Below, one piece after another: positions 1 to 64,000 of a stretch of 64,000 nt of DNA. Location of the stretch: positions 62,001 through 126,000 of the forward strand of contig NKIY01000009.1 of the NCBI GenBank assembly GCA_002256345.1, given 5' to 3'. The position numbers were made by a program, and so were the translations under genes. Positions within the stretch are counted from its first letter, which is position 1; each line of letters begins with the position of its first letter. Source of the DNA: Bradyrhizobiaceae bacterium PARB1 (GTDB taxonomy: Bacteria; Pseudomonadota; Alphaproteobacteria; Rhizobiales; Xanthobacteraceae). The notes under the pieces were generated by a model. It had not been told where the DNA came from and did not search any database. It saw nothing but the letters and a program-made list of their open reading frames with translations.

Positions 1-1
1 C

Positions 2-1213
2 CAGCGCAATCGTCCGGGGCTCGACGAGCTGATCAAGACCGCCGATGAGCGCTACAACGCAGCCGAACTGCGTGCCGCCGAAGTGCGCCAGATGATGACC
101 TGGGCGATTGCCGGCGCGACGGTGCTGATCGGTTTGCTGGCGGCGATCTTCGGTCGGCGCATCGCCAATGCGGTGGCAGGCATGACGCGCGCCATGCAGG
201 AACTCGCCAAGGGCGATTTCACGGTGGTGCTGCCTGGCCTTGCGCGCGGCGACGAAATCGGCGCGATGGCGCGGGCTGTCGAGAACTTCAAGCTGGTCGC
301 ACGCGAAAAGGCTGAAGAGGAAACGCGCACCAAAATGCGCGAGGTGGCCGAGGCTGCGGAGACGCGCCGTACGGACATGGAGCAAGTGGCGGATCAGTTC
401 GAACGCGAGGTCGGCCGCATCATCGAACTCGTGGCGGCGGCGTCGCACGAGCTCGAGGCCGAGGCCGGTTCGATGTCGCAGACCGCGAGCAATGCGCAGG
501 GCCTGTCGTTGAAGGTGGCGCAGGCGTCGGAGGAGACATCCTCCAGCGTGCAGTCGGTCGCTTCGGCGAGCGAGCAGATGGCGGCGTCGGTGGTCGAGAT
601 CGGTCGGCAGGTTCAACAGTCCTCGCAGATCGCCGACGAGGCGGTGGATCAGGCGCGCATGATGAACGACCGCGTGGCGCAGCTTGCGGCAGCGGCGACG
701 CGGATCGGCGATGTCGTGCAGTTCATTTCCAGCATCGCATCGCAGACCAATCTGCTGGCACTCAACGCGACCATCGAAGCGGCGCGTGCGGGCGATGCCG
801 GGCGCGGCTTCGCGGTGGTGGCGTCGGAGGTGAAGGCGCTCGCCGCGCAAACCTCGAGGGCCACCGACGAGATTTCGAAGCAGATCTTCGACATCCAGTC
901 GGCGACGCAAGATTCCATCGGCGCTATCGGGGCGATCGGCGGCACCATCAACCGGATGTCGGAGATCGCATCGTCCATTGCTTCCGCGGTGGAAGAGCAG
1001 AGCGCCTCGACGCAGGAAATCTCGCGCAACGTGCAGCACGCGGCGCTAGCCGTGATCGAGGTGAGTGCAAATATCGCGCAAGTGGAGCGTAGCGCCAGTG
1101 AAACCGGCGCGGCATCAGGTCATGTCCTGTCGGCGGCTCAGTCACTGTCGGGCGACAGCACGCGGCTGAAGAGCGAGGTGGGCGAATTCCTGCAGCGCGT
1201 GCGGGCAGCGTGA
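2..1213 (+). CDS. Methyl-accepting chemotaxis protein, 3' part (5' end outside window)
   Basis: The frame is open from base 2, so the sensory N-terminus lies upstream of the window. The visible part has a hydrophobic segment (starting [12 protein letters not shown]), a HAMP linker and a long coiled-coil cytoplasmic domain. That domain carries the highly conserved receptor hairpin tip ([19 protein letters not shown]). Such receptors signal to CheA/CheW at the inner membrane. No CheB/CheR-binding pentapeptide is visible at the C-terminus, which ends QRVRAA. The ligand cannot be told without the missing periplasmic domain. The family call is firm. Confidence 0.93.
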
Positions 1214-1284
1214 TTGGTATTAGCTGCTTCTTTACGGCGGGTGTTTTAGACCGGGATATCCGATCGGTCGAAGGGCAGAACACC

Positions 1285-1761
1285 ATGCGGGCCACACGCG
1301 TTATCGCCACCCTATTCGTGCTGGCCGTCAATATGCCGGCCTTTGCGGAGACCGCCATTCAGCCTTTGCCAAAGGAAGAGTGTCAGGCCATCGCTGTGAC
1401 GCTGACAAAAGTGACAGGCATCAAGCTGAATGTCACGGAAGGGACCCCGCCCATCATGCTGGAAGGCCTGAGCGGAAAAGCGTGCCTGATGAACGGCCAG
1501 GCGACCGGTGTGAATAGGGATTTCAACACGATCCAGTTCAAAGTTGCCGAAGCTTTTCCAGGCTGGACGACGGCCGAATACGACGCCGACGGTGCTGCCG
1601 CGCTCGTCCGGTCGCTGAAGCTCGGCAACAAGCGTCTCGCCTATCGTCTGGAGATGGAGCCTCCGAAAGGGACCTGCACCGAGAATGTGCCGATTGTCGA
1701 TTGCAAGGTACCGATGAAGCGCTGGGTCTGGACGATCGAGGCAGCCGGATACACGCGGTGA
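1285..1761 (+). CDS. Secreted hypothetical protein, 158 aa
   Basis: The ATG at 1285 was chosen over an in-frame upstream start at 1210 because it begins a clean Sec signal peptide, with cleavage expected after AFA near residue 21. The mature protein has about four cysteines (in contexts EECQ, KACL, GTCT and VDCK), which fits a disulfide-bonded periplasmic protein. I recognise no domain. It sits 71 bp after the chemoreceptor on the same strand and converges on the sugar dehydrogenase-like gene. Function unknown. Confidence 0.7.
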   Translation: MRATRVIATLFVLAVNMPAFAETAIQPLPKEECQAIAVTLTKVTGIKLNVTEGTPPIMLEGLSGKACLMNGQATGVNRDFNTIQFKVAEAFPGWTTAEYDADGAAALVRSLKLGNKRLAYRLEMEPPKGTCTENVPIVDCKVPMKRWVWTIEAAGYTR

Positions 1762-1796
1762 CAATACTGCGCGCCGGTTCAGCTCGTCCGGCGACC

Positions 1797-3098
1797 TTAC
1801 GCCCCCGTCACGCGCCAGATCACATCGCCGACATCGTCGGCCACCAGCAGCGAGCCATCCGGCCCGAGCGTGACGCCTACCGGGCGGCCATAAGACGCCT
1901 TTTCGTCCGGTGCGAGGAAACCGGAGAGAATGTCGCGCGGCGGGCCGGAGGGCAGGCCGTTCTCGAATGGGATGAACACCACCTTGTAGCCGCTTAGCTT
2001 GCTGCGATTCCATGAGCCGTGCTGGCCGATCGCCATGCCGTCGGGGAAGCCGGGCAGCGTGCCGGCGGGTATCCAGCACAAGCCGAGCGAGGCGGTGTGG
2101 CCGCCGAGCGCGTAATCCGGCTTGATCGCGGTGGCGACCAAGGCCGGGTCCTGCGGCACGCGGTCGTCCACGATCTGGCCCCAGTAGCAATAGGGCCAGC
2201 CATAGAAGCCGCCATCTTTCACTGAGGTGAGATAATCCGGAGGCGTCTCGTCGCCGATGCCGTCGCGCTCGTTGACCACGGTCCAGAGTGCCCCTGTGGT
2301 TGGTTCGAAAGCAAGGCCGACCGGATTTCGCAGCCCGGCGCCGAAGATGCGGTAATCGCCGGTGGCGATATCGAGTTCATAGACCGCGGCGCGGCCTTGT
2401 TCGACCTCCATGCCGCTCTCGGCGATGTTGCTGAGCGAGCCGACGCCGATATAGAGCTTGGTGCCGTCGGGGCTCGGCAGGATACTGCGCGTCCAGTGGC
2501 CGCCGGTGCCGAAGCTGGTGAGCTTCTTGCCCTGTGCTTCGATGCGATCGGCACCCGGCGAGTAGGGGAACGCGACCACACCATCGACATTGCCGACATA
2601 GAAGGTTTCGCCGACCAGCGCCATGCCGAAAGGCTGGTTGAGATTCTCCATGAAGGTCTGCTGCACCTCGGCGACACCGTCGCCGTCCTTGTCGCGCAGG
2701 AGCGTGATGCGATTGGCGCTTTCGCCAAGAGCTGCTGCGCGGCGCATGGTGGCCTGCATGGCATAGCTGAACAGGCTGCGAATGCGCGTGGCCACCTGGG
2801 ATGCTTCGGCGATCAGCACGTCGCCATTCGGCAGCACATGGATCCAGCGCGGATGCTTGAGGCCGGTGGCGAAGGCATTGACCCGGAGTCCATCGGCGAC
2901 TGTGGGCAACTGGCCGGGGTCCCAGCCGCGCGCCGTGGGCATCTTGAGCGTCGGAATGGCGCCTTGCGGCTTGGCCTCGGGGACGACGGGAGCGTTGCCC
3001 CAGGCCGGGGTCGGCGTCTCGCTCTGGGCGCGGCGCCACAGGACCGCGCCTGCGCCGATCAGCGCGACCACGCGCGCGAATGTGCTCGTTATCGACAT
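1797..3098 (-). CDS. PQQ-dependent sugar dehydrogenase-like beta-propeller protein (sorbosone dehydrogenase family)
   Basis: A 433-aa protein with an N-terminal hydrophobic anchor or signal (ARVVALIGAGAVLW) and propeller-type repeats: DKDGDGVAEV, GLRNPVGLAFEP, GWPYCYWG and GPDGSLLVADD. This is the pattern of the soluble aldose/L-sorbosone dehydrogenase family, which act in the periplasm and often bind PQQ. The open frame continues 47 codons upstream, but the ATG at 3098 has a purine-rich GGGGGAC ribosome site and begins the hydrophobic leader. Substrate and cofactor are not shown by the sequence. No pqq genes lie nearby. Confidence 0.82.
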   Translation of the reverse strand: MSITSTFARVVALIGAGAVLWRRAQSETPTPAWGNAPVVPEAKPQGAIPTLKMPTARGWDPGQLPTVADGLRVNAFATGLKHPRWIHVLPNGDVLIAEASQVATRIRSLFSYAMQATMRRAAALGESANRITLLRDKDGDGVAEVQQTFMENLNQPFGMALVGETFYVGNVDGVVAFPYSPGADRIEAQGKKLTSFGTGGHWTRSILPSPDGTKLYIGVGSLSNIAESGMEVEQGRAAVYELDIATGDYRIFGAGLRNPVGLAFEPTTGALWTVVNERDGIGDETPPDYLTSVKDGGFYGWPYCYWGQIVDDRVPQDPALVATAIKPDYALGGHTASLGLCWIPAGTLPGFPDGMAIGQHGSWNRSKLSGYKVVFIPFENGLPSGPPRDILSGFLAPDEKASYGRPVGVTLGPDGSLLVADDVGDVIWRVTGA

Positions 3099-3215
3099 GG
3101 AAGTCCCCCAGAGGATCGGGCCGAGGCGGCCGAAGATGGGGGAGGTTATAGAGCAATTTGTCGATGCAAGTACGCGATGGCACCTGTGCGTGGCCGGGAT
3201 GCCTGAACTCCGCCT

Positions 3216-3337
3216 TGTCCGGGACGCGATGCAGCACATCGTGCTGCTTCGCAGAGCCGGGACCGCATCAACCGCTGGCGTTCGCGACGGTCCCGGCTCC
3301 GCGGAGCAACGCTACGCGTTGCGCCGCGTCCGGGACA
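3216..3337. repeat. Dispersed palindromic repeat, two inverted arms of about 49 bp
   Basis: An arm at 3216-3263 (tgtccgggacgcgatgcagc...) is repeated in inverted, diverged form at 3289-3337, separated by about 25 bp. Both arms end in the GTCCCGG-type core seen in intergenic repeats of Bradyrhizobium and Rhodopseudomonas. It fills the gap between the dehydrogenase-like gene start and the 3' end of the binding-protein gene. It could fold as a long hairpin in RNA. Confidence 0.75.
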
Positions 3338-3345
3338 CGAAGCTG

Positions 3346-4314
3346 TCAGTCCGCGAACTGACCCGTCGCCTTGATGATCGGAGCCCAGCGATCGATTTCG
3401 CTGTCGAGCTTCGCCTTCAGCGCTGCCGGGGTGGCCTGGTCCTGCGGCACCACATCGGTGTTGATGTCGGTGAAGCGCTTGACGAGGTCGGGGTCGCGCA
3501 GCGATGCCTGCAATGCCTTGGCGAGCTTCTGGACGATCTCGTCCGGCGTGCCCTTCGGCGCATAGATGCCGTGCCAGGCACCGACTTCAAAACCTTTCAA
3601 GCCGGCTTCATCCGCAGTGGGCAGGTCGGGCATCGACGACAGCCGCGCCTTGGTGGTCACTGCATAACCCTTCACCAGCTTGTTGCCGATGGGGCCGGTG
3701 GTGTTGGTGGTCTGGTCGCAAGTGAGGTCGATCTGGCCGGACATCAGATCGTTCATCACCGGGCCGTTGCCCTTGTAGGGGATCGTCTGAATCTGCTTGT
3801 CCATGGCGGTCATGAACAGCATGCCGCAGAGATGCGAGGCGGCGCCGAGGCCGGCATTGCCGAAGGTCATCTTGTCGCCGTTTGCCTTGATGTAGGTCAC
3901 CAGCTCGGCCAGCGTGTTCGGCGGCAAGTCCTTCTTCGAGATGATGGTCATCGGCGCATTGGTGATCAGGCCGATCGGCGCGAAGGCGGTCTTGGTGTCG
4001 TAGGGCAGCTTGCGATACAGCGTCGCCGCGGTGGAAATGCCGATGTGATGGATCAGGATCGTGTAGCCGTCCGGCTCGGCGCGGGCCGCGCGTGCGGTGG
4101 CGATGGTGCCGCCGGCGCCGGTGGCGTTTTCGACAATGATGGTTTGGCCGAGCGCCTTGCCCATGCTCTGCGCGGTGACGCGTGCCACTGTGTCGGTCGG
4201 GCCGCCGGCCGCGAACGGCACCAGCATGGTGATCGGCTTGTTGGGATAGCCCTGCGCGAAGGCCGCGGTGGTGGCGAGCGTGAGCGCAAATGCAAGTGTG
4301 GCGGTGGCTTTCAT
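3346..4314 (-). CDS. Bug/TctC-family tripartite tricarboxylate transporter substrate-binding protein
   Basis: A 322-aa periplasmic binding protein with signal peptide (residues 1-20, ending AFA) and the family opening YPNKPITMLVPFAAGGPTDT, followed by PDGYTILIHHIG and the YKGNGPVMNDLMSGQID region. The start at 4314 has a GGAGGAA ribosome site. It lies downstream of the tartrate dehydrogenase-like gene on the same strand, so the ligand may be a C4 dicarboxylate or hydroxy acid. No TctA/TctB membrane partners are in the window, as is common for this expanded family. Confidence 0.9.
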   Translation of the reverse strand: MKATATLAFALTLATTAAFAQGYPNKPITMLVPFAAGGPTDTVARVTAQSMGKALGQTIIVENATGAGGTIATARAARAEPDGYTILIHHIGISTAATLYRKLPYDTKTAFAPIGLITNAPMTIISKKDLPPNTLAELVTYIKANGDKMTFGNAGLGAASHLCGMLFMTAMDKQIQTIPYKGNGPVMNDLMSGQIDLTCDQTTNTTGPIGNKLVKGYAVTTKARLSSMPDLPTADEAGLKGFEVGAWHGIYAPKGTPDEIVQKLAKALQASLRDPDLVKRFTDINTDVVPQDQATPAALKAKLDSEIDRWAPIIKATGQFAD

Positions 4315-4388
4315 CAGTTCCTCCCGGAATATTGGTTTTGTTTTATGGAGCACGATCGCCCCGGCGGGGCCGGGGCGATCGAAATGCA

Positions 4389-5462
4389 TCAGACGTTTGA
4401 ACTATGGATCGCGTCGACGACGGCGTCTGTCACTTCTTTGGTCGTAGCCTTGCCGCCAACATCGGGCGTGATGATGCCAGCTTCGCAAACCTTCTCCACT
4501 GCGCGCATCAGCCGCACCGCCGCATCGCCCTCGCCGAGATGATCGAGCATCTGCGCCGCGGTCCAGAAGCTGGCGACGGGATTGGCGATGCCCTTGCCGG
4601 TGATGTCGAAGGCCGAACCATGGATCGGCTCGAACATCGAGGGGAAGCGGCGTTCGGGATCGATATTGGCGGTGGGCGCGACGCCGAGGCTGCCGGCCAG
4701 CGCACCGGCGAGATCGGAGAGGATGTCGGCGTGCAGGTTGGTGGCGACGATGGTGTCGAGGCTCTGCGGCTTCAGCGTCATGCGCACGGTCATGGCGTCC
4801 ACCAGCATCTTGTCCCAGGTGACGTCCGGGAAGTCCTTCGAGACTTCGTCCGCGATCTCGTCCCACATCACCATGCCGTGGCGCTGCGCATTCGATTTGG
4901 TCACGACGGTGAGCAGCTTGCGCGGGCGCGACTGCGCGAGCTTGAACGCGTAGCGCATGATGCGCTGCACGCCGACCCGGGTGAACACCGAAACTTCGGT
5001 GCCGACTTCTTCCGGCAGGCCGCGATGCACGCGGCCGCCGCAGCCGGCATATTCGCCCTCGGAGTTCTCGCGTACGATCACCCAGTCGAGATCGCCGGCT
5101 TCGACATTGCGCAGCGGCGAGGTGATGCCGGGCAGAATCTTGGTCGGGCGCACATTGGCGTATTGGTCGAAGCCCTGGCAGATCGGCAGGCGCAGGCCCC
5201 ACAACGTGATGTGGTCGGGCACGTCGGGGGCGCCGACCGCGCCGAAATAGATGGCGTCGAACGCCTTCAGTTGCGCAGGACCGTCGACCGGCATCATCAC
5301 GCCGTGCTTTCGATAATAGTCCGAGCCCCAGTCGAAGGTCGTGACATTGAAGGCAATGTCGCCCACGCGCTTCTGCAAGGCTTCCAGCACGCGGATGCCT
5401 GAGGCGATGACTTCGGGGCCAATCCCGTCTGCTGGAATGGCCGCGATCGAATATTCACGCAT
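4389..5462 (-). CDS. Tartrate dehydrogenase/decarboxylase-like protein (isopropylmalate dehydrogenase superfamily)
   Basis: A 357-aa protein of the metal- and NAD-dependent beta-decarboxylating dehydrogenase family, about the usual length for TtuC/YeaU. It shows IPADGIGPEV at the N-terminus, VIVRENSEGEYAG (substrate loop), the conserved lysine in VTKSNAQRHG, DAMTVRM, ATNLHADILSDL for metal binding, and EPIHGSAFDI for NAD. Tartrate or D-malate are likely substrates. Two things favour this over LeuB: the gene stands alone with a Bug binding protein, and it is divergent from a LysR regulator. The exact substrate is inference. Confidence 0.85.
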   Translation of the reverse strand: MREYSIAAIPADGIGPEVIASGIRVLEALQKRVGDIAFNVTTFDWGSDYYRKHGVMMPVDGPAQLKAFDAIYFGAVGAPDVPDHITLWGLRLPICQGFDQYANVRPTKILPGITSPLRNVEAGDLDWVIVRENSEGEYAGCGGRVHRGLPEEVGTEVSVFTRVGVQRIMRYAFKLAQSRPRKLLTVVTKSNAQRHGMVMWDEIADEVSKDFPDVTWDKMLVDAMTVRMTLKPQSLDTIVATNLHADILSDLAGALAGSLGVAPTANIDPERRFPSMFEPIHGSAFDITGKGIANPVASFWTAAQMLDHLGEGDAAVRLMRAVEKVCEAGIITPDVGGKATTKEVTDAVVDAIHSSNV

Positions 5463-5570
5463 GGTCGGGTCTCTGATGGTGGGAGAAAAGTGCGCCACCC
5501 TGCAGCCGGCTCCGATGCCGCTCAATCGCATTTGATTGTATAAATAAATGATATAATATTTCTTCTGTTG
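5463..5570. promoter_or_regulatory. AT-rich divergent promoter region of the dehydrogenase-like/lysR pair
   Basis: The stretch around 5522-5565 is strikingly AT-rich compared with its surroundings. It holds the inverted repeat CAATC (5523-5527) / GATTG (5534-5538), followed by TATAAATAAATGATATAATATT. Placement between two divergent genes, one a LysR regulator, suggests the operator and overlapping promoters. No mapped start supports this. Confidence 0.5.
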
Positions 5571-5650
5571 TCATGGCCGGGCTTGACCCGGCCATCCATC
5601 TTTTCGCCCGTTGCAAAGGTGGATGCCCGGCTAGAGGCCGGGCCTGACGA
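5571..5650. repeat. Dispersed palindromic repeat (tcatggccggg family)
   Basis: Two hairpins follow each other: ATGGCCGGG/CCCGGCCAT at 5573-5595 and GCCCGGC/GCCGGGC around 5625-5643. A related copy lies at 13221-13299. It sits in the leader just before the lysR start at 5667. Confidence 0.7.
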
Positions 5651-5666
5651 GCGTGAGGAAGCTCCC

Positions 5667-6572
5667 ATGGATCTGCACCAGCTGCGCTGTTTCGTGACGG
5701 CGGCTGACGAGCTGCATTTCGGCCGTGCGGCACAGCGGCTTGAGATGATGCCCTCGGCGCTCGGGCGCCATATCCGCTTGCTGGAAGATGATCTCGGCAC
5801 GCGGCTGCTGACACGGACCACCCGCAGCGTTGCGCTGACTGAGGACGGCGCGGCATTTCTCAAGCAGGCGCGGGATCTGCTCGGCCGTGCCGATCAACTC
5901 GCGGCGTCGTTCCGCGAACGCGTGCGCGCCCGTGCGGCGACCATTCGCGTCGGGGCGATCGACAGCGCCGCCGCCGGACTGCTGCCCGCTCTGTTGCAGG
6001 ACATGCGCGAGAACCATCCCGAGATCACGGTGAAGCTGGTGGAAGACAAGACCATCCGCTTGTTGCCGCGGCTGCTCTCCGGCCGGCTCGATCTCGCTTT
6101 GGTGCGGCCACCGGCAAGTGCCGACAAGCGGCTCGATTTCATGCCGCTGTTTCACGAAACCGCCGTGGTGGCGATGTCCGAGCGGCACCCGCTGGGACGG
6201 CGAAAGCGGCTCACCATTGCCGATATCGCGGACGAACCATTGATCGTGCCGGAGCGCCGCTCGCGGCCGCATAGCCATGACCTGACGATGAAGCTGTTCG
6301 CCGAGGCCGGACTGGATGCCAATGTCGTGCAGATCGCCGACGAGAAGCAGACCATCGTCAATCTTGTCGCCGCCGAGATCGGCGTCGCCATCGTGCCGCG
6401 CTGGACGCAGCGCATGGCGGTGCGGGGTGTCTGCTATGTACCGCTGAAAATGTCCGGAATGAACCGTCTGCCGCTCGCCGCCGCATGGATTCGCGGCACG
6501 CGCGATCCGATGCGCGATGCGATGCTGGAAATGCTGCAGGGCAACCTGGAGCGTTACAGGAAAGAAGCATGA
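5667..6572 (+). CDS. LysR-family transcriptional regulator
   Basis: A 301-aa protein with an N-terminal winged helix ([21 protein letters not shown], then [15 protein letters not shown]) and a type 2 periplasmic-binding-like effector domain. The ATG at 5667 begins the usual MDLHQLRCF opening; the 33 upstream in-frame codons run through a repeat element and were left out. Divergence from the tartrate dehydrogenase-like gene suggests it controls that gene and the binding protein. Confidence 0.93.
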
Positions 6573-6583
6573 CTCTTCCGCTG

Positions 6584-6718
6584 TCATTGCGAGCACGCAA
6601 AATCGCTCTTGGATTTTGCAGAGCGAAACAATCCAGAAGGCCAAGGGCGAGAAAGAACTGGATTACTTCGTCGCTTTGCTAAGAGGAGAGCCGGAAGCTT
6701 TCCTTGACCTCGCAATGA
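6584..6718. repeat. Dispersed inverted repeat (tcattgcgag family)
   Basis: The left end TCATTGCGAG (from 6584) is matched by CTCGCAATGA at 6709-6718. Internal CAATCCAGAAGG and ACTGGATTACTTCG parts are also inverted relative to each other. This end sequence is a well-known intergenic repeat pattern in Bradyrhizobium and Rhodopseudomonas genomes. It lies between the lysR end and the small membrane protein. Confidence 0.75.
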
Positions 6719-6770
6719 CGACCAGGGTGAGGGATGGCATCACTCCATCCGCGATGTTATGTAGCAGCCC

Positions 6771-6965
6771 ATGGGATCGTTTCTTCAGACTTTCATTCTG
6801 CCGATCGCACTTGGCGCCGTGGCGTTGGTGCTCCTCCTTGGCCTCGCCAACATGATGCGCGGTGGTTCGCCGAACCGCTCGCAGCAATTGATGCGCTGGC
6901 GCGTGCTGCTGCAGTTCGTCGCCATTGTACTGACCATGGCGACGTTGTTCGTATTGGGGCGGTGA
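6771..6965 (+). CDS. Twin-transmembrane HIG1-domain-like small protein, 64 aa
   Basis: A small inner-membrane protein with two hydrophobic helices (residues about 5-27 and 45-62). They are joined by the loop GLANMMRGGSPNRSQQLMRWRVLLQ, shown here only for its NRSQQLMRWR core, which resembles the HIG1/hypoxia-induced-gene motif of bacterial twin-TM proteins. Bacterial HIG1 proteins are sometimes linked to respiratory complexes. It lies 94 bp before the cobalamin adenosyltransferase gene, a neighbourhood I recall from related genomes. The molecular role is unknown. Confidence 0.75.
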   Translation: MGSFLQTFILPIALGAVALVLLLGLANMMRGGSPNRSQQLMRWRVLLQFVAIVLTMATLFVLGR

Positions 6966-6967
6966 TT

Positions 6968-7047
6968 GTAGGATGGGTTGAGCGCAGCGATACCCATCTC
7001 TAACGCTGAAAGAGATGATGCGTATCGCTACGCTGAACCCGTCCTGC
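6968..7047. repeat. Dispersed inverted repeat (aggatgggttgagcg family)
   Basis: The arm AGGATGGGTTGAGCGCAGCG beginning at 6970 is inverted with mismatches at 7016-7047 (GTATCGCTACGCTGAACCCG). It fills the gap between the HIG1-like gene and the adenosyltransferase gene, ending 13 bp before the latter's start. A relative lies at 26358-26449. Confidence 0.7.
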
Positions 7048-7059
7048 AGGGAAACGTCC

Positions 7060-7632
7060 ATGGTCGTTCTCAACAAGATCTACACCCGCACCGGCGATGA
7101 CGGCACCACGGCGCTCGGCACTGGCGAGCGACGCCCGAAATATGATCTGCGCGTCAGTGCCTACGGCACGGTGGACGAGACCAATGCCGCCATCGGCGTC
7201 GTCCGCCTGCATCTCGCCCATGCGCCGGAACTCGATCGGATGCTTGGCCTGATCCAGAACGACCTGTTCGATCTCGGCGCCGATCTCGCGGTTCCCCAGC
7301 GCGAGGGGAAGGCCGAGCGGCTGCGGGTGCTGGCGAGCCAGGTCGAACGGCTGGAGAGCGACATCGATACGCTAAACGCACCGTTGACCGAGTTGACCTC
7401 GTTTATCCTGCCTGGCGGAACCCCGGCGGCGGCTCATCTGCATGTGGCGCGCACGATCTGCCGCCGCGCGGAACGGATCATGGTGGAACTCGCGGCCCAG
7501 CCCGACGAGCCCGTCTCGGATGCTGGCATCCAATATATGAACCGGTTGTCGGATTTTCTCTTCGTGGCAAGCCGTGCGCAGAACAACAATGGTGCCCGCG
7601 ACGTGCTGTGGGTGCCCGGCGCAAACAGGTAA
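7060..7632 (+). CDS. PduO-type corrinoid adenosyltransferase (cob(I)alamin adenosyltransferase)
   Basis: A 190-aa enzyme that transfers the adenosyl group of ATP to cob(I)alamin, making adenosylcobalamin. It has the PduO/MMAB signature: IYTRTGDDGTTALGTGER (ATP site), AYGTVDETNAAIG, and RTICRRAERIMV with NRLSDFLFVASR near the C-terminus. The ATG at 7060 has an AGGGA ribosome site. The upstream in-frame extension falls in a repeat. The soluble trimer acts in the cytoplasm. Confidence 0.95.
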   Translation: MVVLNKIYTRTGDDGTTALGTGERRPKYDLRVSAYGTVDETNAAIGVVRLHLAHAPELDRMLGLIQNDLFDLGADLAVPQREGKAERLRVLASQVERLESDIDTLNAPLTELTSFILPGGTPAAAHLHVARTICRRAERIMVELAAQPDEPVSDAGIQYMNRLSDFLFVASRAQNNNGARDVLWVPGANR

Positions 7633-7761
7633 AAATACCGCTGCTAGAGCCGTTCGATTTTCGGTTCTCGCGCGTTGACCCGGGTTGGCGGGCGCTCTAG
7701 GTTCCGCGCCAAGCCAGCTTCCCAAGCTGCATAAGATCAAAATTCAACCGAAAGAGGATCG

Positions 7762-8511
7762 ATGAAGGTTCTGGTACCGGTCAAGCGGGTGGTCGATTAC
7801 AACGTCAAGGTTCGCGTCAAGAGCGACGGATCGGGCGTCGAACTCGCCAACGTCAAGATGTCGATGAATCCGTTCGACGAAATCGCCGTCGAGGAAGCCC
7901 TCCGTCTCAAGGAAGCCGGCAAGGCCACCGAGGTCGTCGTCGTCTCCATCGGGCCGCAGCAGGCTACCGAAACGCTGCGTACCGGGCTCGCGATGGGTGC
8001 TGATCGCGGCATCCTCGTAAAGGTCGAAGGAACCGTCGAGCCGCTCGCCGTCGCGAAGATCCTCAAGAAGGTCGCTGACGAAGAACAGCCGGGTCTGATC
8101 ATCCTCGGCAAGCAGGCTATCGACGACGACTCGAACCAGACCGGCCAGATGCTGGCCGCGCTGCTCGGCTGGGCGCAGGCGACCTTCGCCAACAAGCTCG
8201 TGGTCGAAGGCTCCGACATCACCGTGACCCGGGAAGTCGACGGCGGCCTGCAGACCGTGAAGGTCAAGGCGCCGGCGATCGTCACCACCGATCTTCGTCT
8301 CAACGAGCCGCGCTACGCCTCGCTGCCGAACATCATGAAAGCGAAGAAGAAGCCGATCGACGAGAAGACCGCCGATGCACTCGGTGTCGACGTCGCGCCG
8401 CGCCTCGAAGTCGTCAAGACCTCCGAACCGGCAGGCCGCAAGGCCGGCGTCAAAGTCAAGGACGTCGCCGAACTGGTGTCGAAGCTCAAGACCGAAGCCG
8501 GGGTGCTCTAA
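7762..8511 (+). CDS. etfB: Electron transfer flavoprotein subunit beta
   Basis: A 249-aa protein with the EtfB opening [20 protein letters not shown] and the conserved [13 protein letters not shown] and [17 protein letters not shown] blocks. With EtfA it carries electrons from acyl-CoA dehydrogenases to ETF:quinone oxidoreductase. An AGAGGA ribosome site precedes the start, and the stop shares one base with the etfA ATG (8511), so translation is coupled. It is the housekeeping type, since no fixC or fixX follows. Confidence 0.96.
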
Positions 8512-9443
8512 TGGCTATTCTTCTTCTCGCAGACCACGACAACGCCTCGCTGAAGGACTCGACCAACAAGGTGCTCACCGCCGCCACCCAGATCGGTGGC
8601 GACGTGCATGTGCTGGTCGCCGGCCAGAACGCCAAGTCTGCTGCCGAAGCGGCCGCCAAGCTGAACGGCGTCGCCAAGGTTCTCCTGGCCGACAACGAAG
8701 CCTATGCCCACGATCTCGCCGAGCCGCTGGCTGCGCTGATCGTCAAGCTGGCCCCGGCCTATGACGTCATCATCGCCGCCGCCACCACGCGCTCGAAGAA
8801 CACCATGCCGCGCGTCGCAGCTCTGCTCGACGTGATGCAGGTGTCGGAGATCACCAAGGTCGTCGCGCCCGACACGTTCGAGCGCCCGATCTATGCCGGT
8901 AACGCGATCCAGACCGTGAAGTCGAAGGACGCCAAGAAGGTCATCACCGTCCGCACCTCCACCTTCGCCGCAGCCGGCGATGGCGGCAGTGCGTCGGTCG
9001 AGGACACTGCAGCAGCCGAGAATCCGGGTCTGTCGACCTTCGTCAGCGAGGACATGGCCAAGAGCGATCGTCCGGAACTGACCTCGGCGAAGATCATCGT
9101 CTCCGGTGGCCGCGCCATGCAGAGCCGCGAGAACTTCACCAAATATATCGAACCGCTTGCCGACAAGCTCGGCGCCGGCGTCGGTGCCTCGCGCGCCGCT
9201 GTGGATGCCGGCTATGCGCCGAACGACTGGCAGGTCGGCCAGACCGGCAAGGTGGTCGCTCCGGAACTCTACGTCGCCATCGGCATTTCCGGCGCCATCC
9301 AGCATCTCGCCGGCATGAAGGACAGCAAGGTCATCGTCGCCATCAACAAGGACGAAGACGCGCCGATCTTCCAGGTTGCCGATTACGGCCTGGTCGCCGA
9401 CCTCTATCAGGCGGTGCCGGAGCTGACCGAGGCGCTGAAGTAA
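8511..9443 (+). CDS. etfA: Electron transfer flavoprotein subunit alpha
   Basis: A 310-aa partner of EtfB holding FAD. The C-terminal FAD domain shows [29 protein letters not shown], the GISGAIQH segment and NKDEDAPIF, the typical EtfA pattern. It overlaps etfB by one base and ends before a strong terminator at 9589-9619. The following 3-hydroxybutyryl-CoA dehydrogenase fits a fatty-acid/butyryl-CoA oxidation setting. Confidence 0.96.
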
Positions 9444-9462
9444 GGCAAAACACGCTTCAATT

Positions 9463-9545
9463 GTCGTCACCCGGCTCGGCCGGGTGACCCGGTGGCACCC
9501 CGATTGCGGTGTTGGCTGGATCGCCCGGTCAAGCCGGGCGACGAC
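9463..9545. repeat. Dispersed palindromic repeat (gtcgtcacccgg family)
   Basis: GTCGTCACCCGGC at the left end is inverted as GCCGGGCGACGAC at the right end, with a further internal CCGGCTCGGCCGGGTGACCCGG palindrome of which CCCGGCTCGGCCGGG is the core. It lies in the etfA 3' region upstream of the terminator. Confidence 0.7.
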
Positions 9546-9588
9546 AAGCGGAGTTTGATTGCCACACCACCTCACAAATTAACGACAT

Positions 9589-9619
9589 CGGCCGGAGGAC
9601 TGACTCCGGCCGGTTTTTT
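9589..9619 (+). terminator. Rho-independent terminator after etfBA
   Basis: A 9-bp GC-rich stem (CGGCCGGAG / CTCCGGCCG, 9589-9612) with a 6-base loop is followed by six Ts (9614-9619). It is well placed to end the etfBA transcript and insulate the dehydrogenase gene starting at 9684. Confidence 0.88.
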
Positions 9620-9683
9620 ATGGCATGATGCGCGCTTCGCGCCGCGAGTTGCGCGGGTTTTTGGTTCCACAGATACAGACAAG

Positions 9684-10565
9684 ATGGCGGTTATGATCAA
9701 GAAAGTCGGCGTGATCGGCTCGGGCCAGATGGGCAACGGCATCGCGCATGTCGCGGCATTGGGCGGCTTCGATGTGGTGCTGAACGACGTCTCCGCCGAT
9801 CGCCTGAAGTCGGCCATGGCCACCATCACCGGCAACCTGACCCGTCAGGTATCGAAGAAGATTATCACCGAAGACGCCAAGAAGTCGGCGCTTGATCGCA
9901 TCTCGCTGGTGGACACGCTGGATGAACTCGCCAGCTGCGACCTCGTGATCGAATCCGCAGTGGAGAAGGAAGAGACCAAGCGCAAGATTTTCCAGGATCT
10001 CTGCGCGGTGCTGAAGCCAGAGACCATCGTCGCTTCCAACACCTCGTCGATCTCGATCACCCGCCTGGCGGCTTCCACCGATCGTCCGGAAAAATTCATC
10101 GGCATTCACTTCATGAATCCAGTGCCTGTCATGGAGCTGGTCGAGCTGATCCGCGGCATCGCCACCGACGATGCGACCTTCGAGGCCTCGAAGGAATTCG
10201 TCACCAAGCTCGGCAAGCAGATCGCCGTCTCCGAGGATTTCCCGGCCTTCATCGTCAATCGCATTCTTTTGCCGATGATCAATGAGGCGATCTACACGCT
10301 GTACGAAGGCGTTGGGAACGTCGAAGCCATCGACATGGCAATGAAGCTCGGCGCGCATCATCCGATGGGCCCGCTCGAACTCGCCGATTTCATCGGCCTC
10401 GATACGTGCCTCTCGATCATGCAGGTGCTGCATGAAGGCCTCGCGGATTCGAAGTATCGTCCGTGTCCGCTGCTGGTGAAATATGTCGAGGCCGGCTGGC
10501 TTGGCCGCAAGACGCAGCGCGGCTTCTACGACTATCGCGGCGAGAAGCCGGTGCCGACAAGGTAG
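9684..10565 (+). CDS. 3-hydroxybutyryl-CoA dehydrogenase
   Basis: A 293-aa NAD(P)-dependent enzyme interconverting 3-hydroxybutyryl-CoA and acetoacetyl-CoA. It shows the Rossmann motif VGVIGSGQMGNGIA, VIESAVEKEETKRKIF, the catalytic region SNTSSISIT ... GIHFMNPVPVM (catalytic His in GIHFMNP) and the C-terminal domain with HHPMGPLELADFIGLD. The frame is open 64 codons further upstream through a repeat and the terminator, so the start at 9684 (or ATG 9693) is preferred. It follows etfBA, consistent with butyryl-CoA metabolism or PHB degradation. Confidence 0.94.
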   Translation: MAVMIKKVGVIGSGQMGNGIAHVAALGGFDVVLNDVSADRLKSAMATITGNLTRQVSKKIITEDAKKSALDRISLVDTLDELASCDLVIESAVEKEETKRKIFQDLCAVLKPETIVASNTSSISITRLAASTDRPEKFIGIHFMNPVPVMELVELIRGIATDDATFEASKEFVTKLGKQIAVSEDFPAFIVNRILLPMINEAIYTLYEGVGNVEAIDMAMKLGAHHPMGPLELADFIGLDTCLSIMQVLHEGLADSKYRPCPLLVKYVEAGWLGRKTQRGFYDYRGEKPVPTR

Positions 10566-10606
10566 ATTTGAAGCGATCCTGTTGGTTCTCTCGCCGATTT
10601 TGGATA

Positions 10607-10638
10607 GGGGCCGCTCTGGATGGAGTGGCCCCTTATTT
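10607..10638 (+). terminator. Probable terminator after the 3-hydroxybutyryl-CoA dehydrogenase gene
   Basis: A 10-bp stem (GGGGCCGCTC, 10607-10616, with GAGTGGCCCC, 10623-10632, one G-T pair) encloses the loop TGGATG and is followed by TTATTTG. The ATG at 10620 lies in this loop, which argues against it being the start of the next gene. Confidence 0.7.
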
Positions 10639-10658
10639 GTGATTTGGGGGAGGCTGCT

Positions 10659-11651
10659 GTGAAAATCTATGTGTCGCTTTTCGGGCGAGATAATTACGCT
10701 TGGCCGATTTGTCTGAATGAAAATGTTGTTCTCACCATTCTGGATTCCGATCTGCTGCCGTTTTGGCAAAGCCGGGATAGGTATGGTTTCGTCCAGTACG
10801 CGATGGCGAAAAAGAAGACCGAGCGCGGGAATGTACCTAACAAGCAAACAGCGTCGCGGTGGTACGGCCTAGTTCAGAACATCGCTAACACCGTTGATGA
10901 CTACTGGGTGCACCATCACGGAGACGACCTTTGGTGGACGATATCTTCGGCGGACGAAGCGACGATTGTTGAGAATAGTCTGCAGCATGAACTTGCTGTC
11001 GGTAAGGTGCTGACGGTCCGAAAGGCGGCGGCCCCATGGAGCAACAAAGATCGGCAGGGTAAGTTACTCCGTTGGTCGGGGCTTCATCCGAGAGCGAGAA
11101 ATATTCTGAGTACTCAAAGTACCCAGATCTCGATTTCTGACGAGAACCGGGAATATGTATTGGCGCTTCTGAACGGGCAGGACCTGGAGCCGTGGCACAC
11201 GACGCAGTTATGGAAGGATGCTCTTGAGAGAAATCTGAAGGGAGCGAGTCCCGGCAAGACTTACAATGCGCGCGAGCGGACAATTTGGAGAATCGTTGCG
11301 ACAGTGAAAGGGACTGTCGCGGCGGCAAACGGCCAGATGGTGGAGCGAGTTCTCAAGAATAAAGAACTAACGATGCCGGAAAGCGAGCTGGAAAAGCTTA
11401 TCGGTGATCTCCTCGATGATCAGGATGGGCTATGCAATATCTCGGCGCTTCCTCTCCAATTGGACGGAGAGGAGACGGACAAACAAATGCTGTGTTCGCT
11501 TGATCGAATCGATAGCTCGAAACACTACGAGAAAGACAATCTTCAGCTTCTGTGCCGGTTTGTTAACAAATGGAAATCGGCCGATGAAGATGCAGAGTTC
11601 AGGCGATTGATGGATATTGTAAAGGGGGCGTCGGAAACCAGGTGTCTATAG
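10659..11651 (+). CDS. Divergent HNH-like endonuclease candidate, probably acquired
   Basis: The frame opens at ATG 10620, but the GTG at 10659 has a GGGGGAGG ribosome site and avoids the upstream hairpin, giving 330 aa. Only the C-terminus is recognisable: GLCNISALPLQ (Cys259), then LDRIDSSKHY (282-290), DN (293-294), and FVNKWK (301-306). This matches the cGls-type HNH pattern in which LDRID...N.Q..C..VN..K forms the betabetaalpha-metal core. The first 240 residues match nothing I know. Base composition is visibly AT-richer than neighbours, with rare-looking codons. No methylase or partner gene adjoins it. A restriction or DNA-damage role is only inference. Confidence 0.6.
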   Translation: MKIYVSLFGRDNYAWPICLNENVVLTILDSDLLPFWQSRDRYGFVQYAMAKKKTERGNVPNKQTASRWYGLVQNIANTVDDYWVHHHGDDLWWTISSADEATIVENSLQHELAVGKVLTVRKAAAPWSNKDRQGKLLRWSGLHPRARNILSTQSTQISISDENREYVLALLNGQDLEPWHTTQLWKDALERNLKGASPGKTYNARERTIWRIVATVKGTVAAANGQMVERVLKNKELTMPESELEKLIGDLLDDQDGLCNISALPLQLDGEETDKQMLCSLDRIDSSKHYEKDNLQLLCRFVNKWKSADEDAEFRRLMDIVKGASETRCL

Positions 11652-11752
11652 CGCAGACTAGCGAAGCATCGCGCGCTGCGGAGTCTTCGCCATAAAAATC
11701 GGCCGGCCAATTAGGGCCTTATCTGGTTTGCCTGTGGTGATGGCAGGCCAAA

Positions 11753-12145
11753 TTACCCTGTTGCCAGCGCAAAACCCTCATCCACCCAGCCGGTGATCCC
11801 GCCCGTCATGATTTTCACCGGCAGTCCCATTTCGGCGAGGCGCAGCGCGCCGCGGGCTGCGCCGTTGCAATGCGGGCCGGCGCAATAGGTCACGAAGATC
11901 GTCCCTTCCGGCCATTCGCTCATCTTCGAGCGGACGATCTTGCCGTGCGGCAGATTGATCGCGCCCGGCACATGGCCGCGTGCGAACAGTGCCGGGCTGC
12001 GCACGTCGAGCAGGACGAAATCGGCGCCCTTCTCCACGGCGTCGTGAACATCCCAGCAATCGGTCTCGAAAGCGAATTCAGCCGCGAAATGCTCGCGGGC
12101 GAGGGCGCTCGGGGCAGGCGGTACTGCTGTCACGGCTGTGGGCAT
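11753..12145 (-). CDS. Rhodanese-like domain protein (single domain, 130 aa)
   Basis: A single rhodanese domain with DCWDVHDAV, FVLLDVRSPALFARGHVPGAINLPH and the active loop YCAGPHCNGA. The loop Cys is in the position of the sulfur-accepting residue. It ends MTGGITGWVDEGF. It is divergent from an FtrA-like regulator, a pairing seen in other proteobacteria, so its expression is probably controlled by that protein. The sulfur acceptor is unknown. Confidence 0.9.
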   Translation of the reverse strand: MPTAVTAVPPAPSALAREHFAAEFAFETDCWDVHDAVEKGADFVLLDVRSPALFARGHVPGAINLPHGKIVRSKMSEWPEGTIFVTYCAGPHCNGAARGALRLAEMGLPVKIMTGGITGWVDEGFALATG

Positions 12146-12204
12146 GGCGGTCTCCTTTCGCCCTTAGGGTCGGCGACGACAGGCTGTTCTTGCAATTGGC
12201 GTGA

Positions 12205-13212
12205 ATGACAATGTACGTAAAGATCATGCCAAACCGCACTGGCCCCCTGGTTGTCGCGCTGCTTTATGACGGCCTCTGCACCTTCGAATTCGGTGTGGTC
12301 GCCGAAATCTTCGGCCTTTCCCGGCCGGAAATGGGCTCCGGCTGGTATCGCTTCGCGAGCTGCGCCGTCGAGGCGGGCCCGCTGCGCGCGCATGGCGGTT
12401 TCTCGATTGTCGCGGATTGCGGGCCGGAGATCATCGAGCAGGCCGACATCGTCGTCGTGCCCGGCTGGCGCGGTGTCGATCAGCCGGTGCCGGAGGATCT
12501 CTGCGACCGGCTTCGGGCCGCGCATGCGCGGGGCGCGCGGCTCGCTTCGCTGTGTTCCGGCGCCTTCGTCCTGGCAGCGACAGGTTTGCTGTCCGGTGGC
12601 ACTGCGACGACGCATTGGCGCTACGCTGACACGCTGCGCAAGCGTCACCCCGATGTCGAGGTCGATGACGCATCGCTGTATCGCGTGCATGATCGCGTTT
12701 ACACCGCGGCGGGAAGCGCCGCGGGGATCGATCTTCTGATCGAGATCGTCCGCCACGATTTCGGGCCGGCTGCGGCGAACTCCGTTGCGCGGCGTCTCGT
12801 GATGCCCGCGCATCGCACCGGCGGGCAGGCGCAGTTTCTCGAACGGCCGGTAGCGATCCGAGAAGGCCTGGAGATCGCGCCGCTGCTCGACCGCATCCGT
12901 GCGGATCTCACGGCCAAGTGGAGCGTGGCGCGGATGGCTGAGGAGACGCGCATGAGCACGCGCACCTTCCTGCGCCGCTTCGTCGAAGCCACCGGCGAGA
13001 CGCCAGGCGACTGGATTGCCGCCGAACGCGTGAGCGAGGCGAAGCGCCTGCTCTGCCAGGGCGATGCGAGCATGGAGACCATTGCGATGGCTGTCGGCTT
13101 CGGCAGCGCGCATGCGCTTCGCCATCATTTTCGCAGCAAGGTCGGGCTCAGCCCTCGCGACTATCGCGCGCGGTTCATGAGCGAAGGAGCATATATGCGC
13201 TCTTGCGCGTGA
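12205..13212 (+). CDS. ftrA: FtrA/GlxA-type AraC regulator with DJ-1/PfpI-like domain
   Basis: A 335-aa regulator: an N-terminal class-I amidotransferase-like (DJ-1/PfpI) domain, residues about 10-185, with the Cys-containing LCSGAFVLAATGLL elbow, and a C-terminal AraC helix-turn-helix pair (STRTFLRRFVEATGETPGDW; AVGFGSAHALRHHFRSKVGLSPRDYR). Start codons at 12205, 12211 and 12226 are all possible. It is 59 bp from the divergent rhodanese gene, its likely target. Whether the amidase-like fold binds a ligand or reacts is unknown. Confidence 0.88.
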   Translation: MTMYVKIMPNRTGPLVVALLYDGLCTFEFGVVAEIFGLSRPEMGSGWYRFASCAVEAGPLRAHGGFSIVADCGPEIIEQADIVVVPGWRGVDQPVPEDLCDRLRAAHARGARLASLCSGAFVLAATGLLSGGTATTHWRYADTLRKRHPDVEVDDASLYRVHDRVYTAAGSAAGIDLLIEIVRHDFGPAAANSVARRLVMPAHRTGGQAQFLERPVAIREGLEIAPLLDRIRADLTAKWSVARMAEETRMSTRTFLRRFVEATGETPGDWIAAERVSEAKRLLCQGDASMETIAMAVGFGSAHALRHHFRSKVGLSPRDYRARFMSEGAYMRSCA

Positions 13213-13220
13213 CGAAGCGC

Positions 13221-13299
13221 TGTCATGGCCAGGTTTGACCCGGCTATCCATCTGGTCGCGAAGGAAGATGGATCCGCGGGGCAAGCTCGCGGATGACGT
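13221..13299. repeat. Dispersed palindromic repeat (tcatggcc family)
   Basis: TGTCATGGCCAGGTTTGACC beginning at 13221 and the following CCATC...GATGGAT and CCGCGGGGCAAGCTCGCGG segments form two hairpins. They match, with changes, the element at 5571-5650. It occupies the gap after ftrA. Confidence 0.65.
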
Positions 13300-13316
13300 C
13301 GGCGTATATTGTTTAG

Positions 13317-13445
13317 TTACTGGCAGGCCCGCATCACCTGCACGGCGCCGGGCACAGCCGCGGCGATCGTCGCCATGCCCATGATGAGGCCGCAAAGATG
13401 CGCGGCCAGTGCAGCTCTCGCGCCGACAGTCGGGTAAGCGTTCAT
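13317..13445 (-). CDS. Small membrane-type hypothetical protein, 42 aa, coupled to the aminotransferase gene
   Basis: A 42-codon frame starting ATG at 13445 overlaps the aminotransferase TGA by four bases (ATGA), the standard coupling arrangement. The product has a hydrophobic alpha-helical centre (residues about 11-36, AALAAHLCGLIMGMATIAAA) and two cysteines. It ends with TAA before a repeat element. It is too short for similarity-based naming; real status rests on the overlap and the hydrophobic profile. Confidence 0.5.
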   Translation of the reverse strand: MNAYPTVGARAALAAHLCGLIMGMATIAAAVPGAVQVMRACQ

Positions 13446-14653
13446 GGCAGGGCCTCGCAGGCTTGTGCGATGCGGTTCGCCGCTTCGTCCAACAACTCGA
13501 TCGGATTGGCAAAGTTGACGCGGAAACTTGGCGAAGCGCCATAGTCCTGTCCGGCGAGGACCGAAACGCTAGCGGCGTCGAGCAGGTAGGTGGCGACATC
13601 CCGGTCGGTATTGATCGGCTGTCCATCCGGCGTTCGGCGACCGATCAATTCATGGCAGGATACGACCAGAAAGAATGTTCCTTCGGGCGCCTTGCAGGAT
13701 AGTCCATGGCATCGGTCAAGCCGCGCGACGAGGCGATCGCGCCGTTGGACAAGCTTGCCGAGCCGTTCGCGCAGCAGTTCCTGTGGGCCGGTCAAGGCGG
13801 CGATGGCCGCGGCCTGGCTGATCGACGACGGGCAAGACGTCGTCTGCGAGAGCAACTTGCGAAGTTCATCCATCAAGGATTTCGGTCCGGCGGCGTAGCC
13901 GAGGCGCCATCCCATCATGCCGTAGGTCTTGGCGACGCCGCTGACGGTGACGATGCGTGACTTCAGCCGCGGCTCGACTTGCGCCAGGGTGGCGGCTGGC
14001 GCGCCGTCGAATACGAAATGTTCGTACAACCCGTCTGCGATGATGCCGATGTTCGGATGACGCAGCAGCACGTCCGCAAGGGTCCTCAGATCGGCATATG
14101 AATAGACGGCGCCGGACGGATTGACGGGGTTGTTGATGATCAGCCAGCGCGTGCGTTCGGAAATTGCGCCGGCCAGATCGGCAGCGCGCAGCTTGTAGCC
14201 GTTGTTCTGTGGGCAACTGACTGTGATTGGTGTGCCGCCGGCCAGGCGCACCTGATCGAGATAGGGGGCCCAATAAGGCGCTGGCACGATGACTTCCTCG
14301 CCAGGCGACAGCGTGGCGAAGAAGGTGAGGAAGATGGCCATGGTCGAGCCGCTGGTGGCGATGATCTCGTCATGTGCATAGTCCAGCGCGTGATCGCGCC
14401 GGAGCGTGGCGCGGATCGCCTCCTTGAGCGCAGGCGTGCCGTCGGCGTCCGTATAGCGTGTCTCGCCGCGCAAGGCAGCCGCATGGGCAGCGGCGACAAC
14501 GTGGTCCGGCGTCGGAAAATCGACGTTGCCCGACGAGAGTTCGATGATGTCGCGGCCGGCTTCGCGCAGTTCACGGGCCCGCTGTCGCAGCACCGCTGCG
14601 GGAGAGGCGGCAATCTCGCGAAGGCGCGGCGATAACGTGATCATGGCGCTCAC
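13442..14653 (-). CDS. PLP-dependent class I/II aminotransferase
   Basis: A 403-aa fold-type I aminotransferase close to the aspartate aminotransferase Igamma group. It shows ARELREAGRDIIELSSGNVDF, the NNPVNPSGAVYS loop, the PLP lysine in SGVAKTYGMMGWRLGY, and an arginine near FRVNFANP for the substrate carboxylate. The GTG at 14653 overlaps the tautomerase TGA by four bases; ATG 14644 is an alternative. It forms an operon with the tautomerase gene upstream and a 42-aa ORF downstream. The amino donor is not evident. Confidence 0.9.
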   Translation of the reverse strand: MSAMITLSPRLREIAASPAAVLRQRARELREAGRDIIELSSGNVDFPTPDHVVAAAHAAALRGETRYTDADGTPALKEAIRATLRRDHALDYAHDEIIATSGSTMAIFLTFFATLSPGEEVIVPAPYWAPYLDQVRLAGGTPITVSCPQNNGYKLRAADLAGAISERTRWLIINNPVNPSGAVYSYADLRTLADVLLRHPNIGIIADGLYEHFVFDGAPAATLAQVEPRLKSRIVTVSGVAKTYGMMGWRLGYAAGPKSLMDELRKLLSQTTSCPSSISQAAAIAALTGPQELLRERLGKLVQRRDRLVARLDRCHGLSCKAPEGTFFLVVSCHELIGRRTPDGQPINTDRDVATYLLDAASVSVLAGQDYGASPSFRVNFANPIELLDEAANRIAQACEALP

Positions 14654-15033
14654 TTCACATATTGCGCGACGCCGTGGCCGAACGACCAGTTCTCCGGCAG
14701 CACCTCGACGAGATTGATGAACACGTCCTCCGGCCGCAGGCCGGGCCTGTCGGTGAGCTTCTCGACGATCCGCTTGTAGAGCGCCTGCTTTTGTTCGCGC
14801 GAGCGGGTGTTGCTGACGGTGGCCTGGATGATGACCAGATCGTCGCTGCGCTGGATGCCCATGTAAGTGGGGTCATAGATGAAGTCGCCGTCGCCGTGTT
14901 CGTGGATGGTGACGAAGCGGTCGTTTTCCGGGACGTTGAAGGTCTCGCGCAGCGCCTCATAGACGCCGTCGGCGATGGCGGCGCGGTGGGTCTGCGATGT
15001 GCCCTTGTTCAGCGAAATGCGGATCAGCGGCAT
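14650..15033 (-). CDS. Tautomerase-superfamily protein
   Basis: A 127-aa protein beginning MPLIRISLNKG, with the N-terminal proline after Met removal that serves as the catalytic base in 4-oxalocrotonate tautomerase relatives. The length and the VFINLVEVLPENWSFGHG end match the Tautomerase_2-type group. The ATG at 15033 was chosen because it exposes Pro1. It is first in an operon with the aminotransferase and divergent from a LysR gene. A keto-enol isomerisation of an aromatic or keto-acid intermediate is plausible; the substrate is unknown. Confidence 0.88.
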   Translation of the reverse strand: MPLIRISLNKGTSQTHRAAIADGVYEALRETFNVPENDRFVTIHEHGDGDFIYDPTYMGIQRSDDLVIIQATVSNTRSREQKQALYKRIVEKLTDRPGLRPEDVFINLVEVLPENWSFGHGVAQYVK

Positions 15034-15083
15034 GACGGTCTCCTGTCGGTCAATTCCGATGCACGAAATGTAGCGCCGCATTG

Positions 15084-15120
15084 ATCATTGGAAAACGATA
15101 TGAAATAATATTTCAATGAT
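15084..15120. promoter_or_regulatory. Nested inverted repeats in the tautomerase/lysR divergent promoter
   Basis: Two inverted repeats lie in an AT-rich stretch between divergent genes: TGAAAT-N3-ATTTCA (15101-15115) and ATCATTG (15084-15090) / CAATGAT (15114-15120). Both fit a LysR-type operator. It sits 23 bp before the lysR start and 51 bp before the tautomerase start. Confidence 0.6.
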
Positions 15121-15142
15121 GAGGATTTGAAATGGATCGCCC

Positions 15143-15994
15143 ATGAAAGCGCTCGATATCGAGGCCGTGCAGGCCTTCGTTTTGGTGGCGGATCTGACCA
15201 GCTTCACCCGCGCCGCCGAGGCGATGGGCAGCACCCAGTCGGCCATCAGTCTGAAGATCAAGCGGCTGGAAAGCGGCCTCGGCAAGCGCCTGCTGGAGCG
15301 CACGCCGCGGCTGGTGCGGCTGTCGGCCGAGGGCGCCGCCTTTCTCGGTTCGGCGCGAAATCTCGTGGCTGCGCATCAGTCGGCCATGGGCGCATTCGCG
15401 GCGGAGCGGCGACGGCTGGTGGTCGGCATCAGCCATCATCTGGTCGGCCCCGATCTCGCCGATGTGTTGAAACGCATGAATGCCACCGATCCGTCGCTGG
15501 TGATCGAATTGCGGATCGAGTCATCGCGGGTCGTACTGTCTGCCTATGACGCCGGCGATCTCGATGCGGCGATCGTGCTGCGGATCGACAAACGGCGCGG
15601 CGACGGCGAGGTGCTGATGGAGGAGCCGTTCGGCTGGATGGGCGCGCCGGATTTTCGCCACACGCCCGGCGAGCCGTTGCGGCTGGCGGCGCAGTCGGCG
15701 CCGTGCTCGGTGCGTTCGGCGGCGATTGCGGCGCTGGATAGCGCCGGCATTCCGTGGACCGAAGCCTTTGTCGGCGGCGGCGTTGCGACCATCGGTGCCG
15801 CGATTTCCGCCGGTCTCGCCGTCGGAGCGCTGGTCCGCCGTGTGGCGCCCGCCGGCAGCATCGATCTCGGCCCGCGCCTCGGCCTGCCGAAATTGCAGGA
15901 TGCCGAAACCATGCTGCATTCAAATCTCACTGACGTCCGTGCCCGCAGCGCGTTACGGACACTAGGCGCCGCGTTCCGGGCTGGTGCCGTCTAG
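15143..15994 (+). CDS. LysR-family transcriptional regulator
   Basis: A 283-aa LysR protein. Its winged helix covers about residues 4-62 (LDIEAVQAFVLVADLTSFTRAA, then LESGLGKRLLERTPR), followed by an effector-binding domain somewhat shorter than usual. It is divergent from the tautomerase-aminotransferase operon with a palindromic operator candidate between, so it most likely regulates that operon and itself. Confidence 0.93.
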   Translation: MKALDIEAVQAFVLVADLTSFTRAAEAMGSTQSAISLKIKRLESGLGKRLLERTPRLVRLSAEGAAFLGSARNLVAAHQSAMGAFAAERRRLVVGISHHLVGPDLADVLKRMNATDPSLVIELRIESSRVVLSAYDAGDLDAAIVLRIDKRRGDGEVLMEEPFGWMGAPDFRHTPGEPLRLAAQSAPCSVRSAAIAALDSAGIPWTEAFVGGGVATIGAAISAGLAVGALVRRVAPAGSIDLGPRLGLPKLQDAETMLHSNLTDVRARSALRTLGAAFRAGAV

Positions 15995-16055
15995 ACTCAG
16001 TTTTCGTTAACCCCGCACCGCTATACCGCGAGCACCACGTGTCGGAGTATCTCGG

Positions 16056-16247
16056 ATGGACATGGCCCTGGTCGCCAGCGCACTTGCGATGAAGCAGGCG
16101 GGAACGCAGCAGCAGATCGCAACCTCGCTCATCAAGCAGAATGCCGATATGGAGCGCTCGACGGTGATGACGCTGCTCGAAGGCGCGCAGCCCTCGCAGG
16201 CCAATCTCGGCGCCGGCATCGGCGGCAAGGTCGATATCGCCGCCTAA
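16056..16247 (+). CDS. YjfB-like putative motility protein, 63 aa
   Basis: A small soluble protein whose middle (ALAMKQAGTQQQIATSLIKQ) and C-terminal LGAGIGGKVDIAA match the YjfB/putative motility protein family of short proteins. No flagellar gene is nearby. Its stop codon overlaps the stop of the convergent AraC gene. Function is not established for the family. Confidence 0.7.
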   Translation: MDMALVASALAMKQAGTQQQIATSLIKQNADMERSTVMTLLEGAQPSQANLGAGIGGKVDIAA

Positions 16248-17230
16248 GGCGTCGTTGCATCCGGCCCTTCGTGGCCAACCGCAGCCCCCGTCGTGCGAAA
16301 ATGGCTCGGTGGTTCGCCAATGATGCGCTTGAAAGCGCGGCTGAACGCTGCTTCCGATTCATATCCCAGCCGGCGCGCCACGATCGCGATTCTCAAACGG
16401 TCGCGGACCAGCCATTGCTTGGCTTCCTGCATTCGCAATTGCGCGACATAGCGCGCTGGCGTCTGGCCCACGACCTTGGCGAAGCGCAGCGCGAAAGCCG
16501 AGCGCGATGCATGCATGACTGCCGCCAGCGCCTCGACAGTCCAGTCCCTGGTGGGCTCACGGTGGATCGCCGCGAGAACGCGCCCGATGCCGGGATCGCG
16601 CGCCGCTGCAACCCAGCCTGCAGAGCCGCATCCTTTCTCCACCCAGTTGCGGATTAGGGCCGCGGCGATCACATCGGCGAGTCGGGTCAGCATGCCGCCG
16701 GCGCCGACGCGGTCCAGCGCCAGTTCGGCCGTCATGGCTTCGAGCAAATGCGGGATGGCGGGCTCGTCGGTGGCGAGTTCGTGCATCTGCATCAACTCGG
16801 GCATCATCAGGAGCAGTGGATGCTGGCTGTCGAGATTGAAGCTCATGCTGGCACCGAACAGCACGGTCTCCTCGCCCTGGCGATTGCCACCGATGCACGT
16901 ATCGAGAATGCCGCTGCAAACCGTTTCGAACTGGCAATTCCCTACCGGTGCGGGGAGTGCATCGGGTGAACTCGCCAGCGCGTGTTCGGCGCCGCGCGGC
17001 AACAGCACCGCATCGCCCTCCTCAAGGCGGACCCAGGGCTTATCCGCTGTCCGAAGCCAGCAGCCACGCCCTGCGATGAAATGGAATTGCGCCCTGGGCT
17101 GTGCCGGAAAAGTGAGGCCCCATGGGGCCGTCATCCGGCAGCGCTTGTAATCGACGCCCTCAAGCTTCAGGCCCCGCAACATTTCGGTCAGCGGGTGCGT
17201 CGCGGCATCTCTGGACGAATGATCAAGCAT
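16244..17230 (-). CDS. AraC-family regulator with N-terminal cupin domain
   Basis: A 328-aa regulator: an AraC-binding/cupin-type N-terminal domain (residues about 20-190, with FHFIAGRGCWLR and GDAVLLPRGAEHAL) and a C-terminal AraC DNA-binding domain (WTVEALAAVMHASRSAFALRF; ARRLGYESEAAFSRAFKRIIGEPP). The ATG at 17230 replaces a 31-codon longer frame that runs into the divergent promoter. It faces away from an MFS efflux gene 68 bp off, which it probably controls. Confidence 0.92.
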   Translation of the reverse strand: MLDHSSRDAATHPLTEMLRGLKLEGVDYKRCRMTAPWGLTFPAQPRAQFHFIAGRGCWLRTADKPWVRLEEGDAVLLPRGAEHALASSPDALPAPVGNCQFETVCSGILDTCIGGNRQGEETVLFGASMSFNLDSQHPLLLMMPELMQMHELATDEPAIPHLLEAMTAELALDRVGAGGMLTRLADVIAAALIRNWVEKGCGSAGWVAAARDPGIGRVLAAIHREPTRDWTVEALAAVMHASRSAFALRFAKVVGQTPARYVAQLRMQEAKQWLVRDRLRIAIVARRLGYESEAAFSRAFKRIIGEPPSHFRTTGAAVGHEGPDATTP

Positions 17231-17298
17231 CGCGGTGTTTCTAACATGGAAACTCCAGGCGGTCACCGCCATCTCCGGGTTCCATTCTGGAGACTGCC

Positions 17299-18510
17299 AT
17301 GACCGATTCCGCGACTGCCGCACTCGATACCGATCTTTCCTCCGTAAAGACCGAGCGGGTGGCTCCGGCCTGGGCGGCCGTCTTTTCTCTGATGCTCGGC
17401 GCCTTCAGCCAGGTCACCGCGGAATTCCTGCCGGCCAGCCTGCTCACGCCCATCGCCACCGATCTCGGCGTCTCGGTCGGCGCCGCCGGCCAGGTGGTCA
17501 CCGCGACGTCGCTGGTCGGGATCGTTGCCGGGGTAGCCATGACCATCGTGACCCGTGCGATGGATCGGCGCCTCGTGTTGTGGATGCTGACGGCGCTGCT
17601 GATCGTGTCCAACCTGTTGTCGGCGACGGCGAGCAGCCTCACGCTCCTGCTCTTTGCGCGCGTGCTGCTCGGCATCAGCCTCAGCGGCTTCTGGGCAATG
17701 GCCACCGCCACCGCCATGCGGCTGGTGCCGGCGGAAGCGCTGCCGCGCGCGATTTCGCTGATCTTCAGCGGCGTGTCGATCGCGACCGTCAGCGCAGCGC
17801 CGATCGGCGCCTATCTTGGCGATCTCTGGGGCTGGCGTAACGTGTTCTTGTTGGCGGCCGTCGTCAGTGTCGTCGTGCTCGTCTTTCAGATGCTGACCTT
17901 GCCACGCCTTCCGCCGCTCACATCACCGGATGTGCGCACGTTGTTTATGCTGATGCGTCGGCCCAGCGTCCGGCTCGTGATGATCGCAATCGCCGTCAGC
18001 ATCTCGGGCCATTTTGCCGGTTTCACTTACGTCCGGCATTTCCTTGAGCAAGTGCCGCAGCTTCCGGTCACTGCCATTTCCCTCGTCCTGCTTGCTTATG
18101 GTGTCGGCGGCTTCTTTGGCAATTTCGCGGGCGGGGCGCTTGTCGCCCGCAGCGCGAAACTTGCGATCGTCACGGGATCTGCGGCGATCGCCGTGCTGGC
18201 AGCGGTGCTGCTTGTTCTTGGCAGCTCGGGTCTTGTTGCGGGCATCGCGGTTGGCCTTTGGGGTTTTGCGTTCGGCGTGCTGCCGGTCGGCTTCCAGACA
18301 TGGATGGTACGGGTCGCATCCGACGAAGCTGAATCGGCGGGCGGCCTGCTTGTCGCGGCTTTCCAGGTTGCGATCACGGTCGGCGCAGTTGCCGGCGGCG
18401 TTCTGGTCGACGGTTTCGGCCCGTTCGGTGCCGTCGGCTATCTCGCCGCAGCGACACTGGCAGGCGCGCTGCTTGTGTCGCTGTCGCGCGGCGGCGAGGT
18501 GCGGGCCTGA
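17299..18510 (+). CDS. MFS transporter (sugar/arabinose efflux-like)
   Basis: A 403-aa protein with about twelve transmembrane helices and the MFS loop 2-3 region (RAMDRRLVLWM). Overall it resembles the DHA1/YdhP/AraJ efflux group (FAGFTYVRHFLEQVP, then GNFAGGALVARS in the second half). A GGAG ribosome site precedes ATG 17299. Divergence from an AraC regulator suggests inducible export. The substrate is unknown. Confidence 0.9.
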   Translation: MTDSATAALDTDLSSVKTERVAPAWAAVFSLMLGAFSQVTAEFLPASLLTPIATDLGVSVGAAGQVVTATSLVGIVAGVAMTIVTRAMDRRLVLWMLTALLIVSNLLSATASSLTLLLFARVLLGISLSGFWAMATATAMRLVPAEALPRAISLIFSGVSIATVSAAPIGAYLGDLWGWRNVFLLAAVVSVVVLVFQMLTLPRLPPLTSPDVRTLFMLMRRPSVRLVMIAIAVSISGHFAGFTYVRHFLEQVPQLPVTAISLVLLAYGVGGFFGNFAGGALVARSAKLAIVTGSAAIAVLAAVLLVLGSSGLVAGIAVGLWGFAFGVLPVGFQTWMVRVASDEAESAGGLLVAAFQVAITVGAVAGGVLVDGFGPFGAVGYLAAATLAGALLVSLSRGGEVRA

Positions 18511-18550
18511 CACGCGATAGAGAGGTCGCGGCTACTGCCTGCGGCCTCTC

Positions 18551-18928
18551 TTACACAAACGGTGTGATCCAGCCGATCCCGGCGCCGCCGGGTTGCAGCA
18601 GGATCGCCAGACGGCCGACATCGGGAATGTCGAACACCGGCCGCATCAGCGTCGCGCCGGCCGCAACCGCTTTCTTCGCGCGTTCATCGACGTCATCGAC
18701 CGCCAGATAAGGCATCCAGCCATCGGGCACGGTCTCGTAGCCCGGGCCTTCCGCATGGAAGATGCCGCCAACGGGCACACCGTTCATCAGCGCGATCCAG
18801 TAGGTGCCGCCACCTGCGAGCGGCTTGGCCTCGTAGGTCCAGCCGATGGTCTCCTGATAGAAGCGCTTGGTACGCTCGGGGTCGCGCGTTACGAATTCAT
18901 TCCAGTTGAAATGGCCGTGCGGAGTCAT
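18551..18928 (-). CDS. VOC-family (glyoxalase-like) protein
   Basis: A 125-aa vicinal-oxygen-chelate protein with the two beta-alpha-beta-beta-beta halves: HGHFNWNEFVTRDPERTKRFY near the start and MPYLAVDDVDERAKKAVAAGA in the second half. It resembles the glyoxalase/CFP32-type stand-alone proteins. A GGAGG ribosome site precedes ATG 18928. It is co-oriented with the DUF1428 gene 23 bp upstream, so the two are likely co-transcribed. No specific reaction is assigned. Confidence 0.88.
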   Translation of the reverse strand: MTPHGHFNWNEFVTRDPERTKRFYQETIGWTYEAKPLAGGGTYWIALMNGVPVGGIFHAEGPGYETVPDGWMPYLAVDDVDERAKKAVAAGATLMRPVFDIPDVGRLAILLQPGGAGIGWITPFV

Positions 18929-18951
18929 CAAAGGCCTCCTATTCGTTGCGA

Positions 18952-19311
18952 TCAGAGATCCACGATGGTCTTGAAGCCGCCGAAGATCATGCGTTTGCCG
19001 TCGAATGGCATCGCTTTCGGATCCATCATTTTGGCCAGACGCGGATCGGCCATCACCTTCTTGTTGATGCGGTCGCGGTCCTTGCGCGACTTGTAGAGGA
19101 TGTAGGAGAAGACGACCGTCTCGTCAGGCTTCTGCTTCACGCTGCGCGGAAACGACGTCACCTTGCCCATGCTGACATCGTCGGCAACGGCCTCGCGATA
19201 TTCGAGCGCGCCGTATTCGCGCCAGATCTTGCCGGCCTTGCGCGAGAGCTTGCGATAATCGGCGAGTTTCTTCTTCGGCACCGGAACGATAAATCCGTCG
19301 ATATAGGGCAT
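18952..19311 (-). CDS. DUF1428-family protein
   Basis: A 119-aa protein beginning MPYIDGFIVPVPKKKLADYRKL and ending MPFDGKRMIFGGFKTIVDL, the two diagnostic ends of DUF1428 (dimeric alpha-beta barrel, YbaA-like). The ATG at 19311 has a GGAGAGGAAA ribosome site; the longer frame from 19395 lacks one. It is the first gene of a pair with the VOC protein. Function unknown. Confidence 0.9.
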   Translation of the reverse strand: MPYIDGFIVPVPKKKLADYRKLSRKAGKIWREYGALEYREAVADDVSMGKVTSFPRSVKQKPDETVVFSYILYKSRKDRDRINKKVMADPRLAKMMDPKAMPFDGKRMIFGGFKTIVDL

Positions 19312-19447
19312 CGGCTTTCCTCTCCTGACAAGCATTGTCGGCCGGCTGGATGCGCCGGCTCTTGCAAGACGAATGCGAGGGCATCCGTCCGACATGATGC
19401 GGGGAGATTTTGCGGCGAGGAACGGCGGCGGTGTGTCGCAGGGGCGG

Positions 19448-20155
19448 TTAGTAGCCCGCCGCTTTCGGCGTCACCGTGGCCTTGATCAGCTTCACCGCAT
19501 CCTCGCTGGCCCACTCCGCCGGGCCATTGATGGTGGCGATTTCGCAGCCCTTGCCGTCGATCAGCACGGAGGTCGGCATGCCCAGCGCGCGGCCGACGCC
19601 CTTCAGCTCCTGGAACACCTTGGCGCTGGCATCGGTGAAGTAATCGAGCCGGGTCAGGTTGCCATCCTTCAAAAACGCCTTCGGCTTCTCGGCATCGCGG
19701 GTATCGATATTGATCGCGACCACCTGGAAGTCGGAGCTGCCGAGTTTCTGCTCGAGTTCATTCAGCGCCGGCATTTCCTTGCGGCACGGCACGCACCAGG
19801 TGGCCCACAGGTTCAGCAGCACCGTGCGGCCGCGCCAGTTGGAAAGCTTGGTCGGCTGGCCTTCGGCGTCCTTGAATTCGAGGTCCGGCAGCTTCAGCGG
19901 CGTCTTCGCCAGGGTCAGTCCGGCCACCTCACCGCGCACCAGCGGCTCCAGCCGCTTGGCGGTCTCCACCGCCGGGAAGCAGGTCGGGTCGCCCGGCTTG
20001 CCGCGCCAGAGGTCGTCGATCCGCGCCACCACGGCATAACCGATCAATACGCCGACCAGCACAGAGCCGAGCACGATCACGCGGCGTTTGCTGGGGCGAG
20101 GGGCGGAGGAGGCGGGCTTCGGATCGGGCGCCTGAGGGGTCTTGGGGTCTGTCAT
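19448..20155 (-). CDS. tlpA: Membrane-anchored thioredoxin-like protein TlpA
   Basis: A 235-aa protein: one N-terminal membrane anchor (residues about 25-46) and a periplasmic thioredoxin domain with active site WCVPC (Cys121, Cys124). It also has the extra cysteines near residue 59 (DPTCF) and 214 (GKGCE) that form TlpA's second disulfide. In Bradyrhizobium, TlpA is needed for cytochrome aa3 biogenesis, reducing the copper chaperone ScoI and subunit II. It is divergent from argH, an arrangement seen in relatives. Confidence 0.93.
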   Translation of the reverse strand: MTDPKTPQAPDPKPASSAPRPSKRRVIVLGSVLVGVLIGYAVVARIDDLWRGKPGDPTCFPAVETAKRLEPLVRGEVAGLTLAKTPLKLPDLEFKDAEGQPTKLSNWRGRTVLLNLWATWCVPCRKEMPALNELEQKLGSSDFQVVAINIDTRDAEKPKAFLKDGNLTRLDYFTDASAKVFQELKGVGRALGMPTSVLIDGKGCEIATINGPAEWASEDAVKLIKATVTPKAAGY

Positions 20156-20261
20156 TCGGTCTCGGTTATGGCTATGCAACGGATAAACAATGGATCATCC
20201 GTTGCAATGACGGATATCGATGGACGATCCGTCGGCTGCAGTTAAGGATGAGTGGGTATTC

Positions 20262-21677
20262 ATGGCTTCGCGCAAGGGCAATTCCAACAGCAACAAGATG
20301 TGGGGCGGATTGTTCTCCGACAGCCCCGACGCGATCATGGAGGAAATCAACGTCTCCATCGACGTCGATCGCGCTCTCTATGCCCAGGATATTACCGCTT
20401 CCAAGGCCCATGCGGCGATGCTCGCCAAGCAGGGCATCATCACCGCAAAAGATGCGAAAGATATCGCCGCGGGTCTAGACACGATCCTGTCAGAGATCAC
20501 CAAGGGCAAGTTCACGTTCAAGCGCGCCCTCGAAGACATCCATATGAATGTCGAGAGCCGTCTGGGCGAACTGATCGGGCCGGCCTCCGGGCGCCTGCAC
20601 ACCGCCCGCTCGCGCAACGACCAGGTGGCGACGGATTTCCGCCTGTTCGTGCGCGACACCATTGACGAGCTGGACGATGCCTTCGCCGCGCTGCAGCGGG
20701 CGCTGGTGGATCGCGCGCTGGAGCATGCGGATACGGTCATGCCCGGCTTCACCCATCTGCAGACCGCTCAGCCCGTGACGTTCGGCCATCATTTGCTGGC
20801 TTATGTGGAGATGGTCGCCCGCGATCGCGGCCGGTTTGCGGACGCCCGCAAGCGCCTCAATGAAAGCCCGCTCGGCGCTGCTGCGCTGGCCGGCACCTCG
20901 TTCCCGATCGATCGCCATGCCACCGCCAAGGCGCTCGGCTTCGACCGGCCGATGAACAATTCGCTCGATGCCGTGTCGGACCGCGATTTCGTGCTGGAGA
21001 CGCTGTCGGCGGCCTCCATCGCCGCGGTGCATCTGTCGCGCTTTGCCGAGGAAATCGTGATCTGGACCTCGCCGCTGGTTGGGCTTGTTCGCCTCAGCGA
21101 CAAGTTCACCACCGGCTCCTCGATCATGCCGCAGAAGCGTAATCCGGACGCGGCCGAGCTGGTGCGCGCCAAGACGGGCCGCGTCATCGGCTCGCTCACC
21201 GGCCTGCTGATCGTCATGAAGGGGCTGCCGCTGGCCTATCAGAAGGACATGCAGGAGGACAAAGCCGGAGCCATGGAGGCTTATACGGCGCTGTCGCTGT
21301 CGATCCGCGCGATTGCCGGCATGGTCCGCGATCTCGTGCCGAACGAGGCGGCCATGAAGGCAGCGGCCGGCGAAGGCTATGCCACCGCCACCGATTTGGC
21401 CGACTGGCTGGTGCGCACGCTGAAGATGCCGTTCCGCGACGCGCATCACGTCACCGGCCGCATCGTCGGTATCGCTACCAAGAAGGGCGTGGCGCTACAC
21501 GAACTCGATCTGACGGAAATGCAGGTGGTGGAACCGAAGATCACCGCCGAGGTGATGAAGGTGCTGTCGGTGGAGTCCTCGGTGAAGAGCCGCGTCAGTT
21601 ATGGCGGCACTGCGCCGAAGAATGTCACCGCGCAGGCCAAGGCTTGGCTCAAGCGTCTGGAAAAAGACAAGAAATAG
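20262..21677 (+). CDS. argH: Argininosuccinate lyase
   Basis: A 471-aa enzyme catalysing the last step of arginine synthesis (argininosuccinate to arginine and fumarate). It shows KMWGGLF at the start, [30 protein letters not shown] (catalytic His), and the fumarase/lyase signature [12 protein letters not shown] with the catalytic Ser. The frame opens 14 codons earlier at 20220, but 471 aa is nearer the usual length and AAGGATGAG precedes 20262 at some distance. The start is therefore a judgement. It is a cytoplasmic tetramer. Confidence 0.96.
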
Positions 21678-21683
21678 GCAGTT

Positions 21684-21820
21684 GTCGTCCTGGCCTAGCA
21701 CGCCGAAGGCGGCGTGCGCGGCGCCGGGACCCATAGCCTCCGAGCGGAAGTTGGCGCGCCGTGGCTGCCTTTTTCCTTGCAAATTATGAGGTTATGGGTC
21801 CCGGCGTCTGCCGGGACGAC
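21684..21820. repeat. Dispersed inverted repeat (gtcgtcctggc/gccgggacgac family)
   Basis: The left arm GTCGTCCTGGC ... GCGCCGGGACCCATAGCCTC (21684-21740) is inverted at the right as GAGGTTATGGGTCCCGGCG ... GCCGGGACGAC (21788-21820). The core ATGGGTCCCGGC is a repeat pattern common in Bradyrhizobium intergenic DNA. It fills the argH-lptM gap and lies in the lptM leader. Confidence 0.72.
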
Positions 21821-21886
21821 GATCCAGAACCTCTCGCCACGGCCCGGCATACTTTGTATGGTGCGTCAGCATTTGGGGATTCCGCT

Positions 21887-22162
21887 GTGACTCGTTCGAC
21901 CCGCCCGGCACGCGCGCCTTGGGCAATTCTCGTTCTGACCGTTTCCGCACTCGCGCTCGGCGCCTGTGGCCGCAAGGGCGGTCTGGATCTGCCGCCGCAG
22001 GCTGCGGCGACACCTATGGGCACTGCAGCGCCGACCTCTGATCCCGATATGAACTCGGCAGCCAGCAAAGGCAGTGCGCTCACGTCGCCCAATCAGGCGG
22101 AGGACGTGCAGGCCACGCGTGGTCGCAAGCGGTCGTTCTTCCTCGATCCGATCCTGGACTAA
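21887..22162 (+). CDS. lptM: Small lipoprotein of the LptM type (LPS translocon maturation chaperone)
   Basis: A 91-aa lipoprotein. A hydrophobic signal (PWAILVLTVSALALGAC) ends in lipobox LGAC, and the cysteine is followed by GRKGGLDLPP, the LptM signature resembling CGQKGPLYLP in E. coli. Translation probably starts at GTG 21887 after a GGGGA site. The ATG-started frame from 21761 runs through a repeat. It lies 4 bp before lysA and is likely co-transcribed with it. Known LptM assists LptD oxidative maturation at the outer membrane. Confidence 0.85.
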   Translation: MTRSTRPARAPWAILVLTVSALALGACGRKGGLDLPPQAAATPMGTAAPTSDPDMNSAASKGSALTSPNQAEDVQATRGRKRSFFLDPILD

Positions 22163-22166
22163 AGCT

Positions 22167-23432
22167 ATGCGCCATTTCGACTATCAGAACGGCGTGCTGC
22201 ACGCCGAAGGCGTTGATATTGCCGAAATGGCTGCGGCCGTCGGCACCCCGTTTTATTGCTATTCCACCGCCACGCTGGAGCGGCACTACAAGGTGTTCGC
22301 GGATGCCTTCGCCGATACCAAGGCGCTGGTCTGCTACGCCATGAAGGCGAATTCCAACCAATCGGTGTTGCGTACGCTGGCCAAGCTCGGCGCCGGCGCG
22401 GATGTCGTCTCCGGCGGCGAATTGAAGCGCGCCCGCGCGGCTGGCATTCCCGCCAGCAAGATCGTGTTTTCCGGCGTCGGCAAGACCGAGGCAGAGCTGC
22501 GACTCGCGCTGAGCGAAGACATTCTTTGCCTCAACATCGAATCCGAGCCCGAGCTCGAATTGCTGTCGAAGCTGGCCACGGAGATGGGTCGCACCGCGCG
22601 CATCTCGATCCGCGTCAATCCGGACGTCGATTCCGGCACGCATGCCAAAATCTCCACCGGTAAATCCGAGAACAAGTTCGGCATTCCCATCAGCAAGGCC
22701 CGCGAGGTCTATGCCCGCGCGGCAAAGCTTCCGGGCATCAAGGTGACCGGCGTCGATATGCATATCGGCAGCCAGATCATCGATCTCGCGCCGATGGAGC
22801 AGGCATTCCGCATCCTCGCCGATTTCGTCACCGTGCTGCGCGATGACGGCCACACGATCGACCACGTGGATTTCGGCGGTGGTCTCGGCATTCCCTATTA
22901 CGAGGACCGCGCCGCACCGCCGGAGCCGCTGGCCTATGCGGCGATGGTCAAGCGCGTCACACACAATCTCGGCGTCACGCTGATGTTCGAGCCGGGCCGC
23001 ATGATCGTCGGCAATGCCGGGATTCTCGTCGCGCGCGTCATCCATGTGAAGCATGGCGACGGCAAGACGTTTGTGATCATCGACGCTGCGATGAACGATC
23101 TGATCCGCCCGACTTTGTACGAGGCCTATCACGAGATCCTGCCGGTGGCGGAAGCTGCGCCAGGCGCAAAGCTCGCGGCTGTGGATGTGGTCGGCCCGGT
23201 CTGCGAGACCGGCGACTATCTCGCCCTCGATCGCAAGCTGCCGGAGCTGAAGTCTGGCGATTTGATTGCGATCATGACCGCAGGCGCCTATGGCGCCGTG
23301 CAGGCCTGCACCTACAACACCCGCGCGCTGGTGCCGGAAGTGCTGGTGAAAGACGATCAGTATGCGGTGGTGCGGCCGCGGATCGAGGTCGAAGAGCTGA
23401 TCGCGATGGACAAGCCCGCGCCGTGGCTGTGA
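22167..23432 (+). CDS. lysA: Diaminopimelate decarboxylase
   Basis: A 421-aa PLP enzyme, final step of lysine synthesis (meso-diaminopimelate to lysine). It shows the PLP lysine in CYAMKANSNQSVL, VSGGELKRA, the HIGSQ block, DFGGGLGIPY, EPGRMIVGNAG and the partner-subunit catalytic Cys region GPVCETGDYLA. The start at 22167 lies 4 bp after lptM; the longer frame from 22074 overlaps lptM in another frame. Confidence 0.97.
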   Translation: MRHFDYQNGVLHAEGVDIAEMAAAVGTPFYCYSTATLERHYKVFADAFADTKALVCYAMKANSNQSVLRTLAKLGAGADVVSGGELKRARAAGIPASKIVFSGVGKTEAELRLALSEDILCLNIESEPELELLSKLATEMGRTARISIRVNPDVDSGTHAKISTGKSENKFGIPISKAREVYARAAKLPGIKVTGVDMHIGSQIIDLAPMEQAFRILADFVTVLRDDGHTIDHVDFGGGLGIPYYEDRAAPPEPLAYAAMVKRVTHNLGVTLMFEPGRMIVGNAGILVARVIHVKHGDGKTFVIIDAAMNDLIRPTLYEAYHEILPVAEAAPGAKLAAVDVVGPVCETGDYLALDRKLPELKSGDLIAIMTAGAYGAVQACTYNTRALVPEVLVKDDQYAVVRPRIEVEELIAMDKPAPWL

Positions 23433-23440
23433 GTTTTTAA

Positions 23441-23596
23441 TCCCTCCCCCAAGCGGCGGAGCCGCGCAGCGGGGAGGGTGGATCGAACGCGTAGCGTTCG
23501 AGACGGGTGGGGTCTCTCCCCACGGTAGTACGTCGCATGGGGAGAGACCCCACCCCGGCCCTCCCCACTGCGCCGCTACGCGGCTTGGGGGAGGGA
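23441..23596. repeat. Large dispersed palindrome (tccctccccc...gggggaggga), 156 bp
   Basis: The ends TCCCTCCCCCAAGCGGCG and CGCTACGCGGCTTGGGGGAGGGA are inverted, as are the internal GGGTGGGGTCTCTCCCC and GGGGAGAGACCCCACCC. The whole element could fold as one long hairpin. A diverged relative is at 26476-26637. It takes up half of the 326-bp gap between lysA and the TIGR02302 gene; nothing else is seen there. Confidence 0.75.
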
Positions 23597-23758
23597 GCAA
23601 GTCTGTCGGCGCATCACAATGCGTCTCACGCCATCGTGACCTACTCCCGGTTCCCCGTGCCTCCGGCCCCGCCCTTGCATGTGATTTCCCACCCTGTCGC
23701 ACATGCCTCATTGCCGCCGCCGTGCTAGGCTGTGTTTCGGTAACCGCGGAGATCGTCG

Positions 23759-26347
23759 TTGAGCGCCACGCCACCCGTCCGCCCAGGGACTCCACCCGAC
23801 GCCCAGCCTGTGGATCCGCAGGCTGCTGCGCAGCTTCAGCTCGCGCAGGCGCTGCAGCGGGCCCGGTGGTCGATCGGCTGGGAACGTGCATGGCCATCTC
23901 TGGCGCGCGTTCTTTGCATCGTTGGCCTGTTCCTCATCGCTTCCTGGGCTGGCCTCTGGCTGACCCTGTCGCCGATCCCGCGCACCGTCGCGCTTGCGCT
24001 GTTCGTCATCGCGCTGATTGCCACCGCGTATCCGCTCCTCCGTTTCCGCTGGCCGACCCGCGAGGAAGGCCTGGCCCGGCTCGACCGTGGCTCCGGCATC
24101 CGCCATCGCCCGGCAACCGCGCTCACCGATACGCTGGCCTCGCAGGACCCACTCGCACGCGCGCTCTGGCAGGCGCAGCGCGAGCGCACGCTGGCCTCGC
24201 TGAAGCGCATCCGCGCCGGCCTGCCGTCGCCGCGGCTGCCGCTGCATGATCCATGGGCGCTGCGGGCGCTGGTGGTTGTGCTGCTGGTCGCCACCTGGTT
24301 CGCCGCGTCCGGCGAGCGTGGGGCGCGCATCATGGCGGCATTCGACTGGAACGGCGTCATCGCGCCGTCGAATGTCCGTGTCGATGCCTGGGTCAATCCG
24401 CCGCCCTATACGGCGAAGCCGCCGATCATCCTCTCGGCCGCTAACAAGGATGCGACGAATACTGACGCTGCTGCCATGGCGGTGCCGTCGGGCTCGACGC
24501 TGATCGTGCGCTCAAGCGGCGGCGCGCTTGATGTCGTGCTCACGGGCGGCGTTGCGGAAGTCGCGCCTGCGGGCGATGCGCCGGCCGGCACCCATGAGAA
24601 ACATTACACCATCACCGGCGATGGCACTGCGCATGTGCGCGCACCCACGGGCCAGCCGGTATGGAAATTCACCGCCACCGGCGATCGTGCGCCGACCATC
24701 TCCCTCGCCAAGGACCCGGAACGTCAGGCGCGCGGCTCGCTGCTGCTCGCCTACAAACTCGAGGACGATTACGGCGTCACCGAAGCCCATGCTCAATTCG
24801 CCCCGAAGCCCGGCGACGGCAAGGGCGCCAAGCCGCGTCCGTTGTTCGATCCGCCGTCATTCTCGCTGGTGCTGCCCAATGCGCGCACCCGCAATGGCAT
24901 CGGCCAGACGGTGAAGGATCTCAGCGAAGATCCCTATGCCGGTGCCGAGATGATGCTGACGCTCACCGCGAAGGACGAGTCCGGCAATGAGGGCCGGAGC
25001 GAGGCTGTCGCAACGCGCCTGCCGGAGCGCCTGTTCGCCAAGCCGCTGCCGCGCGCGCTGATCGAACAGCGCCGCAATCTGGCACTCGACGCCAATTACA
25101 AGGATCAGGTCGTCTTCGCGCTGGAAGCGCTGCTGATCGCGCCGGAAGCCTTCACGCCGGAGGCCGGCCAGTATCTTGGTCTGCGCAGCGTCCTCACCCA
25201 GGCCCAGCGCGCCCGCACCGATGCCGCGCTGAAGGAGGTCGTCGCCAGCCTGTGGTCGCTCGCCGTCACCATCGAGGACGGTGACATCACCGATGTCGAC
25301 AAGGCGTTGCGCGCGGCGCAGGACGCCCTCAAGCAAGCGCTCGAGCGCGGTGCCAGCGACGAGGAGATCAAGAAGCTCACCGAGAATCTGCGCGCGGCGC
25401 TGGACAAGTTTCTCAAGCAGCTCGCCGAGCAGATGCGGCAGAATCCGCAGCAACTCGCACGCCCGCTGGATAAGAACACGCGCGTGATGCGGCAGCAGGA
25501 TCTCAACAACATGATCGAGCGCATGGAGCGCCTGTCGCGCTCCGGCGACAAGGACGCTGCGCGGCAATTGCTCGAACAGATGCAGCAGATGCTGGAGAAC
25601 CTGCAGATGGCGCAGCCCGGCCAGGGCGGCGACGACGACATGCAGCAGTCGATGAATGAACTGAACGACATGATCCGCAAGCAGCAGCAACTGCGCGACA
25701 AGACGTTCAAGGAAGGCCAGGACCAGCGCGGCGAGCGCCGCCGGGGCCAGCGCGGCGATAAGAGCATGGGCGATCTGCAACAGGACCAGCAGAACCTGCG
25801 CGACCGCCTCAAGAAGCTGCAGGAGCAGCTCGCGCGCCAGGGCATGGGCCAGGGCCAGAAGGGGCAGAAAGGCCAGCAGGGGCAACAGGGCCAGCAAGGC
25901 CAGGGACAACAGGGCCAGTCCGGCGATCAGGATGGCGATGACGGCGAGGGTCTCGGCGATGCCGATGGCGCCATGGGCGATGCCGGCGGCCAGCTTGGCG
26001 ACGGCGATGCCGATGGCGCAGTGGGCTCTCAGGGCCGCGCGCTCGAAGCGCTGCGCAAGGGCGCACAGAGCCTCGCCCAGCAGATGCAGGAAGGTCAGGG
26101 CGAAGGCGGGCAGGACGGCCCGGGCAACAATCCCGGCCGCCAGCAGGGCGCTGCTCGCAACAGCGATCCGCTCGGCCGCCCGCTCCGTGGCCGCGATCTC
26201 GGCGACGATTTTTCGGTGAAGATCCCCGGCGAGATCGACGTGCAGCGCGTGCGCCGGATTCTGGAAGAGCTGCGCCGGCGCCTCGGCGACACCACGCGTC
26301 CGCAGCTTGAGCTCGATTACATCGAGCGGTTGCTGAAGGATTATTGA
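23759..26347 (+). CDS. TIGR02302-family (DUF4175) membrane protein with Gln/Gly-rich low-complexity region
   Basis: An 862-aa protein beginning at a TTG codon after GGAGATCG. Three hydrophobic segments lie at residues about 48-70, 78-96 and 173-188. A periplasmic-type domain follows, then a helical region rich in Gln/Met/Asn (PQQLARPLDKNTRVMRQQ) and a low-complexity stretch of GQKGQQGQ-like repeats (residues about 690-730). It ends with RRRLGDTTRPQLELDYIERLLKDY. This matches the alphaproteobacterial TIGR02302 family, whose function is not known. No gene on the same strand follows directly. Confidence 0.88.
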   Translation: MSATPPVRPGTPPDAQPVDPQAAAQLQLAQALQRARWSIGWERAWPSLARVLCIVGLFLIASWAGLWLTLSPIPRTVALALFVIALIATAYPLLRFRWPTREEGLARLDRGSGIRHRPATALTDTLASQDPLARALWQAQRERTLASLKRIRAGLPSPRLPLHDPWALRALVVVLLVATWFAASGERGARIMAAFDWNGVIAPSNVRVDAWVNPPPYTAKPPIILSAANKDATNTDAAAMAVPSGSTLIVRSSGGALDVVLTGGVAEVAPAGDAPAGTHEKHYTITGDGTAHVRAPTGQPVWKFTATGDRAPTISLAKDPERQARGSLLLAYKLEDDYGVTEAHAQFAPKPGDGKGAKPRPLFDPPSFSLVLPNARTRNGIGQTVKDLSEDPYAGAEMMLTLTAKDESGNEGRSEAVATRLPERLFAKPLPRALIEQRRNLALDANYKDQVVFALEALLIAPEAFTPEAGQYLGLRSVLTQAQRARTDAALKEVVASLWSLAVTIEDGDITDVDKALRAAQDALKQALERGASDEEIKKLTENLRAALDKFLKQLAEQMRQNPQQLARPLDKNTRVMRQQDLNNMIERMERLSRSGDKDAARQLLEQMQQMLENLQMAQPGQGGDDDMQQSMNELNDMIRKQQQLRDKTFKEGQDQRGERRRGQRGDKSMGDLQQDQQNLRDRLKKLQEQLARQGMGQGQKGQKGQQGQQGQQGQGQQGQSGDQDGDDGEGLGDADGAMGDAGGQLGDGDADGAVGSQGRALEALRKGAQSLAQQMQEGQGEGGQDGPGNNPGRQQGAARNSDPLGRPLRGRDLGDDFSVKIPGEIDVQRVRRILEELRRRLGDTTRPQLELDYIERLLKDY

Positions 26348-26357
26348 GAGCGCTATT

Positions 26358-26449
26358 GCGTGGGGCGGCTGGAGCGAAGCGTAACCTGGGGACCGGCGTT
26401 TCAACTATGTCGACATCCCCGGATTACGCTCCGCTCCATCCGGGCTACG
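26358..26449. repeat. Dispersed inverted repeat (ggagcgaagcgtaacc / ggattacgctccgctcc)
   Basis: GGCTGGAGCGAAGCGTAACC on the left is inverted as GGATTACGCTCCGCTCCATCC on the right. It belongs to the same broad class as the 6968-7047 element and follows the TIGR02302 gene directly. Confidence 0.65.
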
Positions 26450-26475
26450 TATGAAGCGACGCGCCGAGCGTCGTG

Positions 26476-26637
26476 CTCCCTCCCTCAAGCGTGGCCTAGC
26501 CACGCGCAGTGGGGAGGGCCGGGGTGGGTGCCCCACGTGACGTCAGAGCGTGGGGATAGACGCCACCCGTCTCGGTGCTCGCTGAACGATCGCATCGATC
26601 CATCCTCCCCAGTCGTTGCGCTCCGGGGAGGGAGAAG
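26476..26637. repeat. Large dispersed palindrome, relative of 23441-23596
   Basis: The left end CTCCCTCCCTCAAGCG and right end CTCCGGGGAGGGAG, with internal GGGGAGGGCCGGGGTGGGTG and CCACCCGTCTCGG parts, match the element at 23441 with divergence. It lies between the TIGR02302 gene and the recQ 3' end, where it could also end both convergent transcripts. Confidence 0.7.
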
Positions 26638-26640
26638 ATC

Positions 26641-28497
26641 TCATCCGTTCACGATCGCCAGAATATCCGCGCCGTAATGCTCCAGCTTCTTGTCGCCGAT
26701 GCCCGGGATCTCGCGGAGCTGGTCGAGCGTGGTCGGATGCTCGCTCGCAATGCCGTCGATGGTCGCGTCATGTAGCACCACATAGGCCGGCACATTGCGC
26801 CCGCGCGCGACGCCGGCGCGCCAGGTGCGCAGGCGCGTGACGAGATCGGGATTGGCGCTGTCCCCACGCAGCGCTGCCAGTTCGCCGCGGCGCGAGTTCT
26901 TGCGCGGCGCGCGGATACGGCCGGTTTCCTCGCGGAACATCAGTTCGACCTCGCCGCGCAAAACGCCGCGCGCCTCTTCGGTGAGCTTGAGCGCGTTGAA
27001 ATGCTCAGCATCGGCATAGAGAAAGCCGCGCGCCACCAATTGCCGCATCACCGCGCGCCATTGCTTCTCGTTGAGCTCCGAGCCGATCGCGAACACCGAC
27101 AGTTTGTCGTGTTCGAATTGCTTCACCTTGTCGGTCAGCCGCCCGATCAGCACATCGATCAGATGCATGGCGCCAAAACGCTGCCCGGTGCGATAGGCGC
27201 AGGAGAGCAGCTTTTGCGCAGCGACCGAGCCGTTCCACACTTTGGGCGGCGAGACGCAGTTGTCGCAATTGCCGCAAGTCGTGCCGGTGGCTTCCTCGCC
27301 GAAATAGCGCAGCAGCCGGCCGCGCCGGCAATCGATGGTCTCGGCGAGGCCGACCAGCGCATCGAGCTTGCCGATCGACACGCGCTTGAACGTGTCCGAC
27401 CCGTTGGACTCGTCGATCATGCGGCGTTGCTGCACGATGTCCTGCAGGCCATAGGCCATCCACGCTGTCGATGGCTTGCCGTCGCGGCCGGCGCGGCCGG
27501 TCTCCTGATAATAGGCCTCGACGCTTTTCGGCAGATCGAGATGGCAGACGAAGCGCACGTCCGGCTTGTCGATGCCCATGCCGAAGGCGACGGTGGCGAC
27601 GATGACCACGCCATCCTCGTTGATGAAGCGGTCCTGATTGGTCTCGCGGGTGCGCGCGTCCAGCCCGGCATGATAGGGCAGCGCGCGGATGCCGGCCTTG
27701 TTCAGCGCCTCCGCCGTGTCCTCGACCTTCGCGCGCGACAGGCAATACACGACACCGGCATCGTTCGGATGGCGCTCGTTGATGAAGGTCTGCAACTGCT
27801 TCTGCGAATTCGTCTTGTCGACGATCTCGTATTTGATGTTGGGCCGGTCGAATGAAGAGACAAAGCGCGGCGCGTCCGCGAGGCCGAGGCGCTGGGAGAT
27901 CTCCTCGCGGGTAAGATCGTCGGCGGTGGCAGTCAGCGCGATCCGCGGAATCTGCGGGAAGCGCTCGGCGATGACGGACAGGCCGATATATTCCGGGCGA
28001 AAGTCGTGCCCCCATTGCGACACGCAATGTGCCTCGTCGATTGCGAACAGCGCGATATCGGCCTGGTCCAGCATCGCAAGGCAGCGCGGCGTGACCAGAC
28101 GTTCGGGGGCTACGTAAAGCAGGTCAAGATCGCCGGCGCGCAGCCGCCGTTCCACCTCGTTGGCTTCTTCCCACGACAGCGTGGAATTGAGCACTGCAGC
28201 ATTGACGCCGAGTTCGAGCAGGCCTGCGACCTGATCGCGCATCAGGGCGATCAGCGGCGACACCACAATGCCGCAGCCTTCGCGCAGCAGGGAGGGGAGC
28301 TGGTAGCATAAGGATTTGCCGCCGCCAGTCGGCATCAGCACGAGACAATTACCGCCATCGGTGACGTGGCGGACGATTTTCTCCTGCTCGCCGCGGAAAC
28401 CGGGCAGGCCGAATACCGCATGCAGCCGCGCCAAAGCATCGGAGCCGAGCGCGTCAGGCGGGGCGGCGGACTGGCGCGCAATACCGGAAACGGACAT
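26641..28497 (-). CDS. recQ: ATP-dependent DNA helicase RecQ
   Basis: A 618-aa superfamily 2 helicase: motif [11 protein letters not shown], motif [18 protein letters not shown], motif [13 protein letters not shown] zinc-binding cluster ([10 protein letters not shown] ... CGNCDNC), a winged helix and a C-terminal HRDC domain (residues about 540-618) follow. This is the full bacterial RecQ layout, acting in recombination and fork repair. Convergent with the TIGR02302 gene. Confidence 0.96.
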
Positions 28498-28673
28498 GGC
28501 GGTGGTCTATGCCTGATTCGGTGGCGGGTATATCCTCGGGAATGGCTTCATTCCCTTGGGAACACTGCACTTCGCCTTGATCACGCCGCTTTACCCCTGT
28601 GAATGCAAGTTCTATGACATGGAGATGCGCGAGCACGCGAGCCTCGCTGCAGTCGGGCAAAAAGAAAAGCCGT

Positions 28674-28997
28674 ATGCCATTCATTTTGCGCCTGTTTTCC
28701 TGGCTTCTGAACCGCAAGCCGCGGCCGCGCATCCGCTGGCAGGCGGCGAACGAGAATGTTGCGCGGAAAAATCGCCGCCGTTTCGGCAAGGGGCCGAAGA
28801 CGGCCGTGCTTGCGCATGTGATCGCGCATAAGCCACCGGTCGAATTGCTAGGCCGATTGCCTGCGGTTGAATTCTGGAATCTGTCCGATCCGAAGCGCGT
28901 GGCTCTGTTGTATCTACAGCATGGTCGCCGGCTGCGCCTGCCGGCGCCGAAAGCACTGATGGACGATGCGGTGAAGCGCGCGCGCGCAGCGGAGTAG
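28674..28997 (+). CDS. Hypothetical protein, 107 aa
   Basis: A basic protein with a hydrophobic start (MPFILRLFSWLL) and Arg-rich middle (RKNRRRFGKG). The ATG at 28674 follows AAAAAGAAAAG, a weak ribosome site; the frame continues 25 codons upstream. I recognise no domain. Codon use is in keeping with the GC-rich neighbours, and it lies between recQ (divergent) and the RidA gene. It may be real, but an opposing long frame covers the same bases, so confidence is moderate. Confidence 0.5.
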   Translation: MPFILRLFSWLLNRKPRPRIRWQAANENVARKNRRRFGKGPKTAVLAHVIAHKPPVELLGRLPAVEFWNLSDPKRVALLYLQHGRRLRLPAPKALMDDAVKRARAAE

Positions 28998-29085
28998 AGC
29001 CGCTCTCGATCGCTGCTCTTGACGCCGGATGTCTGAGCATGAATGGTCGCGGCGTTTTTCTGCTCCAGCAATGAAAGAGCTCCGC

Positions 29086-29430
29086 ATGATCAAGCGTCTC
29101 GGCCCCGGCAAGCGTCTCAGCCAGGCTTCCATCCACGGCAACACCGTCTATCTCGCCGGCCAGGTGCCGGACGATTACAGCGGCGACGTCAAGGCGCAGA
29201 CCAAGCAGGTGCTCGACAAGATCGATGCGCTGCTCAAGGAAGCCGGCACCGACAAGAACAACATCCTCAGCGCCACCGTCTGGCTCCCGAGCATCGGCGA
29301 CCGCGATGCCATGAACACGGTCTGGGATGCCTGGGTGCCGGAAGTCGGCCCGGCGCGCGCCTGCGTCGAGTCGAAGCTCGCCGATCCGGCCATCCTGGTC
29401 GAGATCGCCGTCATCGCAGCGATTCCGTAA
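29086..29430 (+). CDS. RidA-family protein
   Basis: A 114-aa RidA/YjgF/UK114 relative (VYLAGQVPDD near the start, LKEAGTDKNNILSATVWL, WVPEVGPARACVESKLADPAILVEI). The conserved Arg of the GPARxxV motif (Arg in PARACV) is present, as in RidA enzymes that hydrolyse reactive enamines/imines. ATG 29086 was chosen over ATG 29071. It lies 3 bp before the BKACE gene, so they are co-translated. Confidence 0.9.
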   Translation: MIKRLGPGKRLSQASIHGNTVYLAGQVPDDYSGDVKAQTKQVLDKIDALLKEAGTDKNNILSATVWLPSIGDRDAMNTVWDAWVPEVGPARACVESKLADPAILVEIAVIAAIP

Positions 29431-29433
29431 ATC

Positions 29434-30261
29434 ATGCTGCCTGTCGCTATTGCGGTCGCCCCCAACGGCGGCCGCAAGGTCAAGGCCGACCATCCCGCCG
29501 TTCCGCTCAACGCAGCGGAACTGGCGGTGACCGCCGCGCACTGCCTGGACGCCGGCGCGGCGATGATTCACGCCCATGTCCGCAATGCCGATGGCAGCCA
29601 TCTGCTCGATGCCGATGCCTATCGCGATGCCATCGCCGCGATCCGCACTGCGGTCGGCGACAAACTCGTCATTCAGATCACCTCGGAAGCCGTCGGCAAA
29701 TACACGCCCGCGCAGCAGCGCGCGGTGGTGCAGGCAGTGAAGCCGGAAGCCGTCTCGCTGGCGCTGCGCGAACTGGTGCCGGATGCGAGCGAGGAGCGGG
29801 CGTTCTCAGATCTGCTCGGCTGGATCAAGCGCGAAAGCGTGGTGCCGCAGATCATCCTCTATGATGTGAACGACGCCATCCGGCTCGCTGAACTACAGAA
29901 GCGCGGATTGATTCCGTTCGAGCGCCTGCCGGTGTTGTATGTGCTCGGGCGCTATACGGCGGGGCAGGTGTCGAGCCCGGCGGATCTGTTGCCTTTCGTC
30001 GCAGCGGACGCGCCCAGATTCGCTCATTGGAGCGTCTGCGCCTTTGGCGCCCAGGAGGTCGCATGCGTGACCGCCGGCGCGTTGCTCGGCGGCCATATCC
30101 GCGTCGGCTTCGAGAACAATGAGCTGCTGCCGGACGGTACGCGCGCCGAAGGCAATCAGGATTTGGTTGCCGCCGCGCGCAACGCCATTGCGGCGGTGGG
30201 GCGGAAGGTCGCAACCGCCGACGAACTGCGCGCCGCCACCGCAGACCGGGTGGCTTCGTGA
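29434..30261 (+). CDS. BKACE-family (DUF849) beta-keto acid cleavage enzyme
   Basis: A 275-aa TIM-barrel protein with APNGGRKVKADHPAVP, MIHAHVRNADG (metal-binding His-x-His), LVIQITSEAVGKYTP and GHIRVGFENN, matching the 3-keto-5-aminohexanoate cleavage (Kce)/BKACE family. These enzymes condense a beta-keto acid with acetyl-CoA in a Zn-dependent reaction. The RidA partner 3 bp upstream suggests an amino-containing substrate that can form an enamine (inference). Confidence 0.9.
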   Translation: MLPVAIAVAPNGGRKVKADHPAVPLNAAELAVTAAHCLDAGAAMIHAHVRNADGSHLLDADAYRDAIAAIRTAVGDKLVIQITSEAVGKYTPAQQRAVVQAVKPEAVSLALRELVPDASEERAFSDLLGWIKRESVVPQIILYDVNDAIRLAELQKRGLIPFERLPVLYVLGRYTAGQVSSPADLLPFVAADAPRFAHWSVCAFGAQEVACVTAGALLGGHIRVGFENNELLPDGTRAEGNQDLVAAARNAIAAVGRKVATADELRAATADRVAS

Positions 30262-30354
30262 CAGTCGTGTGACGGATATGCACAGGTCGGTTGCATTCCG
30301 GCCTGCGCCCACCGCGCGTCATAGATTGGTTGTATTCGTCAGCAATCCGGTTAT

Positions 30355-30933
30355 GTGAGCAACATGGCGCGCGAAATCATAATGGCCGCGGGAGGCATCG
30401 TTGTAAGGCGTGAAGCCACGCCGCTATTCGCGGTTGTGTGCATGCGCAAGCGGGGCGATTGGGTGCTGCCAAAGGGCAAGCTCGACCATGGTGAAACCCC
30501 GCTCGATGCCGCCCAGCGCGAGGTCCTGGAAGAGACCGGTCATGCAGCCTCCGTGCAACAATATCTGGGCACGTTGGCTTACCCGTTGGGCGAAGATCGC
30601 ACCAAGGTCGTGCATTTCTGGCACATGGAAGCTGACGGCGCGCCGCCCCGCAAATTGATGAAGGATATCGCCGAGGTCGCCTGGCTGCCGCTCGATCAGG
30701 CGTTGAAGCGGCTGACCCGGCATCACGAACACGCGTTTCTTGCCCAGGTCGGCCCTATGGCGCTGGCAGCGACGCATGAGGCTGCTGCTATTACCGAAAC
30801 ATCGGCGCAGATTGCCGAGCCGGTGGCGCCTGTTGCCCTGCCGATCCCCGTTGCACCTTCACCCGAGGGCTGGCTCGCCAAATTCCGCCGCTGGCTGAGT
30901 GGCGACGCAGGGCCGGTCAGTTCCCGCGAATGA
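30355..30933 (+). CDS. Nudix hydrolase with C-terminal extension
   Basis: A 192-aa protein with a complete Nudix box (GKLDHGETPLDAAQREVLEETG). The N-terminal AAGGIVVRR and WVLPKGKLDHG resemble diadenosine polyphosphate/8-oxo-dGTP-type enzymes. The start could be GTG 30355, ATG 30364 or ATG 30382. The C-terminal third (residues about 140-192) is Ala/Pro-rich with no homology known to me. It lies 93 bp downstream of the BKACE gene, probably as an independent unit. Confidence 0.88.
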   Translation: MSNMAREIIMAAGGIVVRREATPLFAVVCMRKRGDWVLPKGKLDHGETPLDAAQREVLEETGHAASVQQYLGTLAYPLGEDRTKVVHFWHMEADGAPPRKLMKDIAEVAWLPLDQALKRLTRHHEHAFLAQVGPMALAATHEAAAITETSAQIAEPVAPVALPIPVAPSPEGWLAKFRRWLSGDAGPVSSRE

Positions 30934-31145
30934 TCGCGCCGTACCTGCCAACGCCGTAGAGATCTTGTCTCGGGGCGCGGCGTTGATGGCGGCAACCTCG
31001 CCAGCGCGATCCCGTGCATGCATATCGGTTGTGTCGGGCGTGAATTCGCCATATGCGCGTGGTTGGGCTCGCCGGTGGCAACGGGATATCAACCAAATGC
31101 AGATATGAGGGGCACGTTAGCACCTTGACGCGATGGGGGCCTGCC

Positions 31146-31469
31146 ATGCCCGTGCTCGACGACCATATCGACGATCGTACCAACGACCCTTTGGGCGCCA
31201 CCACATCCGAACTGTCCGAAGAACTGATCTTTCTGATCGCCTCGGCCGCGACGGATGACCAGCGCAAACGCGCCACCGAACTGTTTCGTTATTTCAGCCG
31301 GCAATTGGAAGAGGAAGCGTATCGGCGCGGGCAGGAGAGCGTTGCTATTCGCCAGCTGCCGCTGTCAGCAGTGCCACTGGCGCTCGAGGCGCCGACGATC
31401 CAGCCAGCGGAGCAGGCCTCTGACGACGTGCGGGATGGCCTGATTCCGCAGGTGCGTTGGCTGCGCTGA
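31146..31469 (+). CDS. Hypothetical protein, 107 aa
   Basis: ATG 31146 begins MPVLDDHIDDRTNDPLG; the region up to residue about 60 is predicted helical with a heptad-like run (TELFRYFSRQLEEEAYRRGQ). No signal peptide or TM segment. I recognise no family. It precedes another small hypothetical and htpG on the same strand. The 212 bp before it hold nothing I can support. Confidence 0.6.
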   Translation: MPVLDDHIDDRTNDPLGATTSELSEELIFLIASAATDDQRKRATELFRYFSRQLEEEAYRRGQESVAIRQLPLSAVPLALEAPTIQPAEQASDDVRDGLIPQVRWLR

Positions 31470-31566
31470 CGACGAGCGCAAGGTCGTTATCCATTAGCTT
31501 AACCATTCGCTGGCCAAATGTACGCCTGTGATTCGTGCGTGTTCCTTCGTACAGAGCGGTCGTCCA

Positions 31567-31773
31567 GTGAGTGTAGTCATTCCTTTTCCAAAGCGTACGG
31601 CCCCTGCAATCGCGGTGGCTGATGAGTGTGAGATCGACATCTTCAGCGCCGTCGATCTGGCGATCCGCGATCTGCGCGAGATTTCCGAAATCGCCAATGA
31701 GGTCGGTCGTGCCCGTGCGCGCGAATGTCTGGCGATGCTGGAAAACGCCTATGCGGTAGCTCTGGAAGGCTGA
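31567..31773 (+). CDS. Hypothetical protein, 68 aa
   Basis: The frame opens at GTG 31528; the GTG at 31567 ([10 protein letters not shown]) is an equally possible start and gives 68 aa. The product is acidic in the middle ([21 protein letters not shown]) and helical, soluble, with no known domain. It sits about 110 bp before htpG. The intervening DNA holds no recognised element. Confidence 0.5.
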
Positions 31774-31883
31774 GCTTCCGGTCACTAACTAGGGAGACGA
31801 CAGAGCATGGCTGCGGCCATGGACTCTGCAAAACCGCGTCGTTATATGCGACGCATTCCCCTTATTCCGTATCGGGCTCATTC

Positions 31884-33752
31884 ATGACGACCACCGACAC
31901 CGCTGCACCCGTTTCCCAGCCGTTTCAGGCCGAAGTCGCCGAATTGCTGAACCTGATGGTTCACTCGGTCTATTCCGAGACCGACATCTTCCTGCGCGAA
32001 TTGGTTTCGAACGCGTCGGACGCCTGCGACAAGCTCCGCTATGAGGCCATCGCCAATCCCGGGCTGATCCCGGAAGGCCAGTCGCCGCACATCACCATCG
32101 TTCCGAACAAGGAAGCGAACACGCTGACCATCGTCGATACCGGTATCGGCATGGATCGCCAGGAGCTGATCGACAATCTCGGTACTATCGCCAAGTCCGG
32201 CACGAAATCGTTCCTGTCGCGCCTGACCGAAGCCAAGGATGGCGTCGGCCTGATCGGTCAGTTCGGCGTCGGCTTCTATGCCGCTTTCATGGTGGCTTCG
32301 AAGATCGTCGTCACCTCCCGCCGCGCTGGAACGCATGATGCGTTCACCTGGACCTCGACGGGCGGCGCCGGCTTCGAAATCGCGCAGCTTAATGACGGCA
32401 TGAGCGTCCCCGCCGGCACCTCGATCGAACTGCAGCTGAAGGACGACGCCAAGAAATATCTCGAAAGCTGGGAGATCGAACGGATCGTCACGTCCTATTC
32501 GGACAACATCCAGTTTCCGATCATGCTCAAGGACGGCGATGCCGAGCCGAAGCAGATCAATTCGGCCAGCGCCTTGTGGCAGCGTTCGAAATCCGAACTG
32601 ACGCCGGAGGATTACAGCAAGGCCTACAAGTCCATCGCCCATGCTTATGACGAGCCGGCGATGACGCTGCATTATCGCGCCGAGGGCCGCTACTCCTATG
32701 CGGTGCTGCTGTTTGCGCCATCGAGCAAGCCGTTCGATCTGTTCGAGCCTGAGCGCAAGGGCCGCGTGAAACTCTATGTCCGCCGCGTTTTCATCACCGA
32801 TGACGCGGATCTGCTGCCGTCCTATCTGCGTTTCATCCGCGGTGTCATCGATGCCGAAGATCTGCCGCTCAATCTCTCGCGCGAAATGCTGCAGAACAAT
32901 CCGCAGCTCGCCCAGATCAAGAAGGCCGTCGCCACACGCGTGATCGGCGAATTCGAGAGTCTTGCCGAGAAGGACAACGAGACCTTCACCAAGATCTGGG
33001 ACGCGTTCGGTCCGGTATTGAAGGAAGGCATCTATGAGGATTTCGAGCGCCGGGAGAAACTTTTGGCGTTGTCGCGCTTCACGACCACGGTCGGCGAGAA
33101 GCGGACGCTGAAGCAGTATGTCGCGGATCTCAAGGAGAACCAGACCGAGATCTATTATCTCGCCGGCGACAGCCTCGATCGCCTGAGGTCGAACCCGAAG
33201 CTCGAAGCCGCGAAGTCGCGTGGCATCGAGGTGCTGCTGCTGTCCGATGCGGTGGATGCATTCTGGACCTCGGCGCCGCTGGAATACGAAGGCAAGCCGC
33301 TCAAATCGTTGAGCCAGGGTGAGGTCAATCTCGATTTGATCCCACGCGTCGACGAAGAGGCCAAGGACGAGGCGAAGCCGGCGGCCGATGAGGCCACGAC
33401 CATCGCCGTGATCAAGGAAGCACTCGGCGAACGCGTGTCCGATGTAAAGGCTTCGACGCGCCTCACCACCTCGGCCTCGTGTCTCGTCGCTGGCGGGCGC
33501 GGTCCGGATCGCGAGCTCGAACGGATGCTGGCAATGCAGAACCGCGGCGGCGTTACCAAGCCGATCCTTGAGATCAATCTGCGCCATCCAATGGTGACGA
33601 AGATCGCAGGGGCCGACAAGGCTGCGGGCGGCGAGGCGTCGGACATCGCGTTCCTGTTGCTGGAACAGGCCCAGATCCTCGATGGCGAATTGCCGGAAGA
33701 TCCGGCGGCGTTCGCTGCGCGGCTGAATCGGCTGGTGCTGCGCGGGTTGTGA
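31884..33752 (+). CDS. htpG: Hsp90-family chaperone HtpG
   Basis: A 622-aa cytoplasmic chaperone with the GHKL ATPase N-domain ([52 protein letters not shown]), middle domain ([24 protein letters not shown] in part, with NLSREMLQ) and C-terminal dimerisation domain. ATG 31884 was chosen by the MTTTDTAAP opening; 53 upstream in-frame codons lack homology. I did not find an obvious RpoH-type promoter in the 110 bp before it. Confidence 0.97.
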
Positions 33753-33762
33753 TCATTCGGTC

Positions 33763-33842
33763 GGGTGGGCAAAGGCGCGCAGCGCCGTGCTCACCATCCG
33801 AGCGAGAAATCAGATGGTGGGTACGCTTTGCATTGCCCACCC
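33763..33842. repeat. Dispersed inverted repeat (gggtgggcaaaggcgcgc family)
   Basis: GGGTGGGCAAAGGCGCGCAGC at the left is inverted as GGTACGCTTTGCATTGCCCACCC at the right, with inner CACCATC/GATGGTG. It is an intergenic element widespread in Bradyrhizobium-group genomes. It lies after htpG and just before the small gene at 33859. Confidence 0.72.
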
Positions 33843-33858
33843 TAAAAGGGATCTCTCC

Positions 33859-34080
33859 ATGAGTGCCGTCTTCGAAAAACTGATCGGCAAATATGCCGAG
33901 CGCGGGGATTTCGAGCGCCTGAAGCAGTACAAGGCCGACCGTATCGCCTGGCTCGAAAGCATTCGCAACGGCACCTATGAGAAGATGCATCTGGTGGACG
34001 ACAACGATCCAGTGCCGCTGGTCGCCGAGATCGAGCGTGAGCTCGCCTGCATCGAGGCAGCGCTGAAGAAGCAGCATTGA
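33859..34080 (+). CDS. Hypothetical protein, 73 aa
   Basis: A short, charged, soluble protein (starting MSAVFEKLIGKYAERGDFERLK) with a helical C-terminus (VAEIERELACIEAALKKQ). ATG 33859 follows AAAAGGG; an upstream extension runs into a repeat. No domain recognised. It lies alone between htpG and the outer-membrane fusion gene. Confidence 0.65.
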   Translation: MSAVFEKLIGKYAERGDFERLKQYKADRIAWLESIRNGTYEKMHLVDDNDPVPLVAEIERELACIEAALKKQH

Positions 34081-34207
34081 GCGGAGCGCTGCGGCATGGT
34101 GAAGCAAAAACTAACAACCATGGTTAGCGAGCGGTAAAATCCTCAGACTTGCTTAACTCTTGCACGCGATTGTCCACCCCGGAATCGCCGGGCCGGGTCG
34201 TATCGTC

Positions 34208-35908
34208 ATGAAGAGTTTGTTCGCCGTCGCTGTTTTGTCTCTGCCGGCTACGATCGGGCTGGCGCATGGGGCGGATCTGTCCCGTCGCCCCGTTGCGCAG
34301 GTCTGGAACTGGACGGGGCTCTATGTCGGTGCCCATATCGGTGCCGGCTGGAGCCAGTCGAAGATCAGCGACGACCTCTACAACCCCGTCATCTACGGCA
34401 ACAATGTGCGCACTGCTGCCGTCCTTGGCGGCGGTCAGGTGGGCTATAACTGGCAGGCGCCGGGCACTGCCTGGGTGTTTGGCGCCGAGGGTGAGCTGAG
34501 TGCGCTTGGCGCGGATGGCAGCGGCACCTGCTTTGCGGTGTCGGGCTTGTTCGTGTCGTCCAATTGCCGCGTGCGGCACGAAATGACGGGTAGCCTGACT
34601 GCGCGTCTCGGCTATGCCATGGGGGCTGCCGGCCGCACCCTCGTTTATGCCAAAGGTGGCGGCGCATGGCTGCGCGAGACGATGGACATCAGCAATCGGT
34701 TTGGCGCAGCGTCGCAGCGCGACGATCGTTTCGGCTGGACGGTCGGTGTCGGCGTCGAGCAGGCGATCGCGCCGGCATGGTCCATGAAGCTCGCTTATGA
34801 CTACACGGATTTCGGCGCCATGCCGATCAGCGCTCCGAACACCCGGGGCCTGGCCTTCGATCCGTTCCCCTTCTATGTCGATATCCCCGGCCATTCCGCA
34901 CAGGCCAGTCAGGTCTTGCAGACGGTGAAGCTCGGCCTCAACCTCAAGCTCGGCGAAGATGCCGGCGCGCGCTGGGATACAGTGTCGCCGAGTCCGCTCG
35001 GCCTGCCCGTGAAGGCGATGGCAGCGTCGCTGCCGGTAGGGACGGAGTTCGAAGTCGGCGGCCGCGTCTGGTATTCGTTCGGCCGTTTCCAGAAGGATCT
35101 CGGCTCCTATCCGGCGCCGCAGATCCAGGATCCGCTCAATTCGCGCCTGACCTATACGAACGAGACTGCGTCGGGTGAATTGTTCGGTCGCCTCGATACG
35201 GCATCGAATATCGTCATCAAGGGCTTTGTCGGCGGCGGCAGCCTGTCGCGCGGCAAGATGCATGACGAGGACTGGCTGATCCAGAACGACTCCGTGCCTT
35301 ACACCAACACGCTGTCTGATCCCGTCGTCGGCAGCATCACCTATGCCACCGGCGATCTCGGCTACGACTTCATCCGCGATCGCTCGGGTAAATTCGCGGC
35401 GTTCATCGGCTACAACTATCTACGCGACGACAAGACCGCCAAGGGCTGCATCCAGCTCGCGGACCAGCTTTTCTACGCGCCATGTGCACAGCCGGTGTCC
35501 AATACGGGGCCGGGGATCAGCGAGAAGAATGAATGGTACTCGCTGCGCATCGGTCTCAACGGCGTGGTCGCGCTCACGGATCGGCTGAGCTTGACGGCAG
35601 ATGCGGCCTATCTGCCCTATGTGCGCTTCCGGGGCGTCGACGTTCATCATCAGCGCAACGAGGCCGTCAAGGACTCGCAGGAATATGGCACCGGCCAGGG
35701 CGTTCAGCTCGAAGCCATCCTGTCCTATGCCGTCACCCCGTCTTTCAGCATCGGCGCCGGCGGGCGTTACTGGGCGATGTGGGCGACGCGCACCGATGCC
35801 TATACGAACGCGTTCGGCATCCGCGGCCTTTATCAGGCGCTGCCGGTCCGCACCGAACGTTTTGGCGGCTTCCTGCAGGCGTCTTACACCTTCGACAGCG
35901 CACGATGA
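34208..35908 (+). CDS. Outer-membrane fusion: Omp25-like barrel plus omptin-type protease domain
   Basis: A 566-aa protein with signal peptide (residues 1-21, ending AHGA). Residues about 25-260 form an Omp25/RopB/porin-like barrel (WTGLYVGAHIGAGWS, GGQVGYNWQ, DDRFGWTVGVGVE, LKLAYDYTDFG-like segment KLAYDYTDFGAMP). Residues about 275-566 resemble an omptin: VIKGFVGGG, the acidic catalytic motif MHDEDW (Asp353, Asp355) where OmpT has MVDQDW, and VDVHH (Asp478, His480) where OmpT has the Asp-His pair. The spacing and length fit omptins (about 290 aa). The protein ends in an aromatic beta-strand (QASYTF). The omptin call is my motif alignment, not a search. It stands as a single gene. Confidence 0.75.
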   Translation: MKSLFAVAVLSLPATIGLAHGADLSRRPVAQVWNWTGLYVGAHIGAGWSQSKISDDLYNPVIYGNNVRTAAVLGGGQVGYNWQAPGTAWVFGAEGELSALGADGSGTCFAVSGLFVSSNCRVRHEMTGSLTARLGYAMGAAGRTLVYAKGGGAWLRETMDISNRFGAASQRDDRFGWTVGVGVEQAIAPAWSMKLAYDYTDFGAMPISAPNTRGLAFDPFPFYVDIPGHSAQASQVLQTVKLGLNLKLGEDAGARWDTVSPSPLGLPVKAMAASLPVGTEFEVGGRVWYSFGRFQKDLGSYPAPQIQDPLNSRLTYTNETASGELFGRLDTASNIVIKGFVGGGSLSRGKMHDEDWLIQNDSVPYTNTLSDPVVGSITYATGDLGYDFIRDRSGKFAAFIGYNYLRDDKTAKGCIQLADQLFYAPCAQPVSNTGPGISEKNEWYSLRIGLNGVVALTDRLSLTADAAYLPYVRFRGVDVHHQRNEAVKDSQEYGTGQGVQLEAILSYAVTPSFSIGAGGRYWAMWATRTDAYTNAFGIRGLYQALPVRTERFGGFLQASYTFDSAR

Positions 35909-36006
35909 CAGTTCGGTGAAGTGTGCCGCATCATCCGAAAGTCACACTCGCCAGTTGCAACCATCTCCCATAGTGTGCCGCCCATAAAAAATCCTGGGAG
36001 GCACTC

Positions 36007-37224
36007 ATGAAACTTGGACTCGCGTCCGCTGCCGCGCTTTGCGGCTTTTTCCTCGCCACATCGACGCTGACGCCGGCTGCGGCGCAAGGGGCTAACGCCG
36101 GCGTCAAGATCGGTATCCTCAACGACCAATCGGGCGTCTATGCCGATTACGGCGGCAAGTGGTCGCTCGAAGCTGCCAAGATGGCAATCGAGGATTTCGG
36201 TGGCGAGGTGCTGGGCGGCAAGATTGAGCTCGTCACGGCCGATCATCAGAACAAGCCCGATCTGGCCGTGGCCATCGCGCGGCGTTGGTATGACGTCGAG
36301 AATGTCGACATGATCACCGAGCTCACCACTTCCTCGGTGGCGCTGGCGGTGCAGGAACTGTCGGCGCAAGCCAAGAAGATCGATATCGTGGTCGGTGCCG
36401 CGACCTCGCGCATCACCGGCGATGCCTGCACGCCCTATGGCTTCCACTGGTCGTTCGACACCCGCGCCCTCGGCGTCGGCACCGGCGGCGCGCTGACTGA
36501 AACCGGCGGCGATACCTGGTTCTTCCTCACCGCTGATTATGCCTTCGGCTATTCGCTGGAGAAGGACACTGGCGATATCGTAAAGTCGAAGGGCGGCAAG
36601 GTGCTTGGCGCGGTACGTCATCCGCTGAATTCGTCGGACTTCTCGTCATTCCTGCTGCAAGCGCAGGCGTCGAAGGCCAAGGTTATCGGCCTCGCCAATG
36701 CCGGTCTCGACACCACCAATGCGGTGAAGCAGGCGGCTGAGTTCGGCATCGTTGCCGGCGGCCAGAAGCTGGCGGGCCTCTTGATGACACTGTCGGAAGT
36801 GAACGGCCTCGGCCTGCAGGCTGCGCAGGGTCTCGTGCTGACGGAGTCGTTCTATTGGGACCGTGATGACAAGTCGCGTGAATTTGCCGATCGCTTCTTC
36901 AAGCGCACCCAACGCATGCCGAACATGATCCAGGCCGGCACCTACTCCTCGACGCTGTCCTATCTCAAGGCAGTGAAGGCCGCCGGCACCAAGGATGCGG
37001 ATGCCGTTGCCAAGAAGCTGAAGGAGCTTCCGGTAGATGACGCCTTCGCCCAGGGCGGCAAGGTGCAGGCCAATGGCCGCATGGTGAAGGACCTCTATCT
37101 GTTCGAGGTCAAGAAGCCGGCGGAATCGAAGAAGCCGTGGGATTATTACAAGCAGCTCGCCGTGGTGCCGGGCGACAAAGCCTATCCGGCCGCCAAGGAC
37201 AGCGGCTGCCCGCTGACGAAGTGA
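36007..37224 (+). CDS. Branched-chain amino acid-type ABC transporter substrate-binding protein (orphan)
   Basis: A 405-aa periplasmic type I binding protein with signal peptide (ending AAAQG near residue 27), the opening VKIGILNDQSGVYADYGG and the VTADHQNKPDLAV block, typical of LivK-like receptors for amino acids, amides or aromatic acids. No permease or ATPase of the Liv type is nearby, so the ligand and partner are unknown. It ends before a hairpin at 37233-37265. Confidence 0.9.
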   Translation: MKLGLASAAALCGFFLATSTLTPAAAQGANAGVKIGILNDQSGVYADYGGKWSLEAAKMAIEDFGGEVLGGKIELVTADHQNKPDLAVAIARRWYDVENVDMITELTTSSVALAVQELSAQAKKIDIVVGAATSRITGDACTPYGFHWSFDTRALGVGTGGALTETGGDTWFFLTADYAFGYSLEKDTGDIVKSKGGKVLGAVRHPLNSSDFSSFLLQAQASKAKVIGLANAGLDTTNAVKQAAEFGIVAGGQKLAGLLMTLSEVNGLGLQAAQGLVLTESFYWDRDDKSREFADRFFKRTQRMPNMIQAGTYSSTLSYLKAVKAAGTKDADAVAKKLKELPVDDAFAQGGKVQANGRMVKDLYLFEVKKPAESKKPWDYYKQLAVVPGDKAYPAAKDSGCPLTK

Positions 37225-37232
37225 CTCTGCTT

Positions 37233-37265
37233 AGCCTCTCCTCGCGCAGAACGTGGGGAGAGGCT
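37233..37265. terminator. Hairpin between two convergent genes, possible terminator
   Basis: AGCCTCTCC (37233-37241) pairs with GGAGAGGCT (37257-37265) over 9 bp with a 15-base loop. No T-run follows on either strand, so this is weak support for a bidirectional terminator between the binding-protein gene and the attH-like gene. Confidence 0.4.
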
Positions 37266-37282
37266 GGCAACGTCGTTGCTGC

Positions 37283-38365
37283 TCAATACCCTGTCATCTC
37301 CAGATACCCCACGCCGGCATGGGAGCCCGTGAAACGCACTGGCCCTTCCCAATAGGCAAAACTCGTTGCCATCCAGCTCTGCGGATTGAGCGGCGTCGTT
37401 TCGATCTGTAATCCGCGTGAGGCGATGGCGATGCGCCATGCGGTGGGAAGCTTGCGACCTGCGATATCCGTCACGGCCGTTGGCGTCATGGCGATCGCGT
37501 CGGGCGTCAGCTGTTCGGACCTGCCATCTGCGGTGATCCAGTTGCCGGCGAAATAGTGGCTGCCATCCTTCTGCCGCAACCGGAACAGCATCAGCTTCTC
37601 GTTGTCCGGCAGATGAAGCGAGAACCAGTCCCAGCCGGTCTGATCGGAGGCGAGCGGCTGGCTGGAAAATTCGCGGTCCATCCAGGCGTGGCCACTGACG
37701 GCGATATCTTTGCCATCGATCACAAGCGTGCCTGCCGCCGTGAAGTAAGGCTGGCTGTAATAATAGGAGGCCTGGCCGCGCTCCGACTTGCGGCTGTAGC
37801 CGGCTTCGCCCTGCAGCACCAACGGCTGCTTGGCGTCGAGGCGGAGCCGATAGCTGAAGTTCTCCGCCGATGCCGTGACGTTGAGCGGCGCCACGTTCAC
37901 ATCGATAAAGTTATCGAGCCCGCGCATCTCCCACGCATCGATCCAGGCGTGGAACGGCGTTGCCGTGACGCCCGCTTGCCCGATGCCGCCGCGGGCGAAA
38001 GTTTCTGCTGAGCGATGCGCTGTTGCCGAGGTCACAGCGGCGTGGCCCATCCAGATCTGCGGCGTCGCCCAGCCGCTCTCGTGCATGTCCGGCGCCATCG
38101 CCTGCCGGAACAGTGTCCATTGCGCGCCATAGGCATTGCCCGAGGCGTCGGTGAGATTGGCGGTGAGGTACCACCATTCGATGCGAAACTCCGGATGTGG
38201 GCCGTGATCGGCCGGGAAGGTCAGCACGCGGCCGGGCACCACTGATGCGAAACCGTCTGCATCGCGGCCAAGGCCGGCAAAACCCTGCGCCATGGCACGA
38301 GGGGGAGCGAGGCCCATCAGCGCGAAGCCTCCTGCAAAGCGGCGTCGCGTCAGCCTAACGCTCAT
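37283..38365 (-). CDS. AttH-like secreted lipocalin-type protein (CrtC N-domain family)
   Basis: A 360-aa protein with a Tat-type signal (RLTRRRFAGGFALMG, cleavage after AMA) and the tandem lipocalin-like fold of the AttH/carotenoid 1,2-hydratase group (FRIEWWYLTANL, QWTLFRQAM, GHAWMDREFSSQPL, WDWFSLHL). It is last in an operon with a FtsX-type permease and an ATPase. The ATG at 38365 overlaps the permease stop; the TTG at 38371 was set aside. AttH of Agrobacterium is encoded beside an analogous ABC exporter. Substrate unknown. Confidence 0.82.
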   Translation of the reverse strand: MSVRLTRRRFAGGFALMGLAPPRAMAQGFAGLGRDADGFASVVPGRVLTFPADHGPHPEFRIEWWYLTANLTDASGNAYGAQWTLFRQAMAPDMHESGWATPQIWMGHAAVTSATAHRSAETFARGGIGQAGVTATPFHAWIDAWEMRGLDNFIDVNVAPLNVTASAENFSYRLRLDAKQPLVLQGEAGYSRKSERGQASYYYSQPYFTAAGTLVIDGKDIAVSGHAWMDREFSSQPLASDQTGWDWFSLHLPDNEKLMLFRLRQKDGSHYFAGNWITADGRSEQLTPDAIAMTPTAVTDIAGRKLPTAWRIAIASRGLQIETTPLNPQSWMATSFAYWEGPVRFTGSHAGVGYLEMTGY

Positions 38366-40817
38366 TGGCAAACACTTTCACGAGTTCGGCCGGCTGCATC
38401 CGGAGCAGCTTCAGGATTGGCAATAGCGAAGCCAGCAACGCGGCCAACATGGCGACGCCAAGCAGCTCGATCAATTGGAGTGGGAAAACATAAAACGGCA
38501 GGCGCCAGCCGAATGCTTTCACATTGACGATGGCGATCAGGCACCAGGCCACCAGCAGTCCGAGCGGCAGCGCCAGCAGCGCGGTGATCAGCGCCACGCA
38601 CATGGTCTTCAACAGCTCGATGCCGGCAAGCCGACGCCGGGTGAGGCCGATGGCCCAAAGTGGCGCGAGCTGCGGCAAGCGCGAATTGCTCAGCGTCAGC
38701 AGACTGGTCAGCAGCGCAATGCCGGCGACACCGAGCGTGAAAGCATTGAGTGCCGATGTCACGGCGAAAGTGCGATTGAAGATGCCGAGCGATTCCTTCT
38801 TCACGCTGGCCTGATCGGCGAGGTTGCGACCATCGAGGCCGAAACGCATGCGGATGGCATCGATCAAGGCCGGCACATGCTCCGGTGCGACGCGCAGGCC
38901 CATGCGGGTCTGCGGGCTACCGGGGAAGTGTTGGAGCAAGGCATCGACATTGACGGCGAGTTGGCCTTTCGGGTTGCCGTAGTCGGCATAGATCGCCACC
39001 ACTCGCATGACCCACGGACCTGTCGGCGTCGGCACCGTGATGTTTTGGCCGATGGCCAAATTCATCCGCCGTGACAATTGCTCGCTGATCAATGCGCCTT
39101 CGCCGCCGCGAAGGCGATCCCAGGCATCACGGGAGGCGTCGAGCAGCGGCCAGTGATCCCGGAATGTCGCATGATCGGGGAGGCCATTGATTTCCACTGG
39201 CGCGCCATCCAGTTGAACTTCGGCACGGCTGCCGGGCAGTACGGCCTGCACATCGGGACGTTGCTTCAGCCAGTCCTTGAGTTCACGCGCCTGACCGTCG
39301 CTTGCAGCATTGATGTAAATCTCCGACGACAATCGCCCGTCGAGCCAGCCGACGAAGGTGCGGCTGAAGCTCTCGACCATGGTGCCGACCCCCACATTCA
39401 CCGCCAGCGCGAGCAACAATGCCATCAGCGCCAGCGAGAGGCCGGAGAGTTGCAATCGGCTGTCGGCCCAGAACCATGTGAGAAGTGGCCGCCGAGTGCT
39501 GCGCTCGCCGGCAGCGAGGATGAGGCCCAGCAAGACCGGGAGCACCAAGGCAGCGCCAAGCAGCAATGCTGCGAGCACAGCAAAGCCGGCGATCAGGGAG
39601 TCGCCGAACCACAGCATGATCGCAGCTGCGGCGAAGATGAGTAGCGCGCCGGCGCCTTGCAATCGCAGCCAGCGATGCTGTGCCTGTTGCCAGGCGTAAG
39701 GCTGCGCAGTGGCGAGTAACGGCAGGCGTGCGGCCTTGATCAGGCTCGCCGTCGAAGCGAGCAATGCGCCGATTACCGAGATCGCGAGGTCGGCCAACCA
39801 CCATTCCGGTTTCAGCGTGAGCTGGCCGGGGATTTGCGCACCATAGAGCCCGCGCAGGCTGGCGGCGACATCGGGTAACAATGCCGCGGCGATGACATAG
39901 CCGCAGACGAGGCCGATGACGCCGGCCATCAAAGCAATGGTGACGAGTTCAAGGATCAGCACGGCATTCAGTTGCCGTGCGGAGACACCGCAAGCGCGCA
40001 AGGTGCGCAACATCGGCAGGCGCTGTTCGAAGCCGAGACCGATGGCGGAATTGACGATGAAAAGACCAACAAAGAAGGACAGCAGGCCGAAGGCCGTGAG
40101 GTTGAGGTGAAAACTGTCGGTGAGGCGTTCGAGATCGGTCTCGCTCTCGGGCTGCACGAGACGGAGTTGCTGGCCGGTGACGCTCTCCAGTGCAGCACGT
40201 GGGCCCTTGGCTTTGCCAATCAGCAGGCGCGTGACCTGATCCGGCATCGCCAGCAGCGTCTGCGCAATGCCGATATCGACCACGATGACGCCCGGCGCCA
40301 AGGCCGGTTGCAGTTTGAGCGGCGGCAGCATGCGGCCATTGCCGAGCGTCGGCGTCGCGTCTTCGCGGAGGCCGAGTTCGGCCATCGTCTCGCGCGAGAT
40401 TAGGGCCTGGCCGGGCGGTGCGATGAAGGCTTGCGCGCCGGTGGTGCCGATCTCGGCAGCGGCACTTGCTTCCGGTGGCATGGTCACCGGCTCGATGCCG
40501 AGCAGGCGCAAGGAGCGCCCCTCGATCTGGGCGCGCGCTTCGAGGACGGGCGACACCGGCCAACCCGTCCGGCGGAGATCGACAAACAGTTTTTGCGAGA
40601 ACGCGCCCCCATTCGGGGATACCAGCATCGGCGTGCGCGTGCCGCCAAACGCGGCTGCGGCGCGGTCATAACTGGTGCGGGCTTGCTGGTTCAGCGCCTG
40701 CACGCCGCTCCAGAGTGCGGTCGCGGCGATCAGGCCGATCATCAGCGTGGCGAATTGCAGTGGATGCCGACGCCAGTGGCTGAGCAGCACGGCGAGTATC
40801 CACAGTGCGCGCCTCAC
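38355..40817 (-). CDS. FtsX-type ABC transporter permease (AttF/AttG fusion-like), 820 aa
   Basis: A large permease with an N-terminal TM helix, a periplasmic MacB-like core, and two FtsX domains with characteristic segments (LLSFFVGLFIVNSAIG; LTLSNSRLPQLAPLWAIG; LPILKLLRMQPAELV), about ten TM helices in all. GTG 40817 overlaps the ATPase stop by four bases. The downstream AttH-like gene overlaps its 3' end. The layout resembles lipoprotein- or MacB-type exporters acting across the inner membrane. Confidence 0.85.
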   Translation of the reverse strand: MRRALWILAVLLSHWRRHPLQFATLMIGLIAATALWSGVQALNQQARTSYDRAAAAFGGTRTPMLVSPNGGAFSQKLFVDLRRTGWPVSPVLEARAQIEGRSLRLLGIEPVTMPPEASAAAEIGTTGAQAFIAPPGQALISRETMAELGLREDATPTLGNGRMLPPLKLQPALAPGVIVVDIGIAQTLLAMPDQVTRLLIGKAKGPRAALESVTGQQLRLVQPESETDLERLTDSFHLNLTAFGLLSFFVGLFIVNSAIGLGFEQRLPMLRTLRACGVSARQLNAVLILELVTIALMAGVIGLVCGYVIAAALLPDVAASLRGLYGAQIPGQLTLKPEWWLADLAISVIGALLASTASLIKAARLPLLATAQPYAWQQAQHRWLRLQGAGALLIFAAAAIMLWFGDSLIAGFAVLAALLLGAALVLPVLLGLILAAGERSTRRPLLTWFWADSRLQLSGLSLALMALLLALAVNVGVGTMVESFSRTFVGWLDGRLSSEIYINAASDGQARELKDWLKQRPDVQAVLPGSRAEVQLDGAPVEINGLPDHATFRDHWPLLDASRDAWDRLRGGEGALISEQLSRRMNLAIGQNITVPTPTGPWVMRVVAIYADYGNPKGQLAVNVDALLQHFPGSPQTRMGLRVAPEHVPALIDAIRMRFGLDGRNLADQASVKKESLGIFNRTFAVTSALNAFTLGVAGIALLTSLLTLSNSRLPQLAPLWAIGLTRRRLAGIELLKTMCVALITALLALPLGLLVAWCLIAIVNVKAFGWRLPFYVFPLQLIELLGVAMLAALLASLLPILKLLRMQPAELVKVFANER

Positions 40818-41467
40818 GCGATCAATCCCGCATGGAGATGCACATGGCGATCCAGCATGACGGCGAGGCGCTCGCTATGGGTCACCATCAGGAAGCCGCA
40901 GCCACTGCGGCTGACAAGGTCGCGCACGAGGCGCATCACGCCGTCGGCGGTATCTTCGTCAAGATTGCCGGTGGGCTCGTCAGCGAGCAGCAGCGAGGGC
41001 TTCGAGGCCAGCGCTCGGCCAATGGCGACGCGCTGTTGCTGGCCGCCGGAGAGCTGTTCGGGATAGCGTTTCAGAAATGGCCCGAGGCCGAGACGTTCGA
41101 TCAGCTCGCTTTGCCATGTGGTATCATGTCGTCCGGCGATGCGCGACTGGAAGGCGAGATTATCGGCAACCGAGAGCGACGGGATCAGGTTGAACTGCTG
41201 GAACACCAGGCCAAGCCGATCACGGCGGAGTGCGGCGCGCTCGGCATCCTTCAGCCCGGTGATGGTGACGTCGCCCAGCACAATTTCGCCGCCGTCGGCC
41301 TCGTCGAGACCGGCAATCAGATGCAGCAGCGTGCTCTTGCCGCTGCCGCTCTCGCCGGTGAGCGCAACACTTTCACCGGCGGCAACAGCGAGATCGACGC
41401 CGCGGAGAACCGCAACGTCTTCCTGCGCGGAACGATAGGATTTGGTGAGGTGGCGGACCGTGAGCAT
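40814..41467 (-). CDS. ABC transporter ATP-binding protein (LolD/AttE-like)
   Basis: A 217-aa ATPase with Walker A GESGSGKST, Q-loop FQQFNLIPSL, signature LSGGQQQRVAIGRAL and Walker B LLLADEPTG, in the LolD/MacB group. ATG 41467 is the first likely start (TTG/ATG upstream also open). It starts the three-gene export operon (ATPase, permease, AttH-like), with four-base overlap to the permease gene. Confidence 0.92.
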   Translation of the reverse strand: MLTVRHLTKSYRSAQEDVAVLRGVDLAVAAGESVALTGESGSGKSTLLHLIAGLDEADGGEIVLGDVTITGLKDAERAALRRDRLGLVFQQFNLIPSLSVADNLAFQSRIAGRHDTTWQSELIERLGLGPFLKRYPEQLSGGQQQRVAIGRALASKPSLLLADEPTGNLDEDTADGVMRLVRDLVSRSGCGFLMVTHSERLAVMLDRHVHLHAGLIA

Positions 41468-41520
41468 GTGCGGCCATCCTAGCAAGGATGGCGCGCGAGA
41501 TCACGGCTTCAATGCGTCGC

Positions 41521-42744
41521 TCATGCGATGGCGGCCTTTGGTTTCCGCTCCGAGACCATCGCGAGCAATACCGTCGCCAGCATGAAGCAGGCGGATGCGC
41601 CGAACACCCAGTGCGGCAGTGCGTGGTCCATGAACCAGCCGAACATGATCGGCGAGACGATGCCGCTGAAATTGAAGCCGGTGGAAACGATGCCGAAAGC
41701 ACGCCCGGCCGCGCCGGGTGGTGCCGCTTGTCGCACCAGCATGTCGCGTGACGGTGTAATCACGCCGCCAAGGAAACCGGCGACGGTCATGGTGGCGACG
41801 ATCGCCCATGCAGGCAACGAGAAGACAGCAATAGCGCCAATGATAGCGGCATTGATGATGAAGCACACGGCGGCAACACGGCTGTGATGCATCGTGCGAT
41901 CCGCGAGCCAGCCGCCGGCCAGCACGCCGACGGCGCTGGCGGCGAGGAACGAGGTCAGCGCGACATTGGCCGAGGATAGTGTGATCCCATAGCCATTCAT
42001 CAGCGCGACAATACCAAAGCTGTTGATGCCGCCCTGCGACAGCGCGAGCAGCGTGAAGAATAGCGTCAGCATCATGATCGCAGGGGTCATGACGCTGACC
42101 TTCACAACTTGCCCCTGCTTGTCACCGCTCTGCATCGCACCGGCATCGGGGATACCGACCACGATCAGCATCAGCGCGATGGCAACGCCGATGCCACCGG
42201 CCACGATCAGCGCACCTTGGCCACCAACAGAAGCCAAAAGCGCCACCATCATCGGGGGCGCCATCGCACCGCCGACGAAACCGGCAAAGGTGTGGATCGA
42301 AAACGCGCGGCCCATTTTGGATTCGTCCATATGGGCGGCGAGGATAGCGTAGTCGGCCGGATGGTAGACGCTATTGGCGAGCCCGAGCAGGCCGGCGCAG
42401 ACGATCAGCGCGGGATAGTTGAGGAACAGCCCCATTGCGACCAATGCGCAGCCGCCGAGCATGACGCCCAAGATCAGGATGATGCGTGCGCCCACGCGAT
42501 CGACCAGAAAGCCGATCGGCGCCTGCGTGAGGCCGGAGACGACGGCAAAAGTGGTGAGGGCAAAGCCGAGATCGATATAGCTGACGCCGAGCCTGTCCTT
42601 GAGGAAAGGAAACAGCATCGGCAGCACGAAGATATGGAAATGGCTCACCCAATGCGCGATCGAAATCGCGGTCAGGGTCCGGTTGGCCGAATTCGCCGGT
42701 GCGCGCACTGTCGTGGCCGCAATATCGACCATTCTGGTTTCCAC
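41521..42744 (-). CDS. MFS transporter
   Basis: A 407-aa membrane protein with about twelve TM helices; the cytoplasmic loop shows GFLVDRVGARIILILG in the first half, and GGVITPSRDMLVRQAAPPG in the second. Members of this NNP/FSR-like MFS group move diverse compounds. It lies upstream of the ABC export operon on the same strand and divergent from the FixK-type gene, separated by 243 bp. Substrate unknown. Confidence 0.87.
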   Translation of the reverse strand: METRMVDIAATTVRAPANSANRTLTAISIAHWVSHFHIFVLPMLFPFLKDRLGVSYIDLGFALTTFAVVSGLTQAPIGFLVDRVGARIILILGVMLGGCALVAMGLFLNYPALIVCAGLLGLANSVYHPADYAILAAHMDESKMGRAFSIHTFAGFVGGAMAPPMMVALLASVGGQGALIVAGGIGVAIALMLIVVGIPDAGAMQSGDKQGQVVKVSVMTPAIMMLTLFFTLLALSQGGINSFGIVALMNGYGITLSSANVALTSFLAASAVGVLAGGWLADRTMHHSRVAAVCFIINAAIIGAIAVFSLPAWAIVATMTVAGFLGGVITPSRDMLVRQAAPPGAAGRAFGIVSTGFNFSGIVSPIMFGWFMDHALPHWVFGASACFMLATVLLAMVSERKPKAAIA

Positions 42745-42905
42745 CCTCTAACGTGTTGTTCAAGGTTGAGAATTTGAGGATATCCGTAGGCCGCGTGCGG
42801 CCGGATGTCCATCTGCGGGGCAACATGCTGCCATTGCAGGCAGCGCAGGGATGGCGCTCTGGACGCCGCTGTCTTCAGCTCCCTGGCAGCCCGGCCGAGA
42901 TCGAC

Positions 42906-42919
42906 TTGACCTGCATCAA
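42906..42919 (+). promoter_or_regulatory. FixK/FNR box upstream of the crp/fnr-type gene
   Basis: TTGACCTGCATCAA matches the TTGAT-N4-ATCAA half-site pair with one change. It is 69 bp before the start of the Crp/Fnr-family gene. It would allow autoregulation or FixK2/FnrN control; its activity is inferred. Confidence 0.7.
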
Positions 42920-42987
42920 TGTAGGCTGACGCCAACCGTTTATCCCGGTGACGCCGCGCGAAGTCGCGCCACATTGCCGGGGGAGAC

Positions 42988-43695
42988 ATGACACAGCAGA
43001 TGGCTGCCGCGCCGTTGGCGCCCTGCACGACCGTAACCGGTCCGTCGACCGGTTTCCTCTCCCGCCTCAATTTCAACGATCGCCGGCAATTGATGGCGCT
43101 CGGCGAACGTGTGCCGCGCGGCGCCAACGACGTCCTGTTTGCGCAGGGGGCGCCCGCCGCGCGCTGCTTCAGCGTGATCGAGGGCGTGGTCTGCCTGTCG
43201 CGCGGGGTCGGCGATAACAGGCGTCAGATCGTCGGCTTCGCATTGCCCGGCGCCGCGCTGGAGATCGGCGCGCAACAACGCCACGAGGTCTCGGCCGTCG
43301 CCGTCGGGTCTGCGCTGGTTTGGGAAATTGCGCGTGAGAGCTTTGCGCAATTCGTTAGCCATCGTCCCTATGTGTTGCACGCGGTCATTGCCGCGGTGGC
43401 CGCCGATCTCACGGATGCCCATGAGCAGATGTTCTCGCTCGGTCGCCGCCCCGCAGAAGAGAAGCTCGCTAGTTTCCTCGCCGAATGGCGCGAGCGCCTT
43501 GTTCGCGTCGGCAGGGATGTCGAACCGCTACCGCTGCCGATGAGCCGCAGGGACATTGCTGACTATCTCGGCCTCACCGTGGAAACCGTCTGCCGCACGC
43601 TGGCCAAACTCGAGCGGCGCGGTGCCATCGAGATACTGCCTGGCCGCGTGCGGTTGATCGTCGAGCCGGACGAGTTGCTGCGCGCCTGCGGATGA
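42988..43695 (+). CDS. FixK/Fnr-like Crp-family transcriptional regulator
   Basis: A 235-aa regulator: a cyclic-nucleotide-like N-domain (PRGANDVLFAQGAPAARC; PGAALEIGA) and a Crp/Fnr HTH with the FixK/Fnr recognition helix region (RRDIADYLGLTVETVCRTLAKLERRGAIEI). Recognition-helix ETVCR fits binding to TTGAT half-sites. The N-terminal cysteine cluster that holds the Fnr [4Fe-4S] is missing (a lone Cys13), so it is FixK-like, not itself an FNR-type oxygen sensor. A GGGGGAGAC ribosome site precedes the ATG. The next operon carries a perfect box. Confidence 0.88.
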   Translation: MTQQMAAAPLAPCTTVTGPSTGFLSRLNFNDRRQLMALGERVPRGANDVLFAQGAPAARCFSVIEGVVCLSRGVGDNRRQIVGFALPGAALEIGAQQRHEVSAVAVGSALVWEIARESFAQFVSHRPYVLHAVIAAVAADLTDAHEQMFSLGRRPAEEKLASFLAEWRERLVRVGRDVEPLPLPMSRRDIADYLGLTVETVCRTLAKLERRGAIEILPGRVRLIVEPDELLRACG

Positions 43696-43706
43696 CATCT
43701 CGGGTT

Positions 43707-43720
43707 TTGATTTCGATCAA
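43707..43720 (+). promoter_or_regulatory. FixK/FNR box of the ccoNOQP operon (perfect)
   Basis: TTGATTTCGATCAA is a perfect TTGAT-N4-ATCAA palindrome, 53 bp before the ccoN start. The centre is where FixK sites lie in characterised fixN promoters relative to the start of transcription (about -41), allowing a short leader. Confidence 0.85.
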
Positions 43721-43773
43721 GCAGCCGATGACGGCGATGTGATTGATGGAATTGTTCGTGGGAAAGACTCATC

Positions 43774-45432
43774 ATGACCAGACAGACTGACGGCGTGAAG
43801 TGGATGACGATCGGTGAGTCGGGACTCTCTATCGTCTGCTTCGCCACCATATTTCTATCCATCATCGCTGCCGCCAAGGCAGAAGACGCCGCCTACGCCT
43901 TCCATGCGGCCATATTCGGTATCGCCGCGCTAGCGTCGCTTTTCGCGATCCTCAACCGCTATTTCGACCGCGGCGAGCTGCCTCCGCAGGAGATCGACGG
44001 AAGGCCGAATTACAATCTCGGTCCCATCAAGTTCGCCGCGACCGCTTCGGTGTTCTGGGGTATCGCGGGTTTCCTGGTCGGCCTCCTGATTGCCTTGCAG
44101 CTTGCCTGGCCTGCGCTGAATTTCGACCTGCCCTGGACCAGCTTTGGCCGTCTGCGGCCGTTGCACACATCGGCCGTGATCTTCGCGTTCGGCGGCAATG
44201 TGCTGATCGCCACCTCGTTCTACGTGGTGCAGAAGACTTGCCGCGTGCGACTCGCGGGCGATTTGTCGCCGTGGTTTGTGGTGCTTGGCTACAATCTTTT
44301 CATCGTCATCGCCGGCACGGGCTATCTGCTCGGCGTGACTCAGTCGAAGGAATATGCCGAGCCGGAATGGTATGCCGATCTATGGCTGACCATCGTCTGG
44401 GTAATATATCTGCTGGTGTTCCTGGCGACGCTGATCAAGCGCAAGGAGCCGCATATCTTCGTCGCCAACTGGTTCTATCTCGCCTTCATCATCACCATCG
44501 CGGTGCTGCATCTCGGCAATAACCCGGCGCTTCCCGTCTCGATTTTTGGCTCCAAGTCCTATGTCGCCTGGGCCGGCGTACAGGATGCCATGTTCCAGTG
44601 GTGGTACGGCCACAACGCGGTGGGCTTCTTCCTCACCGCCGGCTTTCTCGCCATCATGTACTACTTCATCCCGAAGCGCGCCGAGCGGCCGGTCTATTCG
44701 TATCGCCTGTCCATCGTGCATTTCTGGGCGATCATCTTCCTCTATATCTGGGCCGGCCCGCATCATCTGCACTATACGGCATTGCCCGACTGGACGCAGA
44801 CGCTCGGCATGACCTTTTCGATCATGCTGTGGATGCCCTCCTGGGGCGGCATGATCAATGGCCTGATGACGCTGTCGGGCGCGTGGGACAAGCTGCGTAC
44901 TGATCCGGTGCTGCGCATGCTCGTGGTGTCGGTGGCCTTCTACGGTATGGCGACCTTCGAGGGGCCGCTGATGTCCATCAAGGTCGTCAATTCGCTCAGC
45001 CACTACACTGACTGGACCATCGGCCACGTGCATTCCGGTGCGCTCGGCTGGGTCGGCTTCGTCTCCTTCGGCGCCCTGTATTGCCTGGTGCCGTGGCTTT
45101 GGAAGCGCAAGGGGCTCTACAGTCTCAAATTGGTGGAGTGGCACTTCTGGATCGCGACGCTCGGCATCGTTCTCTACATCTCGGCGATGTGGGTGTCGGG
45201 CATCCTGCAAGGCTTGATGTGGCGTGCCTACACCTCGCTCGGCTTCCTCGAATATTCCTTCATCGAGAGCGTCGAGGCGATGCATCCCTTCTACGTTATC
45301 CGCGCGGCGGGCGGCGGTCTGTTCCTGATCGGCGCGCTGATCATGGCATTCAATCTCTGGATGACCGTGCGTGTCGGCGAGGAAGAATCCAACCCCATGC
45401 TCGGCAATGCCGTGCTGCAGCCGGCGGAGTGA
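43774..45432 (+). CDS. ccoN: cbb3-type cytochrome c oxidase subunit I
   Basis: A 552-aa heme-copper oxidase subunit with about 12 TM helices. It shows heme b ligand His in RPLHTSAV, CuB ligand in [11 protein letters not shown] with the C-type crosslinked Tyr region nearby, the CuB His pair in GPHHLHYT and heme b3/b histidines in [11 protein letters not shown]. It reduces O2 to water with high affinity at low oxygen. The ccoNOQP gene order follows, controlled by a FixK box. Confidence 0.98.
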
Positions 45433-45442
45433 GGATCACATC

Positions 45443-46177
45443 ATGTCGTTCTGGAGCAGGCACCAAATCCTTGAGAAGAACTCGATCATCCTGATCGTGG
45501 GCATCATTCTCGTCATCGCCATCGGCGGTATCGTGGAGATCGCGCCTCTGTTCTATCTGAAGAGCACCATTGAGGCGGTGGAGGGCGTTCGTCCCTACAC
45601 CCCACTCGAACTCGCGGGCCGCAACGTCTATGTGCGCGAAGGTTGCTATCTCTGCCATTCGCAGATGGTGCGTCCGCTGCGCGACGAAGTGGAGCGTTAC
45701 GGCCATTACTCGCTCGCGGCTGAGAGCATGTACGACCATCCGTTTCAGTGGGGGTCAAAGCGGACCGGACCGGATCTCGCCCGCGTCGGTGGAAAGTATT
45801 CGGACGAGTGGCATGTCGCCCACTTGATCAAACCGCAGAATGTCGTGCCGCAGTCAGTGATGCCGGGCTACAAATTCCTGTCCGATACCCCGGTCGATCC
45901 GCAAAGCGTCGTCGGTCACCTGCGCACCAATCGTGCTGTGGGCGTCCCCTATACGGACGATCAGATTGCCAATGCCGTCGCCGATCTCAAGGCGCAGGCC
46001 GATCCTGACAACGGCGATGTCGATGCTCTGATCAAGCGTTATCCGAAGGCCGTGGCGCGCAATTTCGACGGCAAGCCCGGCATGCCGACGGAAATGGATG
46101 CGCTCGTCGCCTATCTGCAGATGCTCGGCACGCTCGTCGATTTCAAACTCTACAACGACAAGGCCAACCTGCGCTGA
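45443..46177 (+). CDS. ccoO: cbb3-type cytochrome c oxidase subunit II (membrane monoheme cytochrome c)
   Basis: A 244-aa subunit with an N-terminal TM anchor (residues about 15-36, [15 protein letters not shown]) and one heme-c site, CYLCH (Cys68-His72), followed by [14 protein letters not shown] and [14 protein letters not shown]. It passes electrons from CcoP to CcoN. It follows ccoN by 10 bp. Start chosen at ATG 45443; a longer frame overlaps ccoN. Confidence 0.97.
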
Positions 46178-46186
46178 GGACAGATC

Positions 46187-46351
46187 ATGCGTGCCATTCT
46201 GACCGTCGAGAATTTCGCCTCGAACATCGTCCTCACCATGTGGACCCCGCTGTTCGTCGCAATCTTCTTGGCCATCGTCACCTATGCGCTGTGGCCGCGT
46301 AACAAGGCCACGTTCGACGCAGCGGCGCAGATGCCGCTGCGAGAGGATTGA
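46187..46351 (+). CDS. ccoQ: cbb3 oxidase small subunit CcoQ
   Basis: A 54-aa single-TM protein (MRAILTVENFASNIVLTMWT, then the helix LFVAIFLAIVTYALW and the usual basic RNKATFDAAA tail). It starts 9 bp after ccoO and ends 7 bp before ccoP. CcoQ stabilises the complex under oxygen exposure. Position, length and the W-P-R-N-K motif make the call firm. Confidence 0.93.
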   Translation: MRAILTVENFASNIVLTMWTPLFVAIFLAIVTYALWPRNKATFDAAAQMPLRED

Positions 46352-46358
46352 TGCCATC

Positions 46359-47234
46359 ATGAGCAGTCATCACGAAGAACTCGACCACGCCACCGGCAAG
46401 ACCACGACCGGCCATTCCTGGGACGGCATCAAGGAGCTCAACACGCCGCTGCCGCGATGGTGGGTGTGGACCTTCTATCTCACCATCATCTGGTCGATCG
46501 GCTACTGGGTCGTCTATCCCTCATGGCCGCTGGTCTCGGGCTATGCGAAGGGCGTCATCGGCTATTCGTCGCGCGCGGATATCGGCGTTGAACTCGCCAA
46601 TCTCGACAAGATCCGCGGTGACAAGATGGCGGCGCTCAATCATGCGTCGCTTGAGCAAATCGAAAAAGATCCGGCCTTGCTCGCGCTGGCCCGTGCCAAG
46701 GGCAAGACCGTGTTCGGAGACAATTGCGCACCGTGTCATGGCACTGGCGCAGCCGGGTCTAAGGGGTTCCCAAACCTGAACGACGACGACTGGCTGTGGG
46801 GCGGCTCGCTCGAGCAGATCGAGAAGACGATCAAGTTCGGCGCGCGGTCCGGCAATGCCGAAGCACATGAGGGCGCCATGCTCGCCTTTGGCCGGGACGG
46901 CATTTTGAAGAAGCCGGAGATCGAGACAGTGGCGAACTATGTCCGCGCACTGGCGGGGCTGTCGACGGTGAAGGGCTACGATGCGGAAGCCGGTAAGAAG
47001 CTATTCGCCGAAAACTGCGCCTCCTGTCACGGCGATGCCGGCAAGGGTAATCAGGACATGGGTGCGCCGAACCTGACGGACGGCATATGGCTCTATGGCT
47101 CCGATGAAGCGACGCTCGTTCAGACCATCACCAATGGCCGCAATGCCGTGATGCCGGCCTGGGTTGGTCGTCTCGATCCCGCGACCATCAAGGCGCTCAC
47201 CGTCTATGTGCACACTCTGGGGGGTGGACAATAA
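46359..47234 (+). CDS. ccoP: cbb3-type cytochrome c oxidase subunit III (diheme cytochrome c)
   Basis: A 291-aa subunit with N-terminal membrane anchor (residues about 34-54, WWVWTFYLTIIWSIGYWVV region) and two c-heme sites, CAPCH (Cys123-His127) and CASCH (Cys220-His224), each followed by its axial Met region. It is the entry for electrons from soluble cytochrome c. Last gene of ccoNOQP, ending before a hairpin. Confidence 0.97.
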   Translation: MSSHHEELDHATGKTTTGHSWDGIKELNTPLPRWWVWTFYLTIIWSIGYWVVYPSWPLVSGYAKGVIGYSSRADIGVELANLDKIRGDKMAALNHASLEQIEKDPALLALARAKGKTVFGDNCAPCHGTGAAGSKGFPNLNDDDWLWGGSLEQIEKTIKFGARSGNAEAHEGAMLAFGRDGILKKPEIETVANYVRALAGLSTVKGYDAEAGKKLFAENCASCHGDAGKGNQDMGAPNLTDGIWLYGSDEATLVQTITNGRNAVMPAWVGRLDPATIKALTVYVHTLGGGQ

Positions 47235-47240
47235 GTCATA

Positions 47241-47268
47241 GGGGCGCCTGCCCCGTTTCGGGCGCCCC
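47241..47268 (+). terminator. Hairpin after ccoP, probable terminator or attenuator
   Basis: GGGGCGCC (47241-47248) pairs with GGCGCCCC (47261-47268) over 8 bp with a 12-base loop and only TTT after it. It adjoins the next FixK box, so it probably limits read-through from ccoNOQP into ccoG. Confidence 0.6.
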
Positions 47269-47269
47269 T

Positions 47270-47283
47270 TTGACCCACATCAA
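47270..47283 (+). promoter_or_regulatory. FixK/FNR box of the ccoGHS operon
   Basis: TTGACCCACATCAA matches the TTGAT-N4-ATCAA pattern with one change. It lies 52 bp before the preferred ccoG start, directly after the hairpin, giving ccoGHS its own low-oxygen promoter. Confidence 0.75.
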
Positions 47284-47335
47284 TTGAAACGGACCGCGGA
47301 GGTCTAGGGTCATTCCAAAGAAGCGAGTGACCACC

Positions 47336-48778
47336 ATGACCAAGCCCGTTCCCCCTTCGGAGTTCGACTACGGTCCCCTCTACGCGCCACAGAAGAAAGT
47401 TTACCCGCAGAAGGTTTCGGGCACCTTCCGGCGCATCAAATGGGGGCTGATGATTGTCTGCCTCAGTGTCTATTATTTCCTGCCCTTCATGCGTTGGTAC
47501 CGCGGGCCGGGCGCTCCGGATCAGGCTGTGCTGGTCGATCTCGCGGGCGGACGTTTCTATTTCTTCTTCATCGAGCTGTGGCCGCAGGAAGTTTATATCT
47601 TCACCGGTCTTCTGATCCTCGCCGCGCTCACGCTGTTCCTGATGAATGCCGTGGGAGGCCGCATGTGGTGCGGCTATCTCTGTCCGCAGACGGTGTGGAC
47701 CGATCTCTTCTTCGCCGTCGAACGCCTGATCGAGGGTGATCGTCGCGAGCGCATCAAGAAAGACGCCGTCAAGGGCATCACGCTCGAGCGCGTGATCGAA
47801 CTGACGCTCAAGCATTCCATCTGGCTGCTGATCGCCTGGTGGACCGGCGGCGCATGGGTCCTCTATTTCAACGACGCGCCGACCCTGGTGTGGGAGCTCG
47901 CCACCTTTCAGGCGCCGGCTCTCGCTTACATCTGGATCGCCATTCTCACGGCCACGACCTATCTGCTCGCCGGCTGGATGCGTGAGCAGGTCTGTCTCTA
48001 TATGTGCCCGTGGCCGCGCATTCAGGCCGCGCTGACAGACGAATGGGCACTTAACGTCACCTATCTCCGGGATCGCGGTGAGCAGCGCATGTCGCTAAAG
48101 AAGTCGGCGGAGGCGCGGGCGGCAGGCTTGCCGGCCGGCGACTGTGTCGATTGCCATCAATGCGTCAATGTCTGCCCGGTCGGCATCGACATCCGCAATG
48201 GACTGCAGATGGACTGCATCCAGTGCGGGCTGTGCATCGATGCTTGTGACAATGTGATGGAAAAGATCGGTCGGCCGACGCGCCTGATCGCCTATGACAC
48301 CGACATCAACATCGCGCGCCGTCAGGCCGGCAAGAACGAGCTCTACCGGATCGTCCGCCCGCGCACGATCGCCTATGCAGTGATGATCGCTCTGGTTGGC
48401 AGCACAATCCTCTATGCGCTCGCGAATCGTTCGATGCTCAATATCAACGTCCTGCACGATCGCAATCCGATTGCGGTGCGTCTCGCCGATGGATCGATCC
48501 GCAATGCCTATACGGTGCGCCTGCTCAACAAGCGAGACGATCGTGCGGTGGTGCTGGATGTCGAAGGCCTGCCCCGGGCGATCGTGCATGTGGTTGGCCA
48601 GGACACCGCCGCTTCCGGCCGGTCGCAGATCGTCGTCGGCCGCGATCGCACCACCGAACTGCGTGTGCTGGTAACGGCGCCGGCCGCTGCAGCCCGTTCG
48701 ATGCCGCTGACGATGCGGGTGACCGACGTGGCGAGCGGCGAGACTGCTACCGCCGTTGATAATTTCGTGATGCCGTAA
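47336..48778 (+). CDS. ccoG: CcoG/FixG cupric reductase, cbb3 oxidase accessory protein
   Basis: A 480-aa polyferredoxin-type membrane protein with about five TM helices. Two 4Fe-4S clusters are formed by CVDCHQCVNVCPVG and CIQCGLCIDACDNVM, and GRMWCGYLCPQTVWTD is the CcoG membrane motif. CcoG reduces Cu(II) to Cu(I) for insertion into CcoN. It starts at ATG 47336; GTG 47327 is an alternative. First gene of the assembly operon. Confidence 0.95.
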   Translation: MTKPVPPSEFDYGPLYAPQKKVYPQKVSGTFRRIKWGLMIVCLSVYYFLPFMRWYRGPGAPDQAVLVDLAGGRFYFFFIELWPQEVYIFTGLLILAALTLFLMNAVGGRMWCGYLCPQTVWTDLFFAVERLIEGDRRERIKKDAVKGITLERVIELTLKHSIWLLIAWWTGGAWVLYFNDAPTLVWELATFQAPALAYIWIAILTATTYLLAGWMREQVCLYMCPWPRIQAALTDEWALNVTYLRDRGEQRMSLKKSAEARAAGLPAGDCVDCHQCVNVCPVGIDIRNGLQMDCIQCGLCIDACDNVMEKIGRPTRLIAYDTDINIARRQAGKNELYRIVRPRTIAYAVMIALVGSTILYALANRSMLNINVLHDRNPIAVRLADGSIRNAYTVRLLNKRDDRAVVLDVEGLPRAIVHVVGQDTAASGRSQIVVGRDRTTELRVLVTAPAAAARSMPLTMRVTDVASGETATAVDNFVMP

Positions 48779-48789
48779 AGGAGATCGTC

Positions 48790-49299
48790 ATGAGTGACGT
48801 TGCCACCACGACTGCGCCCGGACGTCCGATTACAGGTCGCGTCGTCCTGATCTGTCTGATCGTCTTCTTCGGCTTGATCATCGGCATCAATGTCGTGATG
48901 ATGAAGCTGGCCATCGAGACGCTGCCCGGGACCGAGGTAGACAGTCCTTATGCTGCCAGTCTTGCTTACAGCAATGAGATCGAGGCCGCGCGGATGCAGG
49001 CGACACGCGGCTGGGTCGTGGCTGCCCATGTCGCGCGCGATGACGATGGTGGTGTCTCGGTTCGCATTGAAGCCCGGGATCGCGATGACCAGCCGCTGAC
49101 GGATGTCGCGTTCACCGGCCGGATGGAGCGTCCGGCGGATCGCCGCCTCGATCAACCCGTCGAATTGACCGCGATCGGCGGGGCCGTCTATCGCGGGCGT
49201 GTCACGGAGCTGCCGGCGGGGCAGTGGGATCTTGTGCTGGAAGGCGATCGCAATGGCGAGCGCGTCTTTCTGTCCCGCAATCGCGTCATCCTCAAATAG
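48790..49299 (+). CDS. ccoH: CcoH/FixH family cbb3 assembly protein
   Basis: A 169-aa protein with a single N-terminal TM helix (residues about 16-36, VLICLIVFFGLIIGINVVMM region), the FixH signature ATRGWVVAAHVARDDDG and a periplasmic beta-rich domain. CcoH binds CcoN and stabilises the maturing oxidase. It follows ccoG by 11 bp. The next gene is ccoS, only 8 bp away, so ccoI is missing here. Confidence 0.93.
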   Translation: MSDVATTTAPGRPITGRVVLICLIVFFGLIIGINVVMMKLAIETLPGTEVDSPYAASLAYSNEIEAARMQATRGWVVAAHVARDDDGGVSVRIEARDRDDQPLTDVAFTGRMERPADRRLDQPVELTAIGGAVYRGRVTELPAGQWDLVLEGDRNGERVFLSRNRVILK

Positions 49300-49307
49300 G
49301 TCGGGTG

Positions 49308-49478
49308 ATGCAATCGCTCATCTATCTCATCCCGCTGGCGCTGGCGCTTGGGGGGCTCGGCTTGTGGGGCTTTCTGTGGTCGCTCAGGTCTGGTCAGTAT
49401 GACGATCTCGAAGGCGCCGGCTGGCGCGCCATTCTCGATGACGATCAGCCCGGGAAATCCTCGAACGATTCCTGTTGA
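49308..49478 (+). CDS. ccoS: CcoS/FixS cbb3-type oxidase assembly protein
   Basis: A 56-aa single-TM protein beginning MQSLIYLIPLALALGGLGLW, with the family end SLRSGQYDDLEGAGWRAILDDD. CcoS is required for heme and Cu cofactor insertion into CcoN. It starts 8 bp after ccoH, co-transcribed. The start was set at ATG 49308, which the TM helix follows at once. In other rhizobia ccoI separates these genes. Confidence 0.92.
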   Translation: MQSLIYLIPLALALGGLGLWGFLWSLRSGQYDDLEGAGWRAILDDDQPGKSSNDSC

Positions 49479-49659
49479 GGTGAAGTCTGCGTGACCGAGG
49501 GAGACTTGGTCCGCGTGGCCAGGCTGTACCAACCCTGCGTGTGCGCTGCAGCAGTTCGTCATCCCGCGCATACTTCCAGGAATAGTTCTTGCAAACCTGG
49601 CTGTGTCGCATGACGCTTCCGTCGTGCGTGAGACTCGTTCAGGAAGAAGCGACCTTTTG

Positions 49660-51210
49660 ATGTATGATGTGATCGTTGTCGGTGGCGGCTCGGCGGGCGC
49701 GGCCATTGCCGCCCGTCTCACCGAAAATCCCTCAACACGTGTATTGCTGCTCGAAGCCGGCCTTGACTGGCGCGCTGCGGACGCGCCGTGGGAAGTCACC
49801 ACAGCCAATCCGATCCCGATCATTCACCAGCGTGAATTTCAGGAGAAGTGGCAATGGCCGGATCTGCATTCGCGCCGTGTGGCGGGGCAGGATCAGCGTT
49901 TCTACTGGCGCGGCAAAGGGCTCGGCGGCTCGTCCATGATGAATGGTCAGATCGCCATTCGCGGCGTCGCGGACGCGTTCGACGAATGGGCCGATCTCGG
50001 CTGCACCGGCTGGTCGGCGAAGGAGGTCATGCCGCTCTTCTCCGTGATCGAAGACGATCTCGATCTTGGTGACGAGCCCGGGCATGGCCGCGGCGGTCCG
50101 TTGCCGGTCTATCGCGCGCCACAGGAGACGTGGGGGCCGATCGACAAGGGCCTGCGCGATGCCGCGCTGGCGTCCGGCTACAAGTGGTGTGACGACGTCA
50201 ACGGCCCGGATGGCGAGGGCGTTGCCTGTTATCCCATCAACAGCCGCGATCTGCGCCGTATTTCAACCAATGAGGGTTATCTCGAGCCGGCGCGGGGCCG
50301 CGCCAATCTCGAAATTCGTGGCCACGCGCTGGTTGATCGCGTTATCATCACCGATGGCCGCGCCACTGGTGTCGTCGCCCATATCCAGGGGCAGGGCACG
50401 CAGGAGATTTCTGCGCGCGAGATCGTGCTCTGCGGCGGCGCGATCCATAGTCCGGCGATCTTGCTGCGCTCGGGGATTGGCCCTGCGGCCGATCTGCAAG
50501 CGATGGGCATTGCGGTCGAGCACGATCTGCCGGTGGGCCAGCATTTCTTCGACCATCCGCTGTTTCGCCCCTTGATCAAGATGCGCGAAGAGATAGCGCC
50601 GAAGGATCGCGATACCCGCCATACCAATTGTTGCGTCACCTATTCGTCTGGCCTCGACGATGGCCGCCGCGACATGATCCTCATAGCTTTCAATCATCGC
50701 GGCATCGGCAATCCCGGCGCCATCGGTGCCGGCCTCTATCGCGCTTATTCGCGCGGCACGTTGAAGCTGACGTCACGCGACGCGTCGATCGATCCAGTGG
50801 TCGAAGAGAATATGCTGGCCGATCCCCGCGATATGGCGCGTATGGTGGATGCGGTGAAGCGTCTCGCCGCGATCACTGCGCAGCCAGCGCTTACGGGCAT
50901 TTCCGAGTGGATCGGAATTTCCGAGGGTGGCCTTACCATGCAGCAATTGGCGGCGCTGCCAACGCCAGAGATTGAGGCCGTGCTACGCCGTGAGACCGGC
51001 GATATCCAGCATGCCGCCGGCACCTGCCGCATGACCGGCTTCGATCGCAACGATGGGGTCGTCAATCCCGATGGCACGGTAAAAGGCATCAAGGGCCTGC
51101 GTGTCGCAGATGCCTCGATCATGCCGGCCGATTGCCGCGCCAATACGCACTTCACCACGGTGGTGATCGGCGAAAACATCGCGCGCATGATGCGCGCAGA
51201 GACCAAGTGA
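49660..51210 (+). CDS. GMC-family FAD-dependent oxidoreductase
   Basis: A 516-aa flavoenzyme with the FAD-binding VIVVGGGSAGAAIAARL, the GMC signature RGKGLGGSSMMNGQIAIRG, HAAGTCRM and the C-terminal RVADASIMPADCRANTHFTT with the His/Asn active-site pair region. It oxidises an alcohol, perhaps a polyol or aryl alcohol. ATG 49660 was preferred (MYDVIVVGG) over 49603. It is 9 bp before the M20 peptidase gene, co-transcribed; substrate unknown. The 181 bp between ccoS and this gene holds nothing recognised. Confidence 0.92.
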   Translation: MYDVIVVGGGSAGAAIAARLTENPSTRVLLLEAGLDWRAADAPWEVTTANPIPIIHQREFQEKWQWPDLHSRRVAGQDQRFYWRGKGLGGSSMMNGQIAIRGVADAFDEWADLGCTGWSAKEVMPLFSVIEDDLDLGDEPGHGRGGPLPVYRAPQETWGPIDKGLRDAALASGYKWCDDVNGPDGEGVACYPINSRDLRRISTNEGYLEPARGRANLEIRGHALVDRVIITDGRATGVVAHIQGQGTQEISAREIVLCGGAIHSPAILLRSGIGPAADLQAMGIAVEHDLPVGQHFFDHPLFRPLIKMREEIAPKDRDTRHTNCCVTYSSGLDDGRRDMILIAFNHRGIGNPGAIGAGLYRAYSRGTLKLTSRDASIDPVVEENMLADPRDMARMVDAVKRLAAITAQPALTGISEWIGISEGGLTMQQLAALPTPEIEAVLRRETGDIQHAAGTCRMTGFDRNDGVVNPDGTVKGIKGLRVADASIMPADCRANTHFTTVVIGENIARMMRAETK

Positions 51211-51218
51211 AAGAGCCT

Positions 51219-52382
51219 ATGTCCTCAAATTCCGAAGCACTGATCGTCGAATGGCTGGCCTCACAGCGGCAATCAATGATCGATCTCCTGCGCGATGTCG
51301 TGGATATCGACTCCGGCTCCTATGACAAAGCTGGCGTCGATGCTGTCGGCGAGCGCTTCCAGCAGCATTTTGCCGAGCACGAGATCGAGACCTGGCGCGA
51401 ACCGCATGAGGTCTATGGCGACGCCGTGCATGCACTGGTGGACAAGCCAGGCAGCAACGAGAAGCCGATTTTGCTTCTAGGCCATCGCGATACCGTGTTT
51501 CCGAAAGGCGAGGCCACCAAGCGTCCGTTCACCATCAAGGACAACAAGGCCTATGGTCCCGGCGTCGCCGATATGAAAGCAGGCGTCGTCATCAATGTCT
51601 TCGTCGCCGCCGCACTGAAGAAATTCGACGCGGCGCCGCATCCCATCAAGGTGCTGATCACCGGCGACGAAGAAATCGCCTCCCGCGCATCGCGCCCGGT
51701 CATCGAGCGTGAAGGCCGCGCTGCCCGCGCCGTTTACAATTCGGAGCCGGGCCGTCCGTCGGGCAATATCGTCACCGGCCGCAAGGGCGGCGTCTTCATG
51801 CGCTTCGAAGTGTTCGGGAAAGCCGCGCATTCCGGCAACAATTTTGCGGTCGGTATCAGCGCGATCGGCGAACTCGCACACAAGGTGGTGCAGATCCATG
51901 CGCTGACAAACATGGAAAAGGGGATCACGCTGAATGTCGGCCTGATCTCCGGCGGCCAGTCGGTGAACACCACGGCGCCCTATGCGTCGGGCGAGATCGA
52001 CTTCCGCTATGTCGAGCCCGCCGATCGCGCCGTCATCATGACGGCGATCGAGACCATCATCACGACGTCCAGCGTTCCCGGTACCACGGCGAAGTTGCAT
52101 GTTGACGGCGAGTTCCTGCCGCTCGCCCAGGACGCGGCGGCCAAGGCGATGTTCTCGACCTACCAGGAAGCCGCTGCTGATTCCGGCCTGGCCAAGCTCA
52201 GCGGTGAATTCGCCGGTGGCTGTGCCGATTCCGGCTTCACCGCGAGCGTCGGCACGCCGACACTGTGTGGTCTGGGCCCCGTTGGCGGCAATGTTCATAC
52301 CGATCTCGAATGGCTCGACATAGACAGCATTGTTCCGCGCGCGCAGACGCTGGCACGCGCGATCCTGCGATCGCAGATCTGA
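51219..52382 (+). CDS. M20-family metallopeptidase (CPG2-like)
   Basis: A 387-aa di-zinc hydrolase: His-x-Asp in GHRDTVFPKGE, bridging Asp in GPGVADMKAG, catalytic EE in ITGDEEIAS, the metal Glu in NSEPGRPSG, and the final His in GNVHTDLEW. The full ligand set is present, so it should be active as an amidohydrolase or carboxypeptidase (glutamate carboxypeptidase-like). It follows the GMC gene by 8 bp. The natural substrate is not known. Confidence 0.93.
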   Translation: MSSNSEALIVEWLASQRQSMIDLLRDVVDIDSGSYDKAGVDAVGERFQQHFAEHEIETWREPHEVYGDAVHALVDKPGSNEKPILLLGHRDTVFPKGEATKRPFTIKDNKAYGPGVADMKAGVVINVFVAAALKKFDAAPHPIKVLITGDEEIASRASRPVIEREGRAARAVYNSEPGRPSGNIVTGRKGGVFMRFEVFGKAAHSGNNFAVGISAIGELAHKVVQIHALTNMEKGITLNVGLISGGQSVNTTAPYASGEIDFRYVEPADRAVIMTAIETIITTSSVPGTTAKLHVDGEFLPLAQDAAAKAMFSTYQEAAADSGLAKLSGEFAGGCADSGFTASVGTPTLCGLGPVGGNVHTDLEWLDIDSIVPRAQTLARAILRSQI

Positions 52383-52625
52383 GCGGATGTTGTGCGGTTA
52401 CCTCATCCAAGGGTTGCTTATTTCGGGAAATCAACCATCATAGCGCGTCGCTAGGCCGCGCGGCCTTGTCAAAAAAGCGTCACATTCGCTTTGCGCCTGG
52501 TTCGAACTGGGTTACCGTCCTCACCGCAAGGCTACCGCAGAAGTAGCCGGCACTTCTTTCACATTGGCCAAGGCGTCATCAGGAATCGGCGCCGGGCGAT
52601 ATTTGTAGATAACGATACCGGGGAA

Positions 52626-53777
52626 ATGACGCACATCGCGGCCGAGGCCTTGCTCCCGTCTTTCGATTCACGCGGCTGGATGCAGTGGCCGGCGAACGAG
52701 GATTATTCGCTTCAGTTCCTGCGCCTGTTGGGCGCCGCGCAGGATGGTGGGAGTACTGTCTCGGAATGCCTGCTCGCGGCGAGCGGCATCGATCCCGCAT
52801 GCGAGGAGAGCTGGTACGCGCAATGGAAAAAGGCCGCAGATCTCAACAAGTCGCGTGGCGATATCGCCCAGGCTCGCGGCCACATCCCAACCGCGCTAAG
52901 TAACTGGTTGCGTGCGGCGAATTACTATCGCACGGCCCAGGCCTTCATGGGCATCGACGACTCCCGCCAGGGGGCGGCGATCACTCAAATGATGACCTGC
53001 TCGCAGCTCTATCTGCAGAACTCGACGCCGGCAGGTGAGGTCGTCGAAATCGCCTGGGGCAACGATAGTACCCTGCAGGGCTATTTCCTGCCGCCGGCCG
53101 GGCGGGCTGGCCGCAAGGTGCCGGTGGTCGTCTGCGTTGGCGGCCCGGATCAGTACAAGGAAGAATATCTGTGCCGGATGCCACGCTACGCGCATGAGCG
53201 CGGCATGGCACTGCTGCTGATTGATCTCCCGGGCCAGGGCCACCGGCGCGGCTTCGGCGAAGGTTTTGGCCGTTATGACATCGAGACGGCAATCAGTGGC
53301 TGGATCGACTTTCTCCAGACGCGGCGCGAGGTCAATGCGCGCAAGATCGTGATTCTCGGTGACGGCCTTGGCGCTCCACTGGCTACCCGGGGCGCCAGCT
53401 TCGACCCACGGTTTGCTGCAGCCGTATGCGACGCGGGCATTTGGGACCTGCATGAGCGGGCCTTCCTCGCATCGCGCATCTATGGCGCGGAGCCAATCTC
53501 CGACGAATTCGGCGATGAGGTGGTCCGGCTTTGCGGCAGCAGCATCGCCACCCGGATCGAGTGCCCGATGCTGGTGCCGCTCGGCGAGCGAGACTGGCTC
53601 GATGCCGGCCATGTCCGGAAGTGCTGCGAAGCCCTCGCCGCGGGCGGGCATGATGTCGAGCTCAAGGTCTTCTCCGCCGCTGAAACGGCTGCCTCGCATG
53701 CCCAACGCGACAATCCGACCATCGCGAACGAGTTCATATTCGACTGGATTGCCGATCGTCTGGCCCGGGCGCGCTAG
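52626..53777 (+). CDS. FrsA-like alpha/beta-hydrolase fold protein without the Ser nucleophile
   Basis: A 383-aa protein: a helical N-terminal cap (residues about 1-140) and an alpha/beta-hydrolase domain with VVVCVGGPDQYKEEYL, LLLIDLPGQGHRRGFGE and a nucleophile elbow that reads GDGLG (245-249), where relatives such as 2,6-dihydroxypseudooxynicotine hydrolase and FrsA have GxSxG. A late Asp (GERDW) and His (ASHAQRDN) remain. ATG 52626 has GGGGA close by. It is convergent with a marR gene. A loss of hydrolase activity or a different chemistry is inference. Confidence 0.8.
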   Translation: MTHIAAEALLPSFDSRGWMQWPANEDYSLQFLRLLGAAQDGGSTVSECLLAASGIDPACEESWYAQWKKAADLNKSRGDIAQARGHIPTALSNWLRAANYYRTAQAFMGIDDSRQGAAITQMMTCSQLYLQNSTPAGEVVEIAWGNDSTLQGYFLPPAGRAGRKVPVVVCVGGPDQYKEEYLCRMPRYAHERGMALLLIDLPGQGHRRGFGEGFGRYDIETAISGWIDFLQTRREVNARKIVILGDGLGAPLATRGASFDPRFAAAVCDAGIWDLHERAFLASRIYGAEPISDEFGDEVVRLCGSSIATRIECPMLVPLGERDWLDAGHVRKCCEALAAGGHDVELKVFSAAETAASHAQRDNPTIANEFIFDWIADRLARAR

Positions 53778-54289
53778 CTTTCCACCGCCAGCATCACAGC
53801 TGCCTTCTGTAGGCGGGTCTTCAGCTTGTTGAGCTGTGACGTGATATCCAGCAGGGCCTCATGGTCGAAATCCGCCAGCACGAAGTCGCTCAGCGAATCG
53901 CGCCGCGAAGCGAGCATTGCGATCTTCTTGCTGGCCTTGTCCGACAGCGACATCAGGACCACGCGGGCGTCCTGGCGTGATGGAACCCGGCGCATGAAGC
54001 CGTTCTTCTCCAGCATCTTCGATTGGGTGGTGACGAAAGACGGGTCCACATGCAGCATCGCCGAGACATCCTTTACCGGCACGCCATTGCCGGTATCGAG
54101 GTCGCCGACAGCCATCAGGATCATCCATTGCGGGCCGCTGATGCCGAGCTCCTTGGCCCAGAAATGCCGAATCTCTTCCAGATGGACGTTGATCGACGCA
54201 ATGTCCCAGAGAAATTGTCGGACAACCTCCTGATTCCTGCCATTTTCGTCGCGATCTGCGGGCTTGTTTGTGTTCAAGGGGGAGGCCAT
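53774..54289 (-). CDS. MarR-family transcriptional regulator
   Basis: A 171-aa (from ATG 54289) winged-helix regulator with the MarR core: LGISGPQWMILMAV, VPVKDVSAMLHVDPSFVTTQSKMLEKNGFMRRV and the wing PSRQDARVVLMSLSDKA. In-frame starts at 54319 and 54325 are possible. The stop overlaps the convergent hydrolase gene. Likely ligand-responsive; the target may be its own gene or the GMC/M20 pair. Confidence 0.88.
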   Translation of the reverse strand: MASPLNTNKPADRDENGRNQEVVRQFLWDIASINVHLEEIRHFWAKELGISGPQWMILMAVGDLDTGNGVPVKDVSAMLHVDPSFVTTQSKMLEKNGFMRRVPSRQDARVVLMSLSDKASKKIAMLASRRDSLSDFVLADFDHEALLDITSQLNKLKTRLQKAAVMLAVES

Positions 54290-54675
54290 CGGTCCGTGTG
54301 TCTCTGGTCGTGTCAGCATTCCCATAGCGGGGAATTTTGTAGAATACATAACTGGATCAAATAATTGTGCGGTGCAATTGCGGGTTAAGGCATGTGGCGC
54401 GGAAACCACACTGCATCGCGATAAAGTTACCTGAGTACATAAAGTATTTTGCTTCCAAGAATTGCACAGGCATTCTCTGTGGCGGCGATGGGGCAAACCC
54501 GTGATCGTCCCGTTGAAGTGGTTCGCTTGAGTGCCTCGCGTGATGCGGGTTTCCGAAAGCGCGAAGCACTCCGGCGGTTGGTTTGGGGAGTGGGGGGACC
54601 AACCTACGGGCTTAGCCTTCGGGCCTGAGTCTGGCGGATCCGGAACCTTCCCGATTAGCAACTTGGAGGTTTAAT
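54290..54675. other. Intergenic region: marR promoter and porin leader
   Basis: A 386-bp gap between divergent genes. The first part (54340-54480) is AT-rich and likely carries the marR promoter. The part near the porin holds an inverted repeat GGTTGGT (54576-54582) / ACCAACC (54598-54604) and a GCCTTCGGGC hairpin. The latter may be a structured leader of the porin mRNA. No coding gene is supported here. Confidence 0.45.
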
Positions 54676-56226
54676 ATGACGAATCTTAAGAGCCTGATTC
54701 TCGGCTCTGCGGCGGGTCTGATCGCCATCGGCGGCGCCCAGGCAGCTGACCTTCCGGTCAAGGCCAAGGCCGTTGAATATGTGAAGGTCTGCTCGCTCTA
54801 TGGCGCAGGCTTCTACTACATCCCGGGCACCGACACCTGCATCAAGATCGGCGGCGCGATCCGTATCGACACCGCGTTCAACGGCACCACCTACGACGTG
54901 CCGTACTGGCAGGGTGGCGCAGGCGGCAACAACCTGTGGAGCAAGGATTACATCAATACGCGCGAGCGTATCAACCTGACCACGGACACCCGTACCGCGA
55001 CCGAATACGGCGTGGTCCGCACCTACGCGAACATCCAGTTCGACTTCGCGCAGAACCGTGAATCGATCGCTGGCGGCTTCACCGAAGTCGACTACGCGTT
55101 CATCCAGTTTGCCGGCTTCACCTTCGGTAAGGCGGTTTCGCAGTTCGACCCGCAGTGGGCGCTCTCCAAGCCATATATCTCGTCGGGTCAGCTCGCCGGT
55201 TCGAACAACGCGACCGGTCTGCCGCAGATCGCCTACACCGCTTCATTCGGTAACGGCGTGTCGGCGACGATCTCGCTCGAAAACGCATCGCCCTACCGCA
55301 ATGCAGGCCTGTACAACACCGCCAACAACATCGTGGCCCCGGGTGGCGCAAGCTTCCTGAACTACGTTTACGGCGTGTCGTCTGCCACCTTCCTCGGCAA
55401 CTCGACCGGCGGCAACCACATTCCTGACATCGTCGGCAACATCCGCCTCGATCAGGCTTGGGGCACGCTGCACTTCGCAGCCGCCATGCACGCCTCGACC
55501 CCGGGCTTCTACGGTGCCAACGAAGCTACCGGTCATGCAGATGACAAGTACGGCTTCGCTGTCAGCGGCGCGGTCGAGTTCAAGAACCTGCCGACCGGCG
55601 CTGGCGACAGCTTGAAGCTCGAAGCTTCGTACGGCAAGGGTGCGGCTCGCTACGTGTTCACCGGTGGTACGCTCGATACTCAGGGCGGTGGCCGCTTTGC
55701 CAAGTTTGACGGTAACACCGTTGGCTTCGGCTATGTGCTCGACGGCGTGTATGCTCCTGGCGGCCAGATCGTCCAGAGCGACGCGTGGGAAGTCAGTGCC
55801 TTCTACGAGCACTACTGGAACCCGGCCTGGCGTACATCGGTGTTCGGTAACTACAGCCGCATCTCCTATGGCGATGCTGGTAACGCTCTGCTCCTCGCTG
55901 CCTTCACCGGCACGACGGGCGCGGGTGGCACCTCGAAGCTTGCTTCGGCCAGCGCAGCTGCTTCTGGCGGAACGCCGGTGGCCACGCTCAACGGTACGAC
56001 TGGCAACTTTGACTTCGGGATCGCCCAGATCGGTACTCGTACCGCCTGGACCCCGGTTCAGAACCTGACCCTGTCGGCTCAGTTCACCTACACCCGTCTT
56101 GAGCAGAACCTGGGCGGCTTCTACAGCGTCGGCGCAGCCGGCGTCGGCGGCAAGGTTGGTGGCGACTACGCCATCCAGAACCAGAACCTCTACAACGGTT
56201 CGGTGCAGATCCTGCGCTCGTTCTAA
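54676..56226 (+). CDS. Alphaproteobacterial porin (Omp2b/Bradyrhizobium type)
   Basis: A 516-aa trimeric-porin-type protein: signal peptide (residues 1-23, ending AQA), mature ADLPVKAKAVEYVKVCSLYG (a two-cysteine N-terminus with DTCIKIGGAIR), a repetitive beta-strand pattern and a C-terminal aromatic strand (QILRSF). A strong GGAGG site lies just before ATG. Codon use is the clean GC-ending form of highly expressed genes. It forms general diffusion channels in the outer membrane. It is followed by a strong terminator. Confidence 0.95.
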   Translation: MTNLKSLILGSAAGLIAIGGAQAADLPVKAKAVEYVKVCSLYGAGFYYIPGTDTCIKIGGAIRIDTAFNGTTYDVPYWQGGAGGNNLWSKDYINTRERINLTTDTRTATEYGVVRTYANIQFDFAQNRESIAGGFTEVDYAFIQFAGFTFGKAVSQFDPQWALSKPYISSGQLAGSNNATGLPQIAYTASFGNGVSATISLENASPYRNAGLYNTANNIVAPGGASFLNYVYGVSSATFLGNSTGGNHIPDIVGNIRLDQAWGTLHFAAAMHASTPGFYGANEATGHADDKYGFAVSGAVEFKNLPTGAGDSLKLEASYGKGAARYVFTGGTLDTQGGGRFAKFDGNTVGFGYVLDGVYAPGGQIVQSDAWEVSAFYEHYWNPAWRTSVFGNYSRISYGDAGNALLLAAFTGTTGAGGTSKLASASAAASGGTPVATLNGTTGNFDFGIAQIGTRTAWTPVQNLTLSAQFTYTRLEQNLGGFYSVGAAGVGGKVGGDYAIQNQNLYNGSVQILRSF

Positions 56227-56265
56227 TACCGACCGCCTCACGGCGATCGATATCTGAAACAGAAG

Positions 56266-56299
56266 TCCCCGGCGGGAAACCGCCGGGGATTTTTGTTTT
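56266..56299 (+). terminator. Rho-independent terminator after the porin gene
   Basis: TCCCCGGCGG (56266-56275) pairs with CCGCCGGGGA (56280-56289), closed by a GAAA tetraloop, followed by TTTTTGTTTT. It is one of the strongest terminators in the window and fits a highly expressed porin. Confidence 0.93.
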
Positions 56300-56453
56300 C
56301 GGTTTCCGGGTTTCATTTTGGAATCGCCGCTCGGGAGCTGGTGTTGGATGCGCGCAGCGAAACCAATCCCTGTCCTCGACGACGTCCCGGTCGGCCGCTA
56401 TACCCGGCCTCAATCTGCCGTCTCCGTTGGCTTGATCCGAAATCCCGCACGCA

Positions 56454-58436
56454 ATGGCGCCGCCGACCGATCTTTTTCAAAGTGCTTTCACCGCGTTTCA
56501 GCAGGGCCGACTTGGCGATGCCGAACGTGAGCTCCGCCGCATTCTGCGCAAGGCGCCGGACCACATTGGCGCCTTGAACGTGCTGGCGGTCGTTCTCGTG
56601 ACACTCAAGCGTCATGCGGAAGCCGAGCCGCACCTGAGGGCCGCGCTTCGGCTGCAACCGCGGTCGGATGTGACGCTCTACAATTACGGTCTGGTGCTGA
56701 AGGCCTTGAACCGGCCTGATGAGGCTTTGCAGCGCTTCACCGAGGCGCTGGCGCTCAATCCGGACAATGCCGAGACCCTCAGTAGCCGCGGCACCGTTTT
56801 CAACGATCTCAGTGATTATATGGCAGCCCTTGCGGACTTCGACCGCGCCCTGGGGCTGAATCCGCGCTACGCCGCCGCTCATTTCAATCGCAGCAAGTCA
56901 CTTGCCGAACTGGGGCGCAATGATGAAGCGCTGATCGCCTGCGATGCCGCTCTCGCTTTGCAGCCGGAGATGGCCGAGGCCTGGTTTGGCCGTGGTTTCA
57001 TCTTTGCGAAGCTGCGCCGGCCCGCCGACGCAGTCACCGCCTATCAGCGGGCCCGAACGCTGAATCCCGAACTGCCTCTTCTCAAAGGCAACCTCCTGCA
57101 TCAAAAGATGCTGGTCTGCGACTGGGATGGCATCGAGGACCTCATCGCGGAGATAGAAGTCGATCTTGCTGCCGGAAAACTCGCAGCCGAGCCGTTCGGC
57201 TGGCAAGGGATCGCAAGCTCGGAAGCCAGCCTGCAGCGCTGCGCGGAACTCACCAATACGGCTCGGTTCGGCAAAGTGCCGGCTCTGAAAAGCAGCGGGC
57301 AAATCGTGCCGAACGGGAAGCTTCGCATTGGCTATCTATCCGGCGAGTTTCGCGAACAGGCGACGTCTCTGCTGCTGGTGGGCGTTCTCGAGCAGCACGA
57401 TAAGAACGACTTCGAGGTCGTAGCCTTCGATAACGGTTTCGACGATGGAGGGCCGACACGGCAGCGTATTGATCGCGCCGTGGATCGCATCGTCGATATC
57501 TCCGCGATGGGTGATGTCGAGGCGACAGCGGCAATCCGCGCGCAGAACATCGACATCCTCATCAATCTCAACGGCTATTTCGGCAAGCAGCGGAATGGCG
57601 TGTTTGCCCGCCGCGCGGCGCCGATTCAGGTCAATTATCTCGGCTTCCCCGGCACCCTCGGTGCTGGCTTCATGGATTACATCATCGCCGATCCACATGT
57701 GCTGCCGGCCGAACATCGTCGTTTCTACAACGAGAAGGTCGCCTGGCTGCCGCACTGCTATCAAGCCAATGATGATCGTCGCGACATGTCTGCTGATGTG
57801 CCGACGCGCGCCGACTGCCATTTGCCCTCGGAGAGCTTCGTATTCTGCTGCTTTAACAACGCCTACAAGATCACGCTCGACGTCTTCGACATCTGGATGC
57901 GGATTCTCGTTACTGTCGATGGAAGCGTTCTCTGGCTGCTTGAGGACAACGCAGCCGCGGTTGCCAATCTCCGCCGCGAAGCCGAGCTACGAGGCGTCGA
58001 TCCGGCGCGGCTCGTTTTTGCCGGGCGTTTGCCTCCGGCCGAACACCTCGCTCGTCATCGCTGTGCTGATCTGTTTCTGGATACATTGCCTTACAACGCG
58101 CATACGACCGCAAGCGATGCGCTGTGGGCGGGGTTGCCGCTGCTCACCTGTGAGGGGACGACATTTGCAGGGCGCGTCGCTGCGAGCCTGCTTCGTGCCC
58201 TCGATCTGCCGGAATTGATCACGCGTGACAGCGCAGAGTTCGAGCGCCGGGCCGTCGCATTGGCGCGGGACCCCGAGCAGCTGGCAGCGATTCGCGGAAA
58301 ACTCGGTCATCGCCGGTTGGCCACGCCGCTGTTCGACACGCGCCGTTTCGCCCGTGACATCGAGGCGGTGTTTCGGACGATGCAGGAGCGGCGGCTGGCC
58401 AAGCTCGATCCGCAGCATTTTTCGGTAACATCGTAA
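56454..58436 (+). CDS. TPR/SPINDLY-type protein O-GlcNAc transferase-like glycosyltransferase
   Basis: A 660-aa protein: about five TPR repeats (residues about 10-200, for example AETLSSRGTVFNDLSDYMAALADF), then a GT41-like catalytic region with YLSGEFREQATSLLLVG, INLNGYFGKQRNGVFA, VNYLGFPGTLGAGFMDYIIAD and the C-terminal nucleotide-sugar domain LFLDTLPYNAHTTASDAL, TFAGRVAASLL. Bacterial members modify proteins (for example flagellin). No acceptor is evident. ATG 56454 begins the first TPR. It lies 155 bp after the porin terminator. Confidence 0.9.
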   Translation: MAPPTDLFQSAFTAFQQGRLGDAERELRRILRKAPDHIGALNVLAVVLVTLKRHAEAEPHLRAALRLQPRSDVTLYNYGLVLKALNRPDEALQRFTEALALNPDNAETLSSRGTVFNDLSDYMAALADFDRALGLNPRYAAAHFNRSKSLAELGRNDEALIACDAALALQPEMAEAWFGRGFIFAKLRRPADAVTAYQRARTLNPELPLLKGNLLHQKMLVCDWDGIEDLIAEIEVDLAAGKLAAEPFGWQGIASSEASLQRCAELTNTARFGKVPALKSSGQIVPNGKLRIGYLSGEFREQATSLLLVGVLEQHDKNDFEVVAFDNGFDDGGPTRQRIDRAVDRIVDISAMGDVEATAAIRAQNIDILINLNGYFGKQRNGVFARRAAPIQVNYLGFPGTLGAGFMDYIIADPHVLPAEHRRFYNEKVAWLPHCYQANDDRRDMSADVPTRADCHLPSESFVFCCFNNAYKITLDVFDIWMRILVTVDGSVLWLLEDNAAAVANLRREAELRGVDPARLVFAGRLPPAEHLARHRCADLFLDTLPYNAHTTASDALWAGLPLLTCEGTTFAGRVAASLLRALDLPELITRDSAEFERRAVALARDPEQLAAIRGKLGHRRLATPLFDTRRFARDIEAVFRTMQERRLAKLDPQHFSVTS

Positions 58437-58953
58437 CCCGCAGCAATAAAAATGATTAATTGAGTAGATCAGGTATTGCGCTCAATGATCTGGCTCATGT
58501 AATCTTTTTTCGCGCAGCCGCGATTTATTTCACGGCCCTGTCTTCTTGAAGACACGCGGACTTTATGTAGACCTCCGAAGCCACCGGCGATGCCCCGCCG
58601 GTGGCTTTTCGGCTTTCAGCTCTTCATTCCCGGCGCCGGTTTCGAGCGAATCGAAATTCGTTTTTGCGGTAGAAAAGTAAGCTTTTTCGAGGCTGGCTTT
58701 AACGCTCTATTAACGTCTATTTCTGCTGCTCAGGACGTTGGCGATTCGAGGCAACTCCCTCATTCTGCAATAGAATCGCTGCTCGCACGGGCGGCAGTGG
58801 CCGCTTGATTCAGTCGCATTTGTCCCTTGATTATGGCGGATTAACTGCTCGCGCATAGCAGTCTTGCCCCGCTATCTGGCAGAAATTGCTCATGAATTCT
58901 TGATTTTTGGAATTGTTGTGGCTAAAAAGCGCAGACCGTGGAGAGTATGAATT
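58437..58953. other. 517-bp intergenic region with an internal terminator
   Basis: No gene of its own is supported. The AT-rich stretch 58440-58560 is followed by a terminator (58578-58609), and the following 340 bp hold short open frames without homology or ribosome sites. The AT-rich part just before a terminator may be a small RNA. The tail (58810-58953) lies in front of the small gene at 58954. Confidence 0.45.
58578..58609 (+). terminator. Rho-independent terminator, 12-bp stem
   Basis: AAGCCACCGGCG (58578-58589) pairs with CGCCGGTGGCTT (58596-58607), loop ATGCCC, then TTTT (58606-58609). It is 140 bp beyond the glycosyltransferase stop, so it ends either that transcript or a small RNA in between. 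Confidence 0.85.
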
Positions 58954-59160
58954 ATGGCGCATAACTACGCAATCAATGAAGACGTCCACCACCAGCTGCA
59001 GGGCCCGCAGGGCCGCACCGGTGCCCGTGAGCGCGCGATCTACACCATCACCGGTCGCCTGCCGATCGAAGCCGATGGACGTGCCCGCTACCGCATCCGC
59101 AGCAAAGCCGACAATGTCGAACGCGTTGTTACTGAAGAGCAGATCAGCCGCCTCGGTTGA
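58954..59160 (+). CDS. Hypothetical protein, 68 aa
   Basis: A small soluble protein (MAHNYAINEDVHHQLQGPQG start, VVTEEQISRLG end) with GGAGAG upstream as ribosome site and GC-rich codon use. No TM, signal or known domain. It is monocistronic, with no nearby gene. Possibly a conserved family of this group; function unknown. Confidence 0.65.
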   Translation: MAHNYAINEDVHHQLQGPQGRTGARERAIYTITGRLPIEADGRARYRIRSKADNVERVVTEEQISRLG

Positions 59161-59428
59161 TCCTTCCGCCGCCTGCCATCGGCGGTTTCGATGGCACGGC
59201 AGGCTGACTATCTCCCTGCACATCAATATCCGTTAGAAGCTCGGCCATGAGGCCGGGCAAGACCGTACCTGTGCTTCCTGCTCCCTGCGTCATTGCGCCG
59301 CCTGCCGCGGGTTGCAGCAAGTGTAAGCCACGCCTTATGTTCATGGGTGGGGGCGGATAACAGCCAAGCCACACGCGCCACTGCGTGCCGGACCTCGCAA
59401 TCAAAGTGGCGGTCGGAGCGAGACGCCG

Positions 59429-60328
59429 TTGATCGACAAGCTCGAATTATTGCTGTCTCTCGCCAAGGAGCGCCATTTCGGCCGCGCCGCGGAAGCCTGC
59501 GGCGTGACGCAGCCGACCATGTCCACCAGCCTCAAGCAGCTTGAGGACATGCTCGGTGTCATGCTGGTCCAGCGAGGCTCACGTTTCCAGGGATTCACGC
59601 CGGAGGGCGAGCGAGCGCTCGACTGGGCCCGCCGCATCGTCGGCGACGCCCGCGCCATGAAGCAGGAAATCAACGGCCTCAAGGACCGCCTGTCCGGTGA
59701 GATCCGTATCGCGGCAATTCCCACTGTGCTCGGCATGGTTGCTTCGCTCACGACCCCGTTCCGCGCCCGCCACCCCGACGTCCAGTTCCGCATCGTGTCC
59801 TGCACGTCGGCCGCCGTTCTCGGCTTGCTGGAAAATCTCGAGGTGGATGCCGGGCTGACCTATATCGAGAATGAGCCGCTCGGAAAGGTGCGTTCGATCC
59901 CGCTCTACAAGGAGAGCTACCGCCTCCTGACGTCCCCGGATGGCATGTTCGGCGATCGCAAGCAGGTCACCTGGGCTGAAGTCGGCCAGGTTCCGCTGTG
60001 TCTGCTGACACCCGACATGCAGAACCGCCGCATCATCGACCGCGCGCTGAAATCGGTCGGTGCCGAGGCCAAGCCCATGCTGACCTCGAATTCGATCATC
60101 GTGCTTTATACCCATGTGAAGACCGGTCGCTGGGCCAGTGTGATGCCGGCCAAACTGGCGGAAACGCTGGGTCTCACCTCGAGCGGCGCCGTCCGCATGA
60201 TTCCGATCGTCGATCCCGTCGTGAATTACGGCGTCGGCCTGGTGGTGCCTCAGCGCGATCCGATGACGCCGCTGACCGCCGCGCTCGTTCAGATCGCCCG
60301 CGAAGTGGCGCCGTCGCTGGAAAGCTGA
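59429..60328 (+). CDS. LysR-family regulator upstream of formate dehydrogenase genes
   Basis: A 299-aa LysR protein starting at TTG 59429 after GGAGCGAGA. The HTH (LLLSLAKERHFGRAAEACGVTQPTMSTSLKQLE region) is typical; the effector domain has IRIAAIPTVLGMV and LTYIENEPLG. It is co-oriented with fdsGBA 283 bp upstream of fdsG, so it is the likely regulator of formate dehydrogenase. A repeat element lies in between. Confidence 0.92.
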   Translation: MIDKLELLLSLAKERHFGRAAEACGVTQPTMSTSLKQLEDMLGVMLVQRGSRFQGFTPEGERALDWARRIVGDARAMKQEINGLKDRLSGEIRIAAIPTVLGMVASLTTPFRARHPDVQFRIVSCTSAAVLGLLENLEVDAGLTYIENEPLGKVRSIPLYKESYRLLTSPDGMFGDRKQVTWAEVGQVPLCLLTPDMQNRRIIDRALKSVGAEAKPMLTSNSIIVLYTHVKTGRWASVMPAKLAETLGLTSSGAVRMIPIVDPVVNYGVGLVVPQRDPMTPLTAALVQIAREVAPSLES

Positions 60329-60342
60329 ACCCTGAACTCCAT

Positions 60343-60456
60343 CCCTCATGGTGAGGAGCGCGTCACTTGGCGCGCGTCTCGAACCATGAAGCTGGCTTGG
60401 CTCACGAGCCGGCCACGACCCTTCGAGACGCCGCTGCGCGGCCGCTCAGGATGAGG
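60343..60456. repeat. Dispersed inverted repeat (cctcatggtgaggagcgcg / cgctcaggatgagg family)
   Basis: CCTCATGGTGAGGAGCGCG and CGCGTCTCGAACCATGAAG at the left are inverted in part at the right as CCTTCGAGACGCC and CGCTCAGGATGAGG. It lies between the lysR and fdsG genes. The 150 bp beyond it (60457-60611) is AT-richer and must carry the fds promoter. Confidence 0.65.
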
Positions 60457-60611
60457 CGTAGCTGGTGGAGCTCCCGCTCCCCTGCGACAAAACGGCAATG
60501 CTCCCAATCGCTTGATACAGATTCCGTATCGCAGCATGAGACAGCTTTATTGATCTTTGGATCGATTCCAATTCTGATCGGTTCTCTAAGATTATCCAAA
60601 GAGTATCCGGG

Positions 60612-61088
60612 ATGAACGCTGTCTACGAACCATGGAGCGCCGCGCGGTGCACCGAGATCATCGAGACCCATCGGCATGTCGAGGGTGGGGTGATCGTGAT
60701 CTTGCACGCCGTCCAGGACGCCTTTGGCTATGTCCCGGAACCTGCCATCCCGATGATTGCCCAGGCGCGTAACCTGTCACGTGCCGAAGTGCATGGCGTC
60801 TTCACCTTCTATCACGACTTCCGTCATGAGCCGGCCGGCAAGCGCGTGTTGAAGATCTGCCGTGCCGAGGCCTGTCAGGCCGCCGGCGGCGATGCGCTGG
60901 CCGCGCGCGCCGAGCAGAAGCTTGGTGTGAAGCTCGGCAACACGACGGCGGATGATCGCGTGACGCTTGAGCCGATCTACTGCCTCGGCCTTTGCGCCAC
61001 GGCGCCATCGGCCATGCTCGATGGCAAACTGGTTGGCCGTCTCGATGAGAAGCGCATGGATGCGCTGGTCGCGGAGGCACAACGATGA
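60612..61088 (+). CDS. fdsG: NAD-dependent formate dehydrogenase subunit gamma
   Basis: A 158-aa NuoE-like [2Fe-2S] protein: CRAEACQAAGG and YCLGLCATAPSAMLDG provide the four cysteines (ferredoxin-like, thioredoxin-fold). It passes electrons to FMN/FdsB in a soluble NAD-linked formate dehydrogenase. It overlaps fdsB by four bases (ATGA). First gene of fdsGBA. Confidence 0.93.
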   Translation: MNAVYEPWSAARCTEIIETHRHVEGGVIVILHAVQDAFGYVPEPAIPMIAQARNLSRAEVHGVFTFYHDFRHEPAGKRVLKICRAEACQAAGGDALAARAEQKLGVKLGNTTADDRVTLEPIYCLGLCATAPSAMLDGKLVGRLDEKRMDALVAEAQR

Positions 61089-62641
61089 CTCTCAAGATTT
61101 ACATCCCTCGCGATGCTGCTGCCGTTTGCGTCGGCGCCGATGAACTCGTCTCCGCCTTCGAGGCACAGGCCGGGCAGCGCAAGCTCGATATCGAAATCGT
61201 TCGCAACGGTTCTCGCGGTCTGCTCTGGCTCGAGCCGATGGTCGAAGTCGCCACGTCGAAGGGCCGCGTTGCCTTCGGTCCGGTCGAGGACAAGGATGTC
61301 GCGTCCGTTCTCGATGCGATGATCGCCGATGGCCCGCATGATCTGCGCCTCGGCATTGCTGATGAGATTCCGTGGCTGAAGAAGCAGACCCGTCTGACCT
61401 TCGTTCGATGCGGTGTCGTCGATCCGCGCTCGGTCGCGGATTACGAGGCGCATGGCGGCTATAAGGGCCTCGCCCGCGCGCTCACCATGGACGGCGCCGG
61501 CATCATCGCCGATGTCACCACCTCCGGCCTGCGCGGCCGCGGCGGCGCGGGCTTCCCCACCGGTATCAAGTGGAAGACCGTCGCGGATACAGTCGCCGAT
61601 CGCAAATTCATCGTCTGCAACGCGGACGAGGGGGATAGCGGCACCTTCGCCGACCGCATGATCATGGAAGGCGATCCCTTCGTGGTGATCGAAGGCATGA
61701 CCATCGCCGGCATCGCGGTGGGTGCCACCAAGGGTTACATCTATATCCGCTCGGAATATCCGCACGCCGTCGAGGCGATGAATGCGGGTATCGCGGCGGC
61801 GAAGCGCGCAGGCTGGCTGGGCAACAAGATCAAGGGCTCCACGCATAGCTTCGATCTTGAAGTCCGCGTCGGTGCCGGCGCCTATGTCTGCGGCGAGGAA
61901 ACCTCGCTGCTGGAGTCGCTCGAAGGCCGCCGCGGCCTCGTCCGCGCCAAACCGCCGCTGCCCGCGCATAAGGGCCTGTTCGGCAAACCAACGGTCATCA
62001 ACAACGTGCTGTCCTTCGCGGCCATCCCGTTCATTCTCGACAACGGCGCCAAGGCCTATGCGGATTACGGCATGGGCCGTTCGCGCGGCACCATGCCGAT
62101 CCAGCTCGCGGGTAATGTGAAGTTCGGTGGCCTGTTCGAAGTCGCCTTCGGCATCACGCTCGGCGAACTCGTCGATGACATCGGCGGCGGTACCTTCACC
62201 GGCAAGCCTGTCCGCGCCGTGCAGGTCGGCGGTCCCCTCGGCGCTTATTTCCCGCGCGAATTGTTCGACACGCCTTTCGACTATGAAGCCTTCGCCAAGC
62301 GTGATGGCCTGATCGGCCATGGCGGCATCGTGATCTTCGACGACAGCGTAGACATGTCGAAGCAGGCGCGCTTCGCCATGGAGTTCTGCGCCATCGAATC
62401 CTGCGGCAAGTGCACGCCCTGTCGCATCGGCTCCACCCGCGGCGTCGAGACCATCGACAAGATTCGATCAGGCGAACGCGTGGCTGAGAATATCGCCGTG
62501 CTGGAAGATCTCTCGAACACCATGAAATTCGGCTCGCTCTGTGCGCTGGGCGGCTTCACGCCGTATCCTGTGATGAGCGCGCTCAAGCATTTCCCCGAAG
62601 ATTTCGGTCCGGCGCCGACGCGCCTGCAGGCCGCTGAGTAA
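61085..62641 (+). CDS. fdsB: NAD-dependent formate dehydrogenase subunit beta
   Basis: A 518-aa NuoF-like subunit: FMN/NADH motifs GLRGRGGAGFPTGIKWKTV-type (GRGGAGFPTG), CNADEGDSGTFADR, GAGAYVCGEETSLLESLEG and the 4Fe-4S cluster SCGKCTPCRIGSTRG with a later Cys (LCALGG). It carries NAD reduction. It overlaps fdsG by four bases and ends 13 bp before fdsA. N-terminal ~100 residues form the usual FdsB extension without the 2Fe-2S cysteines. Confidence 0.95.
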   Translation: MTLKIYIPRDAAAVCVGADELVSAFEAQAGQRKLDIEIVRNGSRGLLWLEPMVEVATSKGRVAFGPVEDKDVASVLDAMIADGPHDLRLGIADEIPWLKKQTRLTFVRCGVVDPRSVADYEAHGGYKGLARALTMDGAGIIADVTTSGLRGRGGAGFPTGIKWKTVADTVADRKFIVCNADEGDSGTFADRMIMEGDPFVVIEGMTIAGIAVGATKGYIYIRSEYPHAVEAMNAGIAAAKRAGWLGNKIKGSTHSFDLEVRVGAGAYVCGEETSLLESLEGRRGLVRAKPPLPAHKGLFGKPTVINNVLSFAAIPFILDNGAKAYADYGMGRSRGTMPIQLAGNVKFGGLFEVAFGITLGELVDDIGGGTFTGKPVRAVQVGGPLGAYFPRELFDTPFDYEAFAKRDGLIGHGGIVIFDDSVDMSKQARFAMEFCAIESCGKCTPCRIGSTRGVETIDKIRSGERVAENIAVLEDLSNTMKFGSLCALGGFTPYPVMSALKHFPEDFGPAPTRLQAAE

Positions 62642-62654
62642 GAGGAGCAACACC

Positions 62655-64000
62655 ATGTCGCTCGTTCACGAAATCGATTACGGCACCCCGCTTTCCAAGT
62701 CCGAGAAGATGGTGACGCTGACCATCGACGGTCAAAGCATCACGGTGCCCGAGGGCACCTCGATCATGCGCGCCGCCATGGAGATGGGCACGCAGATTCC
62801 GAAGCTTTGCGCCACTGACATGGTGGACGCCTTCGGCTCCTGCCGCATGTGCCTCGTCGAGGTCGAAGGCCGGGCCGGCACGCCGGCTTCCTGCACCACG
62901 CCGGCGATGGAAGGCCTCGTCGTCAAGACGCAGACCCCGCGCCTGGCTGCGCTCCGCAAGGGTGTGATGGAGCTCTATATCTCCGACCATCCGCTCGACT
63001 GCCTCACCTGCGCGGCCAACGGCGATTGCGAATTGCAGGATGTGGCCGGTCAGGTCGGGCTGCGCGACGTGCGCTACGGTTATGACGGCGAGAACCATGT
63101 GTTCGCCAAGTCGGGCCCCAAGCACACGCACAATTCGCCGGAAGCCTGCGAGAACGATCGCTGGATGGCGAAGGATGAGTCCAATCCGTATTTCACCTAT
63201 GATCCCTCGAAATGCATCGTCTGCTCGCGCTGCGTGCGCGCCTGCGAGGAAGTGCAGGGCACATTCGCGCTGACGATCTCCGGCCGTGGTTTCGACAGCC
63301 GCGTTTCGCCCGGCATGAGCGAGTCATTCCTGGGCTCTGAATGCGTGTCCTGCGGCGCCTGCGTGCAGGCCTGTCCGACGGCGACGCTGACCGAGAAGGC
63401 CGTGATCGAGATCGGCCAGCCCGAGCATTCCAAGATCACCACCTGCGCCTATTGCGGCGTCGGCTGCACCTTCAAAGCGGAAATGCGCGGCGAGGAACTG
63501 GTGCGCATGGTGCCGTGGAAGGACGGCAAGGCCAATCGCGGCCATTCCTGCGTCAAGGGCCGCTTTGCCTGGGGCTATGCGAACCACAAGGAGCGCATCC
63601 TCAATCCGATGATCCGCGAGAAGATTTCCGATCCGTGGCGCGAAGTGTCATGGGACGAGGCATTCAACTTCGCGGCGGCGAAGTTCAAGGGCATTCAAGC
63701 CAAATACGGCAAGGACGCCATCGGCGGCATCACCTCGTCACGCTGCACCAATGAAGAAGTCTATGTGGTGCAGAAGCTGATCCGCGCCGGCTTCGGCAAC
63801 AACAATGTCGATACCTGCGCCCGCGTCTGCCATTCGCCGACCGGCTACGGACTCTCGACGACCTTCGGCACCTCAGCCGGAACGCAGGATTTTGATTCAG
63901 TCGAGCAGACCGATGTCGTCATGATCATTGGCGCCAATCCAACCGATGGCCATCCGGTGTTCGGCTCGCGCCTAAAGAAGCGCCTGCGTCAGGGCGCCAA
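62655..64000 (+). CDS. fdsA: NAD-dependent formate dehydrogenase catalytic subunit alpha, 5' part (3' end outside window)
   Basis: The frame runs from ATG 62655 (GGAG ribosome site) to the window end without a stop, 448 codons. It shows a [2Fe-2S] ferredoxin domain (FGSCRMCLVEVEG), NuoG-type CLTCAANGDCELQ, two 4Fe-4S clusters (CIVCSRCVRACEE; CVSCGACVQACPTATL), then the molybdenum domain with CAYCGVGC and the Mo-ligand Cys364 in SSRCTNEE (Cys, not selenocysteine). It oxidises formate to CO2. The remaining ~half lies past 64000; fdsC/fdsD would follow. Confidence 0.95.
   Translation, partial: MSLVHEIDYGTPLSKSEKMVTLTIDGQSITVPEGTSIMRAAMEMGTQIPKLCATDMVDAFGSCRMCLVEVEGRAGTPASCTTPAMEGLVVKTQTPRLAALRKGVMELYISDHPLDCLTCAANGDCELQDVAGQVGLRDVRYGYDGENHVFAKSGPKHTHNSPEACENDRWMAKDESNPYFTYDPSKCIVCSRCVRACEEVQGTFALTISGRGFDSRVSPGMSESFLGSECVSCGACVQACPTATLTEKAVIEIGQPEHSKITTCAYCGVGCTFKAEMRGEELVRMVPWKDGKANRGHSCVKGRFAWGYANHKERILNPMIREKISDPWREVSWDEAFNFAAAKFKGIQAKYGKDAIGGITSSRCTNEEVYVVQKLIRAGFGNNNVDTCARVCHSPTGYGLSTTFGTSAGTQDFDSVEQTDVVMIIGANPTDGHPVFGSRLKKRLRQGA

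Follow-up and report, generated by a model that had tools for sequence, protein, structure and literature searches.

The locus raises the question of whether one open reading frame encodes two complete outer-membrane barrels in a single chain, and whether the second of these is an omptin-type protease. The gene lies at positions 34208..35908 (+ strand, stop codon included) of the window, the whole stretch of 64,000 nucleotides that was analysed, and was defined as a 566-aa two-barrel protein by ORF translation and Pfam searches.

Layout of the fused protein

An earlier, sequence-only reading of this DNA had described a 566-aa ORF with a small OMP-type barrel in its first half, followed by the motifs MHDEDW (Asp353/Asp355) and VDVHH (Asp478/His480). 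The translation placed both motifs exactly there, and the first half matched PF13505 (OMP_b-brl) with an E value of 7.8e-19 (residues 30–203, 68.9 bits against a cut-off of 28.7). The protein begins with a signal-peptide-like sequence (residues 1–22, 34208..34273, + strand), the cut site of which was placed by inspection; mature numbering is therefore precursor numbering minus 22. The N-terminal barrel, of the 8-strand Omp25/OmpA type, occupies residues 23–247 (34274..34948, + strand) based on PF13505, PF01389 and the modelled strands. A disordered linker follows (residues 248–279, 34949..35044, + strand), in which the 10-residue mean pLDDT fell to 38. The remainder, residues 280–563 (35045..35896, + strand), was assigned to a 10-strand omptin-type barrel from PF01278, the model and Foldseek.

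The AlphaFold2 model of the full protein, built on 63 aligned sequences, had a pLDDT of 89.5 and a pTM of 0.86. Eight main strands were found within mature residues 15–225 and ten within mature residues 258–541, separated by a low-confidence stretch around mature residues 226–257. The strands of the first barrel extended to about residue 247, and their number is that expected of Omp25-like barrels. The proposal of two barrels in one polypeptide thus held in the predicted 8+10 strand model, with Pfam matches to both halves. A single large barrel of 18 strands was not favoured, since the model gives separate sets of 8 and 10 main strands with the disordered linker between them. The two barrels were also rejected as internal duplicates, the N- and C-barrel profiles aligning over 32 columns with a probability of 6.8 and an E value of 0.0053.

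Each barrel carries a pair of cysteines. Cys108 and Cys120 of the N-barrel (34529..34567, + strand) were Cys in 83/83 rows with letters at each column. The C-barrel pair, Cys414 and Cys426 (35447..35485, + strand), was Cys in 80/86 and 80/85 rows, respectively, and OmpT has no Cys at either column. A Cys108–Cys120 disulfide in the N-barrel and a Cys414–Cys426 disulfide in the C-barrel would be expected.

The omptin-type barrel and its predicted active site

For the C-terminal half, the earlier reading had named the lack of an omptin match as a ground for refutation. A Pfam Omptin match above the curated cut-off was observed, the C half searched on its own scoring 28.9 bits and the whole protein 26.8 bits against a PF01278 cut-off of 22.6. 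The window protein was the sole PF01278 match in its genome at E values up to 10. DUF481 matched the C half below its own Pfam cut-off, and NCBIfam returned no family for this half at E values up to 10. When the single whole sequence was searched against solved structures, only chance-level matches and no omptin were obtained, so a profile was needed; with the profile of 63 C-domains, solved omptin structures were matched at an E value of 1.3e-6. Alignment of this profile with E. coli K-12 OmpT by hhalign gave a probability of 92.1 (E 6.4e-7), compared to 0.1 for the N-barrel profile used as a control.

The C-domain modelled alone had a pLDDT of 91.6, and its Foldseek comparison with solved structures placed omptin entries at ranks 1–11 among the 50 matches listed. 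For these 11, the TM scores reached 0.81 by query and 0.87 by target, with rmsd values of 2.4–5.0 and sequence identities to omptins of 14–17% in the structure alignments. The entry at rank 12 was a different barrel (E 3.3e-8). Omptins again occupied ranks 1–11 when the full model was the query, and the C-barrel model superposed on OmpT and Pla over almost the whole of its own length. Both the Pfam score and, in the predicted model, the 10-strand fold are therefore those of the omptin class. The observations of the sequence-only reading were correct, and its interpretation stood for the most part, the omptin-type nature of the second barrel being supported by Pfam, fold and residues. Two findings extend that reading: many other genomes carry the fusion, and the substrate pocket departs from that of OmpT.

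The catalytic residues of OmpT are Asp83, Asp85, Asp210 and His212 (PMC11410778). In hhalign and in the 68-row alignment, these mature OmpT positions coincided with Asp353, Asp355, Asp478 and His480, so that Asp353-Glu-Asp355 (35264..35272, + strand) is the predicted catalytic Asp pair and Asp478-Val-His480 (35639..35647, + strand) the predicted Asp-His pair. The full tetrad was present in 77 of the 85 aligned proteins that have both motifs, window copy included; individually, Asp353 was found in 79, Asp355 in 84, Asp478 in 84 and His480 in 85. Each of the eight exceptions departed at one residue (Asn353 in six, Tyr355 in one and Glu478 in one), and some paralogues may for this reason be inactive. 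At least 98% identity was reached at 34 of the 295 C-domain positions, including Asp355, Asp478 and His480 but not Asp353; judged from the alignment, the predicted tetrad is thus strongly, but not uniquely, conserved. In the model, Asp353 and Asp355 are located at one end of strand 3, and Asp478 and His480 at the same end of strand 7. With both ends of the chain presumed periplasmic, this shared end would be the outer side.

The pocket residues pointed to a different substrate preference. In OmpT, the preference for dibasic sites is set by Glu27 and Asp208, which lie at the base of the S1 pocket, together with Asp97 in S1' (PMC11410778). At the Asp208 column, the window protein has Gly476 (35633..35635, + strand), the column being Gly in 54 and Ala in 10 of 67 rows. 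The Glu27 column corresponds to Lys296 (Lys 33, Trp 15, Tyr 10 and Asn 7 of 67), in a region outside the hhalign match where the alignment is unsure; the ungapped reading would give Gly292, which is also not acidic. At Asp97, a gap was found in 67/67 rows. The window protein therefore does not carry the OmpT-type residues for dibasic specificity. Because the acidic S1 residues of OmpT are replaced, its targets are expected to differ from those of OmpT, and it is probably not a plain dibasic-site protease.

The LPS-contact residues of OmpT are Tyr134, Glu136, Arg138, Arg175 and Lys226. Two of these five are kept in the window protein, as Tyr402 and Arg406, and the others are occupied by Tyr404, Glu442 and Gly494. 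The listed residues were mostly not kept.

Distribution, architectures and the probable bll1872 counterpart

A contig search with the window C half gave 91 relatives, from which 80 loci were retained, and 87 distinct ORF rows from these, the window locus itself and same-genus loci were aligned. One open frame covered both barrels (>400 of 530 positions filled) in 82 of the 87. The other five were two ORFs cut by contig ends (L020 and L096), one with the N part outside the frame (L067) and the two halves of a single split copy (L062). The C-domain profile matched 147/391 genomes of the family, 70/397 of the order (some shared with the family set) and 2/387 of the class sample (both already in the family set), and the window C half matched 7/18 genomes of the genus. 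Among 72,556 plasmid records, nine matched, from Bradyrhizobium, Methylobacterium, Methylorubrum, Mesorhizobium and Tardiphaga. The two-barrel omptin fusion is common, but far from universal, in these bacteria. No named occurrence outside Hyphomicrobiales was found in the plasmid, family, order and class-sample searches; an extension beyond the order was considered and dropped, Reyranella being classified in Hyphomicrobiales by NCBI. A copy with a C half 60% identical is carried on a 99.8-kb plasmid (NZ_CP135530.1, 68783-69631) of Tardiphaga sp. 709, a strain sampled from Astragalus roots.

The fetched loci contained 133 distinct C-domain ORFs: 110 with the N- then the C-barrel, 20 with the C-barrel alone and three with four barrels. 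A few of the 110 are broken pieces, e.g. L139 and L062. By eye, 13 of the 20 C-alone ORFs were single-barrel omptins that begin with a signal-peptide-like sequence of their own; the remainder were pieces of broken fusions (L062, L067 and L135), cuts at locus ends (L020, L096 and L154) and one ORF, L165, that is the end of the longer protein L170. The four-barrel frames, recognised by profile and alignment, encode 996–1101 residues (L129:1-3021, − strand; L137:433-3420, − strand; L130:2178-5480, + strand) in the order N-N-C-N twice and N-C-N-N once. In the alignment all three keep the full tetrad. Their Pfam Omptin scores were below the cut-off, and the C-domain profile alone detected the domain clearly. 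In L128, the N-C arrangement is preceded by about 480 additional residues. The 1133-aa frame L170 (L170:155-3553, − strand) consists of TPR-like repeats, then a further long stretch, possibly a barrel as well, and an omptin-like domain at the C-terminus; Pfam Omptin gave no match to L170 at an E value of 0.01, and the domain was seen by profile in L165.

A quick IQ-TREE analysis with SH-aLRT support only was performed on 67 C-domains plus OmpT. The reduction from 125 to 67 removed broken or contig-cut sequences (L020, L123, L067 and L135), C-domains shorter than about 240 residues and rows >75% identical to one kept. In this tree, 46 two-barrel fusions and L128 formed one clade (SH-aLRT 99), outside which were found L154, L159/L167, L160 and the four-barrel group; barrel-omptin fusions thus also occur apart from this clade. 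The starred branches of the tree force at least four changes of the fused label; the root is unsure since OmpT sits on a very long branch. Distances between N-barrels and between C-barrels were correlated in the 63-row set (Mantel r 0.925, 0/999 permutations as high), and the two parts have therefore travelled together. That barrels of the same kinds were fused repeatedly is an argument for a benefit of their joining. It would also be explained if small barrels fuse easily in these bacteria, and further barrel fusions do occur in the window genome. Two ORFs of that genome, of 731 and 669 aa (L003:127-2319, − strand; L004:1468-3474, + strand), combine an Omp25-type barrel with an OprB porin, the layout given in PMC4827864 for MnoP. 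On contig C11 of the same genome, adjoining ORFs of 472 and 484 aa (L172:517-1932 and 2072-3523, − strand) each encode two Omp25-type barrels.

In the window, the gene is preceded by htpG and followed by an ABC-transporter substrate-binding-protein gene (names by inspection). Both neighbours were kept at four of ten loci tested (L018, L019, L021 and L024), and the other six showed neither in the DNA examined. Upstream of the window gene there was one weak sigma-70-like match, within chance, and no sigma-54 site (best match with five mismatches); this copy is probably expressed outside symbiosis. Among 76 distinct fused ORFs, a sigma-54-like site with up to two mismatches was found upstream of 28 in the sense and six in the antisense direction, about five being expected from shuffles. 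With up to one mismatch, the counts were 19 and 0, the 19 being inflated by relatedness (18 from Bradyrhizobium and one, L038, from Rhodopseudomonas). In a Bradyrhizobium subgroup, the near-palindrome TGTTGCGAAGACAACA or close variants of it occurred 54–56 bases before a TGGCCTAGATCCTGCA-type site, about 225–237 bases before the N-barrel (L049, L052, L060, L064, L072, L074, L078, L080, L089 and L094). It is a possible operator.

A very probable counterpart with known expression is bll1872 (Bdiaspc4_09500) of Bradyrhizobium diazoefficiens, listed in the passages drawn on from PMC6515984 as an ‘omptin family outer membrane protease’. There it is a target of NifA and RpoN, with the protein up by a log2 value of 4.7 in microoxia and the transcript 115.4-fold up in soybean bacteroids. 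In the corresponding passages of PMC8125078, the protein is assigned to the outer membrane and the gene to the NifA regulon, with a transcript ranking in the top 10 in A. afraspera; those of PMC4926349 list a hypothetical protein. Genome G303 has a minus-strand frame of 633 aa at 2.025 Mb, with OMP_b-brl and Omptin matches (Omptin E 2e-10). At a distance of about 10 kb beyond the fusion, a LuxR-type gene followed by rpoN is encoded on the plus strand. Since this order and these strands match those of bll1872, blr1880 and blr1883 (names from the passages of PMC6515984 and PMC4926349), the 633-aa two-barrel frame is very probably bll1872. An identical frame was found in B. huanghuaihaiense (L081), and this is identical to the window protein at 83/217 N-barrel and 111/276 C-barrel positions. 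Upstream of the bll1872-like gene, a sigma-54-like site with one mismatch was present, and no NifA element of the form TGT-N10-ACA was found in the 500 bases scanned. G303 has three C-domain matches, including the 633-aa fusion and L139, a second fusion copy interrupted by stops at about 2.2545 Mb (− strand). The Mesorhizobium ompT copies with nod boxes in the part of PMC7643969 consulted may also be related to the window family.

Should bll1872 be this bacteroid-expressed form, as its locus indicates, surface proteolysis would become a testable function for a symbiotic gene with strong induction, and the fusion could plausibly trim plant or bacterial surface peptides there. A bolder proposal is that omptins of Hyphomicrobiales were repeatedly built into chains of two to four barrels, the extra barrels being working parts of a non-dibasic surface protease, the NifA-controlled version of which processes host-plant peptides in bacteroids; as a whole, this is doubtful.

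Proposed mechanism and comparison with known systems

The preferred reading is that the window protein is a surface protease of the omptin type made as one chain of two outer-membrane barrels, to which we assign a probability of about three in four on the basis of sequence and model. The chain would first be exported by Sec. Each barrel ends in a strand resembling the pattern that we take to be the BAM signal, and the two would fold separately, side by side in the outer membrane. As the strand numbers are even and a linker is present, the linker is presumed to be periplasmic and would tie the barrels together. The 10-strand barrel, with its tetrad predicted at the extracellular rim, would probably cleave peptides or proteins at the cell surface. 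The 8-strand barrel, for which the earlier reading had suggested an anchoring, LPS-binding or substrate-presenting part, is probably accessory, and may position the protease among LPS or capture substrate.

That the C-barrel is instead a non-enzymatic protein of omptin fold, such as a PomS/T-type pore or adhesin whose tetrad is kept for structural reasons, was judged improbable. In the relevant section of a 2016 survey, domains of this kind are grouped with the PomS/T pore-forming proteins and their similarity to omptins is called limited (PMC4827864), the S1 and LPS-contact residues are changed, and the bll1872-like protein has a weak match to Pfam Pom (18.3 bits, E 0.0016). The latter score is below the Pom cut-off of 22.4, however, whereas Omptin exceeds its cut-off in both the window and the bll1872-like proteins, and omptins came first in the structure search. 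Conservation also argues for an enzyme: in the tree set, Asp478 and His480 were present in 67/67 rows, Asp353 in 64 and Asp355 in 66, with the full tetrad absent in three rows and found in 12/12 solo and 5/5 multi-domain rows.

Cleavage of the chain in the linker after export would yield two separate outer-membrane proteins, the fusion then serving only for co-expression. The modelled disorder of the linker and its varying length are consistent with this, as are the BAM-like terminal strands of both barrels. Against it, the length stays within 22–35 residues (median 31) in 63/63 aligned rows, window included, and other barrel orders and numbers exist (N-N-C-N and N-C-N-N), so we regard processing as unlikely. 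An assembly or annotation artefact is scarcely credible and was refuted by the many independent fused copies: the single frame across both barrels recurs in 82/87 distinct ORFs from many assemblies, in the same place between htpG and the substrate-binding-protein gene at the four loci named above.

Omptins, which we take to be peptidase family A26, are single barrels. The window protein shares with OmpT and PF01278 the 10-strand barrel of the model, the Asp-Asp/Asp-His tetrad at the predicted outer rim and the Pfam score. It differs from OmpT in that the C-barrel is fused behind an 8-strand barrel, in the replacement of the S1 acids Glu27 and Asp208 and of most LPS-contact residues, and in the presence of Cys414 and Cys426.

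The closest described protein is TCDB 1.B.72.2.3 (PMC4827864). This alphaproteobacterial protein of 577 aa begins with a BRP barrel and ends in a PomS/T domain, and by description alone it has a similar size and the same order and type of domains. The same survey gives a 1086-aa protein with TPRs and PomS/T; by size and order, the two look like the N-C and L170 forms. It notes limited similarity of the BRP and PomS/T fusions to omptins and files them as pore-forming, and its section on 1.B.72.2.3 does not mention a protease tetrad, specificity or expression. What bll1872 has in common with the window gene is that the frame found where it is expected encodes a two-barrel fusion, and it differs in its membership of the NifA regulon (PMC6515984) and in the sigma-54-like site upstream; the passages on bll1872 in PMC6515984, PMC8125078 and PMC4926349 mention no two barrels. 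In the portions of the open-licence literature covered, no paper on fused omptin beta-barrels in Alphaproteobacteria was found, nor any account of the intact tetrad, the changed S1 pocket, four-barrel omptins or a two-barrel bll1872.

Two barrels in one chain are not new, since multi-barrel outer-membrane proteins have been described as a new class by Solan and co-workers (in the part of PMC11494523 consulted) and the 577-aa fusion was already on record; MnoP likewise is a fusion with more than one complete barrel per chain (PMC4827864). The window protein shares with this class at least two complete barrels per chain, here in a predicted model. In contrast to the multi-barrel proteins described, one of its barrels is a likely enzyme. 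Alphaproteobacteria of soil and root nodules have a large family of omptins with two or four barrels in which the tetrad is intact and the specificity pocket altered, and this family could serve to test how an outer-membrane enzyme is affected by a second barrel.
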